Source: Spirochaetia bacterium | Lineage (GTDB): Bacteria > Spirochaetota > Spirochaetia > Sphaerochaetales > Sphaerochaetaceae | NCBI GenBank assembly: GCA_022482625.1 | Contig: JAKVOU010000001.1 | Location: 1,164,784 to 1,228,783, forward strand | Length of the DNA stretch: 64,000 bases | Direction of reading: 5' to 3' | Shown here: positions 1 through 64,000 of the stretch, piece by piece | Numbering within the stretch: the stretch's first letter is position 1 | Layout: each line of letters starts with the position of its first letter | Made by a program: the position numbers and the translations under genes | The notes under the pieces: model-generated | What the model saw: the letters and a program-made list of their open reading frames with translations, nothing else | Told to the model about the DNA's origin: nothing | Database searches by the model: none

Positions 1-21
1 GAATGATATAAGCCATTTCGT

Positions 22-94
22 GGTGGAAGTAGTTCAATGGTAGAGCGCCAGATTGTGGATCTGGTTGTTGAGGGTTCGAGCCCCTTCTTCCACC
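22..94 (+). tRNA. tRNA-His (GTG)
   Basis: The cloverleaf folds with a seven-base-pair acceptor stem (23-29 with 87-93). The anticodon stem CCAGA/TCTGG frames the loop TTGTGGA, giving anticodon GTG. An extra G at 22 sits opposite C94, the G-1:C73 pair typical of tRNA-His. The T-arm is GAGGG/CCCTT with a TTCGAGC loop. CCA is not encoded. It is the first of three closely spaced tRNAs. Confidence 0.95.
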
Positions 95-136
95 TTCACA
101 GGCAAATGTTTGTCGGCATTGTCTGGCTATTTATTT

Positions 137-209
137 GGGCTGCTAGCTCAGCTGGTAGAGCAACAGACTCTTAATCTGTGGGTCAAAGGTTCGATCCCTT
201 TGCAGCTCA
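137..209 (+). tRNA. tRNA-Lys (CTT)
   Basis: The acceptor strand GGGCTGC pairs with GCAGCTC (one G-T wobble). The anticodon stem ACAGA/TCTGT holds loop CTCTTAA, giving anticodon CTT, and the T-loop is TTCGATC. CCA is not encoded. It lies 42 bases after tRNA-His and 10 bases before tRNA-Gly, so the three are probably co-transcribed. Confidence 0.95.
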
Positions 210-219
210 TCTATTATAT

Positions 220-291
220 GCGAAAGTAGCTCAGTGGTAGAGCTCCACCTTGCCAAGGTGGATGTCGCGGGTTCAAGTCCCGTCTTTCGCT
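220..291 (+). tRNA. tRNA-Gly (GCC)
   Basis: The acceptor GCGAAAG pairs with CTTTCGC. The anticodon stem CCACC/GGTGG holds loop TTGCCAA, giving anticodon GCC. The T-loop is TTCAAGT. CCA is not encoded. It is the last tRNA before the terminator at 298. Confidence 0.95.
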
Positions 292-297
292 AGACAA

Positions 298-337
298 GGC
301 AAGTGATGACAGTCCAAGGAATCACTTGCCTTTTTTA
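298..337 (+). terminator. Intrinsic terminator of the tRNA cluster
   Basis: A perfect 10-bp stem (GGCAAGTGAT at 298-307 with ATCACTTGCC at 321-330) is followed directly by a run of six T. It ends the His-Lys-Gly tRNA transcript. Confidence 0.9.
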
Positions 338-433
338 TTACATTCGCCTGCAACAAGATTCAGATATATATCTCTTCTTTTCCAGACAAAGTCGATTCAC
401 CTCAAAAAAAAGATCCTCTGGATTTTCAGTTTA

Positions 434-2270
434 CTATACAAGGGCCTTGAACAGGTTCGATATACCCTGCTTACTTTTTTCGTTAAGCACTCCACCCAAC
501 AGCTCGGCAAAACATACCCCTACTGCAGTTTCTTCTGCATTCTTGACCCAGCACAATTCCCCGAAATAGGCAAAATTTATATTTCCTTCAACAACCAGTA
601 CAATGGTGTAGCATTCTTTCTTTTTCCCATATACATGCAATGACCATCCCGATGATGATTTCATGCCGATTTTCTCAATGTATCTTGTCGTCTTTATCTC
701 ATAGTCAGTAAGCCGTATGATCTTTCCATCAGCAGGCATATACGTTCTATCCTGATAATTGCTCTGAGGAAATGTAAACAGCATCATCTCTTCATCATCA
801 TAGAACCGCAAGGAAAACCATTCCCAATTCGTTTCCCGTTTCAGGATGGAACAGGTACCACCTTGTTTATCAAACCACAGCTTGCCTTTCACTGGAATCG
901 TCTTCCCGTCGTACGTCAATTCACCAGATGTCGGCATATTGGTATAGGAATAATAGAATGTGATCTCTCTTTCTCCTGGCAATCCCATCTGTAGCTTACC
1001 GTCATCACACTGCCAGATTGCTCCTTTGCCATACCATGATTTCATATGCAAGCTAAAATCCTTATGGGAAAGGTCAACCTGCATATGATCCTTCTTCTTT
1101 GTCACGGAAGCGATGCCTTTATAAGCCACCTGTTTGTCCGTTATCGTAATATCGGAAGGAAACAACTGCATTTGCTGCAGATAATGATGGCATCCTGTCT
1201 GCATATCCGTGAAAGCCACCATCACGACCTTAGGGGTCATTTGAAACAAAGATGAAGTAAGGTAAACTGGCAGGAATACAGGTTACCGTCTTCATCTGTA
1301 AGCGTACCTGTGACATACCACCATTCCTTGCATTTCCTATGAATTCCCCATGCCTGATCAAAGCTTCCATGATTATCAGGATCATATCCAAGTTTTTTCA
1401 CAGGATATCCTCTTTTTGTTACATGCAAGCTCAGGATCATGTCTGCAAGATATATGGCAGAATCAACAGCTTGCTGTGTACCAAGACCAAAGCCTCCTGC
1501 ATCATTGCCGACATAATATAGATGCCCTATCGGGGCTATCTGCTTGGGATGTAGGTCTCGCACTGGCCTTACAGTTGGCTACACCATATGATTCACCCCC
1601 CACGGTTCCCATTGCATCCGTATCTACCGCAACACATTGGCAGGTGTTACCAATTCGGTCCTGTAGATATGGTCAAACAGATCTGGTTTTATCTTATGGC
1701 CGACAGCTGATACATACATATGCAAGATGCGTCCGTACGTCTATATCGGGATTCGGATAGCAAGACATGACTGCATACACAAGCTGCTTACCTGGCGGCG
1801 CTGTATTCGGGTACAATGATGTCGTCCCTAGATATACATAATTATGGAATTCTCCGTCTGTACCTTCGGACTTTGCCTTGAATTCTTCATAGAAACCAAA
1901 ACCACCTTCGGAAAATATTACTGTCATCGGATGTCCAGGTACACAGTCATCAAGGAACCACCGGTAACCAACCGATGCAGGCACAAGATCTGCAGTCATT
2001 TCAAAAGCCCCTTCACACAGATGCAATATCTGTGTACGGAACATACCAGGGAAAGGTCCAGACCTATCAATGAATTAAGGAACCGGAGTCATGTCAAGCT
2101 GCTGTATCTCTTTTTCCGGCATGTGCAGCATCTTCTTCATGAATTTGCCGATCCTAGCCGATCCTAGCCAATCCGACGGTATCAAACGGGGAAATACGCA
2201 TTGCATGGAACATCGTTAGCTTTTCCCCTTTCATCTTTGCAACACGTACTTCTTCTTAGAATAACCTGTT
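434..2270 (-). pseudogene. Decayed fusion: FAD-dependent (phytoene-desaturase-like) oxidoreductase plus AttH/CrtC lipocalin-like domain
   Basis: Several frames on the minus strand join into one ancestral protein. Frame pieces at about 2044-1694, 1690-1627, 1640-1565 and 1563-1260 read, in order, as the C-terminal half of a phytoene-desaturase-like FAD oxidoreductase, including GTVGGESYGVANCKAS and then YYVGNDAGGFGLGTQQAVDS, the typical C-terminal FAD-binding end. The same reading continues into EWWYVTGTLTDEDGN, the start signature of AttH/CrtC lipocalin-like domains, and after a shift near 1240-1260 into the long 271-residue piece down to 434. Damage includes an in-frame TAG at 1624-1626, at least two frameshifts, and an imperfect tandem duplication (GGATCGGCTA) near 2155-2170. 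The N-terminal Rossmann part with its GxGxxG is not found. An individual fragment might still be translated. No substrate can be assigned. Confidence 0.75.
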
Positions 2271-2758
2271 TTTCATGATCAGCAGGGCAATCACTTCAAA
2301 CATAACAAAGCTCATTGCTATAGGACAATTTTCTGTACCAGGCAATCTTGGGTTGGAAAAATATGTAATAGGCTTCATTGCTTCCACCATCTGCTTTCTA
2401 GTTTTGATATGGACCGAAAACAACTTTATAGAATCTCCTGAGACGATGGCTCAACTGACCTATAATTTCCTGAAAGGTTTATAATTTCCCTGTCCATAGC
2501 CTGATTTCTTAACTAAAAAGACAAATAGTGTTTTGAAATTTTCTATAATACTATCAAAAAATACATATTCAAATGTCATAAGCTGATAATTATATTTTAG
2601 AGAATATAGTACTAGCACAATAGAGTACATCAAAATAACACAATACGCAATTCTAGGTATAATTGAATTATGTACGTTAGTATTGCTAGGTATACTTCTC
2701 AAATTGCCAAGAACTAACAGTATCAACCTAATTAAAATACAATAAATAAAAAAAACTA
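2271..2758. other. AT-rich stretch without a convincing gene
   Basis: About 490 bases between the pseudogene and the secreted-protein promoter. Short open frames exist on both strands, including a hydrophobic 104-codon minus-strand frame at 2460-2774. They are AT-rich, lack ribosome binding sites and show no recognisable domain. Part of 2271-2440 may be a further eroded end of the upstream pseudogene (a short hydrophobic minus-strand stretch is visible). Confidence 0.4.
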
Positions 2759-2787
2759 TTGACATAAGTTGCACACAGATTTATTGT
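2759..2787 (+). promoter_or_regulatory. Sigma-70-type promoter of the secreted protein
   Basis: A consensus -35 TTGACA (2759-2764) is followed after 17 bases by TATTGT (2782-2787), four of six matches to the -10 consensus. This leaves a leader of about 47 bases before the ATG at 2842. Confidence 0.45.
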
Positions 2788-2841
2788 ATATATAAATAGC
2801 TATAGAAAGATAATTTAATTTAGAACGGAAGAGGTATACAT

Positions 2842-3426
2842 ATGAAAAAACTAATTGCATTGCTACTAGCCGGTGCCATGATGGTTACAGGTATATATGC
2901 AGCAGACAACGCAACCGGCCATTTGCCAGACGAAGCAAAACTGACCTTGGAATCAAAGATTCCCGGTTTCAGTTACATGGGACTTAGCACGAATTTATTC
3001 TATAAGTATTCACCGACAGATTTTGAAAATGAAAACAGTTCAGATTTAACAGTAAAACTCAGTTTGACAGATGAGGAACAGGATGTTGCTTACCTAAATG
3101 TGCTCACCAATTACATGAACGGAGCAACGGTCACCGTTTCTGGCACGGCTCTACAAGGCGGTACCCACAACACATCAAGTTATATCAACTATACGGCAAA
3201 TTTCTACTATGTTCCTAATTCAGGAAGTACTGCTAATAGTTTAGCAACTGGAACGATTGATACTTCTTCGACATCATCGACTACCCTCGATGTTCCCACC
3301 AGGACTTCATCAAGTGATTATGCACGGACCAGATATCTCATCAAAGTACAACTTGCAGAGGAATATTCCTCCGTAATTCCAGATATATATACAGGTACCA
3401 TTACTTTCGCCTATGCACTTAATTAG
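2842..3426 (+). CDS. Secreted protein of unknown function, beta-rich
   Basis: A 194-residue protein. It starts with a clear Sec signal peptide: KK at positions 2-3, a hydrophobic core, and a probable AYA-like (IYAAD) signal-peptidase I site near residue 20. No lipobox cysteine is present, so a free periplasmic or exported protein is expected. The mature part is rich in Ser, Thr, Asn and Tyr with alternating hydrophobics (SDLTVKLSLTD, GATVTVSG, DIYTGTITFAYALN), suggesting a beta-sandwich, as in fimbrial or coat-type subunits. This resemblance is only in pattern. AGAGG precedes the ATG. It is monocistronic, with its own promoter and terminator. I do not recognise the family. Confidence 0.8.
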   Translation: MKKLIALLLAGAMMVTGIYAADNATGHLPDEAKLTLESKIPGFSYMGLSTNLFYKYSPTDFENENSSDLTVKLSLTDEEQDVAYLNVLTNYMNGATVTVSGTALQGGTHNTSSYINYTANFYYVPNSGSTANSLATGTIDTSSTSSTTLDVPTRTSSSDYARTRYLIKVQLAEEYSSVIPDIYTGTITFAYALN

Positions 3427-3460
3427 TGCCTGACATAAACTGACAAGCGTACCGAAGAGG

Positions 3461-3486
3461 CCCCATCATTATTGACGGGGTTTTTT
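3461..3486 (+). terminator. Intrinsic terminator
   Basis: CCCCATC (3461-3467) pairs with GACGGGG (3474-3480) with one mismatch, followed by six T. It lies 35 bases after the secreted-protein gene. Confidence 0.85.
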
Positions 3487-3715
3487 CTATCAGCATCTTT
3501 TCTTTCCCCAAAAAAATTACATAAAGACTTTTTGATTGCCATGACCAGTCCCGTTTCTTCTGTTTTATTTCAACAATCGGGCAATATCATTGTGTCACTC
3601 ACAAAATCAATCAGACAAAAGAAAACAAAATCTTACTTGACTCAATCTGAAATTGAAGATATTTTTAGGGTCACAGGCTGGTATTTTGGACAAAATCCGA
3701 GATTTCAGATAGCCT

Positions 3716-3801
3716 GCCCAGATGGCGGAATTGGTAGACGCGCTAGGTTCAGGTCCTAGTGTCTGTTAAAGGACGTGCAAGTTCAAATCTTGTTCTGGGC
3801 A
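3716..3801 (+). tRNA. tRNA-Leu (CAG)
   Basis: A class II tRNA of 86 bases. The acceptor GCCCAGA pairs with TCTGGGC. The anticodon stem CTAGG/CCTAG holds loop TTCAGGT, giving anticodon CAG. The long variable arm TGTCTGTTAAAGGACG follows, then the T-loop TTCAAAT. CCA is not encoded. Confidence 0.95.
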
Positions 3802-3822
3802 TATGTGTGAGCAACGACATTG

Positions 3823-3857
3823 CACGTAATCCACAGAAGTGGATTGCGTGTTTTTTT
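3823..3857 (+). terminator. Intrinsic terminator after tRNA-Leu
   Basis: A 12-bp stem with an AGAA loop (CACGTAATCCAC with GTGGATTGCGTG) is followed by seven T. Confidence 0.9.
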
Positions 3858-3944
3858 CTCAACAGGGAATAAGTATGTAGTTACCTGCTTCATGCATTAT
3901 CGAGACTGATATGATATGACATACAGGGAGGAATTTTACCTGTC

Positions 3945-4517
3945 ATGGGAACGACTGAACTTATTCTGATTGCCATAGGCTTGTCAATGGATGCTTTCGC
4001 AACCTCAATCTGCAAGGGCCTATGCATGAAAAAGATTAATTATGGACAGACTTTTATCATAGCCCTGTTCTTCGGAGGGTTCCAAGCCCTCATGCCCCTG
4101 CTTGGTTGGTTCCTTGGAAGCCGGCTGCAATCCATCATTTCCACCTATGACCATTGGGTGGTATTTGCACTGCTGTCCTTCATAGGTATCAGGATGATCA
4201 GGGAATCATTGGCAAAAGACAAGGAAGAAAACTGTACTGTCAGACTTGACCTGAAAGAGCTCCTTATGCTTGCAATAGCAACAAGCATAGATGCCCTTGC
4301 CGTCGGCATAGGATTAGCCCTGCTCCCTGGTATGGATATAACACGGGCAATCCTTGTCATCGGATTCATTACTTTCGCCATCTCTTTCGTCGGTGTCATG
4401 ATAGGCAACAGATTCGGTACGCGTTTCAAAAACAAGGCAGAAACTGCGGGGGGAATCCTATTGGTACTCATAGGACTGAAAATCCTACTCCAGCATCTGG
4501 GTTTCATCCATTTTTGA
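3945..4517 (+). CDS. mntP: MntP-family manganese efflux pump
   Basis: A 190-residue inner-membrane protein of the usual MntP length with about six hydrophobic segments. The two halves are inverted repeats: GLSMDAFATSICKG at about residues 13-26 and ATSIDALAVGIGLAL in the second half share the MDA/IDA motif with membrane-embedded acidic residues. Family members export Mn(II). GGAGGA lies 9 bases before the ATG. In many bacteria mntP sits behind a yybP-ykoY riboswitch, but the 85 bases between the preceding terminator and this start are too short for one and I see none. It may be co-transcribed with the genes downstream, although a 70-base gap follows. Confidence 0.9.
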   Translation: MGTTELILIAIGLSMDAFATSICKGLCMKKINYGQTFIIALFFGGFQALMPLLGWFLGSRLQSIISTYDHWVVFALLSFIGIRMIRESLAKDKEENCTVRLDLKELLMLAIATSIDALAVGIGLALLPGMDITRAILVIGFITFAISFVGVMIGNRFGTRFKNKAETAGGILLVLIGLKILLQHLGFIHF

Positions 4518-4587
4518 TACAAGGATGGCTAGACTGACAACCATGTTGCCCTTGATTGAATGACAGATGCATTGTACTCTTCAAAGT

Positions 4588-5400
4588 ATGAAAATGAGAA
4601 TATTATGCCTGGGTGAAATCGTAGGCAAACCGGGAGCAACGGTAATTAAAAGCCAACTCAGAAAACTCAAGGCTAAACGGCATATAGATGTAACAATAGC
4701 AAATGGCGAGGGCATGACCAATGGGTTCGGACTTGGTAAAAATCATGCAATCAAGCTGTTGAAAAGTGGCATTGACATCATTACCGGTGGGGAAAAAATC
4801 TTCTATAAGATTGATATGGTCGACTTTATCAGCAAAACAGGCTATGTACTCCGTCCGGCAAACTATCCGCCGAATGTGCCGGGAAAAGGTATCAAATACC
4901 TTGAAGTCGGAGAAACAAAGCTCGCAATCATCAATCTGCTCGGCCTTTCTGATTTTCCGCGCCTCCATCTTGGCAACCCCTTTTCACTGGCACAATACAT
5001 GGTAGACAAAGCAAAAGAAAGTACGCCTTATATATTGGTACAGTTCCATGCTTCAACGACGGCTGAAAAAAATACAATGGGCTATCTGCTGGCAGGAAAA
5101 GCAGGTGCTGTCGTCGGGACACACTCAAAAGCACTGACCAGTGATGCAAGAATCCTTGAAGGAGGTACCGCCTTCATTACAGACAACGGAATGTGTGGGT
5201 CAACTCTTTCCGTAGGAGGTTTTGAAGCGACCAATGAAATTGATCAGTTCATCACTGCGGTACCAAGACGAAGCAAGGAATGTTGGGATTCCCTCCAATT
5301 GCAGGGAGTTATCGTAACATTAGGTGAAGATGGAAAAGCAGAGGGAATAGAAACCCTCAGAACAGATGTCCATGAAGGTAGTGGTAGCAACGATGTATGA
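4588..5400 (+). CDS. YmdB/TIGR00282-type metallophosphoesterase homologue with altered metal ligands
   Basis: About 270 residues, collinear over its length with YmdB, the cyclic-nucleotide phosphodiesterase of Bacillus. Shared blocks are an NGE block, RPANYPPNVPGKGI, VQFHASTTAEKN, VVGTH and GTAFITDNGMCG. Compared with the family from memory, several metal-binding positions differ: GDIVG is GEIVG, NGEN is NGEG, GNH is GEK, and GTHTH is GTHSK. The first His of GTH and the FHA His remain. Catalysis by the usual two-metal mechanism is therefore doubtful, and a regulatory or binding role is possible. The frame extends to an ATG at 4567, but the family start (M-x-M-R-I-L) favours 4588 or 4594. No strong ribosome binding site is seen. 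It overlaps the next gene by 8 bases. Confidence 0.75.
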   Translation: MKMRILCLGEIVGKPGATVIKSQLRKLKAKRHIDVTIANGEGMTNGFGLGKNHAIKLLKSGIDIITGGEKIFYKIDMVDFISKTGYVLRPANYPPNVPGKGIKYLEVGETKLAIINLLGLSDFPRLHLGNPFSLAQYMVDKAKESTPYILVQFHASTTAEKNTMGYLLAGKAGAVVGTHSKALTSDARILEGGTAFITDNGMCGSTLSVGGFEATNEIDQFITAVPRRSKECWDSLQLQGVIVTLGEDGKAEGIETLRTDVHEGSGSNDV

Positions 5401-5803
5401 AAAAGTAGAAGTAAAACAAAAGAACAATGACGGTACGGTCGAAGTGGCCTGCCCTACAAGTGCCTGCAAAGGATGTAAAGGCAACTCATTCTGCAACGTC
5501 AAAGGCAAGACTTTTCAAGCCATGATTGATAAACAACTACAGGCGGAAATAAAGCCAGGGGACAAAGTCAACGTATACCTCCCGCCTGCAAAGACAATAA
5601 GAACGACTTTCATCACCCTGATGATACCTTTGATGATGTTCCCACTATTCTATTTTCTGTTCCCACTCAAGGCAGATTTTGCGAGGTTCCTTGTTTCGGT
5701 AGGAGGCGTTGGTGTAGGTTTTGCTGGAGTCGGCATCTATTTTCATCTCAGAAAGAAAAGATACTACCCTCATGTCATTTCCCGAGAAGATGACAGGATT
5801 TGA
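5393..5803 (+). CDS. RseC/MucC-like (SoxR-reducing system) membrane protein
   Basis: 136 residues from the ATG at 5393 (a frame-internal ATG at 5366 would add nine). The N-terminal part has the RseC-type cysteine cluster C-x4-C-x2-C-x5-C (CPTSACKGCKGNSFC, residues 20-34), followed by a small beta domain, then two transmembrane helices (about residues 72-90 and 96-117) and a basic cytoplasmic tail. RseC family proteins work with electron-transport (Rnf/Rsx) complexes and sigma-E control in proteobacteria, and the role in spirochaetes is not known. It overlaps the phosphoesterase gene and is 3 bases before lptC, so it is likely co-transcribed with the lpt genes. Confidence 0.75.
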   Translation: MYEKVEVKQKNNDGTVEVACPTSACKGCKGNSFCNVKGKTFQAMIDKQLQAEIKPGDKVNVYLPPAKTIRTTFITLMIPLMMFPLFYFLFPLKADFARFLVSVGGVGVGFAGVGIYFHLRKKRYYPHVISREDDRI

Positions 5804-5806
5804 AAA

Positions 5807-6370
5807 ATGGCAAGAAGGTGCAAGGTCCGGTGGATTTCTCTGGTAATGCTTTGTGCCATGGCTCTTGTCTTGTCTGCGTCCTGCTCCTTTGTTGCCCAAG
5901 ACACAGATGCAAGGCCAAAACCGGCACAGCATCCGGACCTTCAGCTTACTGACGGCAGTTATACACTTTCGCAAGCAGGAACAGCACCTGTAACTGTAGT
6001 AGCCAAAAATATAGAAATCTATGGGAAGGCACATAAAGCCTTGATGGACAACCTCAGCTTCACGCAATATGATAGTGACGGCGTCTTGAAAATGCAAGGT
6101 AAGGCTGATTACTGTAGTCTCGATACAGACAGCTACAGTGCGCAGCTGGATGGCAACATTTTTCTTGAATTGCCTGAAAGAAAATTTTCAATAGATTGTT
6201 CATCGTTGGATTGGGACAACTCCTCTAAAGTGCTCTCCAGCACAAAAGGCAAAGTATCGGTAACATTCAACGGAAATGATACGATAACAGGTACTGGTTT
6301 TTCAGGTAATCTTGCAACAAGGACATTTGAATTTGCGACACTTGAGAAAGGAGAATTGCATGAAGAATAA
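5807..6370 (+). CDS. lptC: LptC-like LPS-export periplasmic protein
   Basis: 187 residues. The N-terminal RRCK is followed by a hydrophobic segment to about residue 28 ending in SASCSF, which could be a lipoprotein signal (cleavage before Cys) or a single anchor. The rest is an OstA/LptC beta-taco with repeated strands (VVAKNIEIYGK, MQGKADYCSLDTD, YSAQLDGNIFLELPE). LptC links LptB2FG in the inner membrane to LptA. The assignment rests on its fold pattern and its place before lptA-lptB-rpoN. It overlaps lptA by 11 bases. LptC sequences diverge strongly, so this is less certain than lptB. Confidence 0.75.
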   Translation: MARRCKVRWISLVMLCAMALVLSASCSFVAQDTDARPKPAQHPDLQLTDGSYTLSQAGTAPVTVVAKNIEIYGKAHKALMDNLSFTQYDSDGVLKMQGKADYCSLDTDSYSAQLDGNIFLELPERKFSIDCSSLDWDNSSKVLSSTKGKVSVTFNGNDTITGTGFSGNLATRTFEFATLEKGELHEE

Positions 6371-6986
6371 GCTGCTGGTTTCTGCCATACTGCTGAGCAT
6401 GTGCATCATGCGGCTTTTTGCTGAACCTATCTCCTTTTCGGGTGGCTATACGCAGCTCAAGATGCAGCAGGACCACCAGGTCATCCAATTGAAGGAAGGA
6501 GCCCATGTCACTATCGGGTCCCTTTCAATCGATGCAGATACCATAGAGATAAGCGGAAAAGACTATGCCCTGCTTACCTGCAGCGGTACCGTTCTGGTCA
6601 AGGATAGTGACAAAGGGCTGACCATCAGATGCAATGAGATTTCCTACGACAGGTCTTCCCAGATAATCAGAGTCAACAGTTTCATTGAACTTGACGACAC
6701 TTCCGATGCCTTGCATGCAACCGCTTCAGGGCTCAGCTATAACCGCGGGTCTGGGAAGATTGACCTGCAGGTTGCCGTAAAGCTTTATCATGATGCAGAT
6801 GGCAAGTTGATGAAATGTAATGCTGACTACCTTTCCTTCGATACAGAACAGAACAATCTTGCATTGCTGGGCAATGCAAAGGTAACCTATGCAAAGGATA
6901 TTTATGATGCCCAAGCCATCAGCGTAGATCTCAAGGACAACAGGATTACGATGGATGGTTCCATCAGGGGGACTGTCAATGACTAG
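6360..6986 (+). CDS. lptA: LptA/OstA-family LPS-transport protein
   Basis: 208 residues from the ATG at 6360, which follows GAGAAAGGAGAATTGC, a good ribosome binding site. The upstream in-frame ATG at 6312 lies inside lptC and is less likely. A signal peptide is present (KNKLLVSAILLSMCIMRLFAEP, cleavage near residue 20). The mature part consists of beta-taco repeats (ITIGSLSIDADTIEIS-like, IDLQVAVKLYHD, ALLGNAKVTYAKDIYDAQ) as in LptA, the periplasmic bridge for LPS. It overlaps lptB by 8 bases. Confidence 0.8.
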   Translation: MKNKLLVSAILLSMCIMRLFAEPISFSGGYTQLKMQQDHQVIQLKEGAHVTIGSLSIDADTIEISGKDYALLTCSGTVLVKDSDKGLTIRCNEISYDRSSQIIRVNSFIELDDTSDALHATASGLSYNRGSGKIDLQVAVKLYHDADGKLMKCNADYLSFDTEQNNLALLGNAKVTYAKDIYDAQAISVDLKDNRITMDGSIRGTVND

Positions 6987-7728
6987 ACCGCAGAAATTTT
7001 CACATTTGCTTGAAATTAAAAATCTGAAGAAAAGCTATGGGAAAAAACAAGTAGTCAAAGGTATTTCCTTTTCTGTCAGAAGCGGCGAGATCATAGGTCT
7101 GCTTGGTCCCAATGGAGCAGGAAAAACAACTACCTTCTATATGGTCGTAGGTTTTCTGAAAGCCCAAGGCGGGCAGATTCGGATAGATGGAGAAGACATT
7201 ACCAAACTGCAGATGTACCAACGTTCACAACGAGGCATATCATATCTGCCACAGGAACCGAGTATTTTCCGAAAGTTGACAGTAGAAGACAATCTTCGCC
7301 TTGTCATCCAGACACGGACCGATCTCAGCAAAGCAGAAAAAAAAGAAGCAGAAGAAAGACTGCTTGAAAATTTCGGCTTGCAGGATTTGCGCAAGCAGTA
7401 CGGTGACACACTTTCAGGAGGAGAACGTCGTAGGACTGAAATTGCACGGGCTTTGGCCATAAATCCCCATTTCCTGCTCCTTGATGAGCCTTTTGCAGGA
7501 ATTGACCCCAAAGCAGTAAGTGATATAAAAAGAATTGTGCGCCAACTTTCCCAACGTGGCATCGGTATCCTGCTTACTGACCACAATGTCAGGGATGCCC
7601 TTGCAATAACCACTTGTTCACATATAATAAACGAGGGTACCATCTTGGTAAGCGGCGGCAAGGAAGAACTGCTTGCCGATGAGGTTGCAAGGGACATATA
7701 CTTCGGTACAGCTTTTGAGGAGGACTAG
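6979..7728 (+). CDS. lptB: LPS-export ABC transporter ATPase LptB
   Basis: 249 residues from the ATG at 6979, which overlaps the lptA stop. It is a complete ABC ATPase with Walker A GLLGPNGAGKTTT (about 40-52), a Q-loop, signature LSGGERRRTEIARAL, Walker B LLLDEPFAGIDP and H-loop LLTDHNVRD. The DHNVR and PFAGIDP forms and the LPQEPSIFRKLTVEDN stretch are typical of LptB. It powers LPS extraction from the inner membrane with LptF/G, which are not in the window. It lies 2 bases before rpoN, the conserved lptB-rpoN pairing. Confidence 0.95.
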   Translation: MTRPQKFSHLLEIKNLKKSYGKKQVVKGISFSVRSGEIIGLLGPNGAGKTTTFYMVVGFLKAQGGQIRIDGEDITKLQMYQRSQRGISYLPQEPSIFRKLTVEDNLRLVIQTRTDLSKAEKKEAEERLLENFGLQDLRKQYGDTLSGGERRRTEIARALAINPHFLLLDEPFAGIDPKAVSDIKRIVRQLSQRGIGILLTDHNVRDALAITTCSHIINEGTILVSGGKEELLADEVARDIYFGTAFEED

Positions 7729-7730
7729 GC

Positions 7731-9164
7731 ATGGCATTGACATTGGAACTGGCAACGAAGCAATCACTGACGTTGTCTCCATTGATGCTGCAGCGCCTGG
7801 AACTCATGGCCCTTCCACTGCAGGACCTGCAGGCAAAGATCCAAGAAGCAGTTGAATCGAATCCTGCCCTTGAGATCCCTGCCAATTTCGAAAAATCCCT
7901 CGACAGGATTACCGATACATTGCCTGCAAAGGTGCAAGGAGACGACTATTCTGATTCTTCTGCCTACGGCAGCGACCTTGCCACCTCAGCAACATATGAC
8001 CGTGAAGCTTCAGATCGCAAGCAAAGCTTTATGGAAAATGCCCTTGCCTCGGGCGAAACTTTGATGGAGCATCTCCTTGAGCAGTTGCATACTGATCATC
8101 TCACGGAAGAAGAAAACCATGTAGGTGAACTTATCATAAGCAATCTCGATGGACATGGTTTCAACAGGACCGATCCTTACAGTTTGCTTTCTCCAGTCTC
8201 GGTTACGAAATCTGAAGAACCTACTGAGCAGCAAAGGCAAACGATAGAACGGATATTGAAAAAGGTACAGCGTTACGAACCGATTGGATGTGCAACTTCC
8301 GATTGGAGACAATCAGTTGTTATCCAAGCAGAAGAAAAAGGACTGCAAGGTTCACAATTGGAAACGTTCGATATGCTGGTGCATTTTTTCCTTGAAAAAA
8401 TCAGGGAAGGAAAAAGGGTACAGGTCTGCAAGAAACTGGATATCACAGAAACACAGCTTGATGATTATTTGGAACTACTGAAAAGCCTTACCCCTTATCC
8501 AGGAAATGCATACGACAGTGCCCCTGATTCTTTCATCATCCCGGACATATCAATTCATGCAAAAGACGGAAAACTGGAAATGACCACCAGTGCAGCCAAT
8601 CTTCCGGACCTTGAGATCAGCCGTGACTTCATAGAATTAGGAAGGGACATCACAGATAAAGAAACCAAAAAGTATATCAAGGACCAACTGGCAGCTGCGA
8701 AGGAATTGATTACTCAAATCAAAATGCGAAACGGCAACATCTATAAGCTGGGACTTATTCTCTTGGAACGGCAGAGCGAATACTTTCTCAAAGGACCGCT
8801 TTATCTTAAGCCACTGACCCAAAAAGAAGTTGCTCAGCAGATGGATGTACACGAAACGACAGTCTCCCGGCTGGCAAATTCCAAGTGGATTGACTGTGAT
8901 TGGGGCATAGTTCCGGTCAAATCACTTTTTTCCGTCGCAGTAGCAACAGGAGATACCCCCGGCAGCAACGAAATGAGCAAGACAGCCATCAAGGAAGTAA
9001 TCAAGCAGATACTCGAGGCCAATGAGGGCAAGAAGGCACTCAGTGACCAGAAAATTGCCAATAAGCTAGAAGAACAAGGTATAAAGATTGCACGCAGGAC
9101 AGTTGCCAAGTATAGGAAAGAATTGAATATCGACACTGCATATATCAGGAATGCAAACCTCTAG
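7731..9164 (+). CDS. rpoN: RNA polymerase sigma-54 factor
   Basis: 477 residues. Region I at the N terminus has the Gln/Leu-rich pattern LTLSPLMLQRLELMALPLQDL and ESNPALEI, which contacts core polymerase and activator. The core-binding region covers about 100-300. The helix-turn-helix includes TQKEVAQQMDVHETTVSRL. The RpoN box reads ARRTVAKYRKELNI near the C terminus. All parts needed for -24/-12 promoter recognition are present. It is probably the last gene of the lpt operon. Its 3' end overlaps the convergent helicase gene by 20 bases, so the accessory operon abuts it exactly. No sigma-54 activator is encoded nearby. Confidence 0.97.
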   Translation: MALTLELATKQSLTLSPLMLQRLELMALPLQDLQAKIQEAVESNPALEIPANFEKSLDRITDTLPAKVQGDDYSDSSAYGSDLATSATYDREASDRKQSFMENALASGETLMEHLLEQLHTDHLTEEENHVGELIISNLDGHGFNRTDPYSLLSPVSVTKSEEPTEQQRQTIERILKKVQRYEPIGCATSDWRQSVVIQAEEKGLQGSQLETFDMLVHFFLEKIREGKRVQVCKKLDITETQLDDYLELLKSLTPYPGNAYDSAPDSFIIPDISIHAKDGKLEMTTSAANLPDLEISRDFIELGRDITDKETKKYIKDQLAAAKELITQIKMRNGNIYKLGLILLERQSEYFLKGPLYLKPLTQKEVAQQMDVHETTVSRLANSKWIDCDWGIVPVKSLFSVAVATGDTPGSNEMSKTAIKEVIKQILEANEGKKALSDQKIANKLEEQGIKIARRTVAKYRKELNIDTAYIRNANL

Positions 9165-12100
9165 AGTTGTCCTTTTGGATTCTTTTTACTACTTCTTTTG
9201 CACAGCCTTCTATATCCTCCATAAGTTCAGAAACCCAGAAACGACATATTTGCCATCCACAGGCTTCTAATTGTGCATCTCTCATATAATCATCAATCTT
9301 ACGGTTTCCAAAAGAATCTTGATGAAACTTAGCTCCATCGATTTCAATATCAATTTTTATTGTGTCAATATAAGCTAAATCCAAACGACGACCAACACTT
9401 GGTACCTCGTATTGTGTCAAGCAAGTTATACCATTGTTTTTTAGAACATTGAAGAAACGTTCTTCCCATATAGATTCAAAACGAGGGCGTGAGATATTTG
9501 ATATAGTCTTTGTTTTAGGATATTCAGCAAGTTTTTCTAAAACTTTTATATTGGAATTTCGACATCTCTCCCTATCGCCTACCACCAATAACAACGCTTT
9601 TGCACGGCTAATTGCTACATTGTATAAATACCAATTACTGGAATCAGTAATATACCATGCCTTGCCACGTGTACAAATAATTTCATCATTATATGCCAGA
9701 ACAAAAATAATGACATCACATTCGCCACCTTGAAAAGAACTTATTGTATTACAAGTAATTGTATCACCATCAAGTTTTTTCTGCTGAAGCATTTCCTTTA
9801 GCTCATCGACTACTCGTCTTAAAGGACTTAAAATACCAACCATTCCTTCATATTTATTCGACACAAGCAATTGTACGTAACTAACTGCTTTAAGCAATTC
9901 TTTTTCATAGTTATTCTTAACATCAAGCCATTCAATTCCTCTCTTAAAACCAAGATTAGAAGGATAATGAAAAACTTTGTTGGCCGTCCTACCTCTTAGT
10001 TGATTTGCATAAAACATATCATTTTCAAAGTTTACAATATCCTCATTACAGCGAAAATGTTCTTTCAACATAATACTTTTACCAGGCATTGCTTGGTAAG
10101 CACTATTATGTAAATATTGAAATTTTTCCAATGATTGCAATCGTTCATGACAAAATAAATAGTCATGTTGTTCCTGTGACATATTAAGAATAGGCTGCAA
10201 TTGTTTCGTATCTCCCATAAAACAAGCACGTTTGGCGCGGAATAAAGCGGGAATAATAGATACTACATCACACTGAGCAGCTTCATCAATTACTACTTGG
10301 TCAAAAATTGCAGGTAAACATGGCGCTGTATATTTCAAAGACAAAAGACTCATTGCCCACGCGGGGCAAATTTCCTGAAATTTAGAAAAAGTACCCTTCA
10401 TTATTGCAATATCAGTTGGTTTTGAAGATTGTAATAAATATAATTCCTCCTTGTTTCTAAACTTGGCCTGTAAAGAAGAAATACTTGACATCTCTTCTTC
10501 TGTAATACGTTCTCCATCTTCATGTCTTTTCTCAAGATATGCGCCTGTTGCACTCTTATTCAACTGCATCAAAATCTGTTTCAGTCCATTCTTTTCTGTT
10601 GCGGTATCTTTATTTTGGATTTCAACTTGTTGCCATGCAGATTGACGCTCAATTATATCTTTTCTATATTGAGTATAAAGTCCTATGCAGTTATCAATAG
10701 CTATCCTTATTGTTTCTTTGCTTTTCCCTTCAATACATGCTGTATAAAATTGTGGATATGCTGCTTTAAAAAAAGCAACTGCTTTGTCATGCTTTTTTTG
10801 TCGGAATAAATGCCAGATAAGAAAAAAAATACCATTATGCTTAGAAAATGAAAGATTTTTGGAGTGTTGTTTAATTACACTGGTCTCATATGAAAGATTC
10901 AAAGTATCAATATTAGGTTCTTTTAGTGCATCTAAAAATTTTTGGCAAGATTGACTTTCAGCCTGTAATGCAAGACATAGCCTCCTTGACGCTGCATCTT
11001 CCAAAGCAAAACGTTCCTTGATTTCTGTATAAGCTTGCAATGTATTGTTTAATAATTGCAAATCCTTGGCATATGCATAATCATTAAGCAAAGACAAAGT
11101 TGCTTTTTCGATTTCAGTGTCCTTACCATACCAAGGATTTGAAGGAAATTTATCAGTTTCTACAGAACAGAACTGAATCAGTGGAATCTTATGTGCAAAT
11201 AGCGAATCAGCTCTGTCTCGAATTGCATCGACTGCTTTATGATTTTTGCTAGTAAAAAGCACAGATTCCCCATAAAATTGGCAATTTGCAATCAAATTTG
11301 TTGCAACTTGTGATTTGCCTGTACCGGGAGGACCACAAATCTTGAAAATAGAATTATTAAGAGCACCTTCGACGGCTTCAATCTGTTCTTGGTTGCTCTC
11401 AATGAATGGTATGGCATTTTTTTCTGATCGTGCAGAACAAACCAATGGAGTTTTTCGATAGACATATGCAAGAGCAGTCTGATCCAATACCTTGCCAGGA
11501 AGACTACTGATATATTTAAGTTCCCTTATAAGAGACTTCGTATACCTGGTTTCTGAAATCACATAAAAGACAACGGTATTTGACAGACTCGATTTTCCCG
11601 TAAGTATGGTATCGGGCAAAATTTGATCCAATAGATTAGGATCAAAGCTATGTAACTTAGATATGTCAGATTCAGCATATATATCCTGCACAGCATAAAA
11701 AAGATCAACAAGTCCTCTATTCTCTTCTTTATGTCCATACGTACTAATTGTATGCAGAAATCCTTTTTTTCTTTTCTTATTCAGCTTACACTCTAACCAG
11801 AAATTGTTAATAGCACAATGTTTCATCTGCAATTCAAAGGTAATTGCATTTGGCTTGTCGGGACTTTTTACTTTTACAGGAATAACCCCTACCGGTACAA
11901 TAAGAGGCTTTTCTTTTCTACTTATATCCAGTAGCAATGGATAACCCAAATATACTTCTTGATTTTCATCCAATTTAGAATAAAACCTGTGAATTGCATT
12001 GCGATCCTTTCTTTTGAATGGAATTGTAAGTTCCTTTGTGTCGCCTATTTCATCCAAAGGACGTAGCCAATTTCTTTCCATACGTTCAGGCAGGAAAAAA

Positions 12101-12486
12101 CTAATATCACGATTATCCGGGAAAAGTAAATGATTTGGTAATTCCTCTGATTGAACACATTGAATATAAAAAGATAAAAGATTCTTAAAATTTATCCATT
12201 CATTATCGGAAACACAATGTCTTTCATCTATCACAACTTCATTTAATTTCCTATGGCTAAGCTTTTGCCAATGTTCAAGGCCCTTTTCTGTCAGTTGATA
12301 TTTTCCATATACATCATTTTCAATAAGATTTTCCGCTTCAAGAGATCTGACCACAGTAAGGATTGAAGCCACAGGTGTTACCTGAAGAATAATCTTTTTT
12401 AGTTCATCTAAGCTGACCGATTGGCAAAAGCCTTTTTTATCTTCATTCCAGTATTGTAGATAATTAGTTAAATCTTCTCCCTCCAT
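9145..12486 (-). CDS. SF1 helicase with N-terminal winged helix and C-terminal Vsr/DUF559-type nuclease domain
   Basis: 1113 residues. Residues about 20-80 look like a winged helix (DELKKIILQVTPVASILTVV, ENDVYGKYQLTEKGLEHW). The SF1 motifs are Walker A GPPGTGKS (385-392), the DEAAQ box (734-738) with MGDTKQLQPI after it, SSFQGGECDVIIF, and motif VI NVAISRAK near 958. DEAAQ and GDxxQLxP place it with the Upf1/Dna2-like group. A charged insertion fills 460-690. The last 110 residues hold a PD-(D/E)xK-like fold of the Vsr/DUF559 type: RRLDLAYIDTIKIDIEIDG then AKFH, and CGWQICRFWVSEL. It is the last gene of the five-gene operon, 6 bases after the 802-residue gene. It probably unwinds and cuts nucleic acid. 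Whether the target is DNA or RNA cannot be told. Confidence 0.85.
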   Translation of the reverse strand: MEGEDLTNYLQYWNEDKKGFCQSVSLDELKKIILQVTPVASILTVVRSLEAENLIENDVYGKYQLTEKGLEHWQKLSHRKLNEVVIDERHCVSDNEWINFKNLLSFYIQCVQSEELPNHLLFPDNRDISFFLPERMERNWLRPLDEIGDTKELTIPFKRKDRNAIHRFYSKLDENQEVYLGYPLLLDISRKEKPLIVPVGVIPVKVKSPDKPNAITFELQMKHCAINNFWLECKLNKKRKKGFLHTISTYGHKEENRGLVDLFYAVQDIYAESDISKLHSFDPNLLDQILPDTILTGKSSLSNTVVFYVISETRYTKSLIRELKYISSLPGKVLDQTALAYVYRKTPLVCSARSEKNAIPFIESNQEQIEAVEGALNNSIFKICGPPGTGKSQVATNLIANCQFYGESVLFTSKNHKAVDAIRDRADSLFAHKIPLIQFCSVETDKFPSNPWYGKDTEIEKATLSLLNDYAYAKDLQLLNNTLQAYTEIKERFALEDAASRRLCLALQAESQSCQKFLDALKEPNIDTLNLSYETSVIKQHSKNLSFSKHNGIFFLIWHLFRQKKHDKAVAFFKAAYPQFYTACIEGKSKETIRIAIDNCIGLYTQYRKDIIERQSAWQQVEIQNKDTATEKNGLKQILMQLNKSATGAYLEKRHEDGERITEEEMSSISSLQAKFRNKEELYLLQSSKPTDIAIMKGTFSKFQEICPAWAMSLLSLKYTAPCLPAIFDQVVIDEAAQCDVVSIIPALFRAKRACFMGDTKQLQPILNMSQEQHDYLFCHERLQSLEKFQYLHNSAYQAMPGKSIMLKEHFRCNEDIVNFENDMFYANQLRGRTANKVFHYPSNLGFKRGIEWLDVKNNYEKELLKAVSYVQLLVSNKYEGMVGILSPLRRVVDELKEMLQQKKLDGDTITCNTISSFQGGECDVIIFVLAYNDEIICTRGKAWYITDSSNWYLYNVAISRAKALLLVVGDRERCRNSNIKVLEKLAEYPKTKTISNISRPRFESIWEERFFNVLKNNGITCLTQYEVPSVGRRLDLAYIDTIKIDIEIDGAKFHQDSFGNRKIDDYMRDAQLEACGWQICRFWVSELMEDIEGCAKEVVKRIQKDNSRGLHS

Positions 12487-12492
12487 ACTTTT

Positions 12493-14901
12493 TCAATCCT
12501 CCAGTGGAATTCCTTCAATAGTTCCTTGGTTGTCCAAGTAATCCAAAAGCGTTTTATATAATATTTTATTATTGTAAAAATAAGCAAAATAGCCATTATC
12601 TATGCAAACTATCTTTTTATATAAACCATCGGTAGAATCTTTCTTGCAGAACTCAGGATCCCAAAATCTACGCTTTAACAAAAACAACATACTCAGCAAA
12701 GTATATCTGATATTAATAGGTTCTCTGTTCTGCAAATAAATAATAAGACAGTCAATCAAACTATTCATACATTTTTCACACAAAGAAAGCGAAATTTCTT
12801 TTGCACCCAAGAAATTCCTATGATACATCAGCAATTGATAAAGACTTCTGAGCCAATTGTTGAGACTATCATGATATTCCAATCTGTTCACTAACAACTT
12901 AAAAAAGCGAACCAAGTCCTCTTCCTTTTCCAACAAATTGATACATAAAGATAGATACTGAGCTTTAATCGGACATCTTTTTTCTGCAGCCGATTCAACT
13001 TCCTTCAATAGTTCATAGATAATATTTCTAAAAAACGGCTGATCAGTTCCTTGATAAGTCCACGCAATAATGGAAACAATCTGATCTTTATATTCTGGGT
13101 AATCATCATACCATGCAGCAAGTTGAGTAAAAAATCTCTCAATAATTTCCTGACTTTCTTTTTCAGAATACCCTATTCCATGAGGATATCGATAGTATGG
13201 ATCATTTCCGAACAAGTTTTCTCTGACAAATCGATCGACACCTATGTTGTTTTTATTAGGCCACCTTGATCTATTGAATTGGTAATTCCAGATTCGTTTT
13301 TTGCAAGAGGCTGTGTTAAGTTCCCATTCTTTAAGAATATAATCATCAATATATCCTTTTGACCGCACAAGGGATACTTCAGGAGGATAGCCCCGTTTCA
13401 TCTGACTTCTCAGACTGTTCAATGTAATTATGCCTTCGTTGTCATCATAAGCCAATGCAAGTTCTTTCCAATCGAGGGACACTTGAGAAAAAGGTCTTTT
13501 CCCATTTACAAGACCACAAATAATATTTACCTGAGCTCTTCCTTGTCCAGGAATCATTTTGGGATAGAGCTTTAATGGCCAGTCTTGATGCGTATCTTCT
13601 TTCATATTGAAATGTTGTTCCAGTTGTTTCAACTGTTGGTCAACATCCGCATTATCTCCCATATGAAGAAAAAACTTAACAGATTTTTCTCCTTTGCCGA
13701 TGCTTATGCCATCTATGTAGGCATCTTTGTCATCCTTATAATATACTTCCTTACCTCCGGGACAACGGTTATTTGCCTTAATCAAAGTCGTATATATAAG
13801 TTCTCCATTATGCTGTGTTACAAGATTGAGCGCACCGCACTCATCAAAATATGGTACCATGTTCCTTTCAAGGTATGAAACAAATCTAGTACAGCCTCTG
13901 GAAAGAATAGATTCATCCTCTACAAACAATAAATTCTTGCTGTTTCTGAAAAAAGTCCTAGACCACTGATTTCCGAATATGACACATAAGCTTACCTTTT
14001 CCTGCAATGAACCACCAAGCAAATCATTGACCTTCTCTTGAATTGCATCAGGTATTTTTTTCTGATTTATCACGAATGATTTCAGCTTATATTTTCCTTC
14101 TTGTTTGGTTACAAGCTGATCTATTTTTCCTCCTTGTAATACCTTTACTGCTAGTTTTTTCTCAGCAGCAGATAAACTTGTATCTTGGAATCTAAAGGAA
14201 TTGGAAAGATTAAAAGTATACTGTCCTGGATACGCATCTTCATTTATTTTTCCGTGTGCATTTCTAAAGTTTTTTCTACAAGGCACCAACCGTCCATCAA
14301 TATCTTCAAGTTCCAAACAAGTAACGAGTACACTTCCATGAAAGCAGTCAGCTATAGCAATCAAATCTCCCTTTTTCAACCCTAGCTTTTGCAGTTTTTT
14401 TTCAAGGCCCAAAAAAATGGCAATTGAACGCCAAAGCAACTTGGTATGCATGCGATTACCAAATTCAAAGAGTAAAAGTTCCTGTCCGTTTTCACATAAG
14501 GCATCCGGAACAGGCAAAACAGTCAATGCATTGTCGGTAATTTCAGGTAATAATAACTTTTGTTTTTCAAAATACTTATGAAGATATGATGATAATTTAT
14601 TCACATAGGAAAAGTTTTCATCTTCCTTGAGATTTATTAAGGCAGTAGCCATCTCTTCAATAGTCTCCACTCCTTCTGTATCAACAGTCCACGTCCATGG
14701 CGATAGGATGAAGAATTCTTCCAAAACAGGAGCATCAGGATCAATCAAATATTGTTGTTTGTTTTTGACAGCCGGGCAAGCAACAAAACCATGTCGTAAG
14801 GCAGAGTCAAACAATAGATTGCTTTGGTTATCATATTCTGACAGATTATAGCGATAGAAATGGACCGAACTAAAAATATCATATACGTCTACGACCTTCA
14901 T
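12493..14901 (-). CDS. Large accessory-operon protein with Hsp70/actin-like sequence pattern
   Basis: 802 residues, no signal peptide or membrane segment. I do not recognise it with certainty. Residues about 120-165 (LTVLPVPDALCENGQELLLF and TKLLWRSIAIFLG) and 332-390 (ILSRGCTRFVSYLERNMVPY, then a D-x-C-G-A-L stretch and NNRCPGGKEVYY) follow the pattern of Hsp70-like nucleotide-binding domains, where RGAxxY...G.P.YLD and an adjacent GG occur. This is inference from pattern only. The C-terminal third (560-790) is predicted helical, Leu/Tyr-rich and repeat-like, possibly a scaffold. Its ATG overlaps the preceding stop by one base and the helicase follows 6 bases later. Base composition is AT-rich like the rest of the operon. 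It may be an effector-regulating or chaperone-like subunit. Confidence 0.6.
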   Translation of the reverse strand: MKVVDVYDIFSSVHFYRYNLSEYDNQSNLLFDSALRHGFVACPAVKNKQQYLIDPDAPVLEEFFILSPWTWTVDTEGVETIEEMATALINLKEDENFSYVNKLSSYLHKYFEKQKLLLPEITDNALTVLPVPDALCENGQELLLFEFGNRMHTKLLWRSIAIFLGLEKKLQKLGLKKGDLIAIADCFHGSVLVTCLELEDIDGRLVPCRKNFRNAHGKINEDAYPGQYTFNLSNSFRFQDTSLSAAEKKLAVKVLQGGKIDQLVTKQEGKYKLKSFVINQKKIPDAIQEKVNDLLGGSLQEKVSLCVIFGNQWSRTFFRNSKNLLFVEDESILSRGCTRFVSYLERNMVPYFDECGALNLVTQHNGELIYTTLIKANNRCPGGKEVYYKDDKDAYIDGISIGKGEKSVKFFLHMGDNADVDQQLKQLEQHFNMKEDTHQDWPLKLYPKMIPGQGRAQVNIICGLVNGKRPFSQVSLDWKELALAYDDNEGIITLNSLRSQMKRGYPPEVSLVRSKGYIDDYILKEWELNTASCKKRIWNYQFNRSRWPNKNNIGVDRFVRENLFGNDPYYRYPHGIGYSEKESQEIIERFFTQLAAWYDDYPEYKDQIVSIIAWTYQGTDQPFFRNIIYELLKEVESAAEKRCPIKAQYLSLCINLLEKEEDLVRFFKLLVNRLEYHDSLNNWLRSLYQLLMYHRNFLGAKEISLSLCEKCMNSLIDCLIIYLQNREPINIRYTLLSMLFLLKRRFWDPEFCKKDSTDGLYKKIVCIDNGYFAYFYNNKILYKTLLDYLDNQGTIEGIPLED

Positions 14902-16199
14902 TATTGAATCTCCCGTAGAAGAGAAGTATATTGTGTGTGCAACCTAGCAAATATCTTTTCAAAGAAGTCATCTCCAAAATCTATTCTCTCCGCATTACAA
15001 CATTGAGGAATCAGTTTTGTCAAAACATCACATATTACCATAGTTCCGTTCCTGTTTATCTCAATACAAGATTTTCCAGATGGTATAAAACAAAACACTA
15101 GAGAATCTATGACTTTATTGTTATACCTAATACTCCATTCAGCTCCCTGTCTGGCAATAGACACGATACCCCGGCCTGTAAAAGCAATCTTCTCTTCAAA
15201 ATATTTGGAATGATAAATCAGCGTCTTCTGCTGTGGCTGTGGAAAAAGCCATACCTCCGAAAAAAACATACGATGCCAAATAGGCTCCCTTAACTTATAA
15301 CCATAGAATGAGAATATCGCAAGTTCCAGAATATCAGAAAGGAAAGCCGTACGATGTTCCCAGATAGTCTCAACCAGTTTTGTTTTTTTCAATAAGAGCA
15401 CATATTGTTGCCAAATACACCGATAGTTTGGGTTATTCTGCAATATATAGTTCGGATGCGGTAATCCCCGTAGTTCACTGATGGTTTCAAAATATGACAT
15501 AGAAAGGTAATATTGACAAATTGATAGAAGTTTTCTCACTGCTATGACACGCTCATGGTTAAGCAAAGAAGGCCTTTTACGTGCAAGTTTCGTTACCAAG
15601 TCAATGTAACGTTCACATTCATTTCTACAAAGCTGAAGAAAAGCTTTGACAACTCGGTTTTCTACAGTATCTACTGTTTCTTCCCTAATAACAGCCAACA
15701 CCTTTTGTCTATCTCCGGCTTTTTGTCCTACGGTATAACCTGGTTGTCTAGTAAGCCAACGGATACATTGGGCATCAATCTGCTGGGCTTTTCCAAGAAA
15801 AATCTTACTACGCTTCCTATGCAATACCTTGTGCAGATTATTCAGCACTACATCAATATTTCTTACATACCTTTGGGCTATGACAGTAATCTGACGCTGA
15901 GGCGGAATACTATTATCCATATCATAGAGATGGGTATAGACATTTTCCCACGAAAGAGGAAGTGCCTTATTTCTATTGATAGTGTCACTGTTACAAAAAC
16001 TTTCAGCATAAGCACGCACTTGACTATACCGATCAACCAAATTTATAAAAAAATCAAATTCATCTTTCAAAGCTTCTGTAATTTGCATAGATGAATGGGC
16101 ACTGAGGTACGCATGTAGCTGTTCACGTTCCTGACAAAGCAAAATTGTATCTGTCGCCGAATCAGATGATGCATCAAGGACATATTCGGAAAGCAACAT
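14901..16199 (-). CDS. DUF2357/McrC-like protein without a visible nuclease motif
   Basis: 432 residues. The central VDTVENRVVKAFLQLCRNE (about 176-194) matches the ENR-x-x-K helix of DUF2357/McrC proteins, and the protein directly follows an McrB-like AAA+ gene, the usual McrB-McrC order. McrC partners normally stimulate McrB hydrolysis and end in a PD-(D/E)xK nuclease. Here the C-terminal region (about 310-432) shows strands but no D-x(n)-E/D-x-K cluster that I can find, so cutting may depend on the helicase-linked nuclease. The start codon immediately follows the upstream stop, and the stop overlaps the next ATG by one base, indicating translational coupling. Confidence 0.7.
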   Translation of the reverse strand: MLLSEYVLDASSDSATDTILLCQEREQLHAYLSAHSSMQITEALKDEFDFFINLVDRYSQVRAYAESFCNSDTINRNKALPLSWENVYTHLYDMDNSIPPQRQITVIAQRYVRNIDVVLNNLHKVLHRKRSKIFLGKAQQIDAQCIRWLTRQPGYTVGQKAGDRQKVLAVIREETVDTVENRVVKAFLQLCRNECERYIDLVTKLARKRPSLLNHERVIAVRKLLSICQYYLSMSYFETISELRGLPHPNYILQNNPNYRCIWQQYVLLLKKTKLVETIWEHRTAFLSDILELAIFSFYGYKLREPIWHRMFFSEVWLFPQPQQKTLIYHSKYFEEKIAFTGRGIVSIARQGAEWSIRYNNKVIDSLVFCFIPSGKSCIEINRNGTMVICDVLTKLIPQCCNAERIDFGDDFFEKIFARLHTQYTSLLREIQ

Positions 16200-18170
16200 T
16201 TACCGAATTACCCCTTTCCACTGGAAAAATGCTGTTGATGTATCTTTTTTGGCAGTCTCAAATGCTTGTATTAGATCGTTATCCTTTGTTGCATTTTCCA
16301 CAATACGAGCTACATTATCCAAAACATCCCTGACATTTCCTTCATCTTTTTCCAACCCATTCAATTTCGGCAGAATTTTCATTTCAATTTGATCTGCAAG
16401 GGCATATTGATATTTAGCACTGGAATTTTCAGCAGGATAAGCAATAATGTACTTAGTAATTGCCTGCCAGACCCTATGGCCAAAAGGACGTCCGACTTTG
16501 TTCAGTTCATTATTGATTTGTTCCATTTCAGTTCCTATCCTTTCTGGAATTGCACCCATAGTATTGGACTGCCATTGTTTCCAAGCCGCAAGGCTTAAAT
16601 AAGTATTTTCGTGATATTTTTTTTCAAAGCCGCTGATATCAGCATCCCCTGTAAGCTTATCAGGTTTACCGAACCTCAGCACATTGGAACGGTCAATTAC
16701 CTTATCCGAAAGAATCTGTGTCGTTTCATCTTCATTCATCGTTCCAATGAACAGAGTATTTCTTCCGATAAACAAATGCCGTGAATTCATAGAATCTTTC
16801 AAAGCACCGCATTCAATTTCTATTTCAGCTGCTCTCCGGTTAAATGATTTTTCGTTTTCTTCCATTGATTTTCCAAAATCATCATCGACAGCTCTTCGCA
16901 CTTCAAGCTTGCTCAGTAAATCACTAAAATAATATTCAATTCGTGCAAGATTCATTTCATCGAGCAAAACGATATTCATAGGTAAAGTTTGTTCTTTACC
17001 CTTAAAGGAACATCCTTTATTGTTATAAACATCAAATTGCCATAACAATCGGGATAATTCAGTAGCTTTGAATTTTTTCTGCATATAATTATAGAAGCCA
17101 AGCAAATCCTGGGGACTATCCCATCTCGGCTGAACAGCAATTTGGATAAAATTCATGCCAGCTGCCTTCGCGTATAGCATAGGCAGCAAGCTTTTGCCTG
17201 TACCAGATATTCCAGCTAAGACAGTCAACGGAGAACTATCGGCAACCTTAAGGCTCGTATGGAAAGCCTTGATTGTCCGTTCATTAAAAATAATATGGCT
17301 GTCACCTAGCCTTTGCATAAATTCTTCCAGCCATAATTCCTCCTGTTGAAACGCTCTTTCTTCTTTTTTCTTGTAATCATCAGTAATATATGGTCGGTCC
17401 AGATCTTCCCAGACCTTGCTTTCTGCTTCTTGTTTACCCGCAAAACCTGCAAATTCAGTTTCCAGCGAAGTAACCTTCTTCGTCAGATCATCATGTTGAG
17501 TATGCATCGTCTCTAATTCAGCCTGTCTCTCCGCAATATGCTTGGTCAAGTTCTGATCCTGTCTTTCCAATTGCTTACATTGATTTTCTAAATCGGCTTT
17601 TTTGTGTTCCAGTTCATTAATATCCTTGTGTAAATCCTCAAGTCTATCAGCAAGCAATTTCGTATCTTGCCTCTGACGGACAATAGTTGACATAAGATCA
17701 CTTGATTCAACTTTTAAACGATTTCTTTCCAACTCTACAGCATTTTTTTCATTGGTTTTTTCAAGCAAACGTTTGTCAATTTCTTCCAGTTGTTCCTTGA
17801 CTTCATCAAGTTTGGTCTCCGCATTCTTTGTATCATCGGCCACTTGGCTCAAATCAAGTTTAGCCTGAGTAATTTGTCGTTTCATTTCCTCATAGGTATC
17901 AGCATTATCTGTCATCCATTTTCGTTGGAACTCTCCTTGAGCAATTAAGCTGTTTGCCTGAACTATTTCAGCTTCCATGTTTTTTTTCTGTTCCTCAAGG
18001 TCCAAGAGTGTCCGATTAGCTGCTCCAATTTGTTCTTTAAGCATGTCGCGTTTGGCATAATCCGGAAGTTTCTTTATCTCGCTGTGATAAACAACAATGA
18101 CAAAAAGAACAATAGCTACCAAGATAAACATACAGGTCATCGCAATGTTAAAAAGTAAAGATACTGACAT
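16200..18170 (-). CDS. Membrane-anchored coiled-coil McrB-like AAA+ NTPase
   Basis: 656 residues. One N-terminal transmembrane helix (about 6-29) is followed by a long coiled coil (about 40-250, Glu/Lys/Leu heptads), then an AAA+ domain of the McrB group. This has Walker A GISGTGKS (320-327), IQIAVQPRWDSPQDLLGFYN, Walker B IVLLDEMNLARIEYYFSDLL (400-419), and the McrB-type consensus FIGTMNEDETT (474-484) with VIDRSNVLRF after it. McrB proteins hydrolyse GTP and recognise foreign or modified nucleic acid. No EVE, YTH or DUF3578-type recognition domain is seen; the coiled coil takes its place. The ATG overlaps the upstream stop (TGATG). The topology suggests a ring held at the membrane. Confidence 0.85.
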   Translation of the reverse strand: MSVSLLFNIAMTCMFILVAIVLFVIVVYHSEIKKLPDYAKRDMLKEQIGAANRTLLDLEEQKKNMEAEIVQANSLIAQGEFQRKWMTDNADTYEEMKRQITQAKLDLSQVADDTKNAETKLDEVKEQLEEIDKRLLEKTNEKNAVELERNRLKVESSDLMSTIVRQRQDTKLLADRLEDLHKDINELEHKKADLENQCKQLERQDQNLTKHIAERQAELETMHTQHDDLTKKVTSLETEFAGFAGKQEAESKVWEDLDRPYITDDYKKKEERAFQQEELWLEEFMQRLGDSHIIFNERTIKAFHTSLKVADSSPLTVLAGISGTGKSLLPMLYAKAAGMNFIQIAVQPRWDSPQDLLGFYNYMQKKFKATELSRLLWQFDVYNNKGCSFKGKEQTLPMNIVLLDEMNLARIEYYFSDLLSKLEVRRAVDDDFGKSMEENEKSFNRRAAEIEIECGALKDSMNSRHLFIGRNTLFIGTMNEDETTQILSDKVIDRSNVLRFGKPDKLTGDADISGFEKKYHENTYLSLAAWKQWQSNTMGAIPERIGTEMEQINNELNKVGRPFGHRVWQAITKYIIAYPAENSSAKYQYALADQIEMKILPKLNGLEKDEGNVRDVLDNVARIVENATKDNDLIQAFETAKKDTSTAFFQWKGVIR

Positions 18171-19420
18171 CAGTTATGCTCCCCTTCACTTTCTTGTACA
18201 GGAGAAACACTTTGTCCTACATTTCCTGCTTCTTCACTCACATCCTGTGAGATACCTTTCTGAGATGAAAGTTGAGTAAGCTTGTCTTGCAAACCCTGTA
18301 TTTTTTCATTAAGCACAGCATATGTAGCATTTTCTTTTTTATTTTTATCTTCTAAGGTCTCATTTTGTTTCACTAAAGTAGTATTTGCTGCTTGCAAATC
18401 TTTTTGTTGAGAAGATAAATCAGAAATATTCTTGTTATATTGCGCAATTTCAGCTTCTAGTTTCCCTGCTTTTTCTGCAAGACTTGTAAGATTTGTATTT
18501 TTATCTTGAACCTGAGTCAATAAGCTTTGGTTACGAAGTTGCAAGCTGCCTATTTGTCCATTAAGATCTGAAAGTGAAGTCGTTGAATCTATAATCTGCT
18601 TCGAGAGAGTTTGTTGTTGATTTGTCAATTTTGTAATTTGAGTTTCCAACAAAGTTTTCGTTTGCTTCATTTCAGCTATATCCTGTTGAACTTTTGTGTT
18701 ATCAGATAGTAATGCATCCTGTTGGTCCTGCAACTGGGTTGCCTGCTTTGTCAAACTGGGAAGGGATGTCAAAAACTTATCCTGTTGTTCTTTTAGAGTA
18801 TTTAATTCTGTTCTCAGAGATGAAATTTGATCAGTCAAAATTTTTTTATTTTCAATCAAAGTTGAAATGGATACCTTGTATGCATTTTGATCCTGTAGTA
18901 GTTTGGCAACCTCATCGTCTAACTCACTTTTTCTATCATTTAAGCTTTTAATGTCCGATGCAATCTCATCATTTTTCCCTTTTAAGTTTGTTTCTCGTTC
19001 TAGAAGTGTAGCTATTTGGTTTTGAAGATCAACATAATCAATATTTTTTTGATCATATTGTTTTTTGAGTGCATCAATTTTTTTCTGAAAAGCTGCATAT
19101 TCATCAGCTTTTTCTTGGCTTTCAGTCAAATTTTTTTGTCTTGTTGCAATCTGGTCATCCAATTGGGCAATCTGTTTCTTTAACATAGCAATTTTATCAT
19201 TTTCAGAAGTTTCCAATTGCTTCATTTCATTTTCGAAAGAAGTTTTTTCTTTAGAGGCAGAAATCCTGAATTCTTCCAATGAATTTTCCCATGTAAAATA
19301 TGAATTGAAAGCTTTATTCAATTTAAGAATGCCACAGATACCTACAGCAATAGTAAATGCTGCCACTATATAGATAATACGATTAGTATACGTCATAGCA
19401 TCATTTCGTGTTTTTTTCAT
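18170..19420 (-). CDS. Single-pass membrane coiled-coil protein
   Basis: 416 residues from the ATG at 19420, preceded by TAGGTTGCTG. The open frame reaches a TTG at 19471, but that codon lies inside the predicted -35 box. One transmembrane helix (about 12-33, basic residues before it) is followed by almost continuous coiled coil to about residue 395, rich in Gln, Leu, Lys and Asp, with low-complexity repeats (LKGKNDEIASDIKSLNDRKS, DQISSLRTELNTLKEQQDKF). A short acidic tail ends the protein. No enzymatic motif is present. Its architecture mirrors the N-terminal half of the next gene, so the two may co-assemble at the membrane as a sensor or stalk. First gene of the operon. Confidence 0.75.
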   Translation of the reverse strand: MKKTRNDAMTYTNRIIYIVAAFTIAVGICGILKLNKAFNSYFTWENSLEEFRISASKEKTSFENEMKQLETSENDKIAMLKKQIAQLDDQIATRQKNLTESQEKADEYAAFQKKIDALKKQYDQKNIDYVDLQNQIATLLERETNLKGKNDEIASDIKSLNDRKSELDDEVAKLLQDQNAYKVSISTLIENKKILTDQISSLRTELNTLKEQQDKFLTSLPSLTKQATQLQDQQDALLSDNTKVQQDIAEMKQTKTLLETQITKLTNQQQTLSKQIIDSTTSLSDLNGQIGSLQLRNQSLLTQVQDKNTNLTSLAEKAGKLEAEIAQYNKNISDLSSQQKDLQAANTTLVKQNETLEDKNKKENATYAVLNEKIQGLQDKLTQLSSQKGISQDVSEEAGNVGQSVSPVQESEGEHN

Positions 19421-19443
19421 CAGCAACCTAGCCAAAATTATGT

Positions 19444-19471
19444 AATATAGTAATTGTAGCTCAGTTATCAA
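19444..19471 (-). promoter_or_regulatory. Promoter of the coiled-coil McrB-like operon
   Basis: On the minus strand TTGATA (19471-19466) and TATATT (19449-19444) are separated by 16 bases. This places the transcript start about 15-20 bases before the ATG at 19420. It supports choosing that start over the TTG. Confidence 0.6.
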
Positions 19472-20040
19472 TTGCCAATCAAGTAAAAAAACATATAAAT
19501 AACGATAAATTAGGGTCTATATAGGTACTGCTGTTTTATTTTCAGCAAAAACGACAAATTTTATTTTGTAGTAAATTAATAGTCAGCTACTATTATCTTC
19601 ATGTTATGTCTTATATTTCATATAAATTACGGTAGCTGACAAATTTTGGATTCATAATACACAGGCACAAATACGATAAAAAGCAACTTGCCCAATCAAG
19701 ATATCTGTATCTCCATGGACAATATTATTCCAATTCATTCTAAGAAAAATTTTATACTTATTCTCTCATAGACCTTACAACAATACCCACAAAGATAGCA
19801 ATATCCCCGTTCGACATTCTACAGCAAAGTCAATCTCATTTCTTTTTTCAAAAAAGCAACTTCATATTGATTTCTAAATTAGGTAAGAAATTATTAAAAT
19901 CATTTCCAAGGCATGCCAGAATTTGATAAAATTTCTATCACTTGGCTGATTTTACCACTCCATTATAGAATGTTTTTTTTAATTACTTTTTTCTTATTAC
20001 AATGCATAAATGTTCCGAAAGTTGTTACAACGGGTTAATC
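19472..20040. other. AT-rich intergenic region upstream of the accessory operon
   Basis: About 570 bases with no coding frame worth calling. Several T-runs and A-runs are present, plus the inverted repeat listed separately. A short direct repeat GACAAATTTT occurs at about 19551 and 19638. I see no tRNA, terminator-grade hairpin or transposon end. Confidence 0.5.
19582..19640. repeat. Spaced inverted repeat upstream of the operon
   Basis: GTCAGCTAC (19582-19590) and GTAGCTGAC (19632-19640) are exact 9-base reverse complements separated by 41 AT-rich bases. They lie 110-170 bases upstream of the operon promoter. They could be operator half-sites, a small structured RNA or remnants of an insertion. 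The sequence does not decide. Confidence 0.5.
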
Positions 20041-20859
20041 TTATTTCTTCTTCTTTCCCTTTTTACCTTTCTTTTTCTCTTCCTTGTCCTTTGCTTCCTT
20101 TGACTTCTTGTCCTTTTTACCCTTTCCTTTTTTCTCTTTCAAGACATCAGCAATATTTTCTTCCGATTCCGATGAGGAAACGGTTCCGGACTTTCCGGAA
20201 GCAATGGCTTGAGAAAAGCCAGCAAGATAATATCTTAACTGATTGAGAATTTGTTGTCTGATTTCAATTCTTTTTTCATTCATGTCTTCTTCAGACAGAC
20301 TTCTGTGCAATGCTTCTTCAACCTTGACCAAGGCATGATAACTGACAGCCAAGTTACGTTGGAAACTGAATATATCCTTTACCGCCTGCTTGTCCAGACC
20401 ATTCAGGTCCGAAGCAAGCATTTCATCAATTATGGTGTCTTCCTTTTGCTCTTCAGCCTCCCGCAAAGGAACATACCAGGGGCTGCATCCTTCCCTTTCC
20501 AGCAACATCGGCCTCATCGACAGCAACTTGAGCAAAAGGGAATCGGGTTGGAGCAACTGAAACATATCTTTCTCAACAAGCATACAGAAATCCTGATGAC
20601 TTTTGATTACAGTAGTTTTGACTAGTTTTTCCAATTGATCAAGTCTTGCAATATATGCATCATCCAGCAAAGCAAGGAACAATGATTCTTTCGTAGGGAA
20701 ATACTGGAAAAGATTGCCGTTGGAAATACCGACTTCCTTTGCTATGTCAATCATACGGACCTTGGCGTAGTCATCCCGTGCGATATAGAGACGTGCAACA
20801 GATTTTATTTTATTTGATTTTACTATTCTATCTTCTTCACTCATAGCATGCCTACTCAT
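20041..20859 (-). CDS. TetR/AcrR-family regulator with lysine-rich C-terminal tail
   Basis: 272 residues. The N-terminal helix-turn-helix is typical: VRMIDIAKEVGISNGNLFQY then FPTKESLF (about 35-62). The central helical ligand domain follows to about 215. The last 40 residues are almost only Lys, Glu, Asp and Gly (KEKKGKGKKDKKSKEAKDKE and on), which is not usual for TetR proteins and may bind nucleic acid or anionic surfaces. The regulator lies upstream of the accessory operon in the same direction, but with a 570-base gap, so a control link is only a possibility. AAGGAG precedes the start. Confidence 0.85.
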   Translation of the reverse strand: MSRHAMSEEDRIVKSNKIKSVARLYIARDDYAKVRMIDIAKEVGISNGNLFQYFPTKESLFLALLDDAYIARLDQLEKLVKTTVIKSHQDFCMLVEKDMFQLLQPDSLLLKLLSMRPMLLEREGCSPWYVPLREAEEQKEDTIIDEMLASDLNGLDKQAVKDIFSFQRNLAVSYHALVKVEEALHRSLSEEDMNEKRIEIRQQILNQLRYYLAGFSQAIASGKSGTVSSSESEENIADVLKEKKGKGKKDKKSKEAKDKEEKKKGKKGKKKK

Positions 20860-21012
20860 TCATAAGCTCCTTTCCGGTTTCCCAGTAAAATAACTCACAG
20901 TCACAATTACATGATAATCCCTTTACAAACTTTATATTAAACATCGACAAACAAATTGTAAATACAACTATCACCCTCAAAAGGCCGTTTGATGGAAAAT
21001 TTCCCTATTTGA

Positions 21013-21045
21013 TAAAAAGCAGGAGAAAGCCGAGCCCCCTCCTGC
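21013..21045 (-). terminator. Intrinsic terminator of the hibernation factor gene
   Basis: On the minus strand GCAGGAG pairs with CTCCTGC across a 13-base GC-rich loop and is followed by TTTTTATC. Confidence 0.8.
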
Positions 21046-21079
21046 AATATTTCAATGATTCCCGATTAAGCAGATGTAG

Positions 21080-21418
21080 CTAGGCCTGGGTTGCAAGTTC
21101 CTCCATAGGCAGGCGTTCACCCTTCTTGCCCTTGACCCGACCCTTTTCACGCTTGACGGTAATAACCAACTTATCGACGATGTTTTCAATACCCTCGTAG
21201 AGCTCATAGCAATCTACTCCGATAATTTTCACCGTTCCCCAGGAGAAATGCATTTTGGCATCGATATGATAACCTTGTCCGATTTTTTCACGAGTCATGA
21301 CAAATTCCAAGTCATGAAGGTAATCCTTTGCAAAATCCAACTTGGTAAGTTTCTTGTCCAGAAATTTCTGTGTTTCTTCACTCGGATTGTATCTCACGCC
21401 TCTTACTGTAATGTTCAT
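21080..21418 (-). CDS. hpf: Ribosome hibernation-promoting factor (HPF/RaiA, short form)
   Basis: 112 residues from the family start MNITVRG at 21418 (the open frame runs 39 codons further upstream without family similarity). The fold is the beta-alpha-beta-beta-beta-alpha of HPF: NITVRGVRYNPSEETQKFLD, then KKLTKLDF, HIDAKMHFSWGTVKIIG, and a Lys/Arg-rich C-terminal helix region. It lacks the dimerisation domain of long HPFs, so it resembles YfiA/short HPF. It binds the 30S decoding region in stationary phase. It has its own terminator and is transcribed away from hprK. Confidence 0.85.
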   Translation of the reverse strand: MNITVRGVRYNPSEETQKFLDKKLTKLDFAKDYLHDLEFVMTREKIGQGYHIDAKMHFSWGTVKIIGVDCYELYEGIENIVDKLVITVKREKGRVKGKKGERLPMEELATQA

Positions 21419-21523
21419 ACGCTCAATTGCCATTGATGTTGCCATTGGATATGGCAAGCAGGCTTTCCTCCATTGCATAAGTTTTTTACCAAGGATCCAA
21501 CGGATCCCGTCCTCTGCCGATAA

Positions 21524-21789
21524 AAAGAATTTCACATCGGCGCCATCAAGACATTACTTCTTCACTCACGCTCCCTTTTCTGCCATGCAGGTCAATATTC
21601 AAAAGGCCAAACGGCCAATCTGTACCAAGAGCAACTTACTGACTGGAGGCCAGCCGCTGCGCCCGATAGAAACAACTGCAGGTATTTTACCTGCCACAAC
21701 TGCTTCTATATAAAAGATACGGCCTCTTGCGATTTCTGTCAAATAAACTTTCATAAGCCTGTTTTCCATGTGGAAGAAAACAAATGTTA
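21524..21789 (+). CDS. Possible small zinc-ribbon coding frame (no canonical start)
   Basis: An 88-codon frame on the plus strand, opened by a TAA at 21521 and closed by the TAA at 21787. It contains a striking cysteine pattern, NNCRYFTCHNCFYIKD then TASCDFCQIN: C-x4-C-x2-C and C-x2-C, as in a zinc ribbon. No in-frame ATG, GTG or TTG is seen, so it is either a remnant, uses a rare start, or is entered by a frameshift from the ATG at 21585 in another frame. It ends before the hprK start. I do not recognise the family. Confidence 0.3.
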
Positions 21790-21861
21790 AGTTTAAACTT
21801 CACAGGCAAGTTTTTTTTTGCTATACTGAGGTCCATACTGCTTGGAAACTGGAGGGTATAT

Positions 21862-22845
21862 ATGACAACTTGTTCAATCTTAGAATTACTTGACATTGAC
21901 CTGAAAGAAAAAAACAAACTGGAACTTTCCTGCATAGCAGGCAGAAGTGGCTTGTCCAGAAAACTTACTTCAAGCAAGATAAGCCGTCCCGGCCTGCCGC
22001 TTGCCGGTTTCTTCGAAGCATTTGCAGAAAGTGCTGTCCAAGTCTTTGGACATGGCGAACAACGATACCTTGATATGCTTGAAAAAAAAGGCGACTACAA
22101 AAGCATTGAAAAAATGTTTTCCTATGAAATTCCCTGCTGCATATTCTGCCATGGCTACACACCGAGCGACAAATTCATCAAGATGGCAGAAGATGCAGGC
22201 ATCCCTATCCTGCGTACACCGCTTTATTCCTCAGATTTTTCCAGGAACCTATACCAGATGCTGGATGAGATATTTGCCCCTACAGAAACGATCCATGGGG
22301 TATTTGTTGAAGTCTATGGCATTGGTGTACTTATTCTTGGAGACAGTGGAGTCGGCAAAAGCGAAACTGCTCTTGAACTGATCGAAAGAGGACATCGTAT
22401 CATCAGCGATGATACAGTCAAGCTACGCAATATCAGCAATACATTCCTCATCGGAAGCGGTGAAAATCCAATGCTTGCCCATCACATGGAAATCCGAGGA
22501 ATCGGAATCATAAACTTGGCTAATATCTTCGGAGTAGGAGCAATACGAGATAAAAAACAAGTACAGCTCGTCGTCCATCTTGAAGAATGGGACGCAACAA
22601 AAGACTATGATAGGGTCGGGGAAGACACCATGAGTGAAACTTTCCTAGGCATTTCCATACCCAAATTAATTATACCTGTCAAACCAGGCCGAAATATCCC
22701 GATTATCATCGAAACGGCTGCCAGAAATGAACGTCTGAAGAAACTTGGTTATCACAGCGCAAAAGAATTTGACCAGAGTGTGCTTAAATGGTTTGAAAGT
22801 GAAACTGCAAAAAAAATGTACTACATAAACGAGGAGAGCATCTGA
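21862..22845 (+). CDS. hprK: HPr kinase/phosphorylase
   Basis: 327 residues from the ATG at 21862, preceded by GGAGGG; the frame is open 26 codons further but without family match. The N-terminal domain is of the usual type (SRPGLPLAGFFEAF). The P-loop is GDSGVGKS (about 157-164), followed by ALELIERGHRIISDD, and the HprK signature MEIRGIGIINLANIFGVGAI is present. It phosphorylates and dephosphorylates Ser-46 of HPr, which is encoded one base downstream with an intact Ser-46. This couples sugar supply to carbon control. Confidence 0.95.
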   Translation: MTTCSILELLDIDLKEKNKLELSCIAGRSGLSRKLTSSKISRPGLPLAGFFEAFAESAVQVFGHGEQRYLDMLEKKGDYKSIEKMFSYEIPCCIFCHGYTPSDKFIKMAEDAGIPILRTPLYSSDFSRNLYQMLDEIFAPTETIHGVFVEVYGIGVLILGDSGVGKSETALELIERGHRIISDDTVKLRNISNTFLIGSGENPMLAHHMEIRGIGIINLANIFGVGAIRDKKQVQLVVHLEEWDATKDYDRVGEDTMSETFLGISIPKLIIPVKPGRNIPIIIETAARNERLKKLGYHSAKEFDQSVLKWFESETAKKMYYINEESI

Positions 22846-22846
22846 C

Positions 22847-23110
22847 ATGGTTACACGCAATCTGGAAGTCTGCAACAGGGCAGGCATCCACGCCAGACCG
22901 GCTGCCATGATTGTAAAGGTTGCAAACAAATTTGCAAGCAACCTTTATATGGAAAAAGAAGACATGAAGATCAACGGAAAATCAATCATGGGAGTAATTA
23001 CACTTGGTGCAGGTTATAAAAGCAAGATCAAGATTACCTGTGATGGAAAAGATGAGGCTGCAATGGCTGACGCCTTGGAAAAGCTCTTCAAGAACCGTTT
23101 TGAGGAATAA
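22847..23110 (+). CDS. ptsH: Phosphocarrier protein HPr
   Basis: 87 residues, normal length. It has His-15 in NRAGIHARPAA, the site phosphorylated by PEP via enzyme I, and Ser-46 in KINGKSIMGV, the HprK site. ITLGAGYKSKIKI follows. Both sites are intact, so it can act in PTS transfer and in HprK signalling. It starts one base after the hprK stop. No enzyme I or enzyme II gene is in the window. Confidence 0.95.
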   Translation: MVTRNLEVCNRAGIHARPAAMIVKVANKFASNLYMEKEDMKINGKSIMGVITLGAGYKSKIKITCDGKDEAAMADALEKLFKNRFEE

Positions 23111-23119
23111 GGGTAACCA

Positions 23120-23737
23120 ATGAAACAGATTACTCCAAGACAAAAGGAAATCCTTGAATACATAAGGGATTTCATTAGAGAAAATGAATTCAGTCCCTCA
23201 ACCAGGGACATAAGTGAACATTTTCATTTTTCAGTGAAGGCTGCATATGATCATCTGCAGGCACTGGAAAGCAAAAGCTTGATTTCCTCAATACCAGGTA
23301 TTTCCAGGTCGGTAAAAATCATTGATCCCCAGTTTTCTCCATATGAGGATGTCATGTCCATTCCGATCACAGACAGCGAACTACATGAAACAAAGAAAAA
23401 CGGGAAAAATCTCCTTTACCTTTCCAAGAAACTATTGCCTGAAGAGGATTCATGCGAGTACATCATCACGATGATCAAGGATGATGCACTTTCAGATGAA
23501 GGCATCTACTATGGTGATGTTGCAGCAATCAAGCTTACTGATAAAATTCATGAAGGACAAATCGTTTTGGCAGAAAGCAAGCAACTTGGCCCTCTTGTTC
23601 GGTTCTACCATGAAGAAAAAGGTATTCCATATCTGACCGTATCGAACATATCGCTTTCATCCATCCCTTTGACTGCAGACATTGAAATCAAGGGTACGCT
23701 TTCCCTTCTGTTCAGACAATTCAGGGACCTCTCATGA
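23120..23737 (+). CDS. LexA-like repressor lacking the autocleavage Ser-Lys dyad
   Basis: 205 residues. The N-terminal winged helix is LexA-like (TPRQKEILEYIRDFIRENEF, SPSTRDISEHF). The C-terminal half aligns with the LexA/S24 peptidase fold around DDALSDEGIYYGDVAAI (121-137), where LexA has GxSMxDxGIxxGDxxAV. The catalytic Ser position is Ala-123, and the Lys of the VKR motif is Arg-161 in LVRFY. The Ala-Gly cleavage site in the linker is also missing. Autocleavage by RecA is therefore not expected, and the protein may be a stable repressor or have another trigger. It sits in the hprK-ptsH-holA operon and overlaps holA by 4 bases. An ordinary LexA may exist elsewhere. Confidence 0.75.
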   Translation: MKQITPRQKEILEYIRDFIRENEFSPSTRDISEHFHFSVKAAYDHLQALESKSLISSIPGISRSVKIIDPQFSPYEDVMSIPITDSELHETKKNGKNLLYLSKKLLPEEDSCEYIITMIKDDALSDEGIYYGDVAAIKLTDKIHEGQIVLAESKQLGPLVRFYHEEKGIPYLTVSNISLSSIPLTADIEIKGTLSLLFRQFRDLS

Positions 23738-24795
23738 GTCAAAGAGTCTATCTGTTGCTAGGTCCGGAAGCTGGAGAAAAGGCAGAGCGTGTATGGCAAA
23801 TCAAGAACCAGCTTACAAAAGAGCTGAAACTACAGCCTCAGGTATATAAATTCTATCCTTTCGAAGGAAAGGACAATGAGTTGTACATCGAGTTGAACAA
23901 TATCGATCTGTTCAGCCCACATAGTCTTGTCATCCTAAGCCAGGCAGAAACGATGAACGAACAGCAGGCAAAGGATTTGCTTGCCTATGTGCAGGCCCCT
24001 TCTCCATCCTCAACGCTCATCATCCTCAGTGATGAAACCAAATTGCCATCAGCAACAATGACCAGGATACAAAACCAGATCAAGCAGCAGTTCCCACCGG
24101 AATCCTTTGCTGTTTTCTGGGAACTGAAAGAGGAACAACTTGCAGGCTGGGTAAATACTTTCTTTGCCCAGCAAGGACTGCTTATAGACCAACCAGCAAC
24201 AGAGTTGCTGCTTGATCTGGTAGACAACAATACCATGGAACTGAAAGTTACCTGCAGACAGTTGGCATTCTTCTGGCAAGTCAACGAAAAAGGCAACAGC
24301 ATCACTGAAAATGATATTGAAACCTATGTCCATCATACAAGGGAAGAAAATGCCTTTACCTTGTTCGCGGCCATGGCAAGCGGCTCACTCAGTGAAGCCA
24401 TCGGTATAGCTGATGTTATCTTGGAACGGTCAAACAATGCCCAGTATACCCTCATCGGTGGTCTGATATGGTGCTGGAGACGGTTGCAGAGCATTGCGGA
24501 ACAACTTGAAACAGGGAGCAACCAACGGGAGGCATTCCAAGAAGCTACAGTCTTGGGAAAAAGATCAAGTATTCGCCGTCCTTCTGATTTCAAGATTTAC
24601 ACAGCAGCGCTGAACCGCTACGATGCAGCAGCATGCAGAAGAATACTTGCCCTGCTCTTTTCCGCAGATGTCATACTCAGAAAAGAAACAGGTGACCTGC
24701 AAAAATTGGAATTAGAAAAACTTGTCATAGATATAATGGTAAACAAAGGCAAGAAAATCCCTGAGCTACGAGGGGCGACTTTTGCTGTCTTGTAG
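23734..24795 (+). CDS. holA: DNA polymerase III delta subunit
   Basis: 353 residues, the usual size for HolA. The N-terminal domain has LLLGPEAGEKAERVWQIKN in place of a Walker A, as is normal for the non-hydrolysing delta subunit. FSPHSLVILSQAETM and TLIILSDETKLPSATM follow. Middle and C-terminal helical domains include LLDLVDNNTMELKVTCRQL and RKETGDLQKLELEKLVIDIM. Delta opens the sliding clamp within the clamp loader. It overlaps the LexA-like gene by 4 bases and ends the operon, tail-to-tail with uvrC (11 bases apart). Confidence 0.9.
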   Translation: MSQRVYLLLGPEAGEKAERVWQIKNQLTKELKLQPQVYKFYPFEGKDNELYIELNNIDLFSPHSLVILSQAETMNEQQAKDLLAYVQAPSPSSTLIILSDETKLPSATMTRIQNQIKQQFPPESFAVFWELKEEQLAGWVNTFFAQQGLLIDQPATELLLDLVDNNTMELKVTCRQLAFFWQVNEKGNSITENDIETYVHHTREENAFTLFAAMASGSLSEAIGIADVILERSNNAQYTLIGGLIWCWRRLQSIAEQLETGSNQREAFQEATVLGKRSSIRRPSDFKIYTAALNRYDAAACRRILALLFSADVILRKETGDLQKLELEKLVIDIMVNKGKKIPELRGATFAVL

Positions 24796-24806
24796 CAGAA
24801 GCATCT

Positions 24807-26645
24807 TCACAAGCTCAGCTTGTCAATCAATCTTTTTGCTACAGGAACGGGGATACCTGCCTGTGAAGCAATTTCCTCAGGCGAACTTGCCAATATGGCA
24901 TCGACACTTCCATAGACCTGCATAAGTTTCCGACTACGTTGTTCTCCTACGCCTTTTATGCTTTCAAGCAAGGTAAAAGCAACTTCCTTGCTCCGCAAAT
25001 TCTGGTTGGCAGAGGTCGCAAAACGATGGCACTCATCACGGATTGCAATAAGCAGTTGCAAAGCCGGGGAATGTTCCGGAAGCAACAGGCTCTCTCCCTC
25101 ACCGGGAAAAACGATTTCTTCCAAACGCTTTGCAAGGCCAATGACCGGTATCTCGCTCATACCTAAATCATCCAAGACACCTACTACAGCGTTCACCTGC
25201 CCCTTTCCGCCGTCAATGACTACCAGGGAAGGCCATTGTAATCCTTCATTCAGTATATCTTGGTACCTTCTGGTTGCAGCTTCCCTCATCGACTGGAAAT
25301 CATCAATCTTGCCACCTAAACTTCTTATATTGAATCTTCGGTAGCCCTGCTTGTCCGGTTTCCCGTCCCTAAAGGAAATAAGGGAAGCAACGGTGTACTT
25401 GCCAGACAATTGTGCAATATCAAAACCTTCGATCAATACAGGCAATGAAGGCAAGTCAAGTGCCTGCTGCAAAGCCTCAAGTGCAACGCTGTTGTCTGTA
25501 CTGCGTAGCCGCTTTTCAACATCCCTGGTTGCATTCTCACCCGCCATTCGAAGGATACGATAGTGCTTGCCATCAACCGGCTTCAGTACCTGAAGCTTCC
25601 CTCCCAATTGCTCATCAAAGAATCTTGCTATCGACATACTGTCAATATCATGTGAAACATAAAGCTGTTTAGGAAGTCGCTGACCATCCGCATAGTACCG
25701 AAGAAGGAACCCTTGTAAAGTTTCAGTCTCATCACCAAGCGTCTCCCCTCGATACAAGGCACGTCCCATCAAGGCACCATCTCTCACTTGCATCAAGGAA
25801 ATGGAATATAATGGGCCTCTCATTTCGATTGCCGCATAATCCCTTGCTTCCTGCTGCTGATCCTCCACTGTCTGATTCGTTGCCATGGTAACCAAGGCCC
25901 GTAAAAGATCCCTTTTCTTGGCAGCCTCTTCAAACTTCAGCTCTTTACCAAGACTCAGCATTTCCTTTTCGGTTTCCCTGATAAGCCGGTCATTGTCCCC
26001 GTTAAGGAATTTCTTTACCTTCTCTACGGATTGGGCATAGGCCTCCTTGCTGATCATCCCACAACAAGGAGCAGAACAGCGACCGATATGATAATACAGA
26101 CAGGGATGGTCACGCCGCTTCATCGGTGAAGCACACTTACGGAGCCTGAACATAGTATTGACAAGTTCAAGGTAGGTATCAAGGCTCCCAACGCCTGGAT
26201 AGGGCCCGAAATACAGCGACCCATCTTTTATCAGCCGACGGGTCTTGAAGACTTTCGGAAAATCCTCTTTGGTAATCCTAATCATCGGATAACTCTTGCC
26301 ATCCTTGAGATCTATATTATAATGCGGATTATACTTCTTTATCAGGTTGTTTTCCAACACCAATGCTTCATACTCATTACCGGTAATGATGTGCTCAATA
26401 CGATGGATTTTCTCTACCAGTGCGGCAGTCTTTGCATTTCGTCCCGAAAGGAAGTAGCTCATTACACGTTTTCTGAGATTTTTTGCCTTGCCGACATAGA
26501 TGACGGTCCCATCCTTGTCCAGCATCAAGTATACCCCGCTGTTTCCAGGCAAGGCCTTTGCCTGATCTGCAGGCTTGAGGAACTGTTCAGCGACGCTTTC
26601 TCCCAAGCTGGCAACCTCAGCATTGTTTTCCCTGACATACTTCAT
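24807..26645 (-). CDS. uvrC: UvrABC excinuclease subunit C
   Basis: About 612 residues (an earlier in-frame start at 26681 adds 12; the choice is uncertain). The GIY-YIG domain is at the N terminus (SGVYLMLDKDGTVIYVGKAK). A Cys-rich stretch CLYYHIGRCSAPCCG follows, then a UVR motif (KFEEAAKKRDLLRAL), an RNase H-like nuclease domain (GFDIAQLSGKYTVASLISF, VVIDGGKGQVNAV), and a C-terminal HhH pair (LLESIKGVGEQRSRKLMQ, EEIASQAGIPVPVAKRL). It makes the dual incisions in nucleotide excision repair. UvrA and UvrB are not in the window. It is divergent from the radical SAM gene. Confidence 0.95.
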   Translation of the reverse strand: MKYVRENNAEVASLGESVAEQFLKPADQAKALPGNSGVYLMLDKDGTVIYVGKAKNLRKRVMSYFLSGRNAKTAALVEKIHRIEHIITGNEYEALVLENNLIKKYNPHYNIDLKDGKSYPMIRITKEDFPKVFKTRRLIKDGSLYFGPYPGVGSLDTYLELVNTMFRLRKCASPMKRRDHPCLYYHIGRCSAPCCGMISKEAYAQSVEKVKKFLNGDNDRLIRETEKEMLSLGKELKFEEAAKKRDLLRALVTMATNQTVEDQQQEARDYAAIEMRGPLYSISLMQVRDGALMGRALYRGETLGDETETLQGFLLRYYADGQRLPKQLYVSHDIDSMSIARFFDEQLGGKLQVLKPVDGKHYRILRMAGENATRDVEKRLRSTDNSVALEALQQALDLPSLPVLIEGFDIAQLSGKYTVASLISFRDGKPDKQGYRRFNIRSLGGKIDDFQSMREAATRRYQDILNEGLQWPSLVVIDGGKGQVNAVVGVLDDLGMSEIPVIGLAKRLEEIVFPGEGESLLLPEHSPALQLLIAIRDECHRFATSANQNLRSKEVAFTLLESIKGVGEQRSRKLMQVYGSVDAILASSPEEIASQAGIPVPVAKRLIDKLSL

Positions 26646-26699
26646 ACTCCAAAGCATAGTCATTTTGACAACAGTGGGCAAGCTTGCTACACTGTAGCA

Positions 26700-27971
26700 A
26701 TGAATTCAATCAGCACATATCCTGTTTACCTTTCACTCCCTGAGGATAGGAAAAAGGAAATTGACAGGCTTGTCCAAACATATCATTTTACCTATCAGCA
26801 GGAAAAATTCCTTGCAGACAGTTCAGCCGACCTGGCTTTGTGGCAACAGGGCTTGCTTGGTGACCATGCCGACATGGAACAGGCAAAAGGCGAAGGCAAG
26901 CAGAAAGCAGGCAATTTCTGCAGACTGTTACAGAAAAGCATCGACAGACTGCGAAAAGAACCGACAGACTATAGTAATTTCATCCCACCTGAAATACATC
27001 CTGACAAATACAAAGACATCATGGACATGGACGACCATATAAAGCTTCTCGGCAGTTGTCCTTGTCCTAAGGACGGGGAATTGACCCGCTGCTGCAACCT
27101 CAAGACCCTTGATGCCGTACAGCAATGTGCCTTTGCCTGCAGCTATTGTTCCATTCAGTCGTTCTACCAAAGCCACGAAATACGGGTCGTAGGCAACCTG
27201 AAGGAACGCTTGGAAAAACTTGAGCTTGATGAAGGCACTTGGCATATCGGAACAGGACAGTCATCTGATTCCCTGTTATGGGGCAATGATTATGGTACGC
27301 TTGATGCCCTCAATATTCTCTGCCGACGTTATCCTCAGCTGATCATCGAGCTTAAGACGAAAAGTGCAAGGACCGATTGGATGGATACAATCAGGCTTGA
27401 TGATCATATTGTTGCCTCATGGTCACTTAATGCTGAGACAATTGCGAAGAAGGAAGAACGGCTTGCTTCCCCTGTAATAGAAAGACTGAAAGCAGCAAGA
27501 AAAGCTGCGGACCATCACATACCTATAGGATTTCACTTGCACCCGATTGTCATGTTCAAGGGATGGCAGGAAGAATATGGCAAATTGGTAGAAACAATCA
27601 CAGAAAACTTTGCTCCGGAAGAAGTAGTCATGGTATCCCTCGGCACACTCACCTTTACGAAAAGCGTGCTTCGCAAGCTTCGCCAAGAAGGGCGCCCAAG
27701 CAGGATACTGCAAATGGAATTAAGTGAAGTTGCCGGCAAATATTCTTACCCGCTCCAAACGAAGGAAATATTCTTTCCATTCATCTATTCACTGTTCCCT
27801 GAGAGCTGGAAACAGGAACATACGAAGCCTTTCTACTACCTCTGCATGGAAGATCCTTCCTTATGGATGCCGACCTTCGGCTACAGTTACAGGAACAACA
27901 GTGTTTTCGAACAGGCAATGAGGACAGCTTATACGGAAAAGGTACAGACGATTGCCGCCTCAAAGCACTGA
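26700..27971 (+). CDS. SPL-family (spore photoproduct lyase-like) radical SAM protein
   Basis: 423 residues from the ATG at 26700; the longer open frame upstream antisense to uvrC is not coding. The [4Fe-4S] motif is CAFACSYCS (C-x3-C-x2-C, about residue 147), followed by NYGTL-like and SLNAETIAKKEER, which match the SPL family (spore photoproduct lyase repairs the UV dimer 5-thyminyl-5,6-dihydrothymine). It is longer at the N terminus than classic SplB. Spirochaetes do not sporulate, so the substrate is unknown; another DNA lesion or a modification reaction is possible. It is next to uvrC, which fits but does not prove a repair role. Confidence 0.8.
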   Translation: MNSISTYPVYLSLPEDRKKEIDRLVQTYHFTYQQEKFLADSSADLALWQQGLLGDHADMEQAKGEGKQKAGNFCRLLQKSIDRLRKEPTDYSNFIPPEIHPDKYKDIMDMDDHIKLLGSCPCPKDGELTRCCNLKTLDAVQQCAFACSYCSIQSFYQSHEIRVVGNLKERLEKLELDEGTWHIGTGQSSDSLLWGNDYGTLDALNILCRRYPQLIIELKTKSARTDWMDTIRLDDHIVASWSLNAETIAKKEERLASPVIERLKAARKAADHHIPIGFHLHPIVMFKGWQEEYGKLVETITENFAPEEVVMVSLGTLTFTKSVLRKLRQEGRPSRILQMELSEVAGKYSYPLQTKEIFFPFIYSLFPESWKQEHTKPFYYLCMEDPSLWMPTFGYSYRNNSVFEQAMRTAYTEKVQTIAASKH

Positions 27972-27986
27972 AAAATTACACGGAAC

Positions 27987-28808
27987 CTATAGCAGCTTTG
28001 TCTCGAATATCTCCTTGGCACGTCCCTTAAGAGGGCACTCTTTCCCATCAAGCATCAGAGAGAGAGCCTTGCGCTCATCCATGGAAAAGGTCTCGGCACC
28101 CAGTACATGCTGTTCAAATGCTTCGGTAGCAATAGGACAGACGAGTCTTACGATCTCAAGGATCTGCTGGGCATAAGCGCGGATTTCATATTGGGCATGG
28201 TCATCCAGCCTAAGTTTCAGGAAATGGAACAAATTGCGCAGATCCATCTGCCAATACCATTGCGTATACATGGAAAGCGGCAAATCAATCCTTGACAATT
28301 CCCTTGCTATTCCTTTGTCCAGCATCTGGTGGTAATTTTTGAATATCTGCTGCTCATCTTCTTCCATCCGGGCCAAGACAAAATCAGCAGTTTCATCATC
28401 GACACACTCATTCTTCCGCCCTTGTTTGTTATCCTCGCTCTGGAGATTTATATGCTCACGGTCAGGACGATAGCATTCATCAGCCATCACACTGTACCGT
28501 CCTGAGATTTCGTTGATCCTGCCTGTCCTATGACGTACCCACTGTCTGGCAACAAAAATAGGCATCTTGAGGTGAAAGGTAAAATTGACCTGTTCGAACG
28601 GAGAGGAGTGGTCATTCCTCATCAGATAGTTGATCAATCCCTTATCCTTGCGGTAGCTTTTTGTACCAGCTCCATACGAAATCCTTGCACTCTGGACAAT
28701 TCTGTCGTCACCGCCAAGATAATCAACCAATCTGACAAAACCATGATCAAGGACAGGATATTCCTTGTCAAGAATTGCTTCCGCTGCTTCCACTACACAA
28801 TGTGCCAT
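27987..28808 (-). CDS. thyX: FAD-dependent thymidylate synthase ThyX
   Basis: 273 residues. The ThyX signature RHRTGRINEISGRY (about 94-107) and LPLSMYTQWYWQMDLRNLFH with HFLKLRLDDHAQYEIR match the family. The enzyme methylates dUMP with methylenetetrahydrofolate using FAD. It takes the place of ThyA; no thyA is seen here. The gene is 16 bases from the radical SAM stop and 26 bases from rsmE, probably in one transcript with rsmE. Confidence 0.95.
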   Translation of the reverse strand: MAHCVVEAAEAILDKEYPVLDHGFVRLVDYLGGDDRIVQSARISYGAGTKSYRKDKGLINYLMRNDHSSPFEQVNFTFHLKMPIFVARQWVRHRTGRINEISGRYSVMADECYRPDREHINLQSEDNKQGRKNECVDDETADFVLARMEEDEQQIFKNYHQMLDKGIARELSRIDLPLSMYTQWYWQMDLRNLFHFLKLRLDDHAQYEIRAYAQQILEIVRLVCPIATEAFEQHVLGAETFSMDERKALSLMLDGKECPLKGRAKEIFETKLL

Positions 28809-28833
28809 TCTTATTGCTCCTTGCTTTGAAACA

Positions 28834-29556
28834 TCATAGATACCCGAGTCTTCCTAGCAGCACGGCTATTCCGGCACTGCAGGCAGTTTCGGTTCTCAGC
28901 ACCCTGCTGCCCAAGGTTTTCGGTTGGAATCCTTTCTGAAGCAACAGTTGCCTTTCTCTCTCACTGTAACCTCTTTCAGGTCCGATTGCCAATACAACCG
29001 GCTGATGATCTTCCTTGTTTTTCCATTGGCTCAACGGCGCAGCGCCTATGACATTGTCCAGCATAATCAGGTTCCCGCAGGAAGGCAACTGATGCACAGC
29101 CACATCCAGGCTATCGGCAAAGACAACCTTGCTGACTCCTGTTTTTGCAGCTTGCATGGCCCCATCAAGAAGTACGGATTTATAAGTCCCATCAAGATAA
29201 AACGATGCTTTCGCATAAGATTTCTCACTTAAGTCGGCACCGTTGATCATAATGGTTGATACTCCTAGGGAAACAGCTTCCCGAAGAATCCTTTTCATAC
29301 AGATAGGACGCACCTGACTTACCAACAACATCACAGGATAAAGTACAGATGAATGTTCGTCTTCAGGCTCAAAGGTAAAGTCAATCCCGTCATCCATACA
29401 GGAAATCGTGGCCGTTCCTGCAGGACCGTTGACAATTCCACAGGAAAAACAATCACCTATGCCAAGATGCAATATCTTCCTGATATGTCTTGACCGTGAA
29501 TCATCAGCAGGGAGATGGTTAGTCTGTTCCAACTGTTCAAACAGTATGATGTTCAT
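28834..29556 (-). CDS. rsmE: 16S rRNA m3U1498 methyltransferase RsmE
   Basis: 240 residues from MNIILFEQ at 29556 (the open frame extends 20 codons upstream without support). The N-terminal PUA-like part has RSRHIRKILHLGIGD. The SPOUT methyltransferase part has AIGPERGYSERE and LGSRVLRTETACSAGIAVLL, which form the trefoil-knot SAM site. It methylates U1498 of 16S rRNA. It is upstream of thyX in the same direction. Confidence 0.92.
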   Translation of the reverse strand: MNIILFEQLEQTNHLPADDSRSRHIRKILHLGIGDCFSCGIVNGPAGTATISCMDDGIDFTFEPEDEHSSVLYPVMLLVSQVRPICMKRILREAVSLGVSTIMINGADLSEKSYAKASFYLDGTYKSVLLDGAMQAAKTGVSKVVFADSLDVAVHQLPSCGNLIMLDNVIGAAPLSQWKNKEDHQPVVLAIGPERGYSERERQLLLQKGFQPKTLGSRVLRTETACSAGIAVLLGRLGYL

Positions 29557-29662
29557 GGCCAGACGATAACATATTTTGCCTTGAAGGTACATATTTCCCT
29601 GTAGTGTAGTTTTCATACAGCACAGGTTGCGTTATCATGGATACCTGCCGGAGGCAGCAGTC

Positions 29663-30277
29663 ATGGATGTCAAAATCATCGGAATTACAGGTGGATCAGG
29701 TTCAGGGAAATCTACAATCGTAAGAAAAATCAGTGAGGTATGTTCTGATTTTGTCTTTATTCCTCAGGATAATTACTACAAAAGTGCCTCATTCATCAAC
29801 AATGAGAACATTACGGCTTTCAACTTCGATCACCCTGATGCCTTTGATATGGAATTGCTCCATGCACATCTCAACAGGCTGAAAGAAGGAAAACCCATTG
29901 ATATGCCACTCTATGATTTTGTCCATCACAGGCGGAGGGACGAAAAAGTCCATATTGAACCACAGCCTCTGGTTATTGTCGAAGGGCTGATGGTCCTCTA
30001 TGACAAAAAGATCAGAGACTTGCTGAACTTGAAGATATTTGTCGATACTCCGGCTGACATACGTTTTATCCGCAGGTTACGCAGGGATATTGCAGAACGA
30101 GGCAGGACTCTTGAGAGTGTCATCACCCAATATGAAGAAGTAGTCAGGCCAGGTCATTTCAATTTCATCGAACCCACGAAGGAATACGCTGACATCATCA
30201 TTCCTGAAGGCGGACACAATGAAAATGCACTCTCTGTCCTTATTTCCTTCATCAAGTCAATTTCCCAGACTGACTGA
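29663..30277 (+). CDS. udk: Uridine kinase
   Basis: 204 residues from the ATG at 29663, preceded by CCGGAGGCAG, a good ribosome binding site; the frame is open 12 codons further back. The P-loop is GGSGSGKST (about 8-16). Other blocks are [49 protein letters not shown] and [12 protein letters not shown], matching Udk. It phosphorylates uridine and cytidine in pyrimidine salvage. It is divergent from rsmE, converging on malQ with a 25-base gap. Confidence 0.95.
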
Positions 30278-30302
30278 ACAGGAGAAAAAGGGAAATGGCA
30301 AG

Positions 30303-31835
30303 CTAAGCTTTGCCGTCGTATCGTCCATACCGGTCAATCATATCTTTCAACCGTTCCATCCGCCATTGATCCACCTGTAGACGCGGCATCCTCCAGCTCC
30401 AGTTGGATGTACCGCAGGTCGAAGGTACATTCATCCTCCCTTCACTGCCAAGTTCAAGCAGATCCTGTATCGGCAATATTGCCCAACGGCTGTTGCTCAT
30501 CAACATGGCCCTTAGCATCTCCCAGACAATTTGGTCATCAGGACATTCCAGATAACGTCGTATTGCATCTTTTGTCCGTCCATCCAGCTTGTCATACCAA
30601 CCACGTGTCGTATCATTGTCATGTGTTCCCGTATAAACGGCGGAATTTTCAATACAGTTATGCGGCAAATAGGCATTGGAAGCATCAAAGGCCCCATCCT
30701 TGCTGAATCCAAAGGCAAACTGGAGGATCTTCATGCCCGGTAGCCGGTTGTTGTCTCTCAGCTCCTCTACATCATCGGTAATTACACCCAAATCCTCGGC
30801 AATGAAAGGAAGGTCAGGTCCGAGTGTCTCCCGAAGATGGTCAAGCAGCAACTGTCCCGGTGCCTGTACCCACTTGCCATGGATAGCCGTTTTCTCACCC
30901 TGCGGGATTTCCCAATATGCACTGAGTCCACGAAAATGGTCAATCCTGATACTGTCACATAGCTTCAGGGTATTGCGTATCCGATCAGTCCACCATGCAA
31001 AATTTGTCTTGATATGGTTATCCCAGTCATAGACGGGATTGCCCCAAAGTTGTCCATCAGCAGAGAACGCATCAGGAGGGACACCGCTTGAAGCGGTCTG
31101 CTGCAGGTCGTCATCCATTTTCAGCAACTTGACATTGCACCATGCATCGACACTGTCAGAAGCTACGAAAATAGGAATGTCTCCGATGATTCTTATGCCA
31201 TGTTCATTGGCATAGGCTTTCACCTTGGCCCATTGCCGGAAAAAGAAATACTGTATTACCTTTACATTCAGTATTGCATCCCTATATTTCTTCTGCAGGG
31301 ATGCAAGTGTGCTGTCTTTACGTCGTTTGATATCCTCAGGCCATTTGGAAAACCAACGGGAATCGCCATAAAGCCGGCACAGGATGACATACAGGGCATA
31401 ATCATCCAGCCAAAAACTGTTTTCCCTACAGAAAGCCACAAATTGCTTTTCAGTGCTTCCACCCTCTGCAAGAAAAGCAACGGCAGCCTTATCAAGCAAC
31501 GGTTCCTTGACACTCCTCACGCGTCCGTAGTCAATACGCTGGGGGAAAAACATCCCAGAAACCTGCAGGACATCTTCCAAACCAAGGAACCCCTCGGCAG
31601 CAAGTTCGTTGAGATCTATAAGCAATTCATTCCCAGCAAAGGTACTCCTGACTGCATATGGGCTGTCTCCGAAACCTGTAGGCCCAAGCGGCAACACCTG
31701 CCACAAGGTGACATGCATGCATGAAAGCAAATCTATGAACTTCAAAGCATCATCACCAAGGCTTCCGATTCCATGTACAGAAGGCAAGGAAGAAGGATGC
31801 ATCAAAATACCGCAGTTGCGTCTGTATATTTTCAT
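30303..31835 (-). CDS. malQ: 4-alpha-glucanotransferase (amylomaltase)
   Basis: 510 residues, normal for GH77. It has SGILMHPSSL-like NCGILMHPSSLPSVHGIGSL at the N terminus, WQVLPLGPTGFGDSPYA, the nucleophile block IRIDHFRGLSAYW, the acid/base block FIAEDLGVITDDVE, and TGTHDNDTTRGW. It rearranges maltodextrins, releasing glucose. It is alone on this strand between udk and carD. A GH13 alpha-glucosidase lies 10 kb away, so starch-derived sugars are probably a carbon source. Confidence 0.95.
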   Translation of the reverse strand: MKIYRRNCGILMHPSSLPSVHGIGSLGDDALKFIDLLSCMHVTLWQVLPLGPTGFGDSPYAVRSTFAGNELLIDLNELAAEGFLGLEDVLQVSGMFFPQRIDYGRVRSVKEPLLDKAAVAFLAEGGSTEKQFVAFCRENSFWLDDYALYVILCRLYGDSRWFSKWPEDIKRRKDSTLASLQKKYRDAILNVKVIQYFFFRQWAKVKAYANEHGIRIIGDIPIFVASDSVDAWCNVKLLKMDDDLQQTASSGVPPDAFSADGQLWGNPVYDWDNHIKTNFAWWTDRIRNTLKLCDSIRIDHFRGLSAYWEIPQGEKTAIHGKWVQAPGQLLLDHLRETLGPDLPFIAEDLGVITDDVEELRDNNRLPGMKILQFAFGFSKDGAFDASNAYLPHNCIENSAVYTGTHDNDTTRGWYDKLDGRTKDAIRRYLECPDDQIVWEMLRAMLMSNSRWAILPIQDLLELGSEGRMNVPSTCGTSNWSWRMPRLQVDQWRMERLKDMIDRYGRYDGKA

Positions 31836-31934
31836 GCTTGTACAGTACCAAATTGTTTGTCTCTTGCCTACTGGTCCATGTCTTTTCTAACAAGAAACAG
31901 CTATTACAAGTGCTCCTTGCTTGTGGCACTACAG

Positions 31935-31963
31935 TTGTTATTAATCAAAAAAAAGAGTATAAT
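31935..31963 (+). promoter_or_regulatory. carD promoter placing the transcript start at the start codon
   Basis: TTGTTA (31935-31940), a 17-base spacer and a perfect TATAAT (31958-31963). The transcript start should fall at about 31969-31971, at or one to two bases before the ATG at 31971. No Shine-Dalgarno sequence precedes that ATG. A leaderless mRNA is predicted. Confidence 0.7.
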
Positions 31964-31970
31964 TATCAAC

Positions 31971-32471
31971 ATGAGTGCAGCAAAAAAAGAAACTATTTTT
32001 TCCATTGGTGAACATGTCGTCTACCCTTTGCAAGGAGTGGGAATCATCAAGAATATTGAGGAACGTACATTCAGAGGAAAAGTTATTCAATACTATGTCA
32101 TCTATCTTGACATCTCCGATATGACGGTCAGGATTCCTATTGAAAAAAGCAAAGAAATGGGCATCCGTCCTATTGTCAAACCCGCAGAAGCAGAAGCTGC
32201 CATAAATTCGATTACAAAAGACTACAAACCCACGCCTGTCGACTGGAAAGCCCGTTATCAGATGAACGTCGACTTGCTGAAGGAAGGTTCCATTGCTTCA
32301 ATTGCAAAAGTAGTACAGACATTGTACCACAGAAGCAAGATAAAGGAATTGCCAGTACAGGAAAGGCGCTTGTATGACAGTGCACTGAGAATACTTATTG
32401 ACGAAACGGCCTATTCCCTGGGAAGAGACAAGGAAGAAATCCAGTTGCTTATATTCTCAAAGATGGAGTAG
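31971..32471 (+). CDS. carD: CarD-family RNA polymerase-binding regulator
   Basis: 166 residues from the ATG at 31971. The N-terminal Tudor-like RNA polymerase interaction domain reads FSIGEHVVYPLQGVGIIKNI and IQYYVIYLDISDMTVRIPI. The helical C-terminal part includes SIAKVVQTLYHRSK and ERRLYDSALRILIDE, typical of CarD/CdnL. Such proteins bind the polymerase beta subunit and stabilise the open complex, mainly at rRNA and housekeeping promoters. It lies 3 bases before ispD, so it may be co-transcribed with the MEP genes. In-frame codons upstream to 31773 are in malQ and not coding. Confidence 0.92.
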   Translation: MSAAKKETIFSIGEHVVYPLQGVGIIKNIEERTFRGKVIQYYVIYLDISDMTVRIPIEKSKEMGIRPIVKPAEAEAAINSITKDYKPTPVDWKARYQMNVDLLKEGSIASIAKVVQTLYHRSKIKELPVQERRLYDSALRILIDETAYSLGRDKEEIQLLIFSKME

Positions 32472-32474
32472 TCG

Positions 32475-33287
32475 ATGTCAATTCCAAGTTTTTCTGCCAT
32501 CATCGCAGCAGCGGGCAATAGTGAAAGATTCAATGGGAATGCTTCTGTTTCTGTCAAAAAAGAATATTTGAAAATCGGAGAACATACGATTCTCTACAGG
32601 GCGACAAGACCATTCCTGGAAGTCCCTAGCCTCAAAAGCATCATAGTCATCTGCCCTCCTGGGCAAAAAGAGGAATGTGCCATAGCCTTGGAGGAAATTT
32701 ATGAACACTGTCCCGTACCTGTAGTACTATGCAATGGGGGTAAAACACGTCAAGAATCGGTTTTCCTTGCCTTGCAGATGCTACAGAGACTTGAACAGCA
32801 GGTTTCTTATGTTGCCATCCATGATGGCGCAAGACCATTTTTGGAAAGTGACCTTATCATCCGAGGACTGGCAACGGCCTGTGTGTACGGAGGAAGTACA
32901 CCTGCTACGGCAATAACCGATGCCGTCAAGAGGATAGATAACAACGGAACCATAACAAGCCATGAAAACCGAACGGGTCTGGTTTGTGTCCAAACTCCTC
33001 AGATTTTTGATTTCCAAAAGATTCTTCTCGCTCATGAGCAGGCAAGAAACAATGGCAAGATTTATGTAGACGATACAGAAATCTATGCAGATTTCAACCA
33101 AGAAGTCGGAGTATTTGAAGGTAATCCAGACAATCGCAAGATCACATTCCTAGATGACATTCCCGATGCAAACGCACAGATTGCTGCATATGCAAAGGCA
33201 AAGGAAGAAGGCCTCAAGCAAAGTAAGATAGACCAGGAATTCCGCAGGTACCTCAACCAAAGAAAGGAACCGGAAAGCAATGCTTAG
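32475..33287 (+). CDS. ispD: 2-C-methyl-D-erythritol 4-phosphate cytidylyltransferase
   Basis: 270 residues, about 40 longer than usual because of a charged C-terminal tail (AKAKEEGLKQSKIDQEFRRY). The nucleotide-binding block SAIIAAAGNSERF and KKEYLKIGEHTILYRA, then VAIHDGARPFL, TPATAITDAVK and VQTPQIF, are those of IspD. It makes CDP-methylerythritol in the MEP isoprenoid pathway. It overlaps ispF by 8 bases. Confidence 0.93.
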   Translation: MSIPSFSAIIAAAGNSERFNGNASVSVKKEYLKIGEHTILYRATRPFLEVPSLKSIIVICPPGQKEECAIALEEIYEHCPVPVVLCNGGKTRQESVFLALQMLQRLEQQVSYVAIHDGARPFLESDLIIRGLATACVYGGSTPATAITDAVKRIDNNGTITSHENRTGLVCVQTPQIFDFQKILLAHEQARNNGKIYVDDTEIYADFNQEVGVFEGNPDNRKITFLDDIPDANAQIAAYAKAKEEGLKQSKIDQEFRRYLNQRKEPESNA

Positions 33288-33747
33288 AATCGGTGAAGGA
33301 TGGGATATACATAAGCTGGTACAGGGTGCTCCTCTGAAAATCGGAGGGATTACTGTTCCGTCCGCCAAGGGAGAATCTGCGCACAGTGACGGCGATGTAT
33401 TGCTGCATGCAATCATCGATGCAATCTTCGGTGCCTTTGCAGACGGTGATATCGGTTCCCATTTTCCGGATACTGATCCTAGCTATAAGGATTGCAACAG
33501 CATGGTCCTTCTCTACAAAACATTGGCACTGCATCCTTTTGTTCTAGCTAATCTCGACTGTACAATCCTCCTGCAGGAGCCGAAACTACAGCCTTTCATC
33601 CTTTCTATCCGACAAAAGCTAGCAACTGCGCTGAAAGTGCCGACGTCTTCAATTTCCGTAAAAGCCAAGACAGCAGAACACATAGGGGCCGTAGGTGCCG
33701 GCGATGCTATCATTGCAAAGGCTGTCATCCTTTTGGAAAGCAAATAA
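33280..33747 (+). CDS. ispF: 2-C-methyl-D-erythritol 2,4-cyclodiphosphate synthase
   Basis: 155 residues, normal size. The metal-binding Asp and His are in GEGWDIHKLVQG, with HSDGDVLLHAIIDAIFGAF and DIGSHFPDTDPSYK, then AKTAEHIGAVGAGDAI near the C terminus. It forms the cyclic diphosphate in the MEP pathway. Last gene of the carD-ispD-ispF unit, with a terminator 4 bases downstream. ispE, ispG and ispH are not in the window. Confidence 0.95.
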   Translation: MLRIGEGWDIHKLVQGAPLKIGGITVPSAKGESAHSDGDVLLHAIIDAIFGAFADGDIGSHFPDTDPSYKDCNSMVLLYKTLALHPFVLANLDCTILLQEPKLQPFILSIRQKLATALKVPTSSISVKAKTAEHIGAVGAGDAIIAKAVILLESK

Positions 33748-33750
33748 AAA

Positions 33751-33778
33751 GCAGGAAAGCGCTTTTTTGCTCTCCTGC
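33751..33778. terminator. Bidirectional terminator hairpin
   Basis: GCAGGAAAGC (33751-33760) pairs with GCTCTCCTGC (33769-33778) with one mismatch across GCTTTTTT. It lies between the convergent ispF and RecA-like genes. A-rich sequence precedes it on the plus strand, giving a T-run for minus-strand transcripts. Confidence 0.6.
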
Positions 33779-33801
33779 CAATTACTATCAGAAAGAATAT
33801 C

Positions 33802-34509
33802 TTATTTGGTTATCAACATTGTCTTTGGATCAAGATTGACCCCCAAAGGTTTCTTCATGATTCCTTGAGGACCCTTCACCAGAGTCATAAGGACCTTGTC
33901 ATTGGCATCGTTGAAACGAAGCCCAACCAACAAATCAATTACATCCAGATACGGTCCCATTGTCTCAGGTACACCGAATTGGTCAACCTTCACATCGGCA
34001 CGTACAGGTGAGACACTGAACCAAACCTCAACGTTAAGTGCTTGGGCAAAGGCCTTGATTTTCCGTACATCTTCCAGATTGGCAGTCGTAAGCTTATATC
34101 CATCAAAGAGGATTGCATCGGCCTGGAATGAGCCATGCCGAATCAGCGTCTCCAAACTTGCAAGTATCTTGTCAGTTGATACTGAATCCTGAGAAAAATT
34201 CATGACTACACGATTTGATAGGATGTTATTATAAACAGAAGAGGCATCCTCCAGGCTCTTGCCCTCGGCTACCTCTTTGAACACCTCCTTGTACCAATTG
34301 ATGACATGTTCAACATTTCCGCTGAATGAAACATGGATGACATGCTCACCCCTGAACAGTTTGTCCGTTGCAAGGTGTACCAGGCAAGCAGTTTTTCCGA
34401 CACCATGTCTTGAAACCAGTACACCGAGGTTTCCGCGTCCCAGGCCGCCGCCTATGGACTCTTCAAAAACCCTGAGAGGACTGATTTTTGTCAATTCTTC
34501 TATTTCCAT
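33802..34509 (-). CDS. RecA/KaiC-like P-loop ATPase of unknown role
   Basis: 235 residues from the ATG at 34509, preceded by GGAGGTGCAATAC; upstream in-frame codons are discarded. The P-loop is SRHGVGKTACL (about 33-43). ILFDGYKL is a Walker B-like strand (hydrophobic run then Asp), and DLLVGLRF and MTLVKGPQG near the end suit a RecA/KaiC-like core. No DNA-binding or kinase domain is added. It follows fusA on the same strand with its own terminator between them, so it is probably transcribed alone. I do not know its function. Confidence 0.65.
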   Translation of the reverse strand: MEIEELTKISPLRVFEESIGGGLGRGNLGVLVSRHGVGKTACLVHLATDKLFRGEHVIHVSFSGNVEHVINWYKEVFKEVAEGKSLEDASSVYNNILSNRVVMNFSQDSVSTDKILASLETLIRHGSFQADAILFDGYKLTTANLEDVRKIKAFAQALNVEVWFSVSPVRADVKVDQFGVPETMGPYLDVIDLLVGLRFNDANDKVLMTLVKGPQGIMKKPLGVNLDPKTMLITK

Positions 34510-34688
34510 GTATTGCACCTCCGAGATGAATATTCTCAATTGCATTATACCACATAAGTGAAAATGTGGTAGAAATTGTTTTATGATTTTCCGAAAGCAG
34601 CCCATAGCGTGATATAATCGGGGATTTTAATTCGTATACTATTATATTATCCAAGCTTGTACACCTACTGTCCAATAACAAAAAATTC

Positions 34689-34724
34689 AAAAAAAGACCG
34701 GCTGCCAATACAGGCACCCGATCT
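34689..34724 (-). terminator. Intrinsic terminator of fusA
   Basis: On the minus strand AGATCGGGTGCC pairs with GGCAGCCGGTCT (one mismatch, one G-T), followed by seven T. Confidence 0.85.
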
Positions 34725-34748
34725 TCTAAGCACTGATATAACAGAGAA

Positions 34749-36860
34749 CTATTTCTGTTCTTCACGCCGCTTTTTCTGATAAGCAAGCTTCAGCTCATCA
34801 GATATGCTGGCCGGAACCTTACCATACTTTGCTAGTTCCATGGTGAATTCCGCCTTACCCTGTGTAAGGGAACGGAGCACTGTAGAGAAACCGAACATCT
34901 CTGAAAGAGGTACTTCAGCTTCAACAGTGCAGTTGACGTTATCATCCTCGGTTGAAGAAATGATCATACCACGCCGTTGGTTGATGGCACCGAAGATATT
35001 GCCTTGGAATTCAGAAGGTCCCTGAATTTCCACATGCATGATCGGCTCAAGAATAACAGGCTTGGCTTTCTCAAAAGCCTCACGGAATGCACCGAGTGCT
35101 GCAGTCTGGAATGCCATATCGGAAGAGTCAACGGGGTGCCATGCGCCATCATTGACAACTGCACGGACATTGACAATCGGGAAGCCTACCTGTGTACCAC
35201 GCTTGAGAGCCAACTGGAATCCCTTGTCACAGGAAGGAATGTATTCGGTAGGAATAGCTCCGCCCTTGACCTCGTCAACGAACTCATAGTCCTTGACTTC
35301 CTCACCTTCAGCAGGAGCCGGAAGAGGTTCTATGTATCCTGCGACACGGGCATACTGACCGGAACCACCAGTCTGCTTCTTATGCGTATAGTTGAAGTCA
35401 GCTCTCTGGCTGATTGCTTCACGATAGGCTACCTCAGGCTTACCAGGAGTCACCTCGGCATTGTATTCCCTCTTCATTCTCTCGATGTAGACATCCAGAT
35501 GCAATTCACCCATTCCCTGGATGATGGTCTGGTTTGATTCAGGGTCAACATAAGTACGGAACGTCGGGTCTTCCTTGGTAAAGCGGTTGAGTGCCTTGGC
35601 CATATTGTCAGCAGCTTTTTTATCCTTTGGTGTAATTGAAAGGGAAATGACAGGCTTCGGGACAAACATGGAAGACATGGAATAGTTGAGCTCCGGAGAA
35701 CAGAACGTATCACCTGAAGCACAGTCAATGCCAAACAAGGCAGCAATTTCACCGCAGCCGGCTTCCTGGAGATCTTCCATGGTATTGGCATGCATACGGA
35801 TGAGACGTCCGACCTTGAACTTCTTGCGGCTACGGGTGTTGTACAGTTCATCACCTTTCTTGACCTTACCCTGATAAATACGGATATAGGTCAACTGTCC
35901 ATACTGTCCATCCTCAAGCTTGAAAGCCAGGACAACAGCCGGGAGTGTATCATCCGACTTAAGGACAACCTCTTCTTCATTCTTGTCCAAATCAAGAGCC
36001 TTGTTGGTAACCTCTGTAGGATTCGGCAAATATGCATTGACAGCATCCATCAAAGGAGGAATGCCCTTGTTCTTGTAAGCTGAACCGATGAGTACGGGAC
36101 AAAGCTTCAAGGCGATGGTTGCTTTCCGTATAGCCTTGACAATGAGGTCATTGGTTACATTCTCTTCCAGCATGGCTTCCATCAGGTCATCATCTACCAT
36201 TGAGATGACATCAAGCATTTCTTCCCTTTTTTCCTTGGCTTCATCCAAAAGCTCAGCAGGAATCTCGGCCTCACGTTGGTGGATACCATCAGGGTCGGCA
36301 TCAAAGTAAAGCGCCTTCATGGTTATCAGGTCAACCACACCCTGCAACTTGTCTTCCAAACCAATAGGAATCTGCAGAAGTACTGCATTGAGACCAAGTT
36401 TGTCAATCAACTGCTGCTTTACACGATAGGGGTTGGCTCCCGTTCTATCACACTTGTTTACGAATGCAATCCGAGGAACATGATAACGCTTCATCTGGCG
36501 GTCAACGGTAATTGACTGTGACTGGACACCAGCTACAGAACAAAGGACAAGGATTGCTCCATCAAGGACTCGAAGGGACCTTTCAACCTCAATCGTAAAG
36601 TCAACGTGTCCCGGAGTGTCGATAATATTGATTTCATGGTTTTTCCACATTACGTTGGTTGCAGCAGATGCAATGGTAATGCCACGTTCCTTTTCCAATT
36701 CCATACTATCCATGGTAGCTCCGACACCATCCTTGCCACGGACTTCGTGAATTGCATGAATTTTATTGCAATAATAAAGGATACGTTCGGTAAGAGTTGT
36801 CTTTCCCGAATCGATATGGGCGCTGATACCTATGTTTCTCATGTCTGCCAGGTTGCTCAT
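34749..36860 (-). CDS. fusA: Elongation factor G, spirochaete/mitochondrial (spdEFG1-like) class
   Basis: 703 residues from the ATG at 36860, with AGAGG upstream; a further 19 codons to 36917 are not supported. The G1 loop is [17 protein letters not shown] (most bacterial EF-Gs have HIDAGKTT). [20 protein letters not shown] and NKCDRTGA follow. Domains II-V are present, ending [20 protein letters not shown]. The HIDSGKTT form, the [19 protein letters not shown] stretch and the overall fit with mitochondrial EF-G1 indicate the spd group, in which one paralogue translocates and another recycles ribosomes. A second EF-G is expected elsewhere but is not seen here. Confidence 0.93.
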
Positions 36861-37098
36861 AAATAAACCTCTTGTAATAGAATATGTTTCAGTCCCAGGT
36901 AGCACCTGTGACATCATTTCGAATTATGCAAAACCAAGGCTATTGGTTTCCAGTAGAATATTTTCAGCTACTGTTCCATGTCATATGGCCTATGCCTATG
37001 CAACAAGGAACGCATACCGGATGGATAATAAAACAAAGATTCTTTTTATGCAATCCCCTACAGGAAAGCTTTTAAGTCTTTTTATTCATGGTCTACGA

Positions 37099-37107
37099 TG
37101 ATATAAT
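37099..37107 (+). promoter_or_regulatory. Extended -10 promoter of the HIT gene
   Basis: TGATATAAT (37099-37107) is a perfect extended -10 (TGN then TATAAT). The expected start is about 37113-37115, one to three bases before the ATG at 37116. No ribosome binding site lies in between. The -35 region is weak. Confidence 0.5.
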
Positions 37108-37115
37108 GACAAAGT

Positions 37116-37517
37116 ATGGATACAGTATTCGATAAAATCATAAAGGGTGAAATTCCCTCAGTAAAAATTCATGAAGACGAGTCATGCGTAGTCATCATGG
37201 ATATCAATCCGGTTGTCAAAGGCCATTGCCTTGTGATAAGTCGCATAAGTTACCCCAATTTCACTGATTGTCCTACAGCCCAGCTCAGCCATATGATGGA
37301 AATAGCAAAGTCAGTAGACAAGAAACTGAGGAAGACAACAGGCTGTGAAGGAACCAATATCGTCATCAACAACGGTGCTGCTGCAGGGCAGGCAATACCT
37401 CATCTGCATATACATGTAATTCCTCGCTTTTCTGCAGGGACAAAAATCACCTTCCCTCATGAAAGCTACAAGGACAACAATGAAATGCAGAAGCTGGGTG
37501 CCCAGCTTAAGTTCTGA
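37116..37517 (+). CDS. HIT-family protein (Ap4A/nucleotide hydrolase type)
   Basis: 133 residues, normal for a HIT protein. The histidine triad is HLHIHVIPRF (about 93-102), preceded by NNGAAAGQAIP. The N-terminal part IIKGEIPSVKIHEDESCVVI and VKGHCLVISRISYPNF is typical. Such proteins hydrolyse nucleotide phosphoramidates or dinucleoside polyphosphates. The gene stands alone on this strand. An extended -10 promoter immediately upstream suggests a leaderless message. Confidence 0.9.
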   Translation: MDTVFDKIIKGEIPSVKIHEDESCVVIMDINPVVKGHCLVISRISYPNFTDCPTAQLSHMMEIAKSVDKKLRKTTGCEGTNIVINNGAAAGQAIPHLHIHVIPRFSAGTKITFPHESYKDNNEMQKLGAQLKF

Positions 37518-37587
37518 AACTTTCCCATGGTAGAAAACACAGACAGTCCATCTGCCTGCTGTTTCCTGCCGCATGAATAAATATCAA

Positions 37588-38097
37588 TCATATCTTCCTG
37601 TATGCTTTTTCTATTTCACCGAAAAAAAGTACATGATAATCGTTGTCTGCATAGCTCTTTTCCTTGATGTCTGCAAGAAGAGTTGCAGGTTCCATTGCTT
37701 GCCGATAAACTGTCTTGCATTCAAAAAACAAGTGACAAGCGGAAAGAACAGGACAGTCAATTGACTGTGCCGGTTCAGTTTCAAGTCCTGTCCGTGCAAA
37801 CTTATCCATATCCCTGCCGGACTTTGTCCCGAAGAAGGCAAGTTCTTTCTTCAGGCAACCATCTGCAGGAACACTGACAGTAAAGCAACAAGACTGATCT
37901 ATCAGAGAATAGGAAAAACGGGAATAGCGGACCATAACCGTCAAAATAGGGCAATTCCAGATCCGCCCGATTTCAGCCCATCCGATTGTCATGGCATTGA
38001 CTGCCTTGCCATTCCTGACCGTAAGGAAGGCACCGCCGTTGCCAAGCTGCCTGATCAGTTCAGGAGCAGCCTCTTCATATGGAATTTCTTTGATCAT
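37588..38097 (-). CDS. Flavin reductase family protein (FMN-binding split barrel)
   Basis: 169 residues. NGKAVNAMTIGWAEIGRIW, CPILTVMVRYSRFSYSLI and CFTVSVPADGCLKKELAFFG match the flavin reductase-like FMN-binding family (DIM6/NTAB type). HVLFFGEIEKAYRK is the last strand. A reduced-flavin role is likely, with no specific substrate. It is convergent with HIT and upstream of the pheT end. A related gene lies at 45632. Confidence 0.8.
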   Translation of the reverse strand: MIKEIPYEEAAPELIRQLGNGGAFLTVRNGKAVNAMTIGWAEIGRIWNCPILTVMVRYSRFSYSLIDQSCCFTVSVPADGCLKKELAFFGTKSGRDMDKFARTGLETEPAQSIDCPVLSACHLFFECKTVYRQAMEPATLLADIKEKSYADNDYHVLFFGEIEKAYRKI

Positions 38098-38163
38098 ATA
38101 AGCCTCCGCACAGGAAGAAGAAAAACACTTCCTCTTCCTGGCAATTCTGGTTACAACTACAGA

Positions 38164-39864
38164 TTATCCATGGATTTCCAGCAAGTCATCTACGTCCAGT
38201 TCACATGCAACCGTAGGCATTCCACATCCCCAATTCTCCAAGACCTGGGGATGGACTTCACCGAAACAACCAATGACTTTATCACCGGAAACAACCTTTG
38301 CACAACGACCTTCGATGAAACGGGAATCACCATCCAATGGAGCCAAAGTATAATCAACTTTAAGGAAATACATCAAATTATAGACCAAAGAGCTTATCTC
38401 ATTGTAGCCCATGACGGAATCAGCTGCCAATAATCCCAAAGAATCCCGGGTAATGGTACCACTGTTATCTTCCGGATACAGATAAGCAATCTTCCCTACT
38501 TCAAAAATCTTATGAGGGAATGAAGCACTGGCACTGACACCTTCGCTCTCAAGCAAGCTTGGCAGTACCGACGGCCTTACATAGCCGTAGTTTTCACTCA
38601 TTGGGTTCGCAATCTGTATATAGTCCTTGCCATCGACGCACATGTTGTCAATGAATTCCTTCTTGGAACCGAGGTAGTTATACATCATTTCCTGGAAGCC
38701 AAAGCCAACCATGATATCTCTGATTTTCCTTGAAAGCTCTTCTACGGGAGAAAGACGCCCCATGGTAAAGTCATGCGGCAGCTCCGGAATAAAATTTTCA
38801 AGCCCGTAGCCGATGATGACATCTTCGACTAAATCTGCCGCATGAAGGAAATCATCACGGTATTCAGGCACTGTGGCATAAATTTCATCACCTTCCTGTA
38901 TTGCATAGATTCCCATCTTCCGCAAAGAAGCGATGACCTGTTTGCCTGTAAGCGGCTCACCTAATGTCCTATGCACCTCTTCCATGGTACACTTGATCGG
39001 TGACTGATAGTAAAACGGGACGGTAATTTCCTTACCAAATTCAGTTTCTTCATCAAAAAAGACTTTTACCGGTAGAATGGTGAATCCCATATCAACCATG
39101 TCACAGGACATGATAGCTGCAACCAAAAGCAAATTCCTGAGGATAGGACCGCTCATTTCAATGAACAGGTTCTCATCTCCCACTTTCACGGCTCCTATCC
39201 TTGCACTATTGATTACCGGAGGAAAAGACAATGTCTCGCCCTTGTCATCGAACAAGTAAGGATAAAGCGGATCATTTTCAACCAAGGGACCATACTCGAT
39301 ACCTTTCGGATGTTTCTTGCATATCTGCCGAAGCGTCAATTCCTCATCCATCCCCAACGGGATAAATTTTGTCTGATCAGGATCGGCCGCCTCATAGTGG
39401 ACCGGATAGTTAATCAGATCACTGCGGTAAATACCCATGGCAATGGTCTTGCGCTTCCTTCCATAGTTGGTACAGAGCTTTTCCTGACTCTGAATCAAGG
39501 TCAGCAAATCATCCTCAGTGACTTTATGTCCGGTAACAGCAAAGCCAATCGAGTACTTCCTTTTCTCGGGAGCATGCTTCACATACATGCACCGGCCCTC
39601 ATTGTCCATGGTTTCCTGTATCGTTGAGAAAAAATCATACAGGGGGACTTCTGAAGTCTTGTAACAGTTAATCTGCCTTGCTACACCGGCCGCAGACCAA
39701 AGGTCAGGCCTGTTGGTATCATTCAGTTCAATCTTTATGATTCCATCGCTATGTCCGTCAAGTTCGGCCTTCGCGACAGGAAATATTGCCTCAAGTTCTT
39801 CGTCCGTATAAGGTTTGCCGAGCAATCTGAAAAAATTCTTTTCTGTGGTTTCAATCTTAGGCAT
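38164..39864 (-). CDS. pheT: Phenylalanyl-tRNA synthetase beta subunit, archaeal/eukaryotic type
   Basis: 566 residues, much shorter than the roughly 800-residue bacterial PheT because the N-terminal tRNA-binding (EMAP-like) and C-terminal anticodon-binding domains are absent. It begins KIETTEKNFFRLLGKPYTDE. The B3/B4 editing-like module and B5 (FYYQSPIKCTMEEVHRTLGE) follow, then the catalytic-like core (NPMSENYGYVRPSVLPSLL). This is the archaeal/eukaryotic architecture known from spirochaetes. The start overlaps the pheS stop by one base. Confidence 0.93.
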   Translation of the reverse strand: MPKIETTEKNFFRLLGKPYTDEELEAIFPVAKAELDGHSDGIIKIELNDTNRPDLWSAAGVARQINCYKTSEVPLYDFFSTIQETMDNEGRCMYVKHAPEKRKYSIGFAVTGHKVTEDDLLTLIQSQEKLCTNYGRKRKTIAMGIYRSDLINYPVHYEAADPDQTKFIPLGMDEELTLRQICKKHPKGIEYGPLVENDPLYPYLFDDKGETLSFPPVINSARIGAVKVGDENLFIEMSGPILRNLLLVAAIMSCDMVDMGFTILPVKVFFDEETEFGKEITVPFYYQSPIKCTMEEVHRTLGEPLTGKQVIASLRKMGIYAIQEGDEIYATVPEYRDDFLHAADLVEDVIIGYGLENFIPELPHDFTMGRLSPVEELSRKIRDIMVGFGFQEMMYNYLGSKKEFIDNMCVDGKDYIQIANPMSENYGYVRPSVLPSLLESEGVSASASFPHKIFEVGKIAYLYPEDNSGTITRDSLGLLAADSVMGYNEISSLVYNLMYFLKVDYTLAPLDGDSRFIEGRCAKVVSGDKVIGCFGEVHPQVLENWGCGMPTVACELDVDDLLEIHG

Positions 39865-41402
39865 CAGTTCCCCCTCCTGTTACGCACACTTTCGATATCA
39901 GGCGTAAAAAGTTCCCGCAGATCATTGAGTCCAAGATGCATAAGCGCCATTCTGTCAATGCCAAGTCCCCAAGCGAGGACCGGCACATCAATGCCCAACG
40001 GTTTGGTTACTTCTGGGCGGAAGATGCCACTTCCTCCCAACTCGAACCATCCCAGCACAGGATGCTTGATGTGTACCTCAATGGAAGGTTCCGTAAATGG
40101 GAAATAGCCAGGTACATATTTGACTTCCTCGGCTCCCGCAATCTCTTCAGCAAAAAGCTTGAGCAAGCCAAGCAAAGTCTTGAGATTGACATCCTTGCCA
40201 AGCACGATACCCTCAGTCTGATAAAAATCTGCACCATGGGTCGCATCAACCTGATCATAACGGAAGCAACGGACAATGCCGAAATACTTTCCTGGAACTT
40301 TTGCCTTGGTCAGCTGATGGGCAGAAAGTACCGTCCCCTGGCTTCGCATTACCTGACGTCGCGTGAACTCATGGTCAAAGGCATATCCCCAGCCTCTTGA
40401 ACCCGTGTTACCGCCATTCATATGGGTCTGTGCGACATTGGTCAGCCAAGGTTCCTCAATTTCCTTGCAATGGCGAGGTTCCTTGATATAATACACATCA
40501 TGGATATCACGCGCACTGTGGAACTGCGGCATGAAAAGTGCATCACCGTTCCAGAACTCGTTTTCTACCAGAGGACCGTCAAATTCCTCGAATCCCAAGG
40601 AAATCAATTTGTCCTTTACCCATTGCAGATAAGCACCATAAGGATTGTGCCTGCCAGGAATCAACCGTGAAGTCGGGGCATTGAGTCCATATGGACGGAA
40701 GGAAGCCTCCTTCCAACTGCCGGAAGACAGGATATCCTGGGTAACTGCACCCAGCTCTTCACCGCTCAGATGTGCTGCAAGCACAGCTTCCTTGGCCGCT
40801 GCACCCTCTTTTGTCAATTCATAGACAATTTCTTCCTTTTCAGTCATCCTGAAGGGAACACTGCCTATACCTCGTTTCTTTGAATTCCTATCAAGCAATT
40901 TCTGTTGGACAGGTTGCAGGTCTTCCTTGTCGATAGGGTTTGCAAGGCCTTTTCCCAGTAAATCGGCAAGCATCTGCTCTTCTTCAGGGAGCTTGTCACT
41001 GACAAGCAAAGCCTGCTTCTGCTCATTCATCTTTGCAACTCTCGCCTTGGAAAGTGCACCGAAAGCTGACCCTACAGTACTCTTTTCCAATCCTAGGGCT
41101 TCAGCAATTTCGGGAAGCGTGGCAGCGCCATGCTCACCCAAGTATGTAAAGATGCGTCGGGAAGGGGTACCTGTCTTCTGTTGTTCACGACCAAGTTCTG
41201 TCAACTCAAAGAGAATGCGGGTCTTTCGACTCATTTCCGCCACGTAGCCTTTCGCACCAAGCCAGCTGAAAGCTTGGTTGCATTGCCCCACATTGTAACC
41301 CAGTTCTGCAATGATTCTGTCCGAGGTAATCGGTTCACCCGGACATACATGTCTGAGCAGACGGACTTCAAGGGGATGCAATTTCTTTACATCAATGTCC
41401 AT
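39864..41402 (-). CDS. pheS: Phenylalanyl-tRNA synthetase alpha subunit, archaeal/eukaryotic type
   Basis: 512 residues versus about 330-350 in usual bacterial PheS. Two winged-helix repeats form the N terminus (HPLEVRLLRHVCPGEPITSD, RRIFTYLGEHGAATLPEIAE). Class II motifs are present: motif 2 QGTVLSAHQLTKAKVPGKYF, and motif 3 VLAWGLGIDRMALMHLGLND. FWNGDALFMPQFHSARDIHD is the Phe-binding region. The N-terminal winged-helix part is the archaeal/eukaryotic feature. pheS-pheT is preceded by a hairpin with a T-run (41504-41530) that may act as an attenuator. Confidence 0.93.
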   Translation of the reverse strand: MDIDVKKLHPLEVRLLRHVCPGEPITSDRIIAELGYNVGQCNQAFSWLGAKGYVAEMSRKTRILFELTELGREQQKTGTPSRRIFTYLGEHGAATLPEIAEALGLEKSTVGSAFGALSKARVAKMNEQKQALLVSDKLPEEEQMLADLLGKGLANPIDKEDLQPVQQKLLDRNSKKRGIGSVPFRMTEKEEIVYELTKEGAAAKEAVLAAHLSGEELGAVTQDILSSGSWKEASFRPYGLNAPTSRLIPGRHNPYGAYLQWVKDKLISLGFEEFDGPLVENEFWNGDALFMPQFHSARDIHDVYYIKEPRHCKEIEEPWLTNVAQTHMNGGNTGSRGWGYAFDHEFTRRQVMRSQGTVLSAHQLTKAKVPGKYFGIVRCFRYDQVDATHGADFYQTEGIVLGKDVNLKTLLGLLKLFAEEIAGAEEVKYVPGYFPFTEPSIEVHIKHPVLGWFELGGSGIFRPEVTKPLGIDVPVLAWGLGIDRMALMHLGLNDLRELFTPDIESVRNRRGN

Positions 41403-41503
41403 TGTTCACTCCATCTCCGGCTCACTGCACAAGTAAGCCGATATTTCACCTTATACTAGTAGAACCACAATAAAATGAAAAGGGTATCTGACAGGAGGAA
41501 CAG

Positions 41504-41530
41504 AAAAAAAGCAGGCCGTACAAGGCCTTC
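41504..41530 (-). terminator. Possible attenuator hairpin upstream of pheS
   Basis: On the minus strand AGGCC-TTGTAC-GGCCT, with an outer G-C pair, is followed by GC and seven T. It stands between divergent genes, about 105 bases before the pheS ATG, so it cannot end a neighbouring gene on that strand. The stem is short (5-6 bp). No clear leader peptide or T-box is seen. Confidence 0.4.
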
Positions 41531-41586
41531 TGGAAAAAGACCTCTCATCTGACTTCATGATTTACAGTGATATAAATAAAAAACAA

Positions 41587-41615
41587 TTGCCGTAATTGGC
41601 ACAACCAAGTATAGT
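41587..41615 (+). promoter_or_regulatory. Promoter of the GH13 glucosidase gene
   Basis: TTGCCG (41587-41592), a 17-base spacer and TATAGT (41610-41615). The ribosome binding site GAGG lies about 8 bases before the ATG at 41648. Confidence 0.55.
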
Positions 41616-41647
41616 TTATCAAAGAACGGATAACTGAGGTAATAATT

Positions 41648-43342
41648 ATGGAAGAAAGAAAATGGTGGAAAGAAGGCATTGTCTATCAGATTTATCCACG
41701 TAGTTTCATGGATTCCGATGGTGACGGTATCGGAGACCTGAACGGGATCACCTCAAAGCTCGACTACCTGAAATATCTTGGTATCGATATCATCTGGTTA
41801 TGCCCTATCTACAAAAGCCCGAACTATGACAACGGCTACGATATCAGTGATTATCAAGCTATCATGGATGAATTCGGCAACATGAATGATTTCAATCACC
41901 TGCTGAAAGAAGCCCATGCACGAAAGCTTAGGATAATCATGGACTTGGTAGTAAACCACACCAGCAGTGAACACGAATGGTTTATTGAAAGCAAGAGTTC
42001 CAAAGACAATGACAAGAGGGATTTTTACATATGGCGAGACGGCAAGGAGGATGCAGATGGCAACAGGGTTCCACCGAACAACTGGGGCAGTGAATTCGGC
42101 GGTCCAGCATGGCAATATGACCAACAGACCGGACAATACTATCTCCATCTTTTCACACCGCAGCAACCTGACTTGAACTGGGAGAACAGACAGGTCAGGA
42201 ATGCAGTATATAAGATGATGACCTGGTGGGGCAACAAAGGTATCGATGGATTCAGGATGGATGTCATCACCATGATCAGCAAAAAGCAAAGTCTGCCGGA
42301 CGGTGAACCAAAAGGAAAATATGGAGATTTTTACCCTTATTCCGTAAATGGTCCGAGAATTCATGAATTTCTCAAGGAAATGAACGGCAAGGTAATTTCC
42401 AAGTTCGACTGGATGACTGTCGGAGAAGGCCCGGGAGCTTCTGTCTTTGATGCTCAAAGATATACAGGATCTGACCGTCATGAACTGAACATGATTTTTG
42501 GATTCGATCATGTCAACATCGGAAAAGACAAACCAGGAAATGATTATGACCTCGAACCTCTTGACCTCGTGGAATGGAAAAAAATCTGGGAAAAATGGCA
42601 AATCGGACTGGAAGGAACCGGATGGAATTCACTTTATCTGCAGAACCATGACCAGCCACGCAGCGTTTCCCGATTCGGGAATGATGATCCGAAATATTGG
42701 CAGGCAAGTGCAAAAATGCTTGCTTTGGTACTCCATATGATGAAAGGAACCCCTTACATCTATCAGGGAGAGGAAATCGGTATGACCAACAGAAGATGGA
42801 AGGACATGAACCAATTCAGAGATGTAGCCGCCTTGAACGGTTATACATATCTGCAGCAGGCAGGCTACAGTGAAACGGAAGCCCTTGCTCTTGTAGCGAA
42901 GATGTCAAGAGACAATGCACGGACACCGATGCAATGGACTGATGGAAAACAGGCCGGTTTTACCACAGGTGACAAAACATGGATAGGTATCAACGAGAAT
43001 TGGGAAAAAATAAATGTCAAGCAACAGCTCAGTGACCCATCTTCAATACTTCAGTTCTACAGGTTGCTGATAAACTTCAGACATAACAGCAGGTTGGTCT
43101 GCTATGGGAAATTCACGCTTCTCGAAAAAGAGGACAGGAACCTATTTGTCTATACAAGGGAACTTGAAGAAGAAAAGATGTTGGTCATCGCCAATTTCAC
43201 AAACCAGAAGCAACCATACGGTCTCCCTGATGAATTCGTAGATGGTAGAATCATGATTTCAAATATGGATAGGATCAAGTTAGACAAAGAACTGGAACTT
43301 TCCCCTTATGAAGCAATGGCTATCATGAAAGCAAAAAACTGA
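41648..43342 (+). CDS. GH13 alpha-glucosidase (oligo-1,6-glucosidase/trehalose-6-P hydrolase-like)
   Basis: 564 residues, cytoplasmic (no signal). The four conserved GH13 regions are DLVVNHTS, GFRMDVI (nucleophile Asp), MTVGEGPG (acid/base Glu) and LQNHDQPR. The short C-terminal beta domain is complete. The N terminus WWKEGIVYQIYPRSFMDSDG is typical of subfamilies 29/31. It cleaves alpha-1,6, alpha-1,4 or trehalose-phosphate bonds; the sequence alone does not decide. No transporter or PTS gene is beside it. It has its own promoter. Confidence 0.92.
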   Translation: MEERKWWKEGIVYQIYPRSFMDSDGDGIGDLNGITSKLDYLKYLGIDIIWLCPIYKSPNYDNGYDISDYQAIMDEFGNMNDFNHLLKEAHARKLRIIMDLVVNHTSSEHEWFIESKSSKDNDKRDFYIWRDGKEDADGNRVPPNNWGSEFGGPAWQYDQQTGQYYLHLFTPQQPDLNWENRQVRNAVYKMMTWWGNKGIDGFRMDVITMISKKQSLPDGEPKGKYGDFYPYSVNGPRIHEFLKEMNGKVISKFDWMTVGEGPGASVFDAQRYTGSDRHELNMIFGFDHVNIGKDKPGNDYDLEPLDLVEWKKIWEKWQIGLEGTGWNSLYLQNHDQPRSVSRFGNDDPKYWQASAKMLALVLHMMKGTPYIYQGEEIGMTNRRWKDMNQFRDVAALNGYTYLQQAGYSETEALALVAKMSRDNARTPMQWTDGKQAGFTTGDKTWIGINENWEKINVKQQLSDPSSILQFYRLLINFRHNSRLVCYGKFTLLEKEDRNLFVYTRELEEEKMLVIANFTNQKQPYGLPDEFVDGRIMISNMDRIKLDKELELSPYEAMAIMKAKN

Positions 43343-43357
43343 CATACCGCAATACAT

Positions 43358-43401
43358 CAGCAGGACAAAGGGCAACAGAAGTTTTCCCCTTTCTCCTGCT
43401 G
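43358..43401. terminator. Convergent terminator hairpin
   Basis: CAGCAGGACAAAGGG (43358-43372) pairs with CCCTTTCTCCTGCTG (43387-43401) with one mismatch across a 14-base loop. It separates the convergent glucosidase and E1 genes. No strong T-run follows on either strand. Confidence 0.55.
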
Positions 43402-45387
43402 CTACTTGCCACACGTCTTTCGTATAGCAGTCAGGATCTGTTCCAAACCAGGACAGCTTGCTCTTTCCAGTTCTTTTGAAAACGGAACAGGAAGTTCCAA
43501 TCCACCCAATCTGACAATCGGAACCTGCAGGGCAGAAAAAGCCTCTTGGTTTTCACAGATAGTGGCAGCAATTTCGCTGTCCGCTCCATAGCAGAGCGGA
43601 GCTTCCTGTACGATGACGACCCTACCGGTCTTGATTGCAGAAGTAATGATTGCTTCCTTATCCAAAGGTTTCAGGGTACATAAATCCACTACTTCACAGC
43701 TGATGCCTTCTTCTGCAAGCTTCTCTGCAGCAATTCTGCATAGATGGGCCTGATATCCGTAGCTGATCACAGTAACATCATCTCCGGGTGTAACCATGGC
43801 CTTCCCCAAACTCATCAGGTCATCTTCCGTACCTACGTTTCCTTCCATACCATAGAACTTTTTTTGTTCAATGAATACCACAGGATCATCATCGCGGATA
43901 GCTGCCTTAAGCAGGGCTTTTGCATATCTGGGACACGAAGGTGCAACGACTTTAAGGCCAGGGACATTCAGGACCATTGCCTCAAGGCTCTGCGAATGTT
44001 GGGCCCCGTGTCCGGTACCGCTGCCCATGGGCAGACGAACTACCAAGGGACAGTTGAATTGTCCCGCACTCATGAACCTGATCTTACTGGCATGGTTTAC
44101 CAAAGCATCACTGACAAGCGTCAGGAAATCACCATACATGATCTCTACTACAGGCCGCAGTCCAAGCAGGGAAGCCCCTACGGCAACACCTGCAAAACCT
44201 TCTTCACTGACAGGAGTTTCAATCAGCTGGTCTTTCGGTATGTTGAGATACAGATCCCCTGTTACCTTGAAACATCCACCATAGAGTCCGATGTCCTCTC
44301 CCAAAAGGACGACATTCCTGTCTCGCAAGGCTTCTTCCCGCAAAGCTTCACGCAGGGCCTCACGCCCTGTTGCCCGATGCATGCTGGCAAAAGCAGGCAT
44401 ATAACTCACAGGAGGTGCATACGTATAGCTGAAAGCCTCATCAAGTCCCAACACTTCTTCTCGGGTCGCTTTTGCTTTTTCAAGGGCCTGCAGGACCTCT
44501 TCATGTACCCGGGCATATAATTGTTCATATCTTTTACCATCCAAGACCCCCTGTTTTTCCAACAGTCGCCTGCATCGTTTTATGGGACATCTTGAAGACC
44601 AGACTTCCTCTTCTTCACGGGACCGATACCGACAATCATCACTTTTTGAATGGCCATTGAGACGATAGGTCATACACTCAATGAGATAAGGCTTATGTGT
44701 CTTCAGGATAAGCCTGCGGGCCGTTACGACAGCTTCATATACAGCCACCAAATCATTTCCGTCAACCCTGACACTCGGAATTGAATAAGCTGCACCCCTG
44801 TCGGCAATACGTGCTACTGACACGACACGGTCAGCCTTGACACTCATACCATAACCATTGTTCTCACAGAAAAACAGTACAGGCAGATGTTCCACCGAGG
44901 CCTGGTTCATTGATTCATGGACGGCACCTCGGCTTGAAGCCCCATCACCGAAAATGGCAACACTGATATTGTCTTTTCCGAAATGCTTGAGAGCAAAGCC
45001 AAGACCAGTGGCAATAGGTACGCCACTGCCTACCACAGCGGAAGAACCGGGATTCCCATGCGCCCGATCACTCATATGCATGCTTCCACCGAGACCTTTG
45101 CTCAGCCCATTGCGAGAACCGAACATTTCACTGAACATCCGGCTCAGGTCACTTCCTGTCGATACCGTATAGCCATGGCAACGATGTGTCGGCACAAACC
45201 AATCACCTGGCTGCAAAGCCAAGGAAAGTCCTGCTTCGGTTGCTTCCTGCCCAATGTTCAGGTGGGTCGTACCATGCAATTCTCCCTTTGAAAAAAGCAA
45301 AGCTATCTCCCGCTCAAACAAACGGGATTTCAGCATTATTTCCAATCCCTTCAAAATCAATTCATCAGTCAGATCAATCACCCCCAC
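43402..45387 (-). CDS. 2-oxoacid dehydrogenase E1, fused alpha and beta subunits
   Basis: About 661 residues from a GTG at 45387 (the open frame runs to 45480 with a hydrophobic, unlikely N terminus; the start is uncertain). The alpha part has GELHGTTHLNIGQEATEAGL, the ThDP motif FGDGASSRGAVHESMNQAS through NNGYG. The beta part starts near residue 330 (LREALREEALRDRNVVLLGE, DIGLYGGCFKVTG) and ends with the transketolase C-terminal domain (VVIVQEAPLCYGADSEIAAT). Family members decarboxylate pyruvate, acetoin or branched-chain 2-oxoacids with an E2/E3. No E2 or E3 is in the window. alpha-beta fusion in one chain is seen in some members. Confidence 0.85.
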   Translation of the reverse strand: MGVIDLTDELILKGLEIMLKSRLFEREIALLFSKGELHGTTHLNIGQEATEAGLSLALQPGDWFVPTHRCHGYTVSTGSDLSRMFSEMFGSRNGLSKGLGGSMHMSDRAHGNPGSSAVVGSGVPIATGLGFALKHFGKDNISVAIFGDGASSRGAVHESMNQASVEHLPVLFFCENNGYGMSVKADRVVSVARIADRGAAYSIPSVRVDGNDLVAVYEAVVTARRLILKTHKPYLIECMTYRLNGHSKSDDCRYRSREEEEVWSSRCPIKRCRRLLEKQGVLDGKRYEQLYARVHEEVLQALEKAKATREEVLGLDEAFSYTYAPPVSYMPAFASMHRATGREALREALREEALRDRNVVLLGEDIGLYGGCFKVTGDLYLNIPKDQLIETPVSEEGFAGVAVGASLLGLRPVVEIMYGDFLTLVSDALVNHASKIRFMSAGQFNCPLVVRLPMGSGTGHGAQHSQSLEAMVLNVPGLKVVAPSCPRYAKALLKAAIRDDDPVVFIEQKKFYGMEGNVGTEDDLMSLGKAMVTPGDDVTVISYGYQAHLCRIAAEKLAEEGISCEVVDLCTLKPLDKEAIITSAIKTGRVVIVQEAPLCYGADSEIAATICENQEAFSALQVPIVRLGGLELPVPFSKELERASCPGLEQILTAIRKTCGK

Positions 45388-45571
45388 TTGATATCCCGCG
45401 CAATCCTTATAACATACAAGAAGCCACATTAGTACAATGTATACCGCTGGAAGCCAAAGATGCCTAGACCTATTCCTCAAAAAAAAGCTAAACAGTAGGT
45501 ACCTTATAGCTATAAGCCCGTTTATGCAAGTATATGGGAATCAAATATAACAGTAATAGAATCTATCAGTG

Positions 45572-45606
45572 AAAAAACATGGAAGGCTCCTTCCCAGAAC
45601 CCTCCA
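45572..45606 (-). terminator. Intrinsic terminator of the second flavin reductase gene
   Basis: On the minus strand TGGAGGG pairs with CCTTCCA (one G-T) and is followed by TG and six T. Confidence 0.75.
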
Positions 45607-45631
45607 TACAGTTAATTTGCATACCAGCAGT

Positions 45632-46138
45632 TCAATCTGAACAGAACACCTTGTCAATTGAACCAGTATAAAGGGTATGGTAATCTCCTTCTCCATACCA
45701 TTTGTCATTGACCCACAATGGAGAAAATCCATTGGAATCAATTGTAGATTGATAAACTTTAGTGCAGCAGAATACCAGATTTGCCTTATCGAAAGTAATC
45801 ATTCCGTTGTCAAGGGCAATCGGCTCGATGCCCATCTGGCGGGCTTTGTCAGTCTCCCTTCCTGAATGGGAACCGCAGAAAGACAGTACCCAAGCATAAT
45901 CAGACGGGAGGAAACTGACAGTAAAGCTGTCGTTTTCTTCCATGAACTGCCATGTATATCTGCTCTGGCGCACAGCAACGGTAAAAGAAGGCTTTCCCCA
46001 ATAGAATCCCATGCTTCCCCAACCACCTGTCATTGTATTCCATCGGCCTTCTCCGCCGACAGTCAGCAGGAAATTGTCCTTCCCAATCAGGCTGAAAGGA
46101 TTCAGTTCAAGCATATCAACACTGATTTCAGCAAACAT
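45632..46138 (-). CDS. Flavin reductase family protein (FMN-binding split barrel)
   Basis: 168 residues from the ATG at 46138, preceded by GGAGGAAATGGT. GGWGSMGFYWGKPSFTVAVR and DSFTVSFLPSDYAWVLSFCG, then SGRETDKARQMG, are the family hallmarks. It is a paralogue-type relative of the protein at 37588 (same SGR(E/D)xDK segment) but not a recent duplicate. Substrate unknown. It is alone, with its own terminator, upstream of the divergent hpt. Confidence 0.8.
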   Translation of the reverse strand: MFAEISVDMLELNPFSLIGKDNFLLTVGGEGRWNTMTGGWGSMGFYWGKPSFTVAVRQSRYTWQFMEENDSFTVSFLPSDYAWVLSFCGSHSGRETDKARQMGIEPIALDNGMITFDKANLVFCCTKVYQSTIDSNGFSPLWVNDKWYGEGDYHTLYTGSIDKVFCSD

Positions 46139-46407
46139 ACCATTTCCTCCTTGTATTGACAGTTTCCCATTAAACACATTGCAGGTCAAGAAGAGGATAC
46201 AAAACAAATACCAAATACACAGAACTTGCCTATATGATCTTCAGTCTCTATGAAAACCTACCTTGCATCCCCCAGACATTGTTGCCATCTTTTTCCCGTT
46301 GTGATATAAAAGGTCTGTTGTCGAAAAACGTACGCTTACTTTGTAACAGAAATATGGTACCGGCCCGATTGGACAGAAACCATCATTCGATGACAATAGG
46401 AGGAACA

Positions 46408-46971
46408 ATGAATTCATCATTGGCAATACCGGCCTTGACTCCCGACCTCGCCCGGGTTCTGATAGATGCAGATTCGATTTCCCGGAGGGTAGACGAACTG
46501 GCACACCAGATAAACACGGACTACGCAGATATCACTGAGCCCTTGATACTTGTAGGAGTATTGAAGGGTTCATTTATTTTCACAGCGGACCTGTGCAGAA
46601 AACTTGTCATTCCCCATGTAGTAGATTTCATTGCCCTGTCCTCCTATCAGGGAGACAAAACGACCGGAAACGTACGCCTGCTGATGGATACCAGGGAAAA
46701 CATGGAGGGAAAACACGTACTCATCATCGAAGATATACTTGATTCTGGCTATACCCTTGACTATCTGATCAGGAACTTCAAGTCTCGTAAGCCTCTCAGC
46801 GTCAGGACTGTCGTCATGCTAGACAAACCTGACCGTCATGTACTGCCGGTTGAAATCGATTATTCAGGTTTCACCATCCCTGATGTCTGGGTCGTCGGCT
46901 ACGGCCTGGATTACAAGGAGCAACACAGGACATTGCCATATATAGCAGAAATGTACCCACAGAAAAACTGA
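46408..46971 (+). CDS. hpt: Hypoxanthine phosphoribosyltransferase
   Basis: 187 residues from the ATG at 46408, with a strong TAGGAGGAAC ribosome binding site; earlier codons in frame are discarded. The PRPP motif is VLIIEDILDSGYTL (about 112-125). LVGVLKGSFIFTADL, VDFIALSSYQGDK and VWVVGYGLDYKEQHRTLPYI are typical of bacterial Hpt. It salvages hypoxanthine (and usually guanine) to IMP/GMP. It starts a purine operon: hpt, second phosphoribosyltransferase, purA, purB. Confidence 0.93.
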   Translation: MNSSLAIPALTPDLARVLIDADSISRRVDELAHQINTDYADITEPLILVGVLKGSFIFTADLCRKLVIPHVVDFIALSSYQGDKTTGNVRLLMDTRENMEGKHVLIIEDILDSGYTLDYLIRNFKSRKPLSVRTVVMLDKPDRHVLPVEIDYSGFTIPDVWVVGYGLDYKEQHRTLPYIAEMYPQKN

Positions 46972-47009
46972 CGAATATACGTCAATCATGCTATTTGGAG
47001 TAAGTTGTA

Positions 47010-47570
47010 ATGGAAGAAAAAAAGTATTATGTGAGCTACAACACAGTGCACAAGCTTGTCAAGAAGCTCGCAGGGCGGATTGAAGATTCTGGCTTTGATC
47101 CTGATGTCATCGTCGCCATCGGTTCAGGAGGATTCATCCCGGCAAGAATCATGAAGACTTTTATCAATCGACCGATCTATGCAGTTGGTATTTCCTACTA
47201 TGGAGTTGATAGAAAACATCGTGATCATCCGCAAAAAATACAATGGATCGATGAAGTCCAGGAACAGCTGAGGGCAAAGAAAGTACTGCTTATTGATGAA
47301 GTCGATGATACCCGTGCCACTTTGGCCTACTGTGTCGGTGAACTGCTCAAGTACAAGCCAGAAGAAATAGCGGTCCTTGTTCTCCATAACAAACTCAAGA
47401 AAAAAGATCTCGAGTTTCCGCCCGAGATAAAAAGATATTTCCCTGCAATGGAAATCGGAGACATCTGGATAAAATACCCTTGGGATGCCGAGGATATCGA
47501 TGCTCACTGTAAGTTGGAAGAGCAGATGATCGAAGAGATGAAAAAACAGGGCAAGGAGCCAATAGTATGA
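47010..47570 (+). CDS. Purine-type phosphoribosyltransferase
   Basis: 186 residues. The PRPP motif is VLLIDEVDDTRATL (about 92-105), with IVAIGSGGFIPARIMKTFI before it and DIWIKYPWDAEDID after it. The last motif resembles guanine/xanthine-type (Gpt/Hpt1) transferases. It is 38 bases after hpt and overlaps purA by 4 bases, so a role in purine salvage is likely. Base specificity (guanine or xanthine) is not clear from the sequence. Confidence 0.82.
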   Translation: MEEKKYYVSYNTVHKLVKKLAGRIEDSGFDPDVIVAIGSGGFIPARIMKTFINRPIYAVGISYYGVDRKHRDHPQKIQWIDEVQEQLRAKKVLLIDEVDDTRATLAYCVGELLKYKPEEIAVLVLHNKLKKKDLEFPPEIKRYFPAMEIGDIWIKYPWDAEDIDAHCKLEEQMIEEMKKQGKEPIV

Positions 47571-48835
47571 GCATAAGTGCAATCGTAGGGGCCCAATGGG
47601 GCGATGAGGGCAAAGGCAGGATCGTTGATTACCTTGCAACAAAGGCAGATATCTGCATTCGTTTCCAAGGCGGTGACAATGCAGGCCATACGGTAATCAA
47701 TGACAAAGGGAAATTTGCCCTGCATATCATTCCGTCCGGGATTTTTAATCCAAAGACCATAAACATTGTCAGCGCAGGTACCGTAATCAACTTCGATACG
47801 ATGAAGGAAGAACTGACCAACATAAAGGCAGCCGGGGTTTCCTGCGACAATCTTTTCATCGACAAAAGAGCACATCTGATCATGCCGTTCCATTGCATGC
47901 TTGACGGGGCGGAAGAAGCAGCAAGAAGCAACACTCAGAAAATCGGTACCACAAAAAGGGGCATAGGCCCCTGTTACAGTGACAAAGCAGCAAGAAATGG
48001 CATCCGTGCCGCAGATCTCCTTGATGAAAACCGTCTCACCACACGGCTCAGGATGTTGCTTCCAAGAAAGAACAGGGAACTGGCATTCTTCGGTATGCCA
48101 GAGGTAACTTTGGAAGCCATGCTTGACAAATGCCGTCAGTGGAAAGAAGAATTCGGTTCTCAGATCATTGACAGCGTTCCTCTGGTCAGGAAGGCTATCG
48201 GAGATGACAAAGATATCCTTCTTGAAGGTCAGTTAGGTATCATGAGGGACCTTGACTGGGGCATTTATCCCTACACGACCAGCAGCAATCCTACGGCAGC
48301 AGGGGCATGCAACGGTGCAGGTATTGCTCCCAGCCGCATCAATCAGGTCTTTGGGGTCATGAAAGCCTACGCAACAAGTGTAGGAGGAGGCCCATTCATG
48401 AGCGAGCTTTTCGATGCCGATGGTGAGAAGCTAAGGAAAAAGGGTAACGAATTCGGCGCAACCACAGGACGTCCCAGACGCTGCGGATGGCTTGATACCG
48501 TGGCTGCTGATTACTCCTGCTGGATCAACGGTTTCACTGGCATTGCACTGACCAAGCTCGATATCCTTGACGATTTTGAAAAAATCAAAGTCTGTACGGC
48601 TTATGAAATCAACGGTAAGATTGTCAAACAGCTTCCAGAGACCGCTGAACAAGAAATTGCAAAACCTATCTATGAAGAATTTGACGGTTGGATGTGTGAT
48701 ACTTCAAAGGCCCGCAAGTGGGAAGATCTCCCACCAAAGGCCCAGCACTATTGCACAAGGATTGCTGAATTGGTCGGAGCTCCGCTCAAGTTTATTTCAG
48801 TAGGTCCCGAAAGAGACCAGATCATCATTCTTTAG
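47567..48835 (+). CDS. purA: Adenylosuccinate synthetase
   Basis: 422 residues, normal length. The GTP/IMP site VGAQWGDEGKGRIVDYLATK is at residues 7-26, with GGDNAGHTV, GTTKRGIGPCYSDKAARNG, LLEGQLGIMRDLDWGIYPYT, and GATTGRPRRCGWLDTVA. QLGIMRDLDWGIYPYTTSSN replaces the more usual QGxxLDIDxGTYPyVTSSN form. It condenses IMP with aspartate to adenylosuccinate using GTP. It overlaps the upstream gene and precedes a hairpin terminator before purB. Confidence 0.95.
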   Translation: MSISAIVGAQWGDEGKGRIVDYLATKADICIRFQGGDNAGHTVINDKGKFALHIIPSGIFNPKTINIVSAGTVINFDTMKEELTNIKAAGVSCDNLFIDKRAHLIMPFHCMLDGAEEAARSNTQKIGTTKRGIGPCYSDKAARNGIRAADLLDENRLTTRLRMLLPRKNRELAFFGMPEVTLEAMLDKCRQWKEEFGSQIIDSVPLVRKAIGDDKDILLEGQLGIMRDLDWGIYPYTTSSNPTAAGACNGAGIAPSRINQVFGVMKAYATSVGGGPFMSELFDADGEKLRKKGNEFGATTGRPRRCGWLDTVAADYSCWINGFTGIALTKLDILDDFEKIKVCTAYEINGKIVKQLPETAEQEIAKPIYEEFDGWMCDTSKARKWEDLPPKAQHYCTRIAELVGAPLKFISVGPERDQIIIL

Positions 48836-48855
48836 GAAGGTGATCAATCATCCAA

Positions 48856-48890
48856 GGGGACTGTCGGAATCTGGCAGCCCCCTGCTTTTT
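48856..48890 (+). terminator. Intrinsic terminator between purA and purB
   Basis: GGGGACTG pairs with CAGCCCC with one bulged or mismatched position across a TCGGAATCTGG loop; CCTGCTTTTT follows. It would separate or attenuate purB from the upstream genes. Confidence 0.6.
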
Positions 48891-48904
48891 CCAGAGGTAA
48901 CACT

Positions 48905-50302
48905 ATGACTACATTCACCCATGATACGTTCATTTCACCCTTTACTTGGCGCTATGGTTCTGACGACATGAAGCATATTTTCAGTGAAATCCACAAGCGG
49001 ACGTTGCTCAGAAAAATCTGGATAGCCTTGGCAAATGCCCAAAGGGATGCAGGTTTGGTTACGGATGCCCAAGTCAGCGAATTGATCTTGCATAAAGATG
49101 ACATTGATGTGGACCGTGCTACGGAAATTGAAAATGCCATACACCATGACCTCATGGCTGAAATCAAGACGTACGCTGAACAATGTCCTACAGCTGCACC
49201 CATTATCCATATGGGAGCAACCAGCATGGACATACTGGACAATATGGATGCCATCCGTATAAAGGAAGCATTGACACTTACCATTGCAAAAACACAGGAA
49301 TTGCTTGGATTGTTCGTGGGAAAAATGGAAAAGCTCAAGGATGTTCCCTGCATGGCTTTTACCCATATACAGCCAGCTGAACCGACCACAGTCGGTTATA
49401 GGCTGGCCCAAACAGCACAGGACTTGACAGATGACCTTGCCGATCTTGTGCAGACAAAGGACAGAATCAGGGGAAAAGGCATGAAAGGTGCTGTCGGCAC
49501 GGCAGCAAGCTATGCGGAATTGCTTAGAGGAACCAGTATGACACCCATTCAAATGGAAGCCCATGTAATGGATGAACTTGGCATAAAGGCTTTTGATGCA
49601 TCGACTCAGATATATACCCGCAAGCAGGACCTCAGAGTCATCGATGTACTTTCTTCACTATGTTGTACGCTCTACAAGTTTTCCATTGATTTCAGAATCC
49701 TTCAGTCGCCTCCTATCGGAGAATGGTCTGAGCCATTCGGTTCCAAGCAAGTAGGTTCAAGTGCAATGCCTTTCAAGCGCAATCCTATCAACAACGAAAA
49801 AATCGATTCGTTGTGTCGGTTTGTCAGCTCCCAGTCAAACACTGCATGGCAAAATGCAGCTTCAACGCTTCTTGAAAGGACCCTGGATGACAGCGCAAAC
49901 AGAAGGATAATGCTTCCTGAAGTTTTCCTTGCAACCGACGAAGTACTCAAGACAGCTACTAAAATTATTTCCGGTATGCAGATCCATCAGACAGCAATCA
50001 AACGTAACCTCCGGGACTACGGTATCTTTGCAGCAACAGAAAAGCTCCTGATGGAATTGGGGAGAAAAGGTGCAAACAGGCAGGATATGCATGAAGTAAT
50101 AAGGGAACATAGCCTTGAAGCATGGCAGGAAGTCCAGGAAGGCAAACCGAACACCTTGGCCCAAGGACTTGCTTCAGACAAAAGGATTCTTGCTTATTTA
50201 CCTGAGAAAACCATACTCGGTCTCCTGCAGGCAGATGATTATATCGGTGATGCACCCAAGCGATGCCAGATGGTCATCGACAGAGCAAAGGAAATGCTTT
50301 AG
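48905..50302 (+). CDS. purB: Adenylosuccinate lyase
   Basis: 465 residues. IHMGATSMDILDNMDAIRIK, FTHIQPAEPTTVGYR, KGAVGTAASYAELL and the fumarase-superfamily signature GSSAMPFKRNPINNEKIDSL (about 281-300) identify the enzyme. Catalytic Ser is in the GSSAMPFKRNP loop. It releases fumarate from adenylosuccinate and SAICAR. Gene order after purA and hpt fits AMP synthesis from salvaged hypoxanthine. Ribosome binding site AGAGG 8 bases before ATG; a terminator-like hairpin precedes it. Confidence 0.94.
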   Translation: MTTFTHDTFISPFTWRYGSDDMKHIFSEIHKRTLLRKIWIALANAQRDAGLVTDAQVSELILHKDDIDVDRATEIENAIHHDLMAEIKTYAEQCPTAAPIIHMGATSMDILDNMDAIRIKEALTLTIAKTQELLGLFVGKMEKLKDVPCMAFTHIQPAEPTTVGYRLAQTAQDLTDDLADLVQTKDRIRGKGMKGAVGTAASYAELLRGTSMTPIQMEAHVMDELGIKAFDASTQIYTRKQDLRVIDVLSSLCCTLYKFSIDFRILQSPPIGEWSEPFGSKQVGSSAMPFKRNPINNEKIDSLCRFVSSQSNTAWQNAASTLLERTLDDSANRRIMLPEVFLATDEVLKTATKIISGMQIHQTAIKRNLRDYGIFAATEKLLMELGRKGANRQDMHEVIREHSLEAWQEVQEGKPNTLAQGLASDKRILAYLPEKTILGLLQADDYIGDAPKRCQMVIDRAKEML

Positions 50303-50373
50303 CCATTTCTTCATTTTACTTTCTCCTTGTTCAGCAGTATCTTGTCTATAGGAAGAGCTAGCGAAAAAGGAGA

Positions 50374-51027
50374 ATGAAAATGAAAGAAATCATGTGCTTC
50401 GGTGATTCCAATACATTCGGACAGAGACCTGACTGCGAAGGCAGATGGACAGGCTATGAACGCTGGACAATGAAGCTACAGAAGCTTCTCGGAAATGACT
50501 ACCATATCATAGAAGAGGGGTACAACGGCAGGACTACCATATTTGACGACGGAAAAGATATCTACCGTAATGGTAAACTTGGCATGCATGTAGCCTTAGG
50601 CAGCCATCATCCTTTGGATATGATTATCATCATGCTGGGTACCAATGATGCGAAATGCCGTTTTGCGACTACAGCCAGAGGCATTGCTGAAGGTTTTCAG
50701 ACGCTCATTGATATCATCAAAGGTACTGAATATATCAAAGGTAATCCGATGCCCAAGTTATTGCTGGTCTCGCCGGTCCATATAGGTGACAATCTGGAAG
50801 CTTGTCCCTATGCAGATTTTACGGAAGCTTCCCGCCAGAGGATCATCGGATTGTCCTCGGTTCTGGAAAAACTTGCGAGGGAACAAAGATGCCTCTTTTT
50901 TGATGCCTCAACAGTCGCAACTGTCGGTGAAGACCAGATACATCTTGACCTAGACAGCAACAAAGCCCTTGCAATAGCTTTGGCTGAGGTTATCTCCAAC
51001 TGGTATGATACCGCTTTGATTAAGTAA
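50374..51027 (+). CDS. SGNH/GDSL-family hydrolase (esterase-like)
   Basis: 217 residues, cytoplasmic. Block I is IMCFGDSNTFG (nucleophile Ser), block II has EEGYNGRTT (Gly/Asn region), block III IIIMLGTND, and block V is DQIHLDLD with the catalytic Asp and His. It is near the arylesterase/acyl-CoA thioesterase group with EMIILMLGTND. Natural substrate unknown. GGAG precedes the ATG. It overlaps the convergent YqaA-like gene by 8 bases. Confidence 0.85.
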   Translation: MKMKEIMCFGDSNTFGQRPDCEGRWTGYERWTMKLQKLLGNDYHIIEEGYNGRTTIFDDGKDIYRNGKLGMHVALGSHHPLDMIIIMLGTNDAKCRFATTARGIAEGFQTLIDIIKGTEYIKGNPMPKLLLVSPVHIGDNLEACPYADFTEASRQRIIGLSSVLEKLAREQRCLFFDASTVATVGEDQIHLDLDSNKALAIALAEVISNWYDTALIK

Positions 51028-51640
51028 AAAGATGAAGTCCACCTTTCAGTAGAAGGAAATAGATAAGCATTCTTGCATAACGGGCTGTACAGGCCAAAAG
51101 TGCCCGCCGTCTGGCAACACAGAGCATACCTGCAGCCCAGCAGATCGTCGAATAAGGAATAGGTGTCAGAGCTGCAAGCACAATGCCCCAAGCGCCGTTC
51201 TTGTAGATAAAACTGCGGTTCTTGCCTTCAATCTTCCCGATCAAGCGATGAACCCATGGGAAATGAGAAAGAAAACGCCCGATCCAATATCCAAAGTATC
51301 CCCCCGCACAGGATGCCGTTCCAAGGATAAGCATTACCTTCAAGGGTGACCAGGCAATAATCAAGGGAAAGATTACATCAACTGTCATCGGGACAATAAA
51401 TGCATCAACAAGAAAGACAAAAAGCATCACTCCTCTTTCGCCGAACTTACGGTACAGTTTCCGAGCTACATCAAAGTTCTGATGTCCTTTTATGAACTGC
51501 TGGTAAGCAACGATAATGGCAAGGACAACTAAAAAGATCACCAAGGATCTGAGTATAAGTTTCTTCCAGTCTACAGTTCCATCTTCTCTGAAGAGGGGCT
51601 GATGTTGCACATCTTCATTTCTGTCTCTTTTTCGGGTCAT
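51020..51640 (-). CDS. YqaA/DedA-like (VTT-domain) membrane protein
   Basis: 206 residues. A charged N-terminal cytoplasmic part (about 1-28) is followed by a transmembrane helix (30-47), then FGERGVMLFVFLVDAFIVPM, LGTASCAGGYFGYWIGRFLS and YKNGAWGIVLAALTPIPYST, the SNARE-associated/VTT pattern with re-entrant loops. The last segment is hydrophobic. DedA-family proteins are proposed to move lipids or maintain envelope potential. The function here is not known. Confidence 0.8.
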   Translation of the reverse strand: MTRKRDRNEDVQHQPLFREDGTVDWKKLILRSLVIFLVVLAIIVAYQQFIKGHQNFDVARKLYRKFGERGVMLFVFLVDAFIVPMTVDVIFPLIIAWSPLKVMLILGTASCAGGYFGYWIGRFLSHFPWVHRLIGKIEGKNRSFIYKNGAWGIVLAALTPIPYSTICWAAGMLCVARRRALLACTARYARMLIYFLLLKGGLHLFT

Positions 51641-51741
51641 TTTTATCTCTCAGCATAGGGTAAGCACCAAGTCAGTCCAGCTATTTCCAGTATCACGATG
51701 TCCTGTTGCCTTCGGATAAGGCATAAAAACCACTTTATCAT

Positions 51742-52929
51742 TCATGGTTTCTGTTCCAAGGGTGTCACCCAATGGACAAAGGCATCCAAGAAAGTTTCAC
51801 AAGGAAGCAAATCACCCTTACCCTGCCAAAGAGGAGGACGCCCACCTCCCTTGCCATGTATCAATGGCATTATGTTCTTTTTGAATTCTGCAAAATCAAG
51901 GACAGCATACCGTCCTGAAAGAAAAACAAGCCATCTCAGCAAACTGTCAGTTTTTTCGACAAGACAGACAGCACCGTCACCTTCTTCCTTGAGCCCTGAG
52001 GCAAAAGCTTTGAGTGATACCGGTGCACTACTGATGTCCAAAGCAATGACATTGCGACCTTTTCCTTTCTGGACAAGATAAGATACTGCAAGCTGTTCTT
52101 CAAGTTCAGTGCATTTATGTTCCAAATCACCAAGCCGGGAAACAAGCAAACGGGACTTTTCAACCAGTTCGTCTTCCTTTGCACTATGAAGTGTACATAG
52201 TTGCATAATAGTCTGTTGCCAACGATGAACAGAAGACGTAACCTCATCAGCTACCAAGAACTGCAGACGTACATGTCCCCTGATCATTTCCTGTCCTACG
52301 TAGGCTATCTGCTCTATTTCACGGGTATTCGCAACATGAAGTCCGCCACAGGCAATCTCATCCACCTGGTCAATGACCACAATCCTGACAGTATCGGAAT
52401 CGACCTTGATAGACCTGCGCATGCCCAGTTCCTCTGCTTCATGCCTAGGCATTTCCAGATAATGGATAGGATGCCCGTCAAGGATTGCTTTCCTTGCCAA
52501 GTCCTCAAGATGCCAGCACTGATCTTCACCGAATTCATTCTTGTCAATCTCAATGGTCAGCAACCTGCGTCCCTGATGAACGGACAACGTACCGATGGAA
52601 AATGCATGGTACAGCAATCCGCTCAGCAGATGCTGTGCTGCATGGACCTTCATATAGGCATATCGATGGTCCCAATCAAGGACCAAGTCATAGCTGTCAC
52701 CGATTTTTCCGTCAAATCCAGGTATATGATGAAATACAGTACCGTCCTTGTCTTTTGTAGTATCCGTAACTTTCCATGTACCGAAAGTACCTTGATCCCC
52801 CGGTTGCCCGCCGCATTCGGGATAAAAGACAGTCTTATCAAGTATGATGCCCTCATCCTTGATAGCAAGCACTGTTGCCTTGCAGGTTTTCTGGTATGTA
52901 TCCTTATAATATACAGGTTCTGTTTTCAT
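51742..52929 (-). CDS. AlaX-like alanyl-tRNA editing protein, long form
   Basis: 395 residues. The AlaRS editing-like domain has FYPECGGQPGDQGTF, the zinc-binding HAAQHLLSG (HxxxH) and CGGLHVANT (C-x3-H). A coiled-coil linker (about 230-275) follows and then a DHHA1-like C-terminal domain ending HGKGGGRPPLWQGKG. This is the long AlaX (AlaX-L) type, which hydrolyses Ser-tRNA(Ala) (and Gly). It lies between YqaA-like and TRIC-like genes, all on the minus strand but not overlapping. Confidence 0.88.
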   Translation of the reverse strand: MKTEPVYYKDTYQKTCKATVLAIKDEGIILDKTVFYPECGGQPGDQGTFGTWKVTDTTKDKDGTVFHHIPGFDGKIGDSYDLVLDWDHRYAYMKVHAAQHLLSGLLYHAFSIGTLSVHQGRRLLTIEIDKNEFGEDQCWHLEDLARKAILDGHPIHYLEMPRHEAEELGMRRSIKVDSDTVRIVVIDQVDEIACGGLHVANTREIEQIAYVGQEMIRGHVRLQFLVADEVTSSVHRWQQTIMQLCTLHSAKEDELVEKSRLLVSRLGDLEHKCTELEEQLAVSYLVQKGKGRNVIALDISSAPVSLKAFASGLKEEGDGAVCLVEKTDSLLRWLVFLSGRYAVLDFAEFKKNIMPLIHGKGGGRPPLWQGKGDLLPCETFLDAFVHWVTPLEQKP

Positions 52930-52974
52930 ATCCTTTGCATCCTCTCAATTCGAAATTGCATTGCATCAGATTTT

Positions 52975-53601
52975 TCATGACACATGTGTGTTGCTCCGGG
53001 GAAGCCGAAGATGAAATTTGATTGCCCAAGCTCTCAGTAAGACTACCGTCAGCGTACAGCAAGCATATAGCCATCCAAGAGGCAATCCGAAATGTTCAAG
53101 CAAAAGATATACGATACCCCCTGCCAAGGAAGCCGTTGCATAGATGTCACTGGTAAGTACGGCAGGAATCTCCTTCGACAATACATCCCTGATCATACCT
53201 CCGCCTACAGCAGTAATGACACCGCAAAGCAATTGCCCGGCAAGTGAACAACCATATAATCCACCTTTCGCGACACCTATTGAGGTAAAGACCCCAAGGC
53301 CCAAAGCATCACAATAGATAAGTACCTTCTTACGTGAATCCATATGAGGTCCGACAAAGAAAATAACGACTCCTACAATGACACAGATAACCAGATATGC
53401 CCAATCGGTCAAGGCTGCTGCCGGTGTAGCTCCGATAAGCGAATCCCTCAGCATGCCTCCGCCACATCCTACCGTGCAGGCAAAGACGATTACTCCTAGA
53501 AAATCAAGCTCTTTCTGTACACCTCTCAATGCCCCTGTAATGGCAAAAATCAACGTACCGAAAAGATCAAACACATAAATGATGTTGGTCACAGATTCCA
53601 T
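52975..53601 (-). CDS. TRIC/UPF0126-family small-molecule or cation channel
   Basis: 208 residues from the ATG at 53601, preceded by TAGGATGC; further codons upstream are hydrophobic and overlap the divergent promoter. Two UPF0126 repeats are visible: FDLFGTLIFAITGALRGVQK with GCGGGMLRDSL, and CDALGLGVFTSIGVAKGG with AVGGGMIRDVL. Seven hydrophobic segments are expected. Bacterial members have been linked to potassium transport (trimeric cation channels). Divergent from the coiled-coil gene at 53688. Confidence 0.85.
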   Translation of the reverse strand: MESVTNIIYVFDLFGTLIFAITGALRGVQKELDFLGVIVFACTVGCGGGMLRDSLIGATPAAALTDWAYLVICVIVGVVIFFVGPHMDSRKKVLIYCDALGLGVFTSIGVAKGGLYGCSLAGQLLCGVITAVGGGMIRDVLSKEIPAVLTSDIYATASLAGGIVYLLLEHFGLPLGWLYACCTLTVVLLRAWAIKFHLRLPRSNTHVS

Positions 53602-53687
53602 GCATCCTACTCTACCACCAAGGTCCAACTTGTTAAAGAGAAGTTTTATGTGTATCTTTAATAGATAGTGAAGGAGATGCATCAGAA

Positions 53688-54272
53688 ATGTCAAAAATAA
53701 AATCAGCATGGGAAATTGCCATGGAAAAGACAGCTGACTTGAAAGTTGATTCAGAAAAAATAAGGAAGGACGAATTAGTCAAGGAAGGTCGCCAATTGGC
53801 AGGTAAATTTCTCAATGACGTCAGCTTTCATTTGGAGGACTTGCAGAAAGCCTATGAGAAATCCACAGACAAAACATTAATAAAAGAGGGTATAACAGCC
53901 ATTATCTTGGTAAATATCAGCCTACCCTCGAATGATATCTACAAAGAAAAAAATGACAGGTTAAAAGAGTTAGCAGGTCTTGTTTCAAAAGATGCTGAAA
54001 CATCCCAGTCCATGATCGACCAACTCAATGGCTTCTATCAACAATATATTGACAACCAGGATCAGCTACTTGATCGATTGAAGGAACAATTTGAACCTCA
54101 GCTCAAGCAGAAAGAAGCACAACTGAAACGTCAATATGGAGATAATTTCACCATGACAGCTGAACAGGATCCAGATTTCATGAAACTTGTCCAGCAGCAA
54201 TTCAAACGTCTGCAACAGCAGTATCAACAGACACTTGACAATTTCAAGAAACAACTGGAAGCCAGCCTGTAG
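53688..54272 (+). CDS. Small coiled-coil protein, likely spirochaete-specific
   Basis: 194 residues, cytoplasmic, highly charged and helical. It begins MSKIKSAWEIAMEKTADLKV, contains a short hydrophobic middle (ITAIILVNISLP), and ends in a Gln-rich coiled coil (about 110-190). I recall similar spirochaete proteins of unknown function (DUF6657 type), but I cannot verify this. AAGGAG lies before the ATG. A likely promoter TTGTTA-17-TATCTT is at 53630-53658. Its own terminator follows at 54327. Confidence 0.75.
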   Translation: MSKIKSAWEIAMEKTADLKVDSEKIRKDELVKEGRQLAGKFLNDVSFHLEDLQKAYEKSTDKTLIKEGITAIILVNISLPSNDIYKEKNDRLKELAGLVSKDAETSQSMIDQLNGFYQQYIDNQDQLLDRLKEQFEPQLKQKEAQLKRQYGDNFTMTAEQDPDFMKLVQQQFKRLQQQYQQTLDNFKKQLEASL

Positions 54273-54326
54273 TTTTCCATACCGATTGATAGAAACAGAA
54301 ACAAAACTATATAGTATAGAACATTA

Positions 54327-54368
54327 CAAAAAAGACTGTTACAAAATCTATTGCAACAGTCCTTTTTG
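54327..54368 (+). terminator. Intrinsic terminator
   Basis: GACTGTT (54334-54340) pairs with AACAGTC (54355-54361); A-run before and CTTTTT after. Bidirectional in form, it also lies downstream of the convergent gene at 54425. Confidence 0.8.
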
Positions 54369-54424
54369 TAAATATTCTCTGAAATCCAGTCAAAGCAGAT
54401 ACGATACGTACCTACCAAGCGTTA

Positions 54425-54814
54425 TCAGAAGCACCACATGAAATGAGGCGGCATAAAGAACGGAAGGCTAAAGAAACCAAGGAATAAAATCAATCCTAGG
54501 CCAAAAAGTACCAGGGCAATGATGCCAAGTACCCAACCGGCTTTTGCCGATGTACTGAATTCCCGTATCGGAGCACCCTTTACCACTGCAAGTATTGCAA
54601 GGACAAGCCCAGCAAATGCCAACACCGGGCGCAAGGACAGGATCAAAGCCAGTATTCCCAGCACTAATGCTATGGTCCCTTGGCTAGAAATGTCCTTTAC
54701 GTTTTTTTTCTCAGAGTCAGCTTGGTAAGGATGGACGTATTCTTCACTACTTGTTTCAGCTTCATAAGTTGCCTTATTTTCCGCATCTGTTTTGTTTTCT
54801 TTTTCTGTATCCAT
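54425..54814 (-). CDS. DUF4190-like membrane protein
   Basis: 129 residues. A polar acidic cytoplasmic N terminus (about 1-45) leads into two transmembrane helices (GTIALVLGILALILSL and GWVLGIIALVLFGLGLILFL) with a short loop, the DUF4190/DUF4064-type layout. The C terminus ends FMPPHFMWCF. Function not known. Transcribed alone, and convergent with the coiled-coil gene at 53688. The cluster (A)GGAGAA precedes the start. Confidence 0.7.
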   Translation of the reverse strand: MDTEKENKTDAENKATYEAETSSEEYVHPYQADSEKKNVKDISSQGTIALVLGILALILSLRPVLAFAGLVLAILAVVKGAPIREFSTSAKAGWVLGIIALVLFGLGLILFLGFFSLPFFMPPHFMWCF

Positions 54815-54911
54815 AGCATTTCTCCTTGTAGACTACCATAAATGTAACTACATATGATAAAAAAAGCTACTGTTTTTATGTGAAGTTTATGTGTCTGTCT
54901 CTATGTAGATA

Positions 54912-54946
54912 AAAGATGAGACGGCGGCTCCGTCAGCCACCGTCTC
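54912..54946 (-). terminator. Intrinsic terminator of the malate operon
   Basis: A 12-bp stem GAGACGGTGGCT with AGCCGCCGTCTC (minus strand) across a GACGG loop, followed by CATCTTTTATC. 35 bases after the malic enzyme stop. Confidence 0.8.
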
Positions 54947-54980
54947 AAACAAACCAGTCCCTCATAGGGCAACAACAGAC

Positions 54981-56264
54981 TTATTTCCAGTATTTGGCCA
55001 TTCGCTTTACCAAAGAAGCCCGATAGGCGTCCCAATCCGTAATAGGATGAGCAGCAACACCTTCTTCACAGGCAGCTTTAGCTACAGCCACAGCTTCATA
55101 CTCAATGACACGGGGATCAAACGGCTTAGGAACAATATAATCTCTTCCAAAAGAGAATTCCCTGCCATATGCCCGGGTTACTTCTTTCACGCAGGGCTGT
55201 TTGGCCAACTGAGCCAATGCTTTTGCAGCTGCCATCTTCATACCTTCTGTAATCTGAGATGCCCTGACATCCAAAGCACCACGGAAGATGAACGGGAAAC
55301 CAAGGACATTGTTGATCTGATTAGGATAATCACTCCGTCCGGTTGCCATAATCAGATCGTCACGTGTCGAAATTGCCAATTGATAGTCAATCTCAGGATT
55401 CGGATTACTCATTGCAAAGACCACAGGATCCTTGGCCATAGACTTCAACATCTCAGGAGTAACACAATTGGCAACAGACAATCCCATGAAGAAATCCGCA
55501 CCGACCATTGCTTCTGCAAGCGTCCGAGCCGAACAAGTAGTTGCCAATTCAGCTTTCTGGGGAGTCATACCATTCGGACGGCCTTCATAGATGACACCTT
55601 TGCTATCACAGATTACCAGATTTTCTTTCTTGACACCTGCAGCGAGGAACATCTTGGCACAAGAAATACCAGCAGCTCCAGCACCATTTACGACAACTTT
55701 GATATCAGAAAGTTTCTTGTTGACTATTTCCGCTGCATTCATCAGACCGGCAGTTGCAATGATAGCCGTTCCATGTTGGTCATCGTGGAAAATTGGAATA
55801 TCACAGGTCTTCTTCAGTTCTGTTTCAATTTCAAAGCATTCAGGGCCCCTGATATCTTCCAGGTTTACTCCACCGAAAGTTGGAGTAAGGGAACGTACGA
55901 TTTCAATAAATTTCTTCGGATCTTTTTCATTGATTTCAATGTCAAAGACATCAATATCAGCAAATCTCTTGAAAAGGACACCTTTTCCTTCCATTACAGG
56001 CTTGCTGGCAAGTGCACCACGGTTACCTAATCCCAAAATAGCAGTACCATTGGAAATTACTGCTACAAGATTACCCTTTGCCGTATAGGTATAGGCACAT
56101 TCCGGATCCTTATCAATTTCCAACACAGGCTGCGCTACTCCGGGAGTATATGCAAGTCCAAGATCATCAGCAGTAACACAGGGTTTGGTGGGAACGACAC
56201 TCACCTTGCCTGGAACTCCATCCATAGTATGATAGGCCAATGCCCTTTCCTTCAAAGTCACCAT
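54981..56264 (-). CDS. NAD(P)-dependent malic enzyme
   Basis: 427 residues, the short bacterial form. LGLAYTPGVAQPVLEI, NGTAILGLGNRGALASKPVMEGKGVLFKRF-like region (starting about 72), CDIPIFHDDQHGTAIIATAG and VVNGAGAAGISCAKMFLAAG (NAD(P) site) identify it. No phosphotransacetylase domain is fused. It makes pyruvate and CO2 from malate. It is the last gene of the deoR-ldh-malic enzyme unit, 95 bases after the Ldh-type dehydrogenase. Confidence 0.95.
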   Translation of the reverse strand: MVTLKERALAYHTMDGVPGKVSVVPTKPCVTADDLGLAYTPGVAQPVLEIDKDPECAYTYTAKGNLVAVISNGTAILGLGNRGALASKPVMEGKGVLFKRFADIDVFDIEINEKDPKKFIEIVRSLTPTFGGVNLEDIRGPECFEIETELKKTCDIPIFHDDQHGTAIIATAGLMNAAEIVNKKLSDIKVVVNGAGAAGISCAKMFLAAGVKKENLVICDSKGVIYEGRPNGMTPQKAELATTCSARTLAEAMVGADFFMGLSVANCVTPEMLKSMAKDPVVFAMSNPNPEIDYQLAISTRDDLIMATGRSDYPNQINNVLGFPFIFRGALDVRASQITEGMKMAAAKALAQLAKQPCVKEVTRAYGREFSFGRDYIVPKPFDPRVIEYEAVAVAKAACEEGVAAHPITDWDAYRASLVKRMAKYWK

Positions 56265-56359
56265 CGTATATTTCTCCTTGTTTTAAATACTTTTTATCTT
56301 AATAGTCAAAAAGATACTTGCCCCGGCTTTTCAGTAAAAATGCCGGAGCAACATGCATC

Positions 56360-57508
56360 TTATTTGCTTTCTTTTTCGAAATCCCATTTATAATCCAAAT
56401 TCCATCTATCCCTAAGTTCCACCATGACTTTCTGCAATGATGGTGGGACCGGACAACCATGTTCTTTCCTGAACTGCCAAGCCAAGTACTCCTTTTCACC
56501 TGCAGTAAAGATATGGTCCTGTCCAGGAGCCAGTTTGCTTGACCGAAGCTGACGGCAAATTGTTCCGGCAATCCGTTTGAAAGTCTCGACTCCCATGAAA
56601 TGGTCAGGATCAATCGCAATGAAGAAATGCCCGAGTGGATACGGAATAGGCTTGTGGTTTTCATCAAATCCATTGAGAGCCTTCATCCATGAACCATCCT
56701 GCAGAGCAGCACAGAGGATCTCAACTACAGCCGCATAGCCATAACCTTTGTATCCTCCGGTATCTTCTCCGATTCCACCCAGCGGAGCCAAGGCAGCCTT
56801 GCCTTTGGTAAGATCAACAAGTACCTGGGCAGTATCAGTCCTAGTCTTGCCATCAAGACCGATGACCCATCCAGGAGGAAGCTGTTTGCCGGCACGCCCA
56901 TAAACTTCAATCTTACCCCGCTGAGATACACTGGTCGCACAGTCAAGGACAAACGGGAATTCTTCATCTGTCGGGAATCCGAATGTCAGAGGATTTGTGC
57001 CCATCATGTTCTCAACCCCATGTGTAGGAGCAATGGAAGGCCGTGCATTCGTACCCGTAATACCGAGCATATTCTGCTTGGTAGCCATCAAGGCATAGTA
57101 ACCTGCAATTCCATAATGGGTTGAATTGCGGACCACAACCATGCCGATACCATATTTCTTAGCTTTTTCAATAGCCATTTCCATAGCGCGGGTAGCAACT
57201 ACGTGTCCCATGCCATTGTGTCCATCAAGGACCGCCGTAGCATCCTTATCCTTGACAACCTCTATATGAGTCTCAGGATTCAGGATACCTTTGTCAATTC
57301 TATCGATGTAAATCGGTTTGAGTCTTCCGATACCATGGCTGTCTATGCCACGCTTGTCTGATTCAATGAGCACTTTACCGATAGTCTTGGCATCTTCGGC
57401 AGGTATACCTGCATGGCGAAGTGCATCATCCATGAATTTTTCCATTTCTTCAAAGGGAACCCACGCACAGTCGGCATAATGGCTGGCATACTCATCTAGA
57501 AATTTCAT
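56360..57508 (-). CDS. Ldh2/YlbC-family malate/lactate-type dehydrogenase
   Basis: 382 residues. VLIESDKRGIDSHGIGRL (catalytic His), NGMGHVVATRAMEMAIEKA, VVRNSTHYGIAGYYALMA and FVLDCATSVSQRGKIEVYGR match the LDH2 family, which uses NAD(P) on malate, (R)-2-hydroxyacids, ureidoglycolate or 2,3-diketogulonate. The next-door malic enzyme suggests a 2-hydroxyacid such as malate, but this is inference. A good GGAGGAAG site lies 8 bases before the ATG. 13 bases from the DeoR-type regulator. Confidence 0.88.
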   Translation of the reverse strand: MKFLDEYASHYADCAWVPFEEMEKFMDDALRHAGIPAEDAKTIGKVLIESDKRGIDSHGIGRLKPIYIDRIDKGILNPETHIEVVKDKDATAVLDGHNGMGHVVATRAMEMAIEKAKKYGIGMVVVRNSTHYGIAGYYALMATKQNMLGITGTNARPSIAPTHGVENMMGTNPLTFGFPTDEEFPFVLDCATSVSQRGKIEVYGRAGKQLPPGWVIGLDGKTRTDTAQVLVDLTKGKAALAPLGGIGEDTGGYKGYGYAAVVEILCAALQDGSWMKALNGFDENHKPIPYPLGHFFIAIDPDHFMGVETFKRIAGTICRQLRSSKLAPGQDHIFTAGEKEYLAWQFRKEHGCPVPPSLQKVMVELRDRWNLDYKWDFEKESK

Positions 57509-57521
57509 ACTACGCTTCCTC

Positions 57522-58299
57522 CTACATTGTTGCTATCATAATCTGGATGTCGGATCTTCCGGCATCAGCCGCTTTCATCAGCTTGCCACCCATTTCATCT
57601 GTGACAAGTATATCTACTCCATCCAAGGAAATAGTCTTATAGTTTGACACTACGCCTATTTTATCACCGGCTGCCACGACGATTGTCGTACCGACGCAGT
57701 TCTTTATCATTGCCCGTGTCGTTTCTGCTTCATCAAAGACAGGAGTAGAAAGCCCTGCTTCCATTGAAAACCCATCAACACCTATGATTGCCTTGTTCGC
57801 AAAGACTTGCTCAATGACGGAAGCAGATACCATACCCGAAACAGAATGTGAAATCGGACGGTAATAGCCTCCAGCCAGGACCAATGACACATTGCTACCA
57901 CTTTTGTACAACCACATGGCGTCTATGTTGTTCGTCACCAAGGTTATGTGCAGATCCCTATCCAACAATGCCCTGATAACTTCCAAAGTCGTAGAACCAC
58001 TGTTGACAAAGACGATGTCATTCTCATCGACAAGGTCAGCAGCCATTTTCCCGATTGCTTTCTTCTGCTCAGGAAACTTTGCCGCTTTCTGCAGATAATC
58101 CGGCTCTATATTGAGTACCCGCCTGAGCGTAGCTCCGCCATGGGTCCTTTCCAACACACCCTTTTCGCTAAGAAGATCCAAATCCCGTCTTATCGTAAGT
58201 TCGCTTACTCCAAGCTCAAAGGGCCAGTTCACTGACGCTTACACTACCGTTTTTGGTAGCTTCTTCCTGAATTAATTTTTGTCTTTCAGCAGGTAGCAT
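57522..58299 (-). pseudogene. DeoR/GlpR-family regulator interrupted by a one-base shift
   Basis: Minus-strand reading from the ATG at 58299 (AGGAG upstream) gives LPAERQKLIQEEATKNGSVS, then VSELA, and then a stop. The other frame continues GVSELTIRRDLDLLSEKG to the natural end. Removing one base in the run GGG at 58221-58223 (CCC on the coding strand) gives VSVSELAFELGVSELTIRRDL, the exact DeoR helix-turn-helix spacing. So a single-base insertion splits the gene in its DNA-binding helix, by mutation or sequencing error. The effector domain (VNSGSTTLEVIRALL, VSGMVSASVIEQVFANKAII) is intact. It may be a non-functional regulator of the Ldh and malic enzyme genes. Confidence 0.85.
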
Positions 58300-58374
58300 C
58301 TTGTTGGAATCTCCTGAACGTTTCTGTTCTTTTATTCCACTATATTTGATTTAAAGCCAGAAGTCAATCACAAA

Positions 58375-58403
58375 CATTCAAAAAACCTTAATATTTATGA
58401 ATG
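58375..58403. promoter_or_regulatory. Possible operator upstream of the DeoR-type gene
   Basis: CATTCA (58375-58380) and TGAATG (58398-58403) form an inverted repeat with a 17-base AT-rich spacer, about 75 bases before the regulator start. It could be a binding site, but short inverted repeats occur by chance. Confidence 0.3.
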
Positions 58404-58759
58404 ATTATGGTTTTTCGTCTATAAACAAATGACTGAAATTTCACTTGTTTGGCAAATATCAAAAAATAAAGTCGTTTATGTTACTGGCATAGCACATGGG
58501 ATATATTCGATTGCTTTCAATCGTAAAGTTATCTGCCTCAATTCACATTTAGGTCCATCGTTCCAAAAGACAGGGCAATTTTTGCAAACTAAAGGAAACC
58601 AGTACAGAGGCTTCGCGTCTGTCTTGTCAATTTTTAATTTTCGCAATCTGTTGAAATATCTTATACTTTCCTTGCCGAGATAACGGGCTCCTTGCAACGG
58701 GAGAATATTATATCAAAGGAAACTTGACAAAAAAGTTTAGTAACTATACTATTTGTTGT
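58404..58759. other. Intergenic stretch without a convincing gene
   Basis: About 355 bases between the DeoR-type promoter region and the MarR-type gene. Open frames at 58429-58683 (plus) and 58476-58697 (minus) lack ribosome binding sites and recognisable domains. I see no RNA gene. Confidence 0.4.
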
Positions 58760-59248
58760 ATGAATAATTTCATGGACTTGCTTTCAGCACAATTTCTTGA
58801 TGCCATGACAGCCTTCTCCTACTTCGAAAGAAAAAAACGTAATTTTGGTACGCCTTATTTCTTTTCTCTGACAGAAATACATATCATTGCATATATTGGG
58901 ACACATCCGAATTGCCTCGCAAATGACCTCGTCGGTTATTTTTCAATAACAAAAGGTGCAGTTTCCCAGATAATCAGAAAACTTTCAAAAGAACAAATGC
59001 TACAATATAGCATCAGCCCGACAAACAGAACCCGACATCCTTTATGCCTTACAAAGGAAGGAATGGTTGCTTTTTACCGACACAGGCAGTTTCATGCAGA
59101 AATCAACAATTGGATTGCCGATAGCATTGGTTCGTTTACAAAAGAACAAACCAAAGCCATTTTCGAATTCCTACAGAAAATTGAACAAAATTGCATGGAC
59201 AGATCATATGAACAGAACACTTCAGAAAAAGACACTGACCTCCGGTAA
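58760..59248 (+). CDS. MarR-family regulator
   Basis: 162 residues from the ATG at 58760 (the frame is open 12 codons further to 58724). The winged helix-turn-helix is FSLTEIHIIAYIGTHPNCLA, VGYFSITKGAVSQIIRKLSK, and the wing TNRTRHPLCLTKEG. It overlaps the MATE exporter gene by 41 bases, so it probably controls that exporter as an autorepressor. The ribosome binding site is not strong. Confidence 0.85.
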   Translation: MNNFMDLLSAQFLDAMTAFSYFERKKRNFGTPYFFSLTEIHIIAYIGTHPNCLANDLVGYFSITKGAVSQIIRKLSKEQMLQYSISPTNRTRHPLCLTKEGMVAFYRHRQFHAEINNWIADSIGSFTKEQTKAIFEFLQKIEQNCMDRSYEQNTSEKDTDLR

Positions 59249-60578
59249 ACCGGCAACGGTCCTATTTCGTTTTGCCCTTCCGCTGATCCTTGGTAATCTA
59301 TTCCAACAATTTTACTTGTTGGTCGATAGTATCGTTGTAGGAAAATTCATTGGTGAAAAGGCACTGGCAGCCGTTGGAGCCAGTTACGCAATAACCAATG
59401 TATTTATTGCCATAGCCATAGGCGCGAGTATAGGCAGTAGTATTGTAATTGCACAATACTTCGGATCAGGACAATTGAAAAAGACAAGAAGTGCTATCAC
59501 AACGGCGCTGGTTATCATCACGGTACTCGGAATTTTTCTCGGCGGATTAGGTTTTGCCAGCAGTCGGATTCTCCTTGAAAAGCTAAAGACACCTTTTTCA
59601 GTACTACCCGATGCAAACAATTACCTTTCAATCTATTTCAGTGGTTTAGCCTTCCTCTTCCTTTATAATGGAAGTTCTTCTGTCTTTACAGCCTTGGGAG
59701 ATTCAAACACACCCTTGAAACTGCTGATAGGTTCTTCGTTGTTAAACATCAGCCTGGATATCCTGTTTGTCACAAAATTCCACAGAGGAGTTCGCTCTGT
59801 CGCCTATGCTACGCTTATTGCCCAATGCTGTGCTTCCTGTATTGCATTGTATATTCTCCATAAACGGCTACATAGCAACAGTACTGCTGACACTGCTGTA
59901 TCATCGGAATTCTTCAATTCTCATATCTGCAGAAATATGCTGAAAATCTCAATTCCTTCAATTCTTCAACAATCGATTGTCAATATAGGTATGCTACTGG
60001 TCCAATCAGTAGTAAACGGATTTGGAGCCGACATGCTTGCCGGGTATTCAATCGGCATGCGTTACGAATCATTATGCATTGTGCCGATGGTCGGTATCGG
60101 AAACGCCGTGTCAACTTTCACTGCTCAAAATATAGGTGCAAAAGACTTACAAAGAGTACGAAAAGGTTATCATGCCAGTTTTTGGCTTATCGGAAGCTTT
60201 GCAATCACCATCTGTCTGTTGTTTCAATTTTTTGATAATTGGTTCATTTCTTTCTTCCTTGATGCCTCACCTTCCCATGCAACTATCACAGTTGCCCGTT
60301 CCTACACACGGTTCCAATCCTTTTTCTATGTGTTGATTGGGCTTAAAATGAGTACGGATGGATTACTTAGGGGTGCAGGAGACATGTTGGTCTTTACCTG
60401 TGCAAATCTCCTTAACCTGACAATCAGGGTAGCAGCCGCCAATATATTTGCACCTATCATCGGCATACAGGCAGTCTGGATGGCTGTACCTCTTGGTTGG
60501 AGCATCAATTTTATCGTATCATTTTCTTACTATCGGACCGGAAAATGGAAAAGAATACCACTTATAAGCAAACAATGA
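59208..60578 (+). CDS. MATE-family multidrug/organic cation exporter
   Basis: 456 residues from the ATG at 59208, inside the MarR gene; a longer open frame upstream is not supported. Twelve hydrophobic segments. PLILGNLFQQFYLLVDSIVV, GKFIGEKALAAVGASYAITN and VQSVVNGFGADMLAGYSIGM are typical of MATE (DinF/NorM) proteins. LLVQSVVNGFGADMLAGYSI marks the second half. It exports cationic drugs with a Na+ or H+ gradient. Co-transcribed with the MarR-type regulator. Confidence 0.92.
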   Translation: MNRTLQKKTLTSGKPATVLFRFALPLILGNLFQQFYLLVDSIVVGKFIGEKALAAVGASYAITNVFIAIAIGASIGSSIVIAQYFGSGQLKKTRSAITTALVIITVLGIFLGGLGFASSRILLEKLKTPFSVLPDANNYLSIYFSGLAFLFLYNGSSSVFTALGDSNTPLKLLIGSSLLNISLDILFVTKFHRGVRSVAYATLIAQCCASCIALYILHKRLHSNSTADTAVSSEFFNSHICRNMLKISIPSILQQSIVNIGMLLVQSVVNGFGADMLAGYSIGMRYESLCIVPMVGIGNAVSTFTAQNIGAKDLQRVRKGYHASFWLIGSFAITICLLFQFFDNWFISFFLDASPSHATITVARSYTRFQSFFYVLIGLKMSTDGLLRGAGDMLVFTCANLLNLTIRVAAANIFAPIIGIQAVWMAVPLGWSINFIVSFSYYRTGKWKRIPLISKQ

Positions 60579-60644
60579 ACGGAAGTCATCTGCGGTACTT
60601 GATTATTCTTAAAAAGTCTGTTAAGTTCACATATGCATTTGCTT

Positions 60645-60716
60645 GGTGCCATACCCAAGTGGTAAGGGAAAGGTCTGCAAAACCTTGATGCATCGGTTCG
60701 AATCCGATTGGCACCT
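60645..60716 (+). tRNA. tRNA-Cys (GCA)
   Basis: The acceptor GGTGCCA pairs with TGGCACC. The anticodon stem AAGGT/ACCTT holds loop CTGCAAA, giving anticodon GCA. The T-loop is TTCGAAT. CCA is not encoded. A terminator follows at 60741 and an integrase stub at 60851, so this tRNA may have been an attachment site. Confidence 0.95.
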
Positions 60717-60740
60717 CAATCATCAAACCTAAAAATATTG

Positions 60741-60776
60741 CCTGTTATTGCTTATGTGGTAACAGGTTATTTTTTT
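60741..60776 (+). terminator. Intrinsic terminator after tRNA-Cys
   Basis: CCTGTTA (60741-60747) pairs with TAACAGG (60760-60766), with TTATTTTTTT after it. Confidence 0.85.
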
Positions 60777-60850
60777 ACTTTATTCCTTCTGCAAATCGAA
60801 AAATCGGATCAACTGTAACGATTTGACAACGATTCTTCCCATGAGGGAAA

Positions 60851-61129
60851 ATGCGTAATAATTATAACTTATATAAGCATGGCAAAATCTGGTACTACAA
60901 CAAGCCCATAACAGAAAACGGCAAGACCAAACACAGGTGTTTTTCCACTGGCAAGGCATCACGGGCCATGGCAGAAAAATATTGCCAAAGCCTCCTTTTA
61001 CTCGGACATCTTGAAAAACCATATAAAACAATTATTAATTACACTCGACATAGACGAGAAAAACGTTACATGCTACTTTCATTTTTGCACGTAATCGGTA
61101 ATACAGAAAATGTTTGCATCGTCACTTAA
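60851..61129 (+). pseudogene. Tyrosine-integrase N-terminal fragment
   Basis: 92 codons. The first about 55 residues (YNLYKHGKIWYYNKPITENG, then KTKHRCFSTGKASRAMAEKY and CQSLL) read like the arm-type or SAM-like N-terminal region of a phage-type integrase (basic, S-T-G-K-x-x-x-x-A-E pattern). The catalytic part with the R-H-R-Y residues is missing and the frame ends in unrelated sequence. It lies 135 bases after tRNA-Cys. This is the remnant of an integrated element. The match is by pattern only. Confidence 0.55.
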
Positions 61130-61463
61130 AATCCTATTTTGGTACTGATTTCAGGTCCCTCATACCTAATCATAATTTTAAGAAATTAAGTTAGAAAATA
61201 ATCCATCAGCTTTTCTATTTTTTGTATGATAGCTATTCCTAAGAATTGATGATGTAATCATATATTGCTGTTTATATTCACGAGGTTTTTGCAAACCCCG
61301 AAAATGGTTAATCCAGATGCATAATATGCAGTTTTGGCAACAGTTTTGCCGTTTTTTGCTGAAAGTGGGTGAAAAAAAAGTATGCACTTGCATGACATTC
61401 ATGAGTTCTGCAAAAAACTCTGAAATAGGAAAAACTACTTACTGACTTTCTTCTAAAATCTTT
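61130..61463. other. AT-rich scar between two gene fragments
   Basis: About 330 bases between the integrase and ABC-F stubs. No coding frame, tRNA or terminator is evident. The AT content is higher than in the flanking genes. No copy of the tRNA-Cys 3' end was found in it by eye. Confidence 0.4.
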
Positions 61464-61928
61464 TTGTTACTAATGGCCCTAAGAAAAACATTCACAGAAA
61501 TGCATACAGGATTCTTGTATCTTTTCCAGGAATTTTCACCTCGACAACGGCAGATGATCAAGACAAAAGTCCTTGCCATGGATGCAGACGAACAAGGGAA
61601 AGTACTTTCTACCGTATATCGTCTCGGTTCAGAACCACAGGCAATAATGGATACGGAATTACCAAGCCCCGGAGAAACCCAAAAACTCCTTTATGGCATT
61701 GCAGTACTTGACCAAATACCGTTGCTTCTGTTGGATGAGCCAACCAACTTCCTTGACATTCCGTCAATAGCAGCTTGGACAGACGCCTTGCAGGAATTCG
61801 CTGGTGCAGTCATTGCAGTTCCCCATGACAGGGATTTTTCAGAAAAAGTAGGAAAAAGGCAATGGTATCTCAAGAAAAACGGGACCTCAGTCAACCTCTC
61901 GGAATTGGATCTGCCATCTACCCTATAG
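61464..61928 (+). pseudogene. C-terminal fragment of an ABC-F ATPase
   Basis: 154 codons. The second nucleotide-binding half remains: [20 protein letters not shown] (a signature motif, degenerate from LSGGE), [20 protein letters not shown] (Walker B plus D-loop) and [14 protein letters not shown] (H-loop, normally VSHDR). No Walker A or first half is present, and no clear ribosome binding site. The substitutions fit decay. ABC-F proteins act on ribosomes or in antibiotic resistance; this one cannot hydrolyse ATP without its P-loops. Confidence 0.75.
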
Positions 61929-62066
61929 ACAGGAGTATTCTGGTATTTGGCCTGTCTTACATACTGCCTTTCTTAACTGTATATCACCCCCTGTTGAACT
62001 GCTCCTTACAAGGATACCCAGGCATCGGCTGTTGTCTGTCTTTTGTTTCCTGAGTATGCTTTGCAT

Positions 62067-62873
62067 ATGGATGCAAAAACAATTTCACTGCTTTATTTTT
62101 CTCCAACGAAAACAACCAGGGAAATCGTACAGGCCATCGGCAAAGGATCAGGATTGCAGATATTGCAGGATATTGACCTCACAGCCCCACAGGTACGGGA
62201 GTCTGTAATCGAGCTGAAGGCAGATATCGTCATCATAGGAATCCCTGTCTACGCTTTTACGATTCCTAGTACCGTCTATCCATGTCTGAATCAGCTGGAA
62301 GGGAAAGGGAAGCCGGTGATTTTAGTTACAGTCTATGGCAACATGAGTGCAGGGCATGCACTGACAAATCTGGCCAGTCTCTGCACTGCAAGACATTTCA
62401 TGGTAACCGGAGGAGGTATTTTTATCGGCAGGCATTCCTTTTCTTCTCCACAGGCACCTCTCGCTTCCGACCGTCCCGATAAAAAGGACCTGCAGATTGC
62501 AGAAAAATTCGGAAAAGATATTGTCCATAAACTAGTACAGCCAGGACCAATACTACCGCTTACATTTGCCGATAGCAAATATTCTAAGAAGGCAATGACA
62601 AACCCTACACATCTGGCACGAATTGTTGCCGGACCTTCTAAGTTCGACCCCACGCTATGTACCGGTTGTCTTTCCTGTGTACGAAACTGTCCTGCAGGAG
62701 CAATTGACAAAAAGACAATGCAAACAAATGCAGCAACGTGTATCAGATGTTATGCTTGTGTAACCACTTGTCCCACAAAAGCCCGTACGGTCTCACTTCG
62801 CTTCAGACCTGTATTGCACGCCGTATTTTATATGAAGAACAAAGCTCACCCTATGCCGCAGCTCTATCTTTAG
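62067..62873 (+). CDS. EFR1-type flavodoxin/ferredoxin fusion protein
   Basis: 268 residues from the ATG at 62067 (the frame is open to 62043). The N-terminal flavodoxin-like domain (LLYFSPTKTTREIVQAIGKG, IVIIGIPVYAFTIPSTVYPC, VTVYGNMSAGHAL) is followed by two 4Fe-4S motifs: CTGCLSCVRNCPAGAI and CIRCYACVTTCPTKA. This is the EFR1 (Fer4-flavodoxin) layout. It likely carries electrons in anaerobic metabolism; the partner is not known. It lies between the ABC-F stub and a convergent gene. Confidence 0.87.
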   Translation: MDAKTISLLYFSPTKTTREIVQAIGKGSGLQILQDIDLTAPQVRESVIELKADIVIIGIPVYAFTIPSTVYPCLNQLEGKGKPVILVTVYGNMSAGHALTNLASLCTARHFMVTGGGIFIGRHSFSSPQAPLASDRPDKKDLQIAEKFGKDIVHKLVQPGPILPLTFADSKYSKKAMTNPTHLARIVAGPSKFDPTLCTGCLSCVRNCPAGAIDKKTMQTNAATCIRCYACVTTCPTKARTVSLRFRPVLHAVFYMKNKAHPMPQLYL

Positions 62874-62897
62874 GTATCGGCAAATGGCCCATCAAGC

Positions 62898-64000
62898 CTA
62901 TTTATCTGTAGGAAAAGCCAATAATCTGGCAGCGAGTTCCTGTACCTGTGTGAAATGTGGATCCGAAGGAATCAAAATCGTCGACCTCGTTCTCTTGAGA
63001 ACTATATTATGTTTGAAGGCCTCAAATGATGAGAAATTACCATTCATTCTCATGTTGTCATAACTGGTAAGGGCTCTGGCAAACATCATCCTCCGGGTTT
63101 CTCCGCTACCTATGACCACCCCATGCCTTCTTCCCATGCTGGAAGTACAGGCTCCGGTATGCAGACAGAATTCATTGCTTGTTCCACCTTCATACAAAGC
63201 CCAAGGCGGCAGTGTCCTTCCCCCATAATCAAACAACATAGTCGCATCATGGAGAGGTATATCCATGGCCGTCCGATCAGCCTTACCCAAGGTAAAAGAA
63301 AGATAAATCATCTGTAATCTTGGATTTATAACACTTGACCATATTGGTTCATCAGCTTCAAGGTCATTTTCTGCATAGATAGCATCAGTGGTACCGAGCA
63401 TACCGGGAACAGTCTTGAAGTCCATAGTCATATTTGTTGCCAAAGGCACCTTATCAAGGGGAAAGCCCTTTTCATCCGCAATGATATGTCCATTGCATCC
63501 GAAGCAGCGTTCATGTTTGGTAACATGCCAGAGATTGCAGCTGGAATTGAGCTGGCAACCGGATTCAAGGAACGGAGGAGCAATGGCATTGTCATAGCCG
63601 ATATCACAATAGAGACGCCCCAGGGAAACATTGGTTATATAGAGCACAGAATAAATCACCGGTTGGTTTGGAAACACAGTATCAAGGCGTTCTGCACGCC
63701 AGTTGTCTGATTTTTTGAATACACCGCTCCGGGACAGCATCCAGACAGCCCCGGTTTTGAAATCCGAACCATACCGTTCGACAACCCACGAAGCCCTATG
63801 GCGATCATATAACTTGTCAAGAAGAGTTGCTTGAGCATCAGTCTCCTTTGTTTCCTTTGCTGCTGTATCTTCATGTCCAAGCAGAAGCTGGTCATATGAC
63901 TGATTCTCTTTCGGTCCTGGTATCTGCCCATCTTTCTGCCCGGTAGAATTCTCAGGTCCCGTTGCAACATGTGCAGTATCAGAATCGGAGTCAGGTCCAG
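62898..64000 (-). CDS. Unrecognised protein, N terminus beyond the window
   Basis: The minus-strand frame runs open from the window end to the stop at 62898 (367 codons visible). The end near 64000 is a low-complexity, Asp/Ser/Gly/Gln-rich linker (GPDSDSDTAHVATGPENSTG), followed by RHRASWVVERYGSDFKTGAV. The rest is beta-rich: SVINPRLQMIYLSFTLGKAD, LHDATMLFDYGGRTLPPW, ALYEGGTSNEFCLHTGACTS. It has many Cys (several near CFGCNGHII). I do not recognise the family. Part of a larger, possibly secreted or modular protein. Confidence 0.6.
   Translation of the reverse strand, partial: GPDSDSDTAHVATGPENSTGQKDGQIPGPKENQSYDQLLLGHEDTAAKETKETDAQATLLDKLYDRHRASWVVERYGSDFKTGAVWMLSRSGVFKKSDNWRAERLDTVFPNQPVIYSVLYITNVSLGRLYCDIGYDNAIAPPFLESGCQLNSSCNLWHVTKHERCFGCNGHIIADEKGFPLDKVPLATNMTMDFKTVPGMLGTTDAIYAENDLEADEPIWSSVINPRLQMIYLSFTLGKADRTAMDIPLHDATMLFDYGGRTLPPWALYEGGTSNEFCLHTGACTSSMGRRHGVVIGSGETRRMMFARALTSYDNMRMNGNFSSFEAFKHNIVLKRTRSTILIPSDPHFTQVQELAARLLAFPTDK

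Follow-up and report, generated by a model that had tools for sequence, protein, structure and literature searches.

A LexA orthologue that has lost its self-cleavage residues in a Sphaerochaetaceae spirochaete, and stepwise and repeated loss among its relatives

Within the literature searched, natural loss of LexA self-cleavage has so far been described mainly in one cyanobacterium. The LexA of Synechocystis sp. PCC 6803, the closest known case, carries Gly-Gly for Ala-Gly and Asp for Ser, and is reported not to regulate SOS genes (PMC3091678, PMC4759255). Among other spirochaete LexA proteins, LexA1 and LexA2 of Leptospira interrogans both appear to self-cleave after UV, LexA2 keeping the Ser and Lys with Cys-Gly as the probable scissile bond (PMC3789691), and the 'non-canonical LexAs' of Bacteroidetes retain all cleavage residues (PMC8565304). 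No report on LexA of Sphaerochaeta-type spirochaetes was found in the open-licence literature. In E. coli, LexA S119A and G85D are uncleavable forms in which one element is changed.

The window analysed here is a stretch of 64,000 nucleotides from a 98.6%-complete genome (3 contigs, 3.47 Mb), whose host genus is probably Pleomorphochaeta (Sphaerochaetaceae). Its lexA gene is an intact open reading frame of 205 codons on the forward strand (23120..23737, ATG to TGA), and the 205-aa product resembles LexA over its full length in profile, PDB sequence and structure comparisons. The N-terminal winged helix-turn-helix (wHTH) DNA-binding domain (aa 1-69; 23120..23326, + strand) matched PF01726 over aa 1-63 with 56.8 bits against a cutoff of 23.7 and retains nearly all near-invariant positions. 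The fast-evolving S24/LexA-fold C-terminal domain (about aa 111-205; 23450..23734, + strand), recognised from PF00717, the AF2 model and the alignment, gave a weak match to PF00717 (26.3 bits, cutoff 23.3). The curated LexA equivalog TIGR00498 was matched with an E value of 1e-24, but its 87.2 bits fall below the cutoff of 110.95. The sequence matches in the PDB were LexA repressors, and the AF2 model (pLDDT 88.4, pTM 0.66) was best matched by LexA structures, with 3k2z at Z 16.5, the E. coli LexA C-domain 1jhc at Z 14.6 and the DNA-binding domain structure 1lea at Z 12.1. According to PDB titles, the S119A and G85D forms of E. coli LexA were solved as mutants.

All three elements of self-cleavage are replaced in this protein. 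The column of the catalytic Ser holds Ala123 (codon GCA, 23486..23488, + strand) in every alignment, and His89-Glu90 (23384..23389, + strand) replaces the Ala-Gly (or Cys-Gly) of the scissile bond. In the three nearest homologues, Lys follows Ser at a gapless distance of 38 residues, and the same distance from Ala123 leads to Arg161 (23600..23602, + strand); in one alignment, made with more distant relatives and their TLKRFY consensus, Val160 falls in the Lys column, and there is no Lys either way. Misalignment or chance was ruled out by alignment with 50 relatives of the class and E. coli LexA and by the gapless Ser-to-Lys spacing relative to the congeners, and because Ala-Gly, Ser and Lys are all present in 33/33 other members of the family from genera besides g1, g12, g14 and g17 and in 17/18 members of other families (50/51 sampled relatives outside the affected genera). 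The initial annotation had described Ala-123 for Ser, Arg-161 for Lys, a missing Ala-Gly site and remaining signs of the LexA fold; its residue numbers are right, alignment with LexA places no Ser or Lys at the catalytic positions, and PF01726, PF00717 and the AF2 model agree on the fold. Judging from these residues, the window LexA would be unable to self-cleave. It is similar to the Synechocystis LexA in that Ala-Gly and the catalytic Ser are absent from the lexA of the genome, and differs from it in also lacking the Lys, in coming from another phylum and in having intermediate relatives.

The gene follows hprK (HPr kinase/phosphorylase, 21862..22845, + strand) and ptsH (HPr, 22847..23110, + strand) and precedes holA (DNA polymerase III delta, 23734..24795, + strand), with the lexA stop codon (23735-23737) overlapping the holA ATG at 23734; the convergent uvrC (24807..26681, - strand) is also a member of the conserved block. 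The hprK-ptsH-lexA-holA order with convergent uvrC is common to most of the Sphaerochaetaceae and to some other families of the class, and the LexA inside this block in relatives is of the canonical, cleavable type. Since the block is shared with canonical LexAs, the window gene is the orthologous lexA and not a recruited paralogue; gene block, single copy and tree agree on this orthology, and the gene was vertically inherited in a Pleomorphochaeta-type spirochaete. The location between ptsH and holA had initially been taken as a hint of recruitment to carbon or replication control, which is not supported, since canonical LexAs occupy the same place in most of the family and the position is therefore ancestral and uninformative on recruitment. 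A radical SAM protein resembling spore photoproduct lyase is encoded beside uvrC and thyX (window 26322-27971, + strand); the start of this frame overlaps the opposite-strand uvrC, and the true start is probably downstream.

Across the family, 139 Sphaerochaetaceae genomes were searched and 88 family lexA genes were classified. Three congeners are intermediate, keeping Ser and Lys with Ser-Gly in place of Ala-Gly. Ala-Gly and Lys are missing from the LexAs of genus g12 (15/15) and genus g17 (34/34 read), with Ser retained in 28 of these 49; in genus g14 (2 read) Ala-Gly is lost and the other residues are ambiguous, and one LexA from another family (L037) has lost all three elements. In the LexA tree, the window genus (SH-aLRT 99) nests among the canonical LexAs, apart from g12, g17 and g14; the relative positions of the degenerate LexAs are unsafe there because of long branches. 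The RecA tree, which is independent of them, joins g12 and g17 as sisters (99/93) and places the window genus across the family, with canonical genera. The two placements together indicate at least two independent losses within the family, and g14 may be a third. The LexAs of g12 and g17 are like the window LexA in having no Ala-Gly, a replaced Lys (mostly by Arg) and, in L045, L049 and L052, the hprK-ptsH-lexA-holA order, and unlike it in their independent loss, their diverged recognition helix and the Ser kept in most g17 members read; no family-type box lies upstream in L045, L049 and L052. Diverged recognition helices, besides the missing Ala-Gly and Lys, were observed in L122-L158, L160-L161, L174-L181, L045, L049 and L052, and these g12 and g17 proteins may form a large group of new regulators. 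One g17 draft genome (G095) has a fully canonical LexA of another type (L159; VACG, GDSM, TLKRF), probably a contaminant. Scans of genome contigs with a single protein and with an alignment returned no relatives.

A position weight matrix (PWM) was built from 13 family LexA boxes with the window genus left out. In canonical relatives, the box reads CTTAACnnnnGTTAAG upstream of a lexA not preceded by hprK-ptsH (L027, L028, L046) and, if lexA belongs to the operon, ACTTAACAAACGCTMACA at about 60 bp ahead of hprK; one or the other was seen upstream of lexA or hprK in L027, L028, L046, L012, L014 and L016-L020. In the window, the PWM gave a predicted LexA operator AGAAAACAAATGTTAAGT (21775..21792, + strand), with an intact right half-site GTTAAG and a weakened left half. 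It scored 11.7 bits and was the only match of at least 9 bits in the 64 kb, with a modest shuffle p of 0.012. It lies about 80-90 bp upstream of hprK, some 30 bp further than in most canonical relatives, and two congeners have sites comparable in position (TGTCAACATTTGTTAATG and TGTCTACATTTGTTAATG), while no clear operator site was found in the third (L004). A 20-bp near-perfect palindrome TGTTAAGTTTAAACTTCACA (21785..21804, + strand; 9/10 pairs, shuffle p 0.008) overlaps the operator and the -35 element and could be an alternative operator or, given its different layout, the site of another regulator. The operator lies against a candidate sigma-70-like promoter of the operon, TTCACA-17-TATACT (21799..21827, + strand), which was assigned by consensus match only. 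Rfam gave no match in window 21000-25000. In a canonical relative (G024), a perfect TTAACGGACGTTAA lies about 150 bp upstream of mraZ (L092:1501-1514), where LexA control of the division cluster is possible, as is chance.

Among canonical relatives, G012 and G022 carry the family LexA box at umuD (13.4 and 16.2 bits), and G005 and G020 carry it ahead of a DUF72-imuB-like operon (11.4 and 9.5 bits). The boxes upstream of the DUF72-imuB-like operon and umuDC in canonical relatives are at L197:2771-2788, L196:2770-2787, L193:2327-2344 and L194:2433-2450, and the operon of G020 includes a DnaE-like gene. A clear recA-linked SOS box was not found even in canonical relatives, and the SOS regulon of the family appears to include translesion polymerases without a clear box at recA. 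Canonical family members possess the components of a LexA-RecA circuit, whose likely targets include translesion polymerases.

In the window genome, recA and dinB are present, and DinB and a UvrX-like enzyme are the only Y-family polymerases. The UvrX-like gene (L198:1465-3425, G000) is followed by a small YolD-resembling ORF and has no umuD beside it. No umuD was found in this genome, the imuB-like operon that bears a box in relatives is absent, no RecA-cleavable S24 substrate was found, and the PWM gave no LexA box at recA, dinB or the UvrX-like polymerase. The initial annotation had also raised the question of a true LexA elsewhere in the genome. None was found, and the window protein is the sole LexA and the sole S24-peptidase match found in the 98.6%-complete genome; a second, weak PF01726 match (24.5 bits) falls in a 221-aa frame that lacks any S24 match. 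The initial reading that the protein has ceased to be a classical SOS repressor is well supported, there being no dyad, no cleavage site, no umuD, no other LexA or S24 protein and no box found at recA or the two Y-family polymerase genes. The congeners (L162-L164) keep umuDC, their UmuD having canonical Cys-Gly and Ser-Lys and their LexA Ser-Gly; with UmuD intact in this way, RecA coprotease activity should remain useful there.

Taken together, the window LexA is probably what remains of a dismantled SOS circuit, an autoregulatory DNA-binding protein deaf to RecA. It is predicted to keep the LexA fold, and its conserved winged helix very probably still allows dimeric binding to DNA, with the predicted LexA-type operator upstream of hprK as the best-supported target. 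At this site it would constitutively repress hprK-ptsH-lexA-holA, its own gene included. Since a LexA without self-cleavage cannot be relieved by RecA filaments, derepression would need another route, be it the amount of protein, a different protease, a ligand or competition from RNA polymerase. Selection for cleavage may have been relaxed by the loss of the translesion-polymerase targets.

That the protein was repurposed, with a signal of its own and many new targets in carbon metabolism or another process, seems unlikely. The Synechocystis LexA, likewise without Ala-Gly and Ser, controls non-SOS genes (PMC4759255, PMC3091678), the predicted operator would put hprK and ptsH under control, and the C-domain fold is retained despite the missing catalytic parts, all of which is consistent with repurposing. 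However, when patterns and a few promoters were used to sample the genome-wide regulon, the core of AGAAAACAAATGTTAAGT was found exactly once in the genome and family-type sites were no commoner than a reversed-pattern control, exact TTAACN4GTTAA giving one site, fewer than its control, and TGTTAAGN6CTTMACA with up to 2 mismatches being no commoner than its own. The family-like recognition helix and the ancestral ptsH-holA position also argue against repurposing, and unlike the large new regulon of Synechocystis, the evidence in the window points to one retained autoregulatory operator. Of the carbon or replication control proposed initially, this much stands: with a predicted operator upstream of hprK the operon is probably controlled, although the same is true of the cleavable ancestors. 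A broader proposal, that the SOS switch of the family was dismantled repeatedly, in the window genus from scissile bond to dyad with the DNA-binding domain and an autoregulatory operator persisting, and that the uncleavable LexAs became carbon- or replication-linked regulators of hprK-ptsH-lexA-holA with a new inducing signal, is doubtful as a whole.

The constraint on the two domains bears on whether the protein regulates at all. In mean identity to 27 canonical relatives, the DNA-binding domain of the window LexA (51.5%) is close to those of the congeners (53-55%), while its C-domain reaches 27.9% against about 41% in congeners and 52-62% among canonical members; among the 186 canonical pairs whose DNA-binding domains share 50-66% identity, C-domain identity is always at least 41%. 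The end branch of the window genome measures 1.34 in LexA and 0.13 in RecA. The decay is limited to the hinge and the C-terminal domain, and the scissile pair and the dyad are among the near-invariant positions that changed; many of the retained C-domain positions are structural, namely G128, I129, G132, D133, A135, G146, I148, A151, L172, G192, L194 and R199. Compared with canonical LexAs (E. coli; Sphaerochaeta-type relatives), the window LexA is alike in being the synteny orthologue, in its wHTH and S24 fold and in a predicted family-type operator at the same operon, and unlike in the replacement of all three self-cleavage elements and the C-domain identity of 28% to canonical relatives. 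The contrast between the two domains suggests that constraint on DNA binding persisted and that on the protease part was lifted. A decaying passenger without regulatory function, its frame persisting only through translational coupling of lexA to holA, would fit the overlapping stop and start codons and the strong divergence of C-domain and hinge, but it is improbable, as a DNA-binding domain conserved about as in congeners is unexpected for a passenger, and the structural core of the C-domain is kept and the top operator match lies upstream of the operon. A DNA-damage switch retained through an unusual cleavage mechanism or cutting in trans is very improbable, for although the fold is retained and other proteases could act, none of Ser, Lys and Ala-Gly remains, where the single-element E. 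coli mutants S119A and G85D are already uncleavable, and no further S24 protein that might act in trans was found. What counts for cleavage in trans is that HdiR of Lactococcus requires Clp for full derepression (PMC8565304).

A RecA-deaf autoregulatory remnant in the window genome would be one end of a range found within a single spirochaete family, which spans cleavable LexAs, Ser-Gly congeners with the dyad and several lineages with nothing left. As the family lexA is encoded with hprK, ptsH and holA, DNA damage may co-induce these genes in the cleavable relatives. Whether an uncleavable LexA acts as a super-repressor, a shrunken autoregulator or a new regulator can be tested here, and the order in which an SOS circuit is dismantled is directly testable in the Sphaerochaetaceae.
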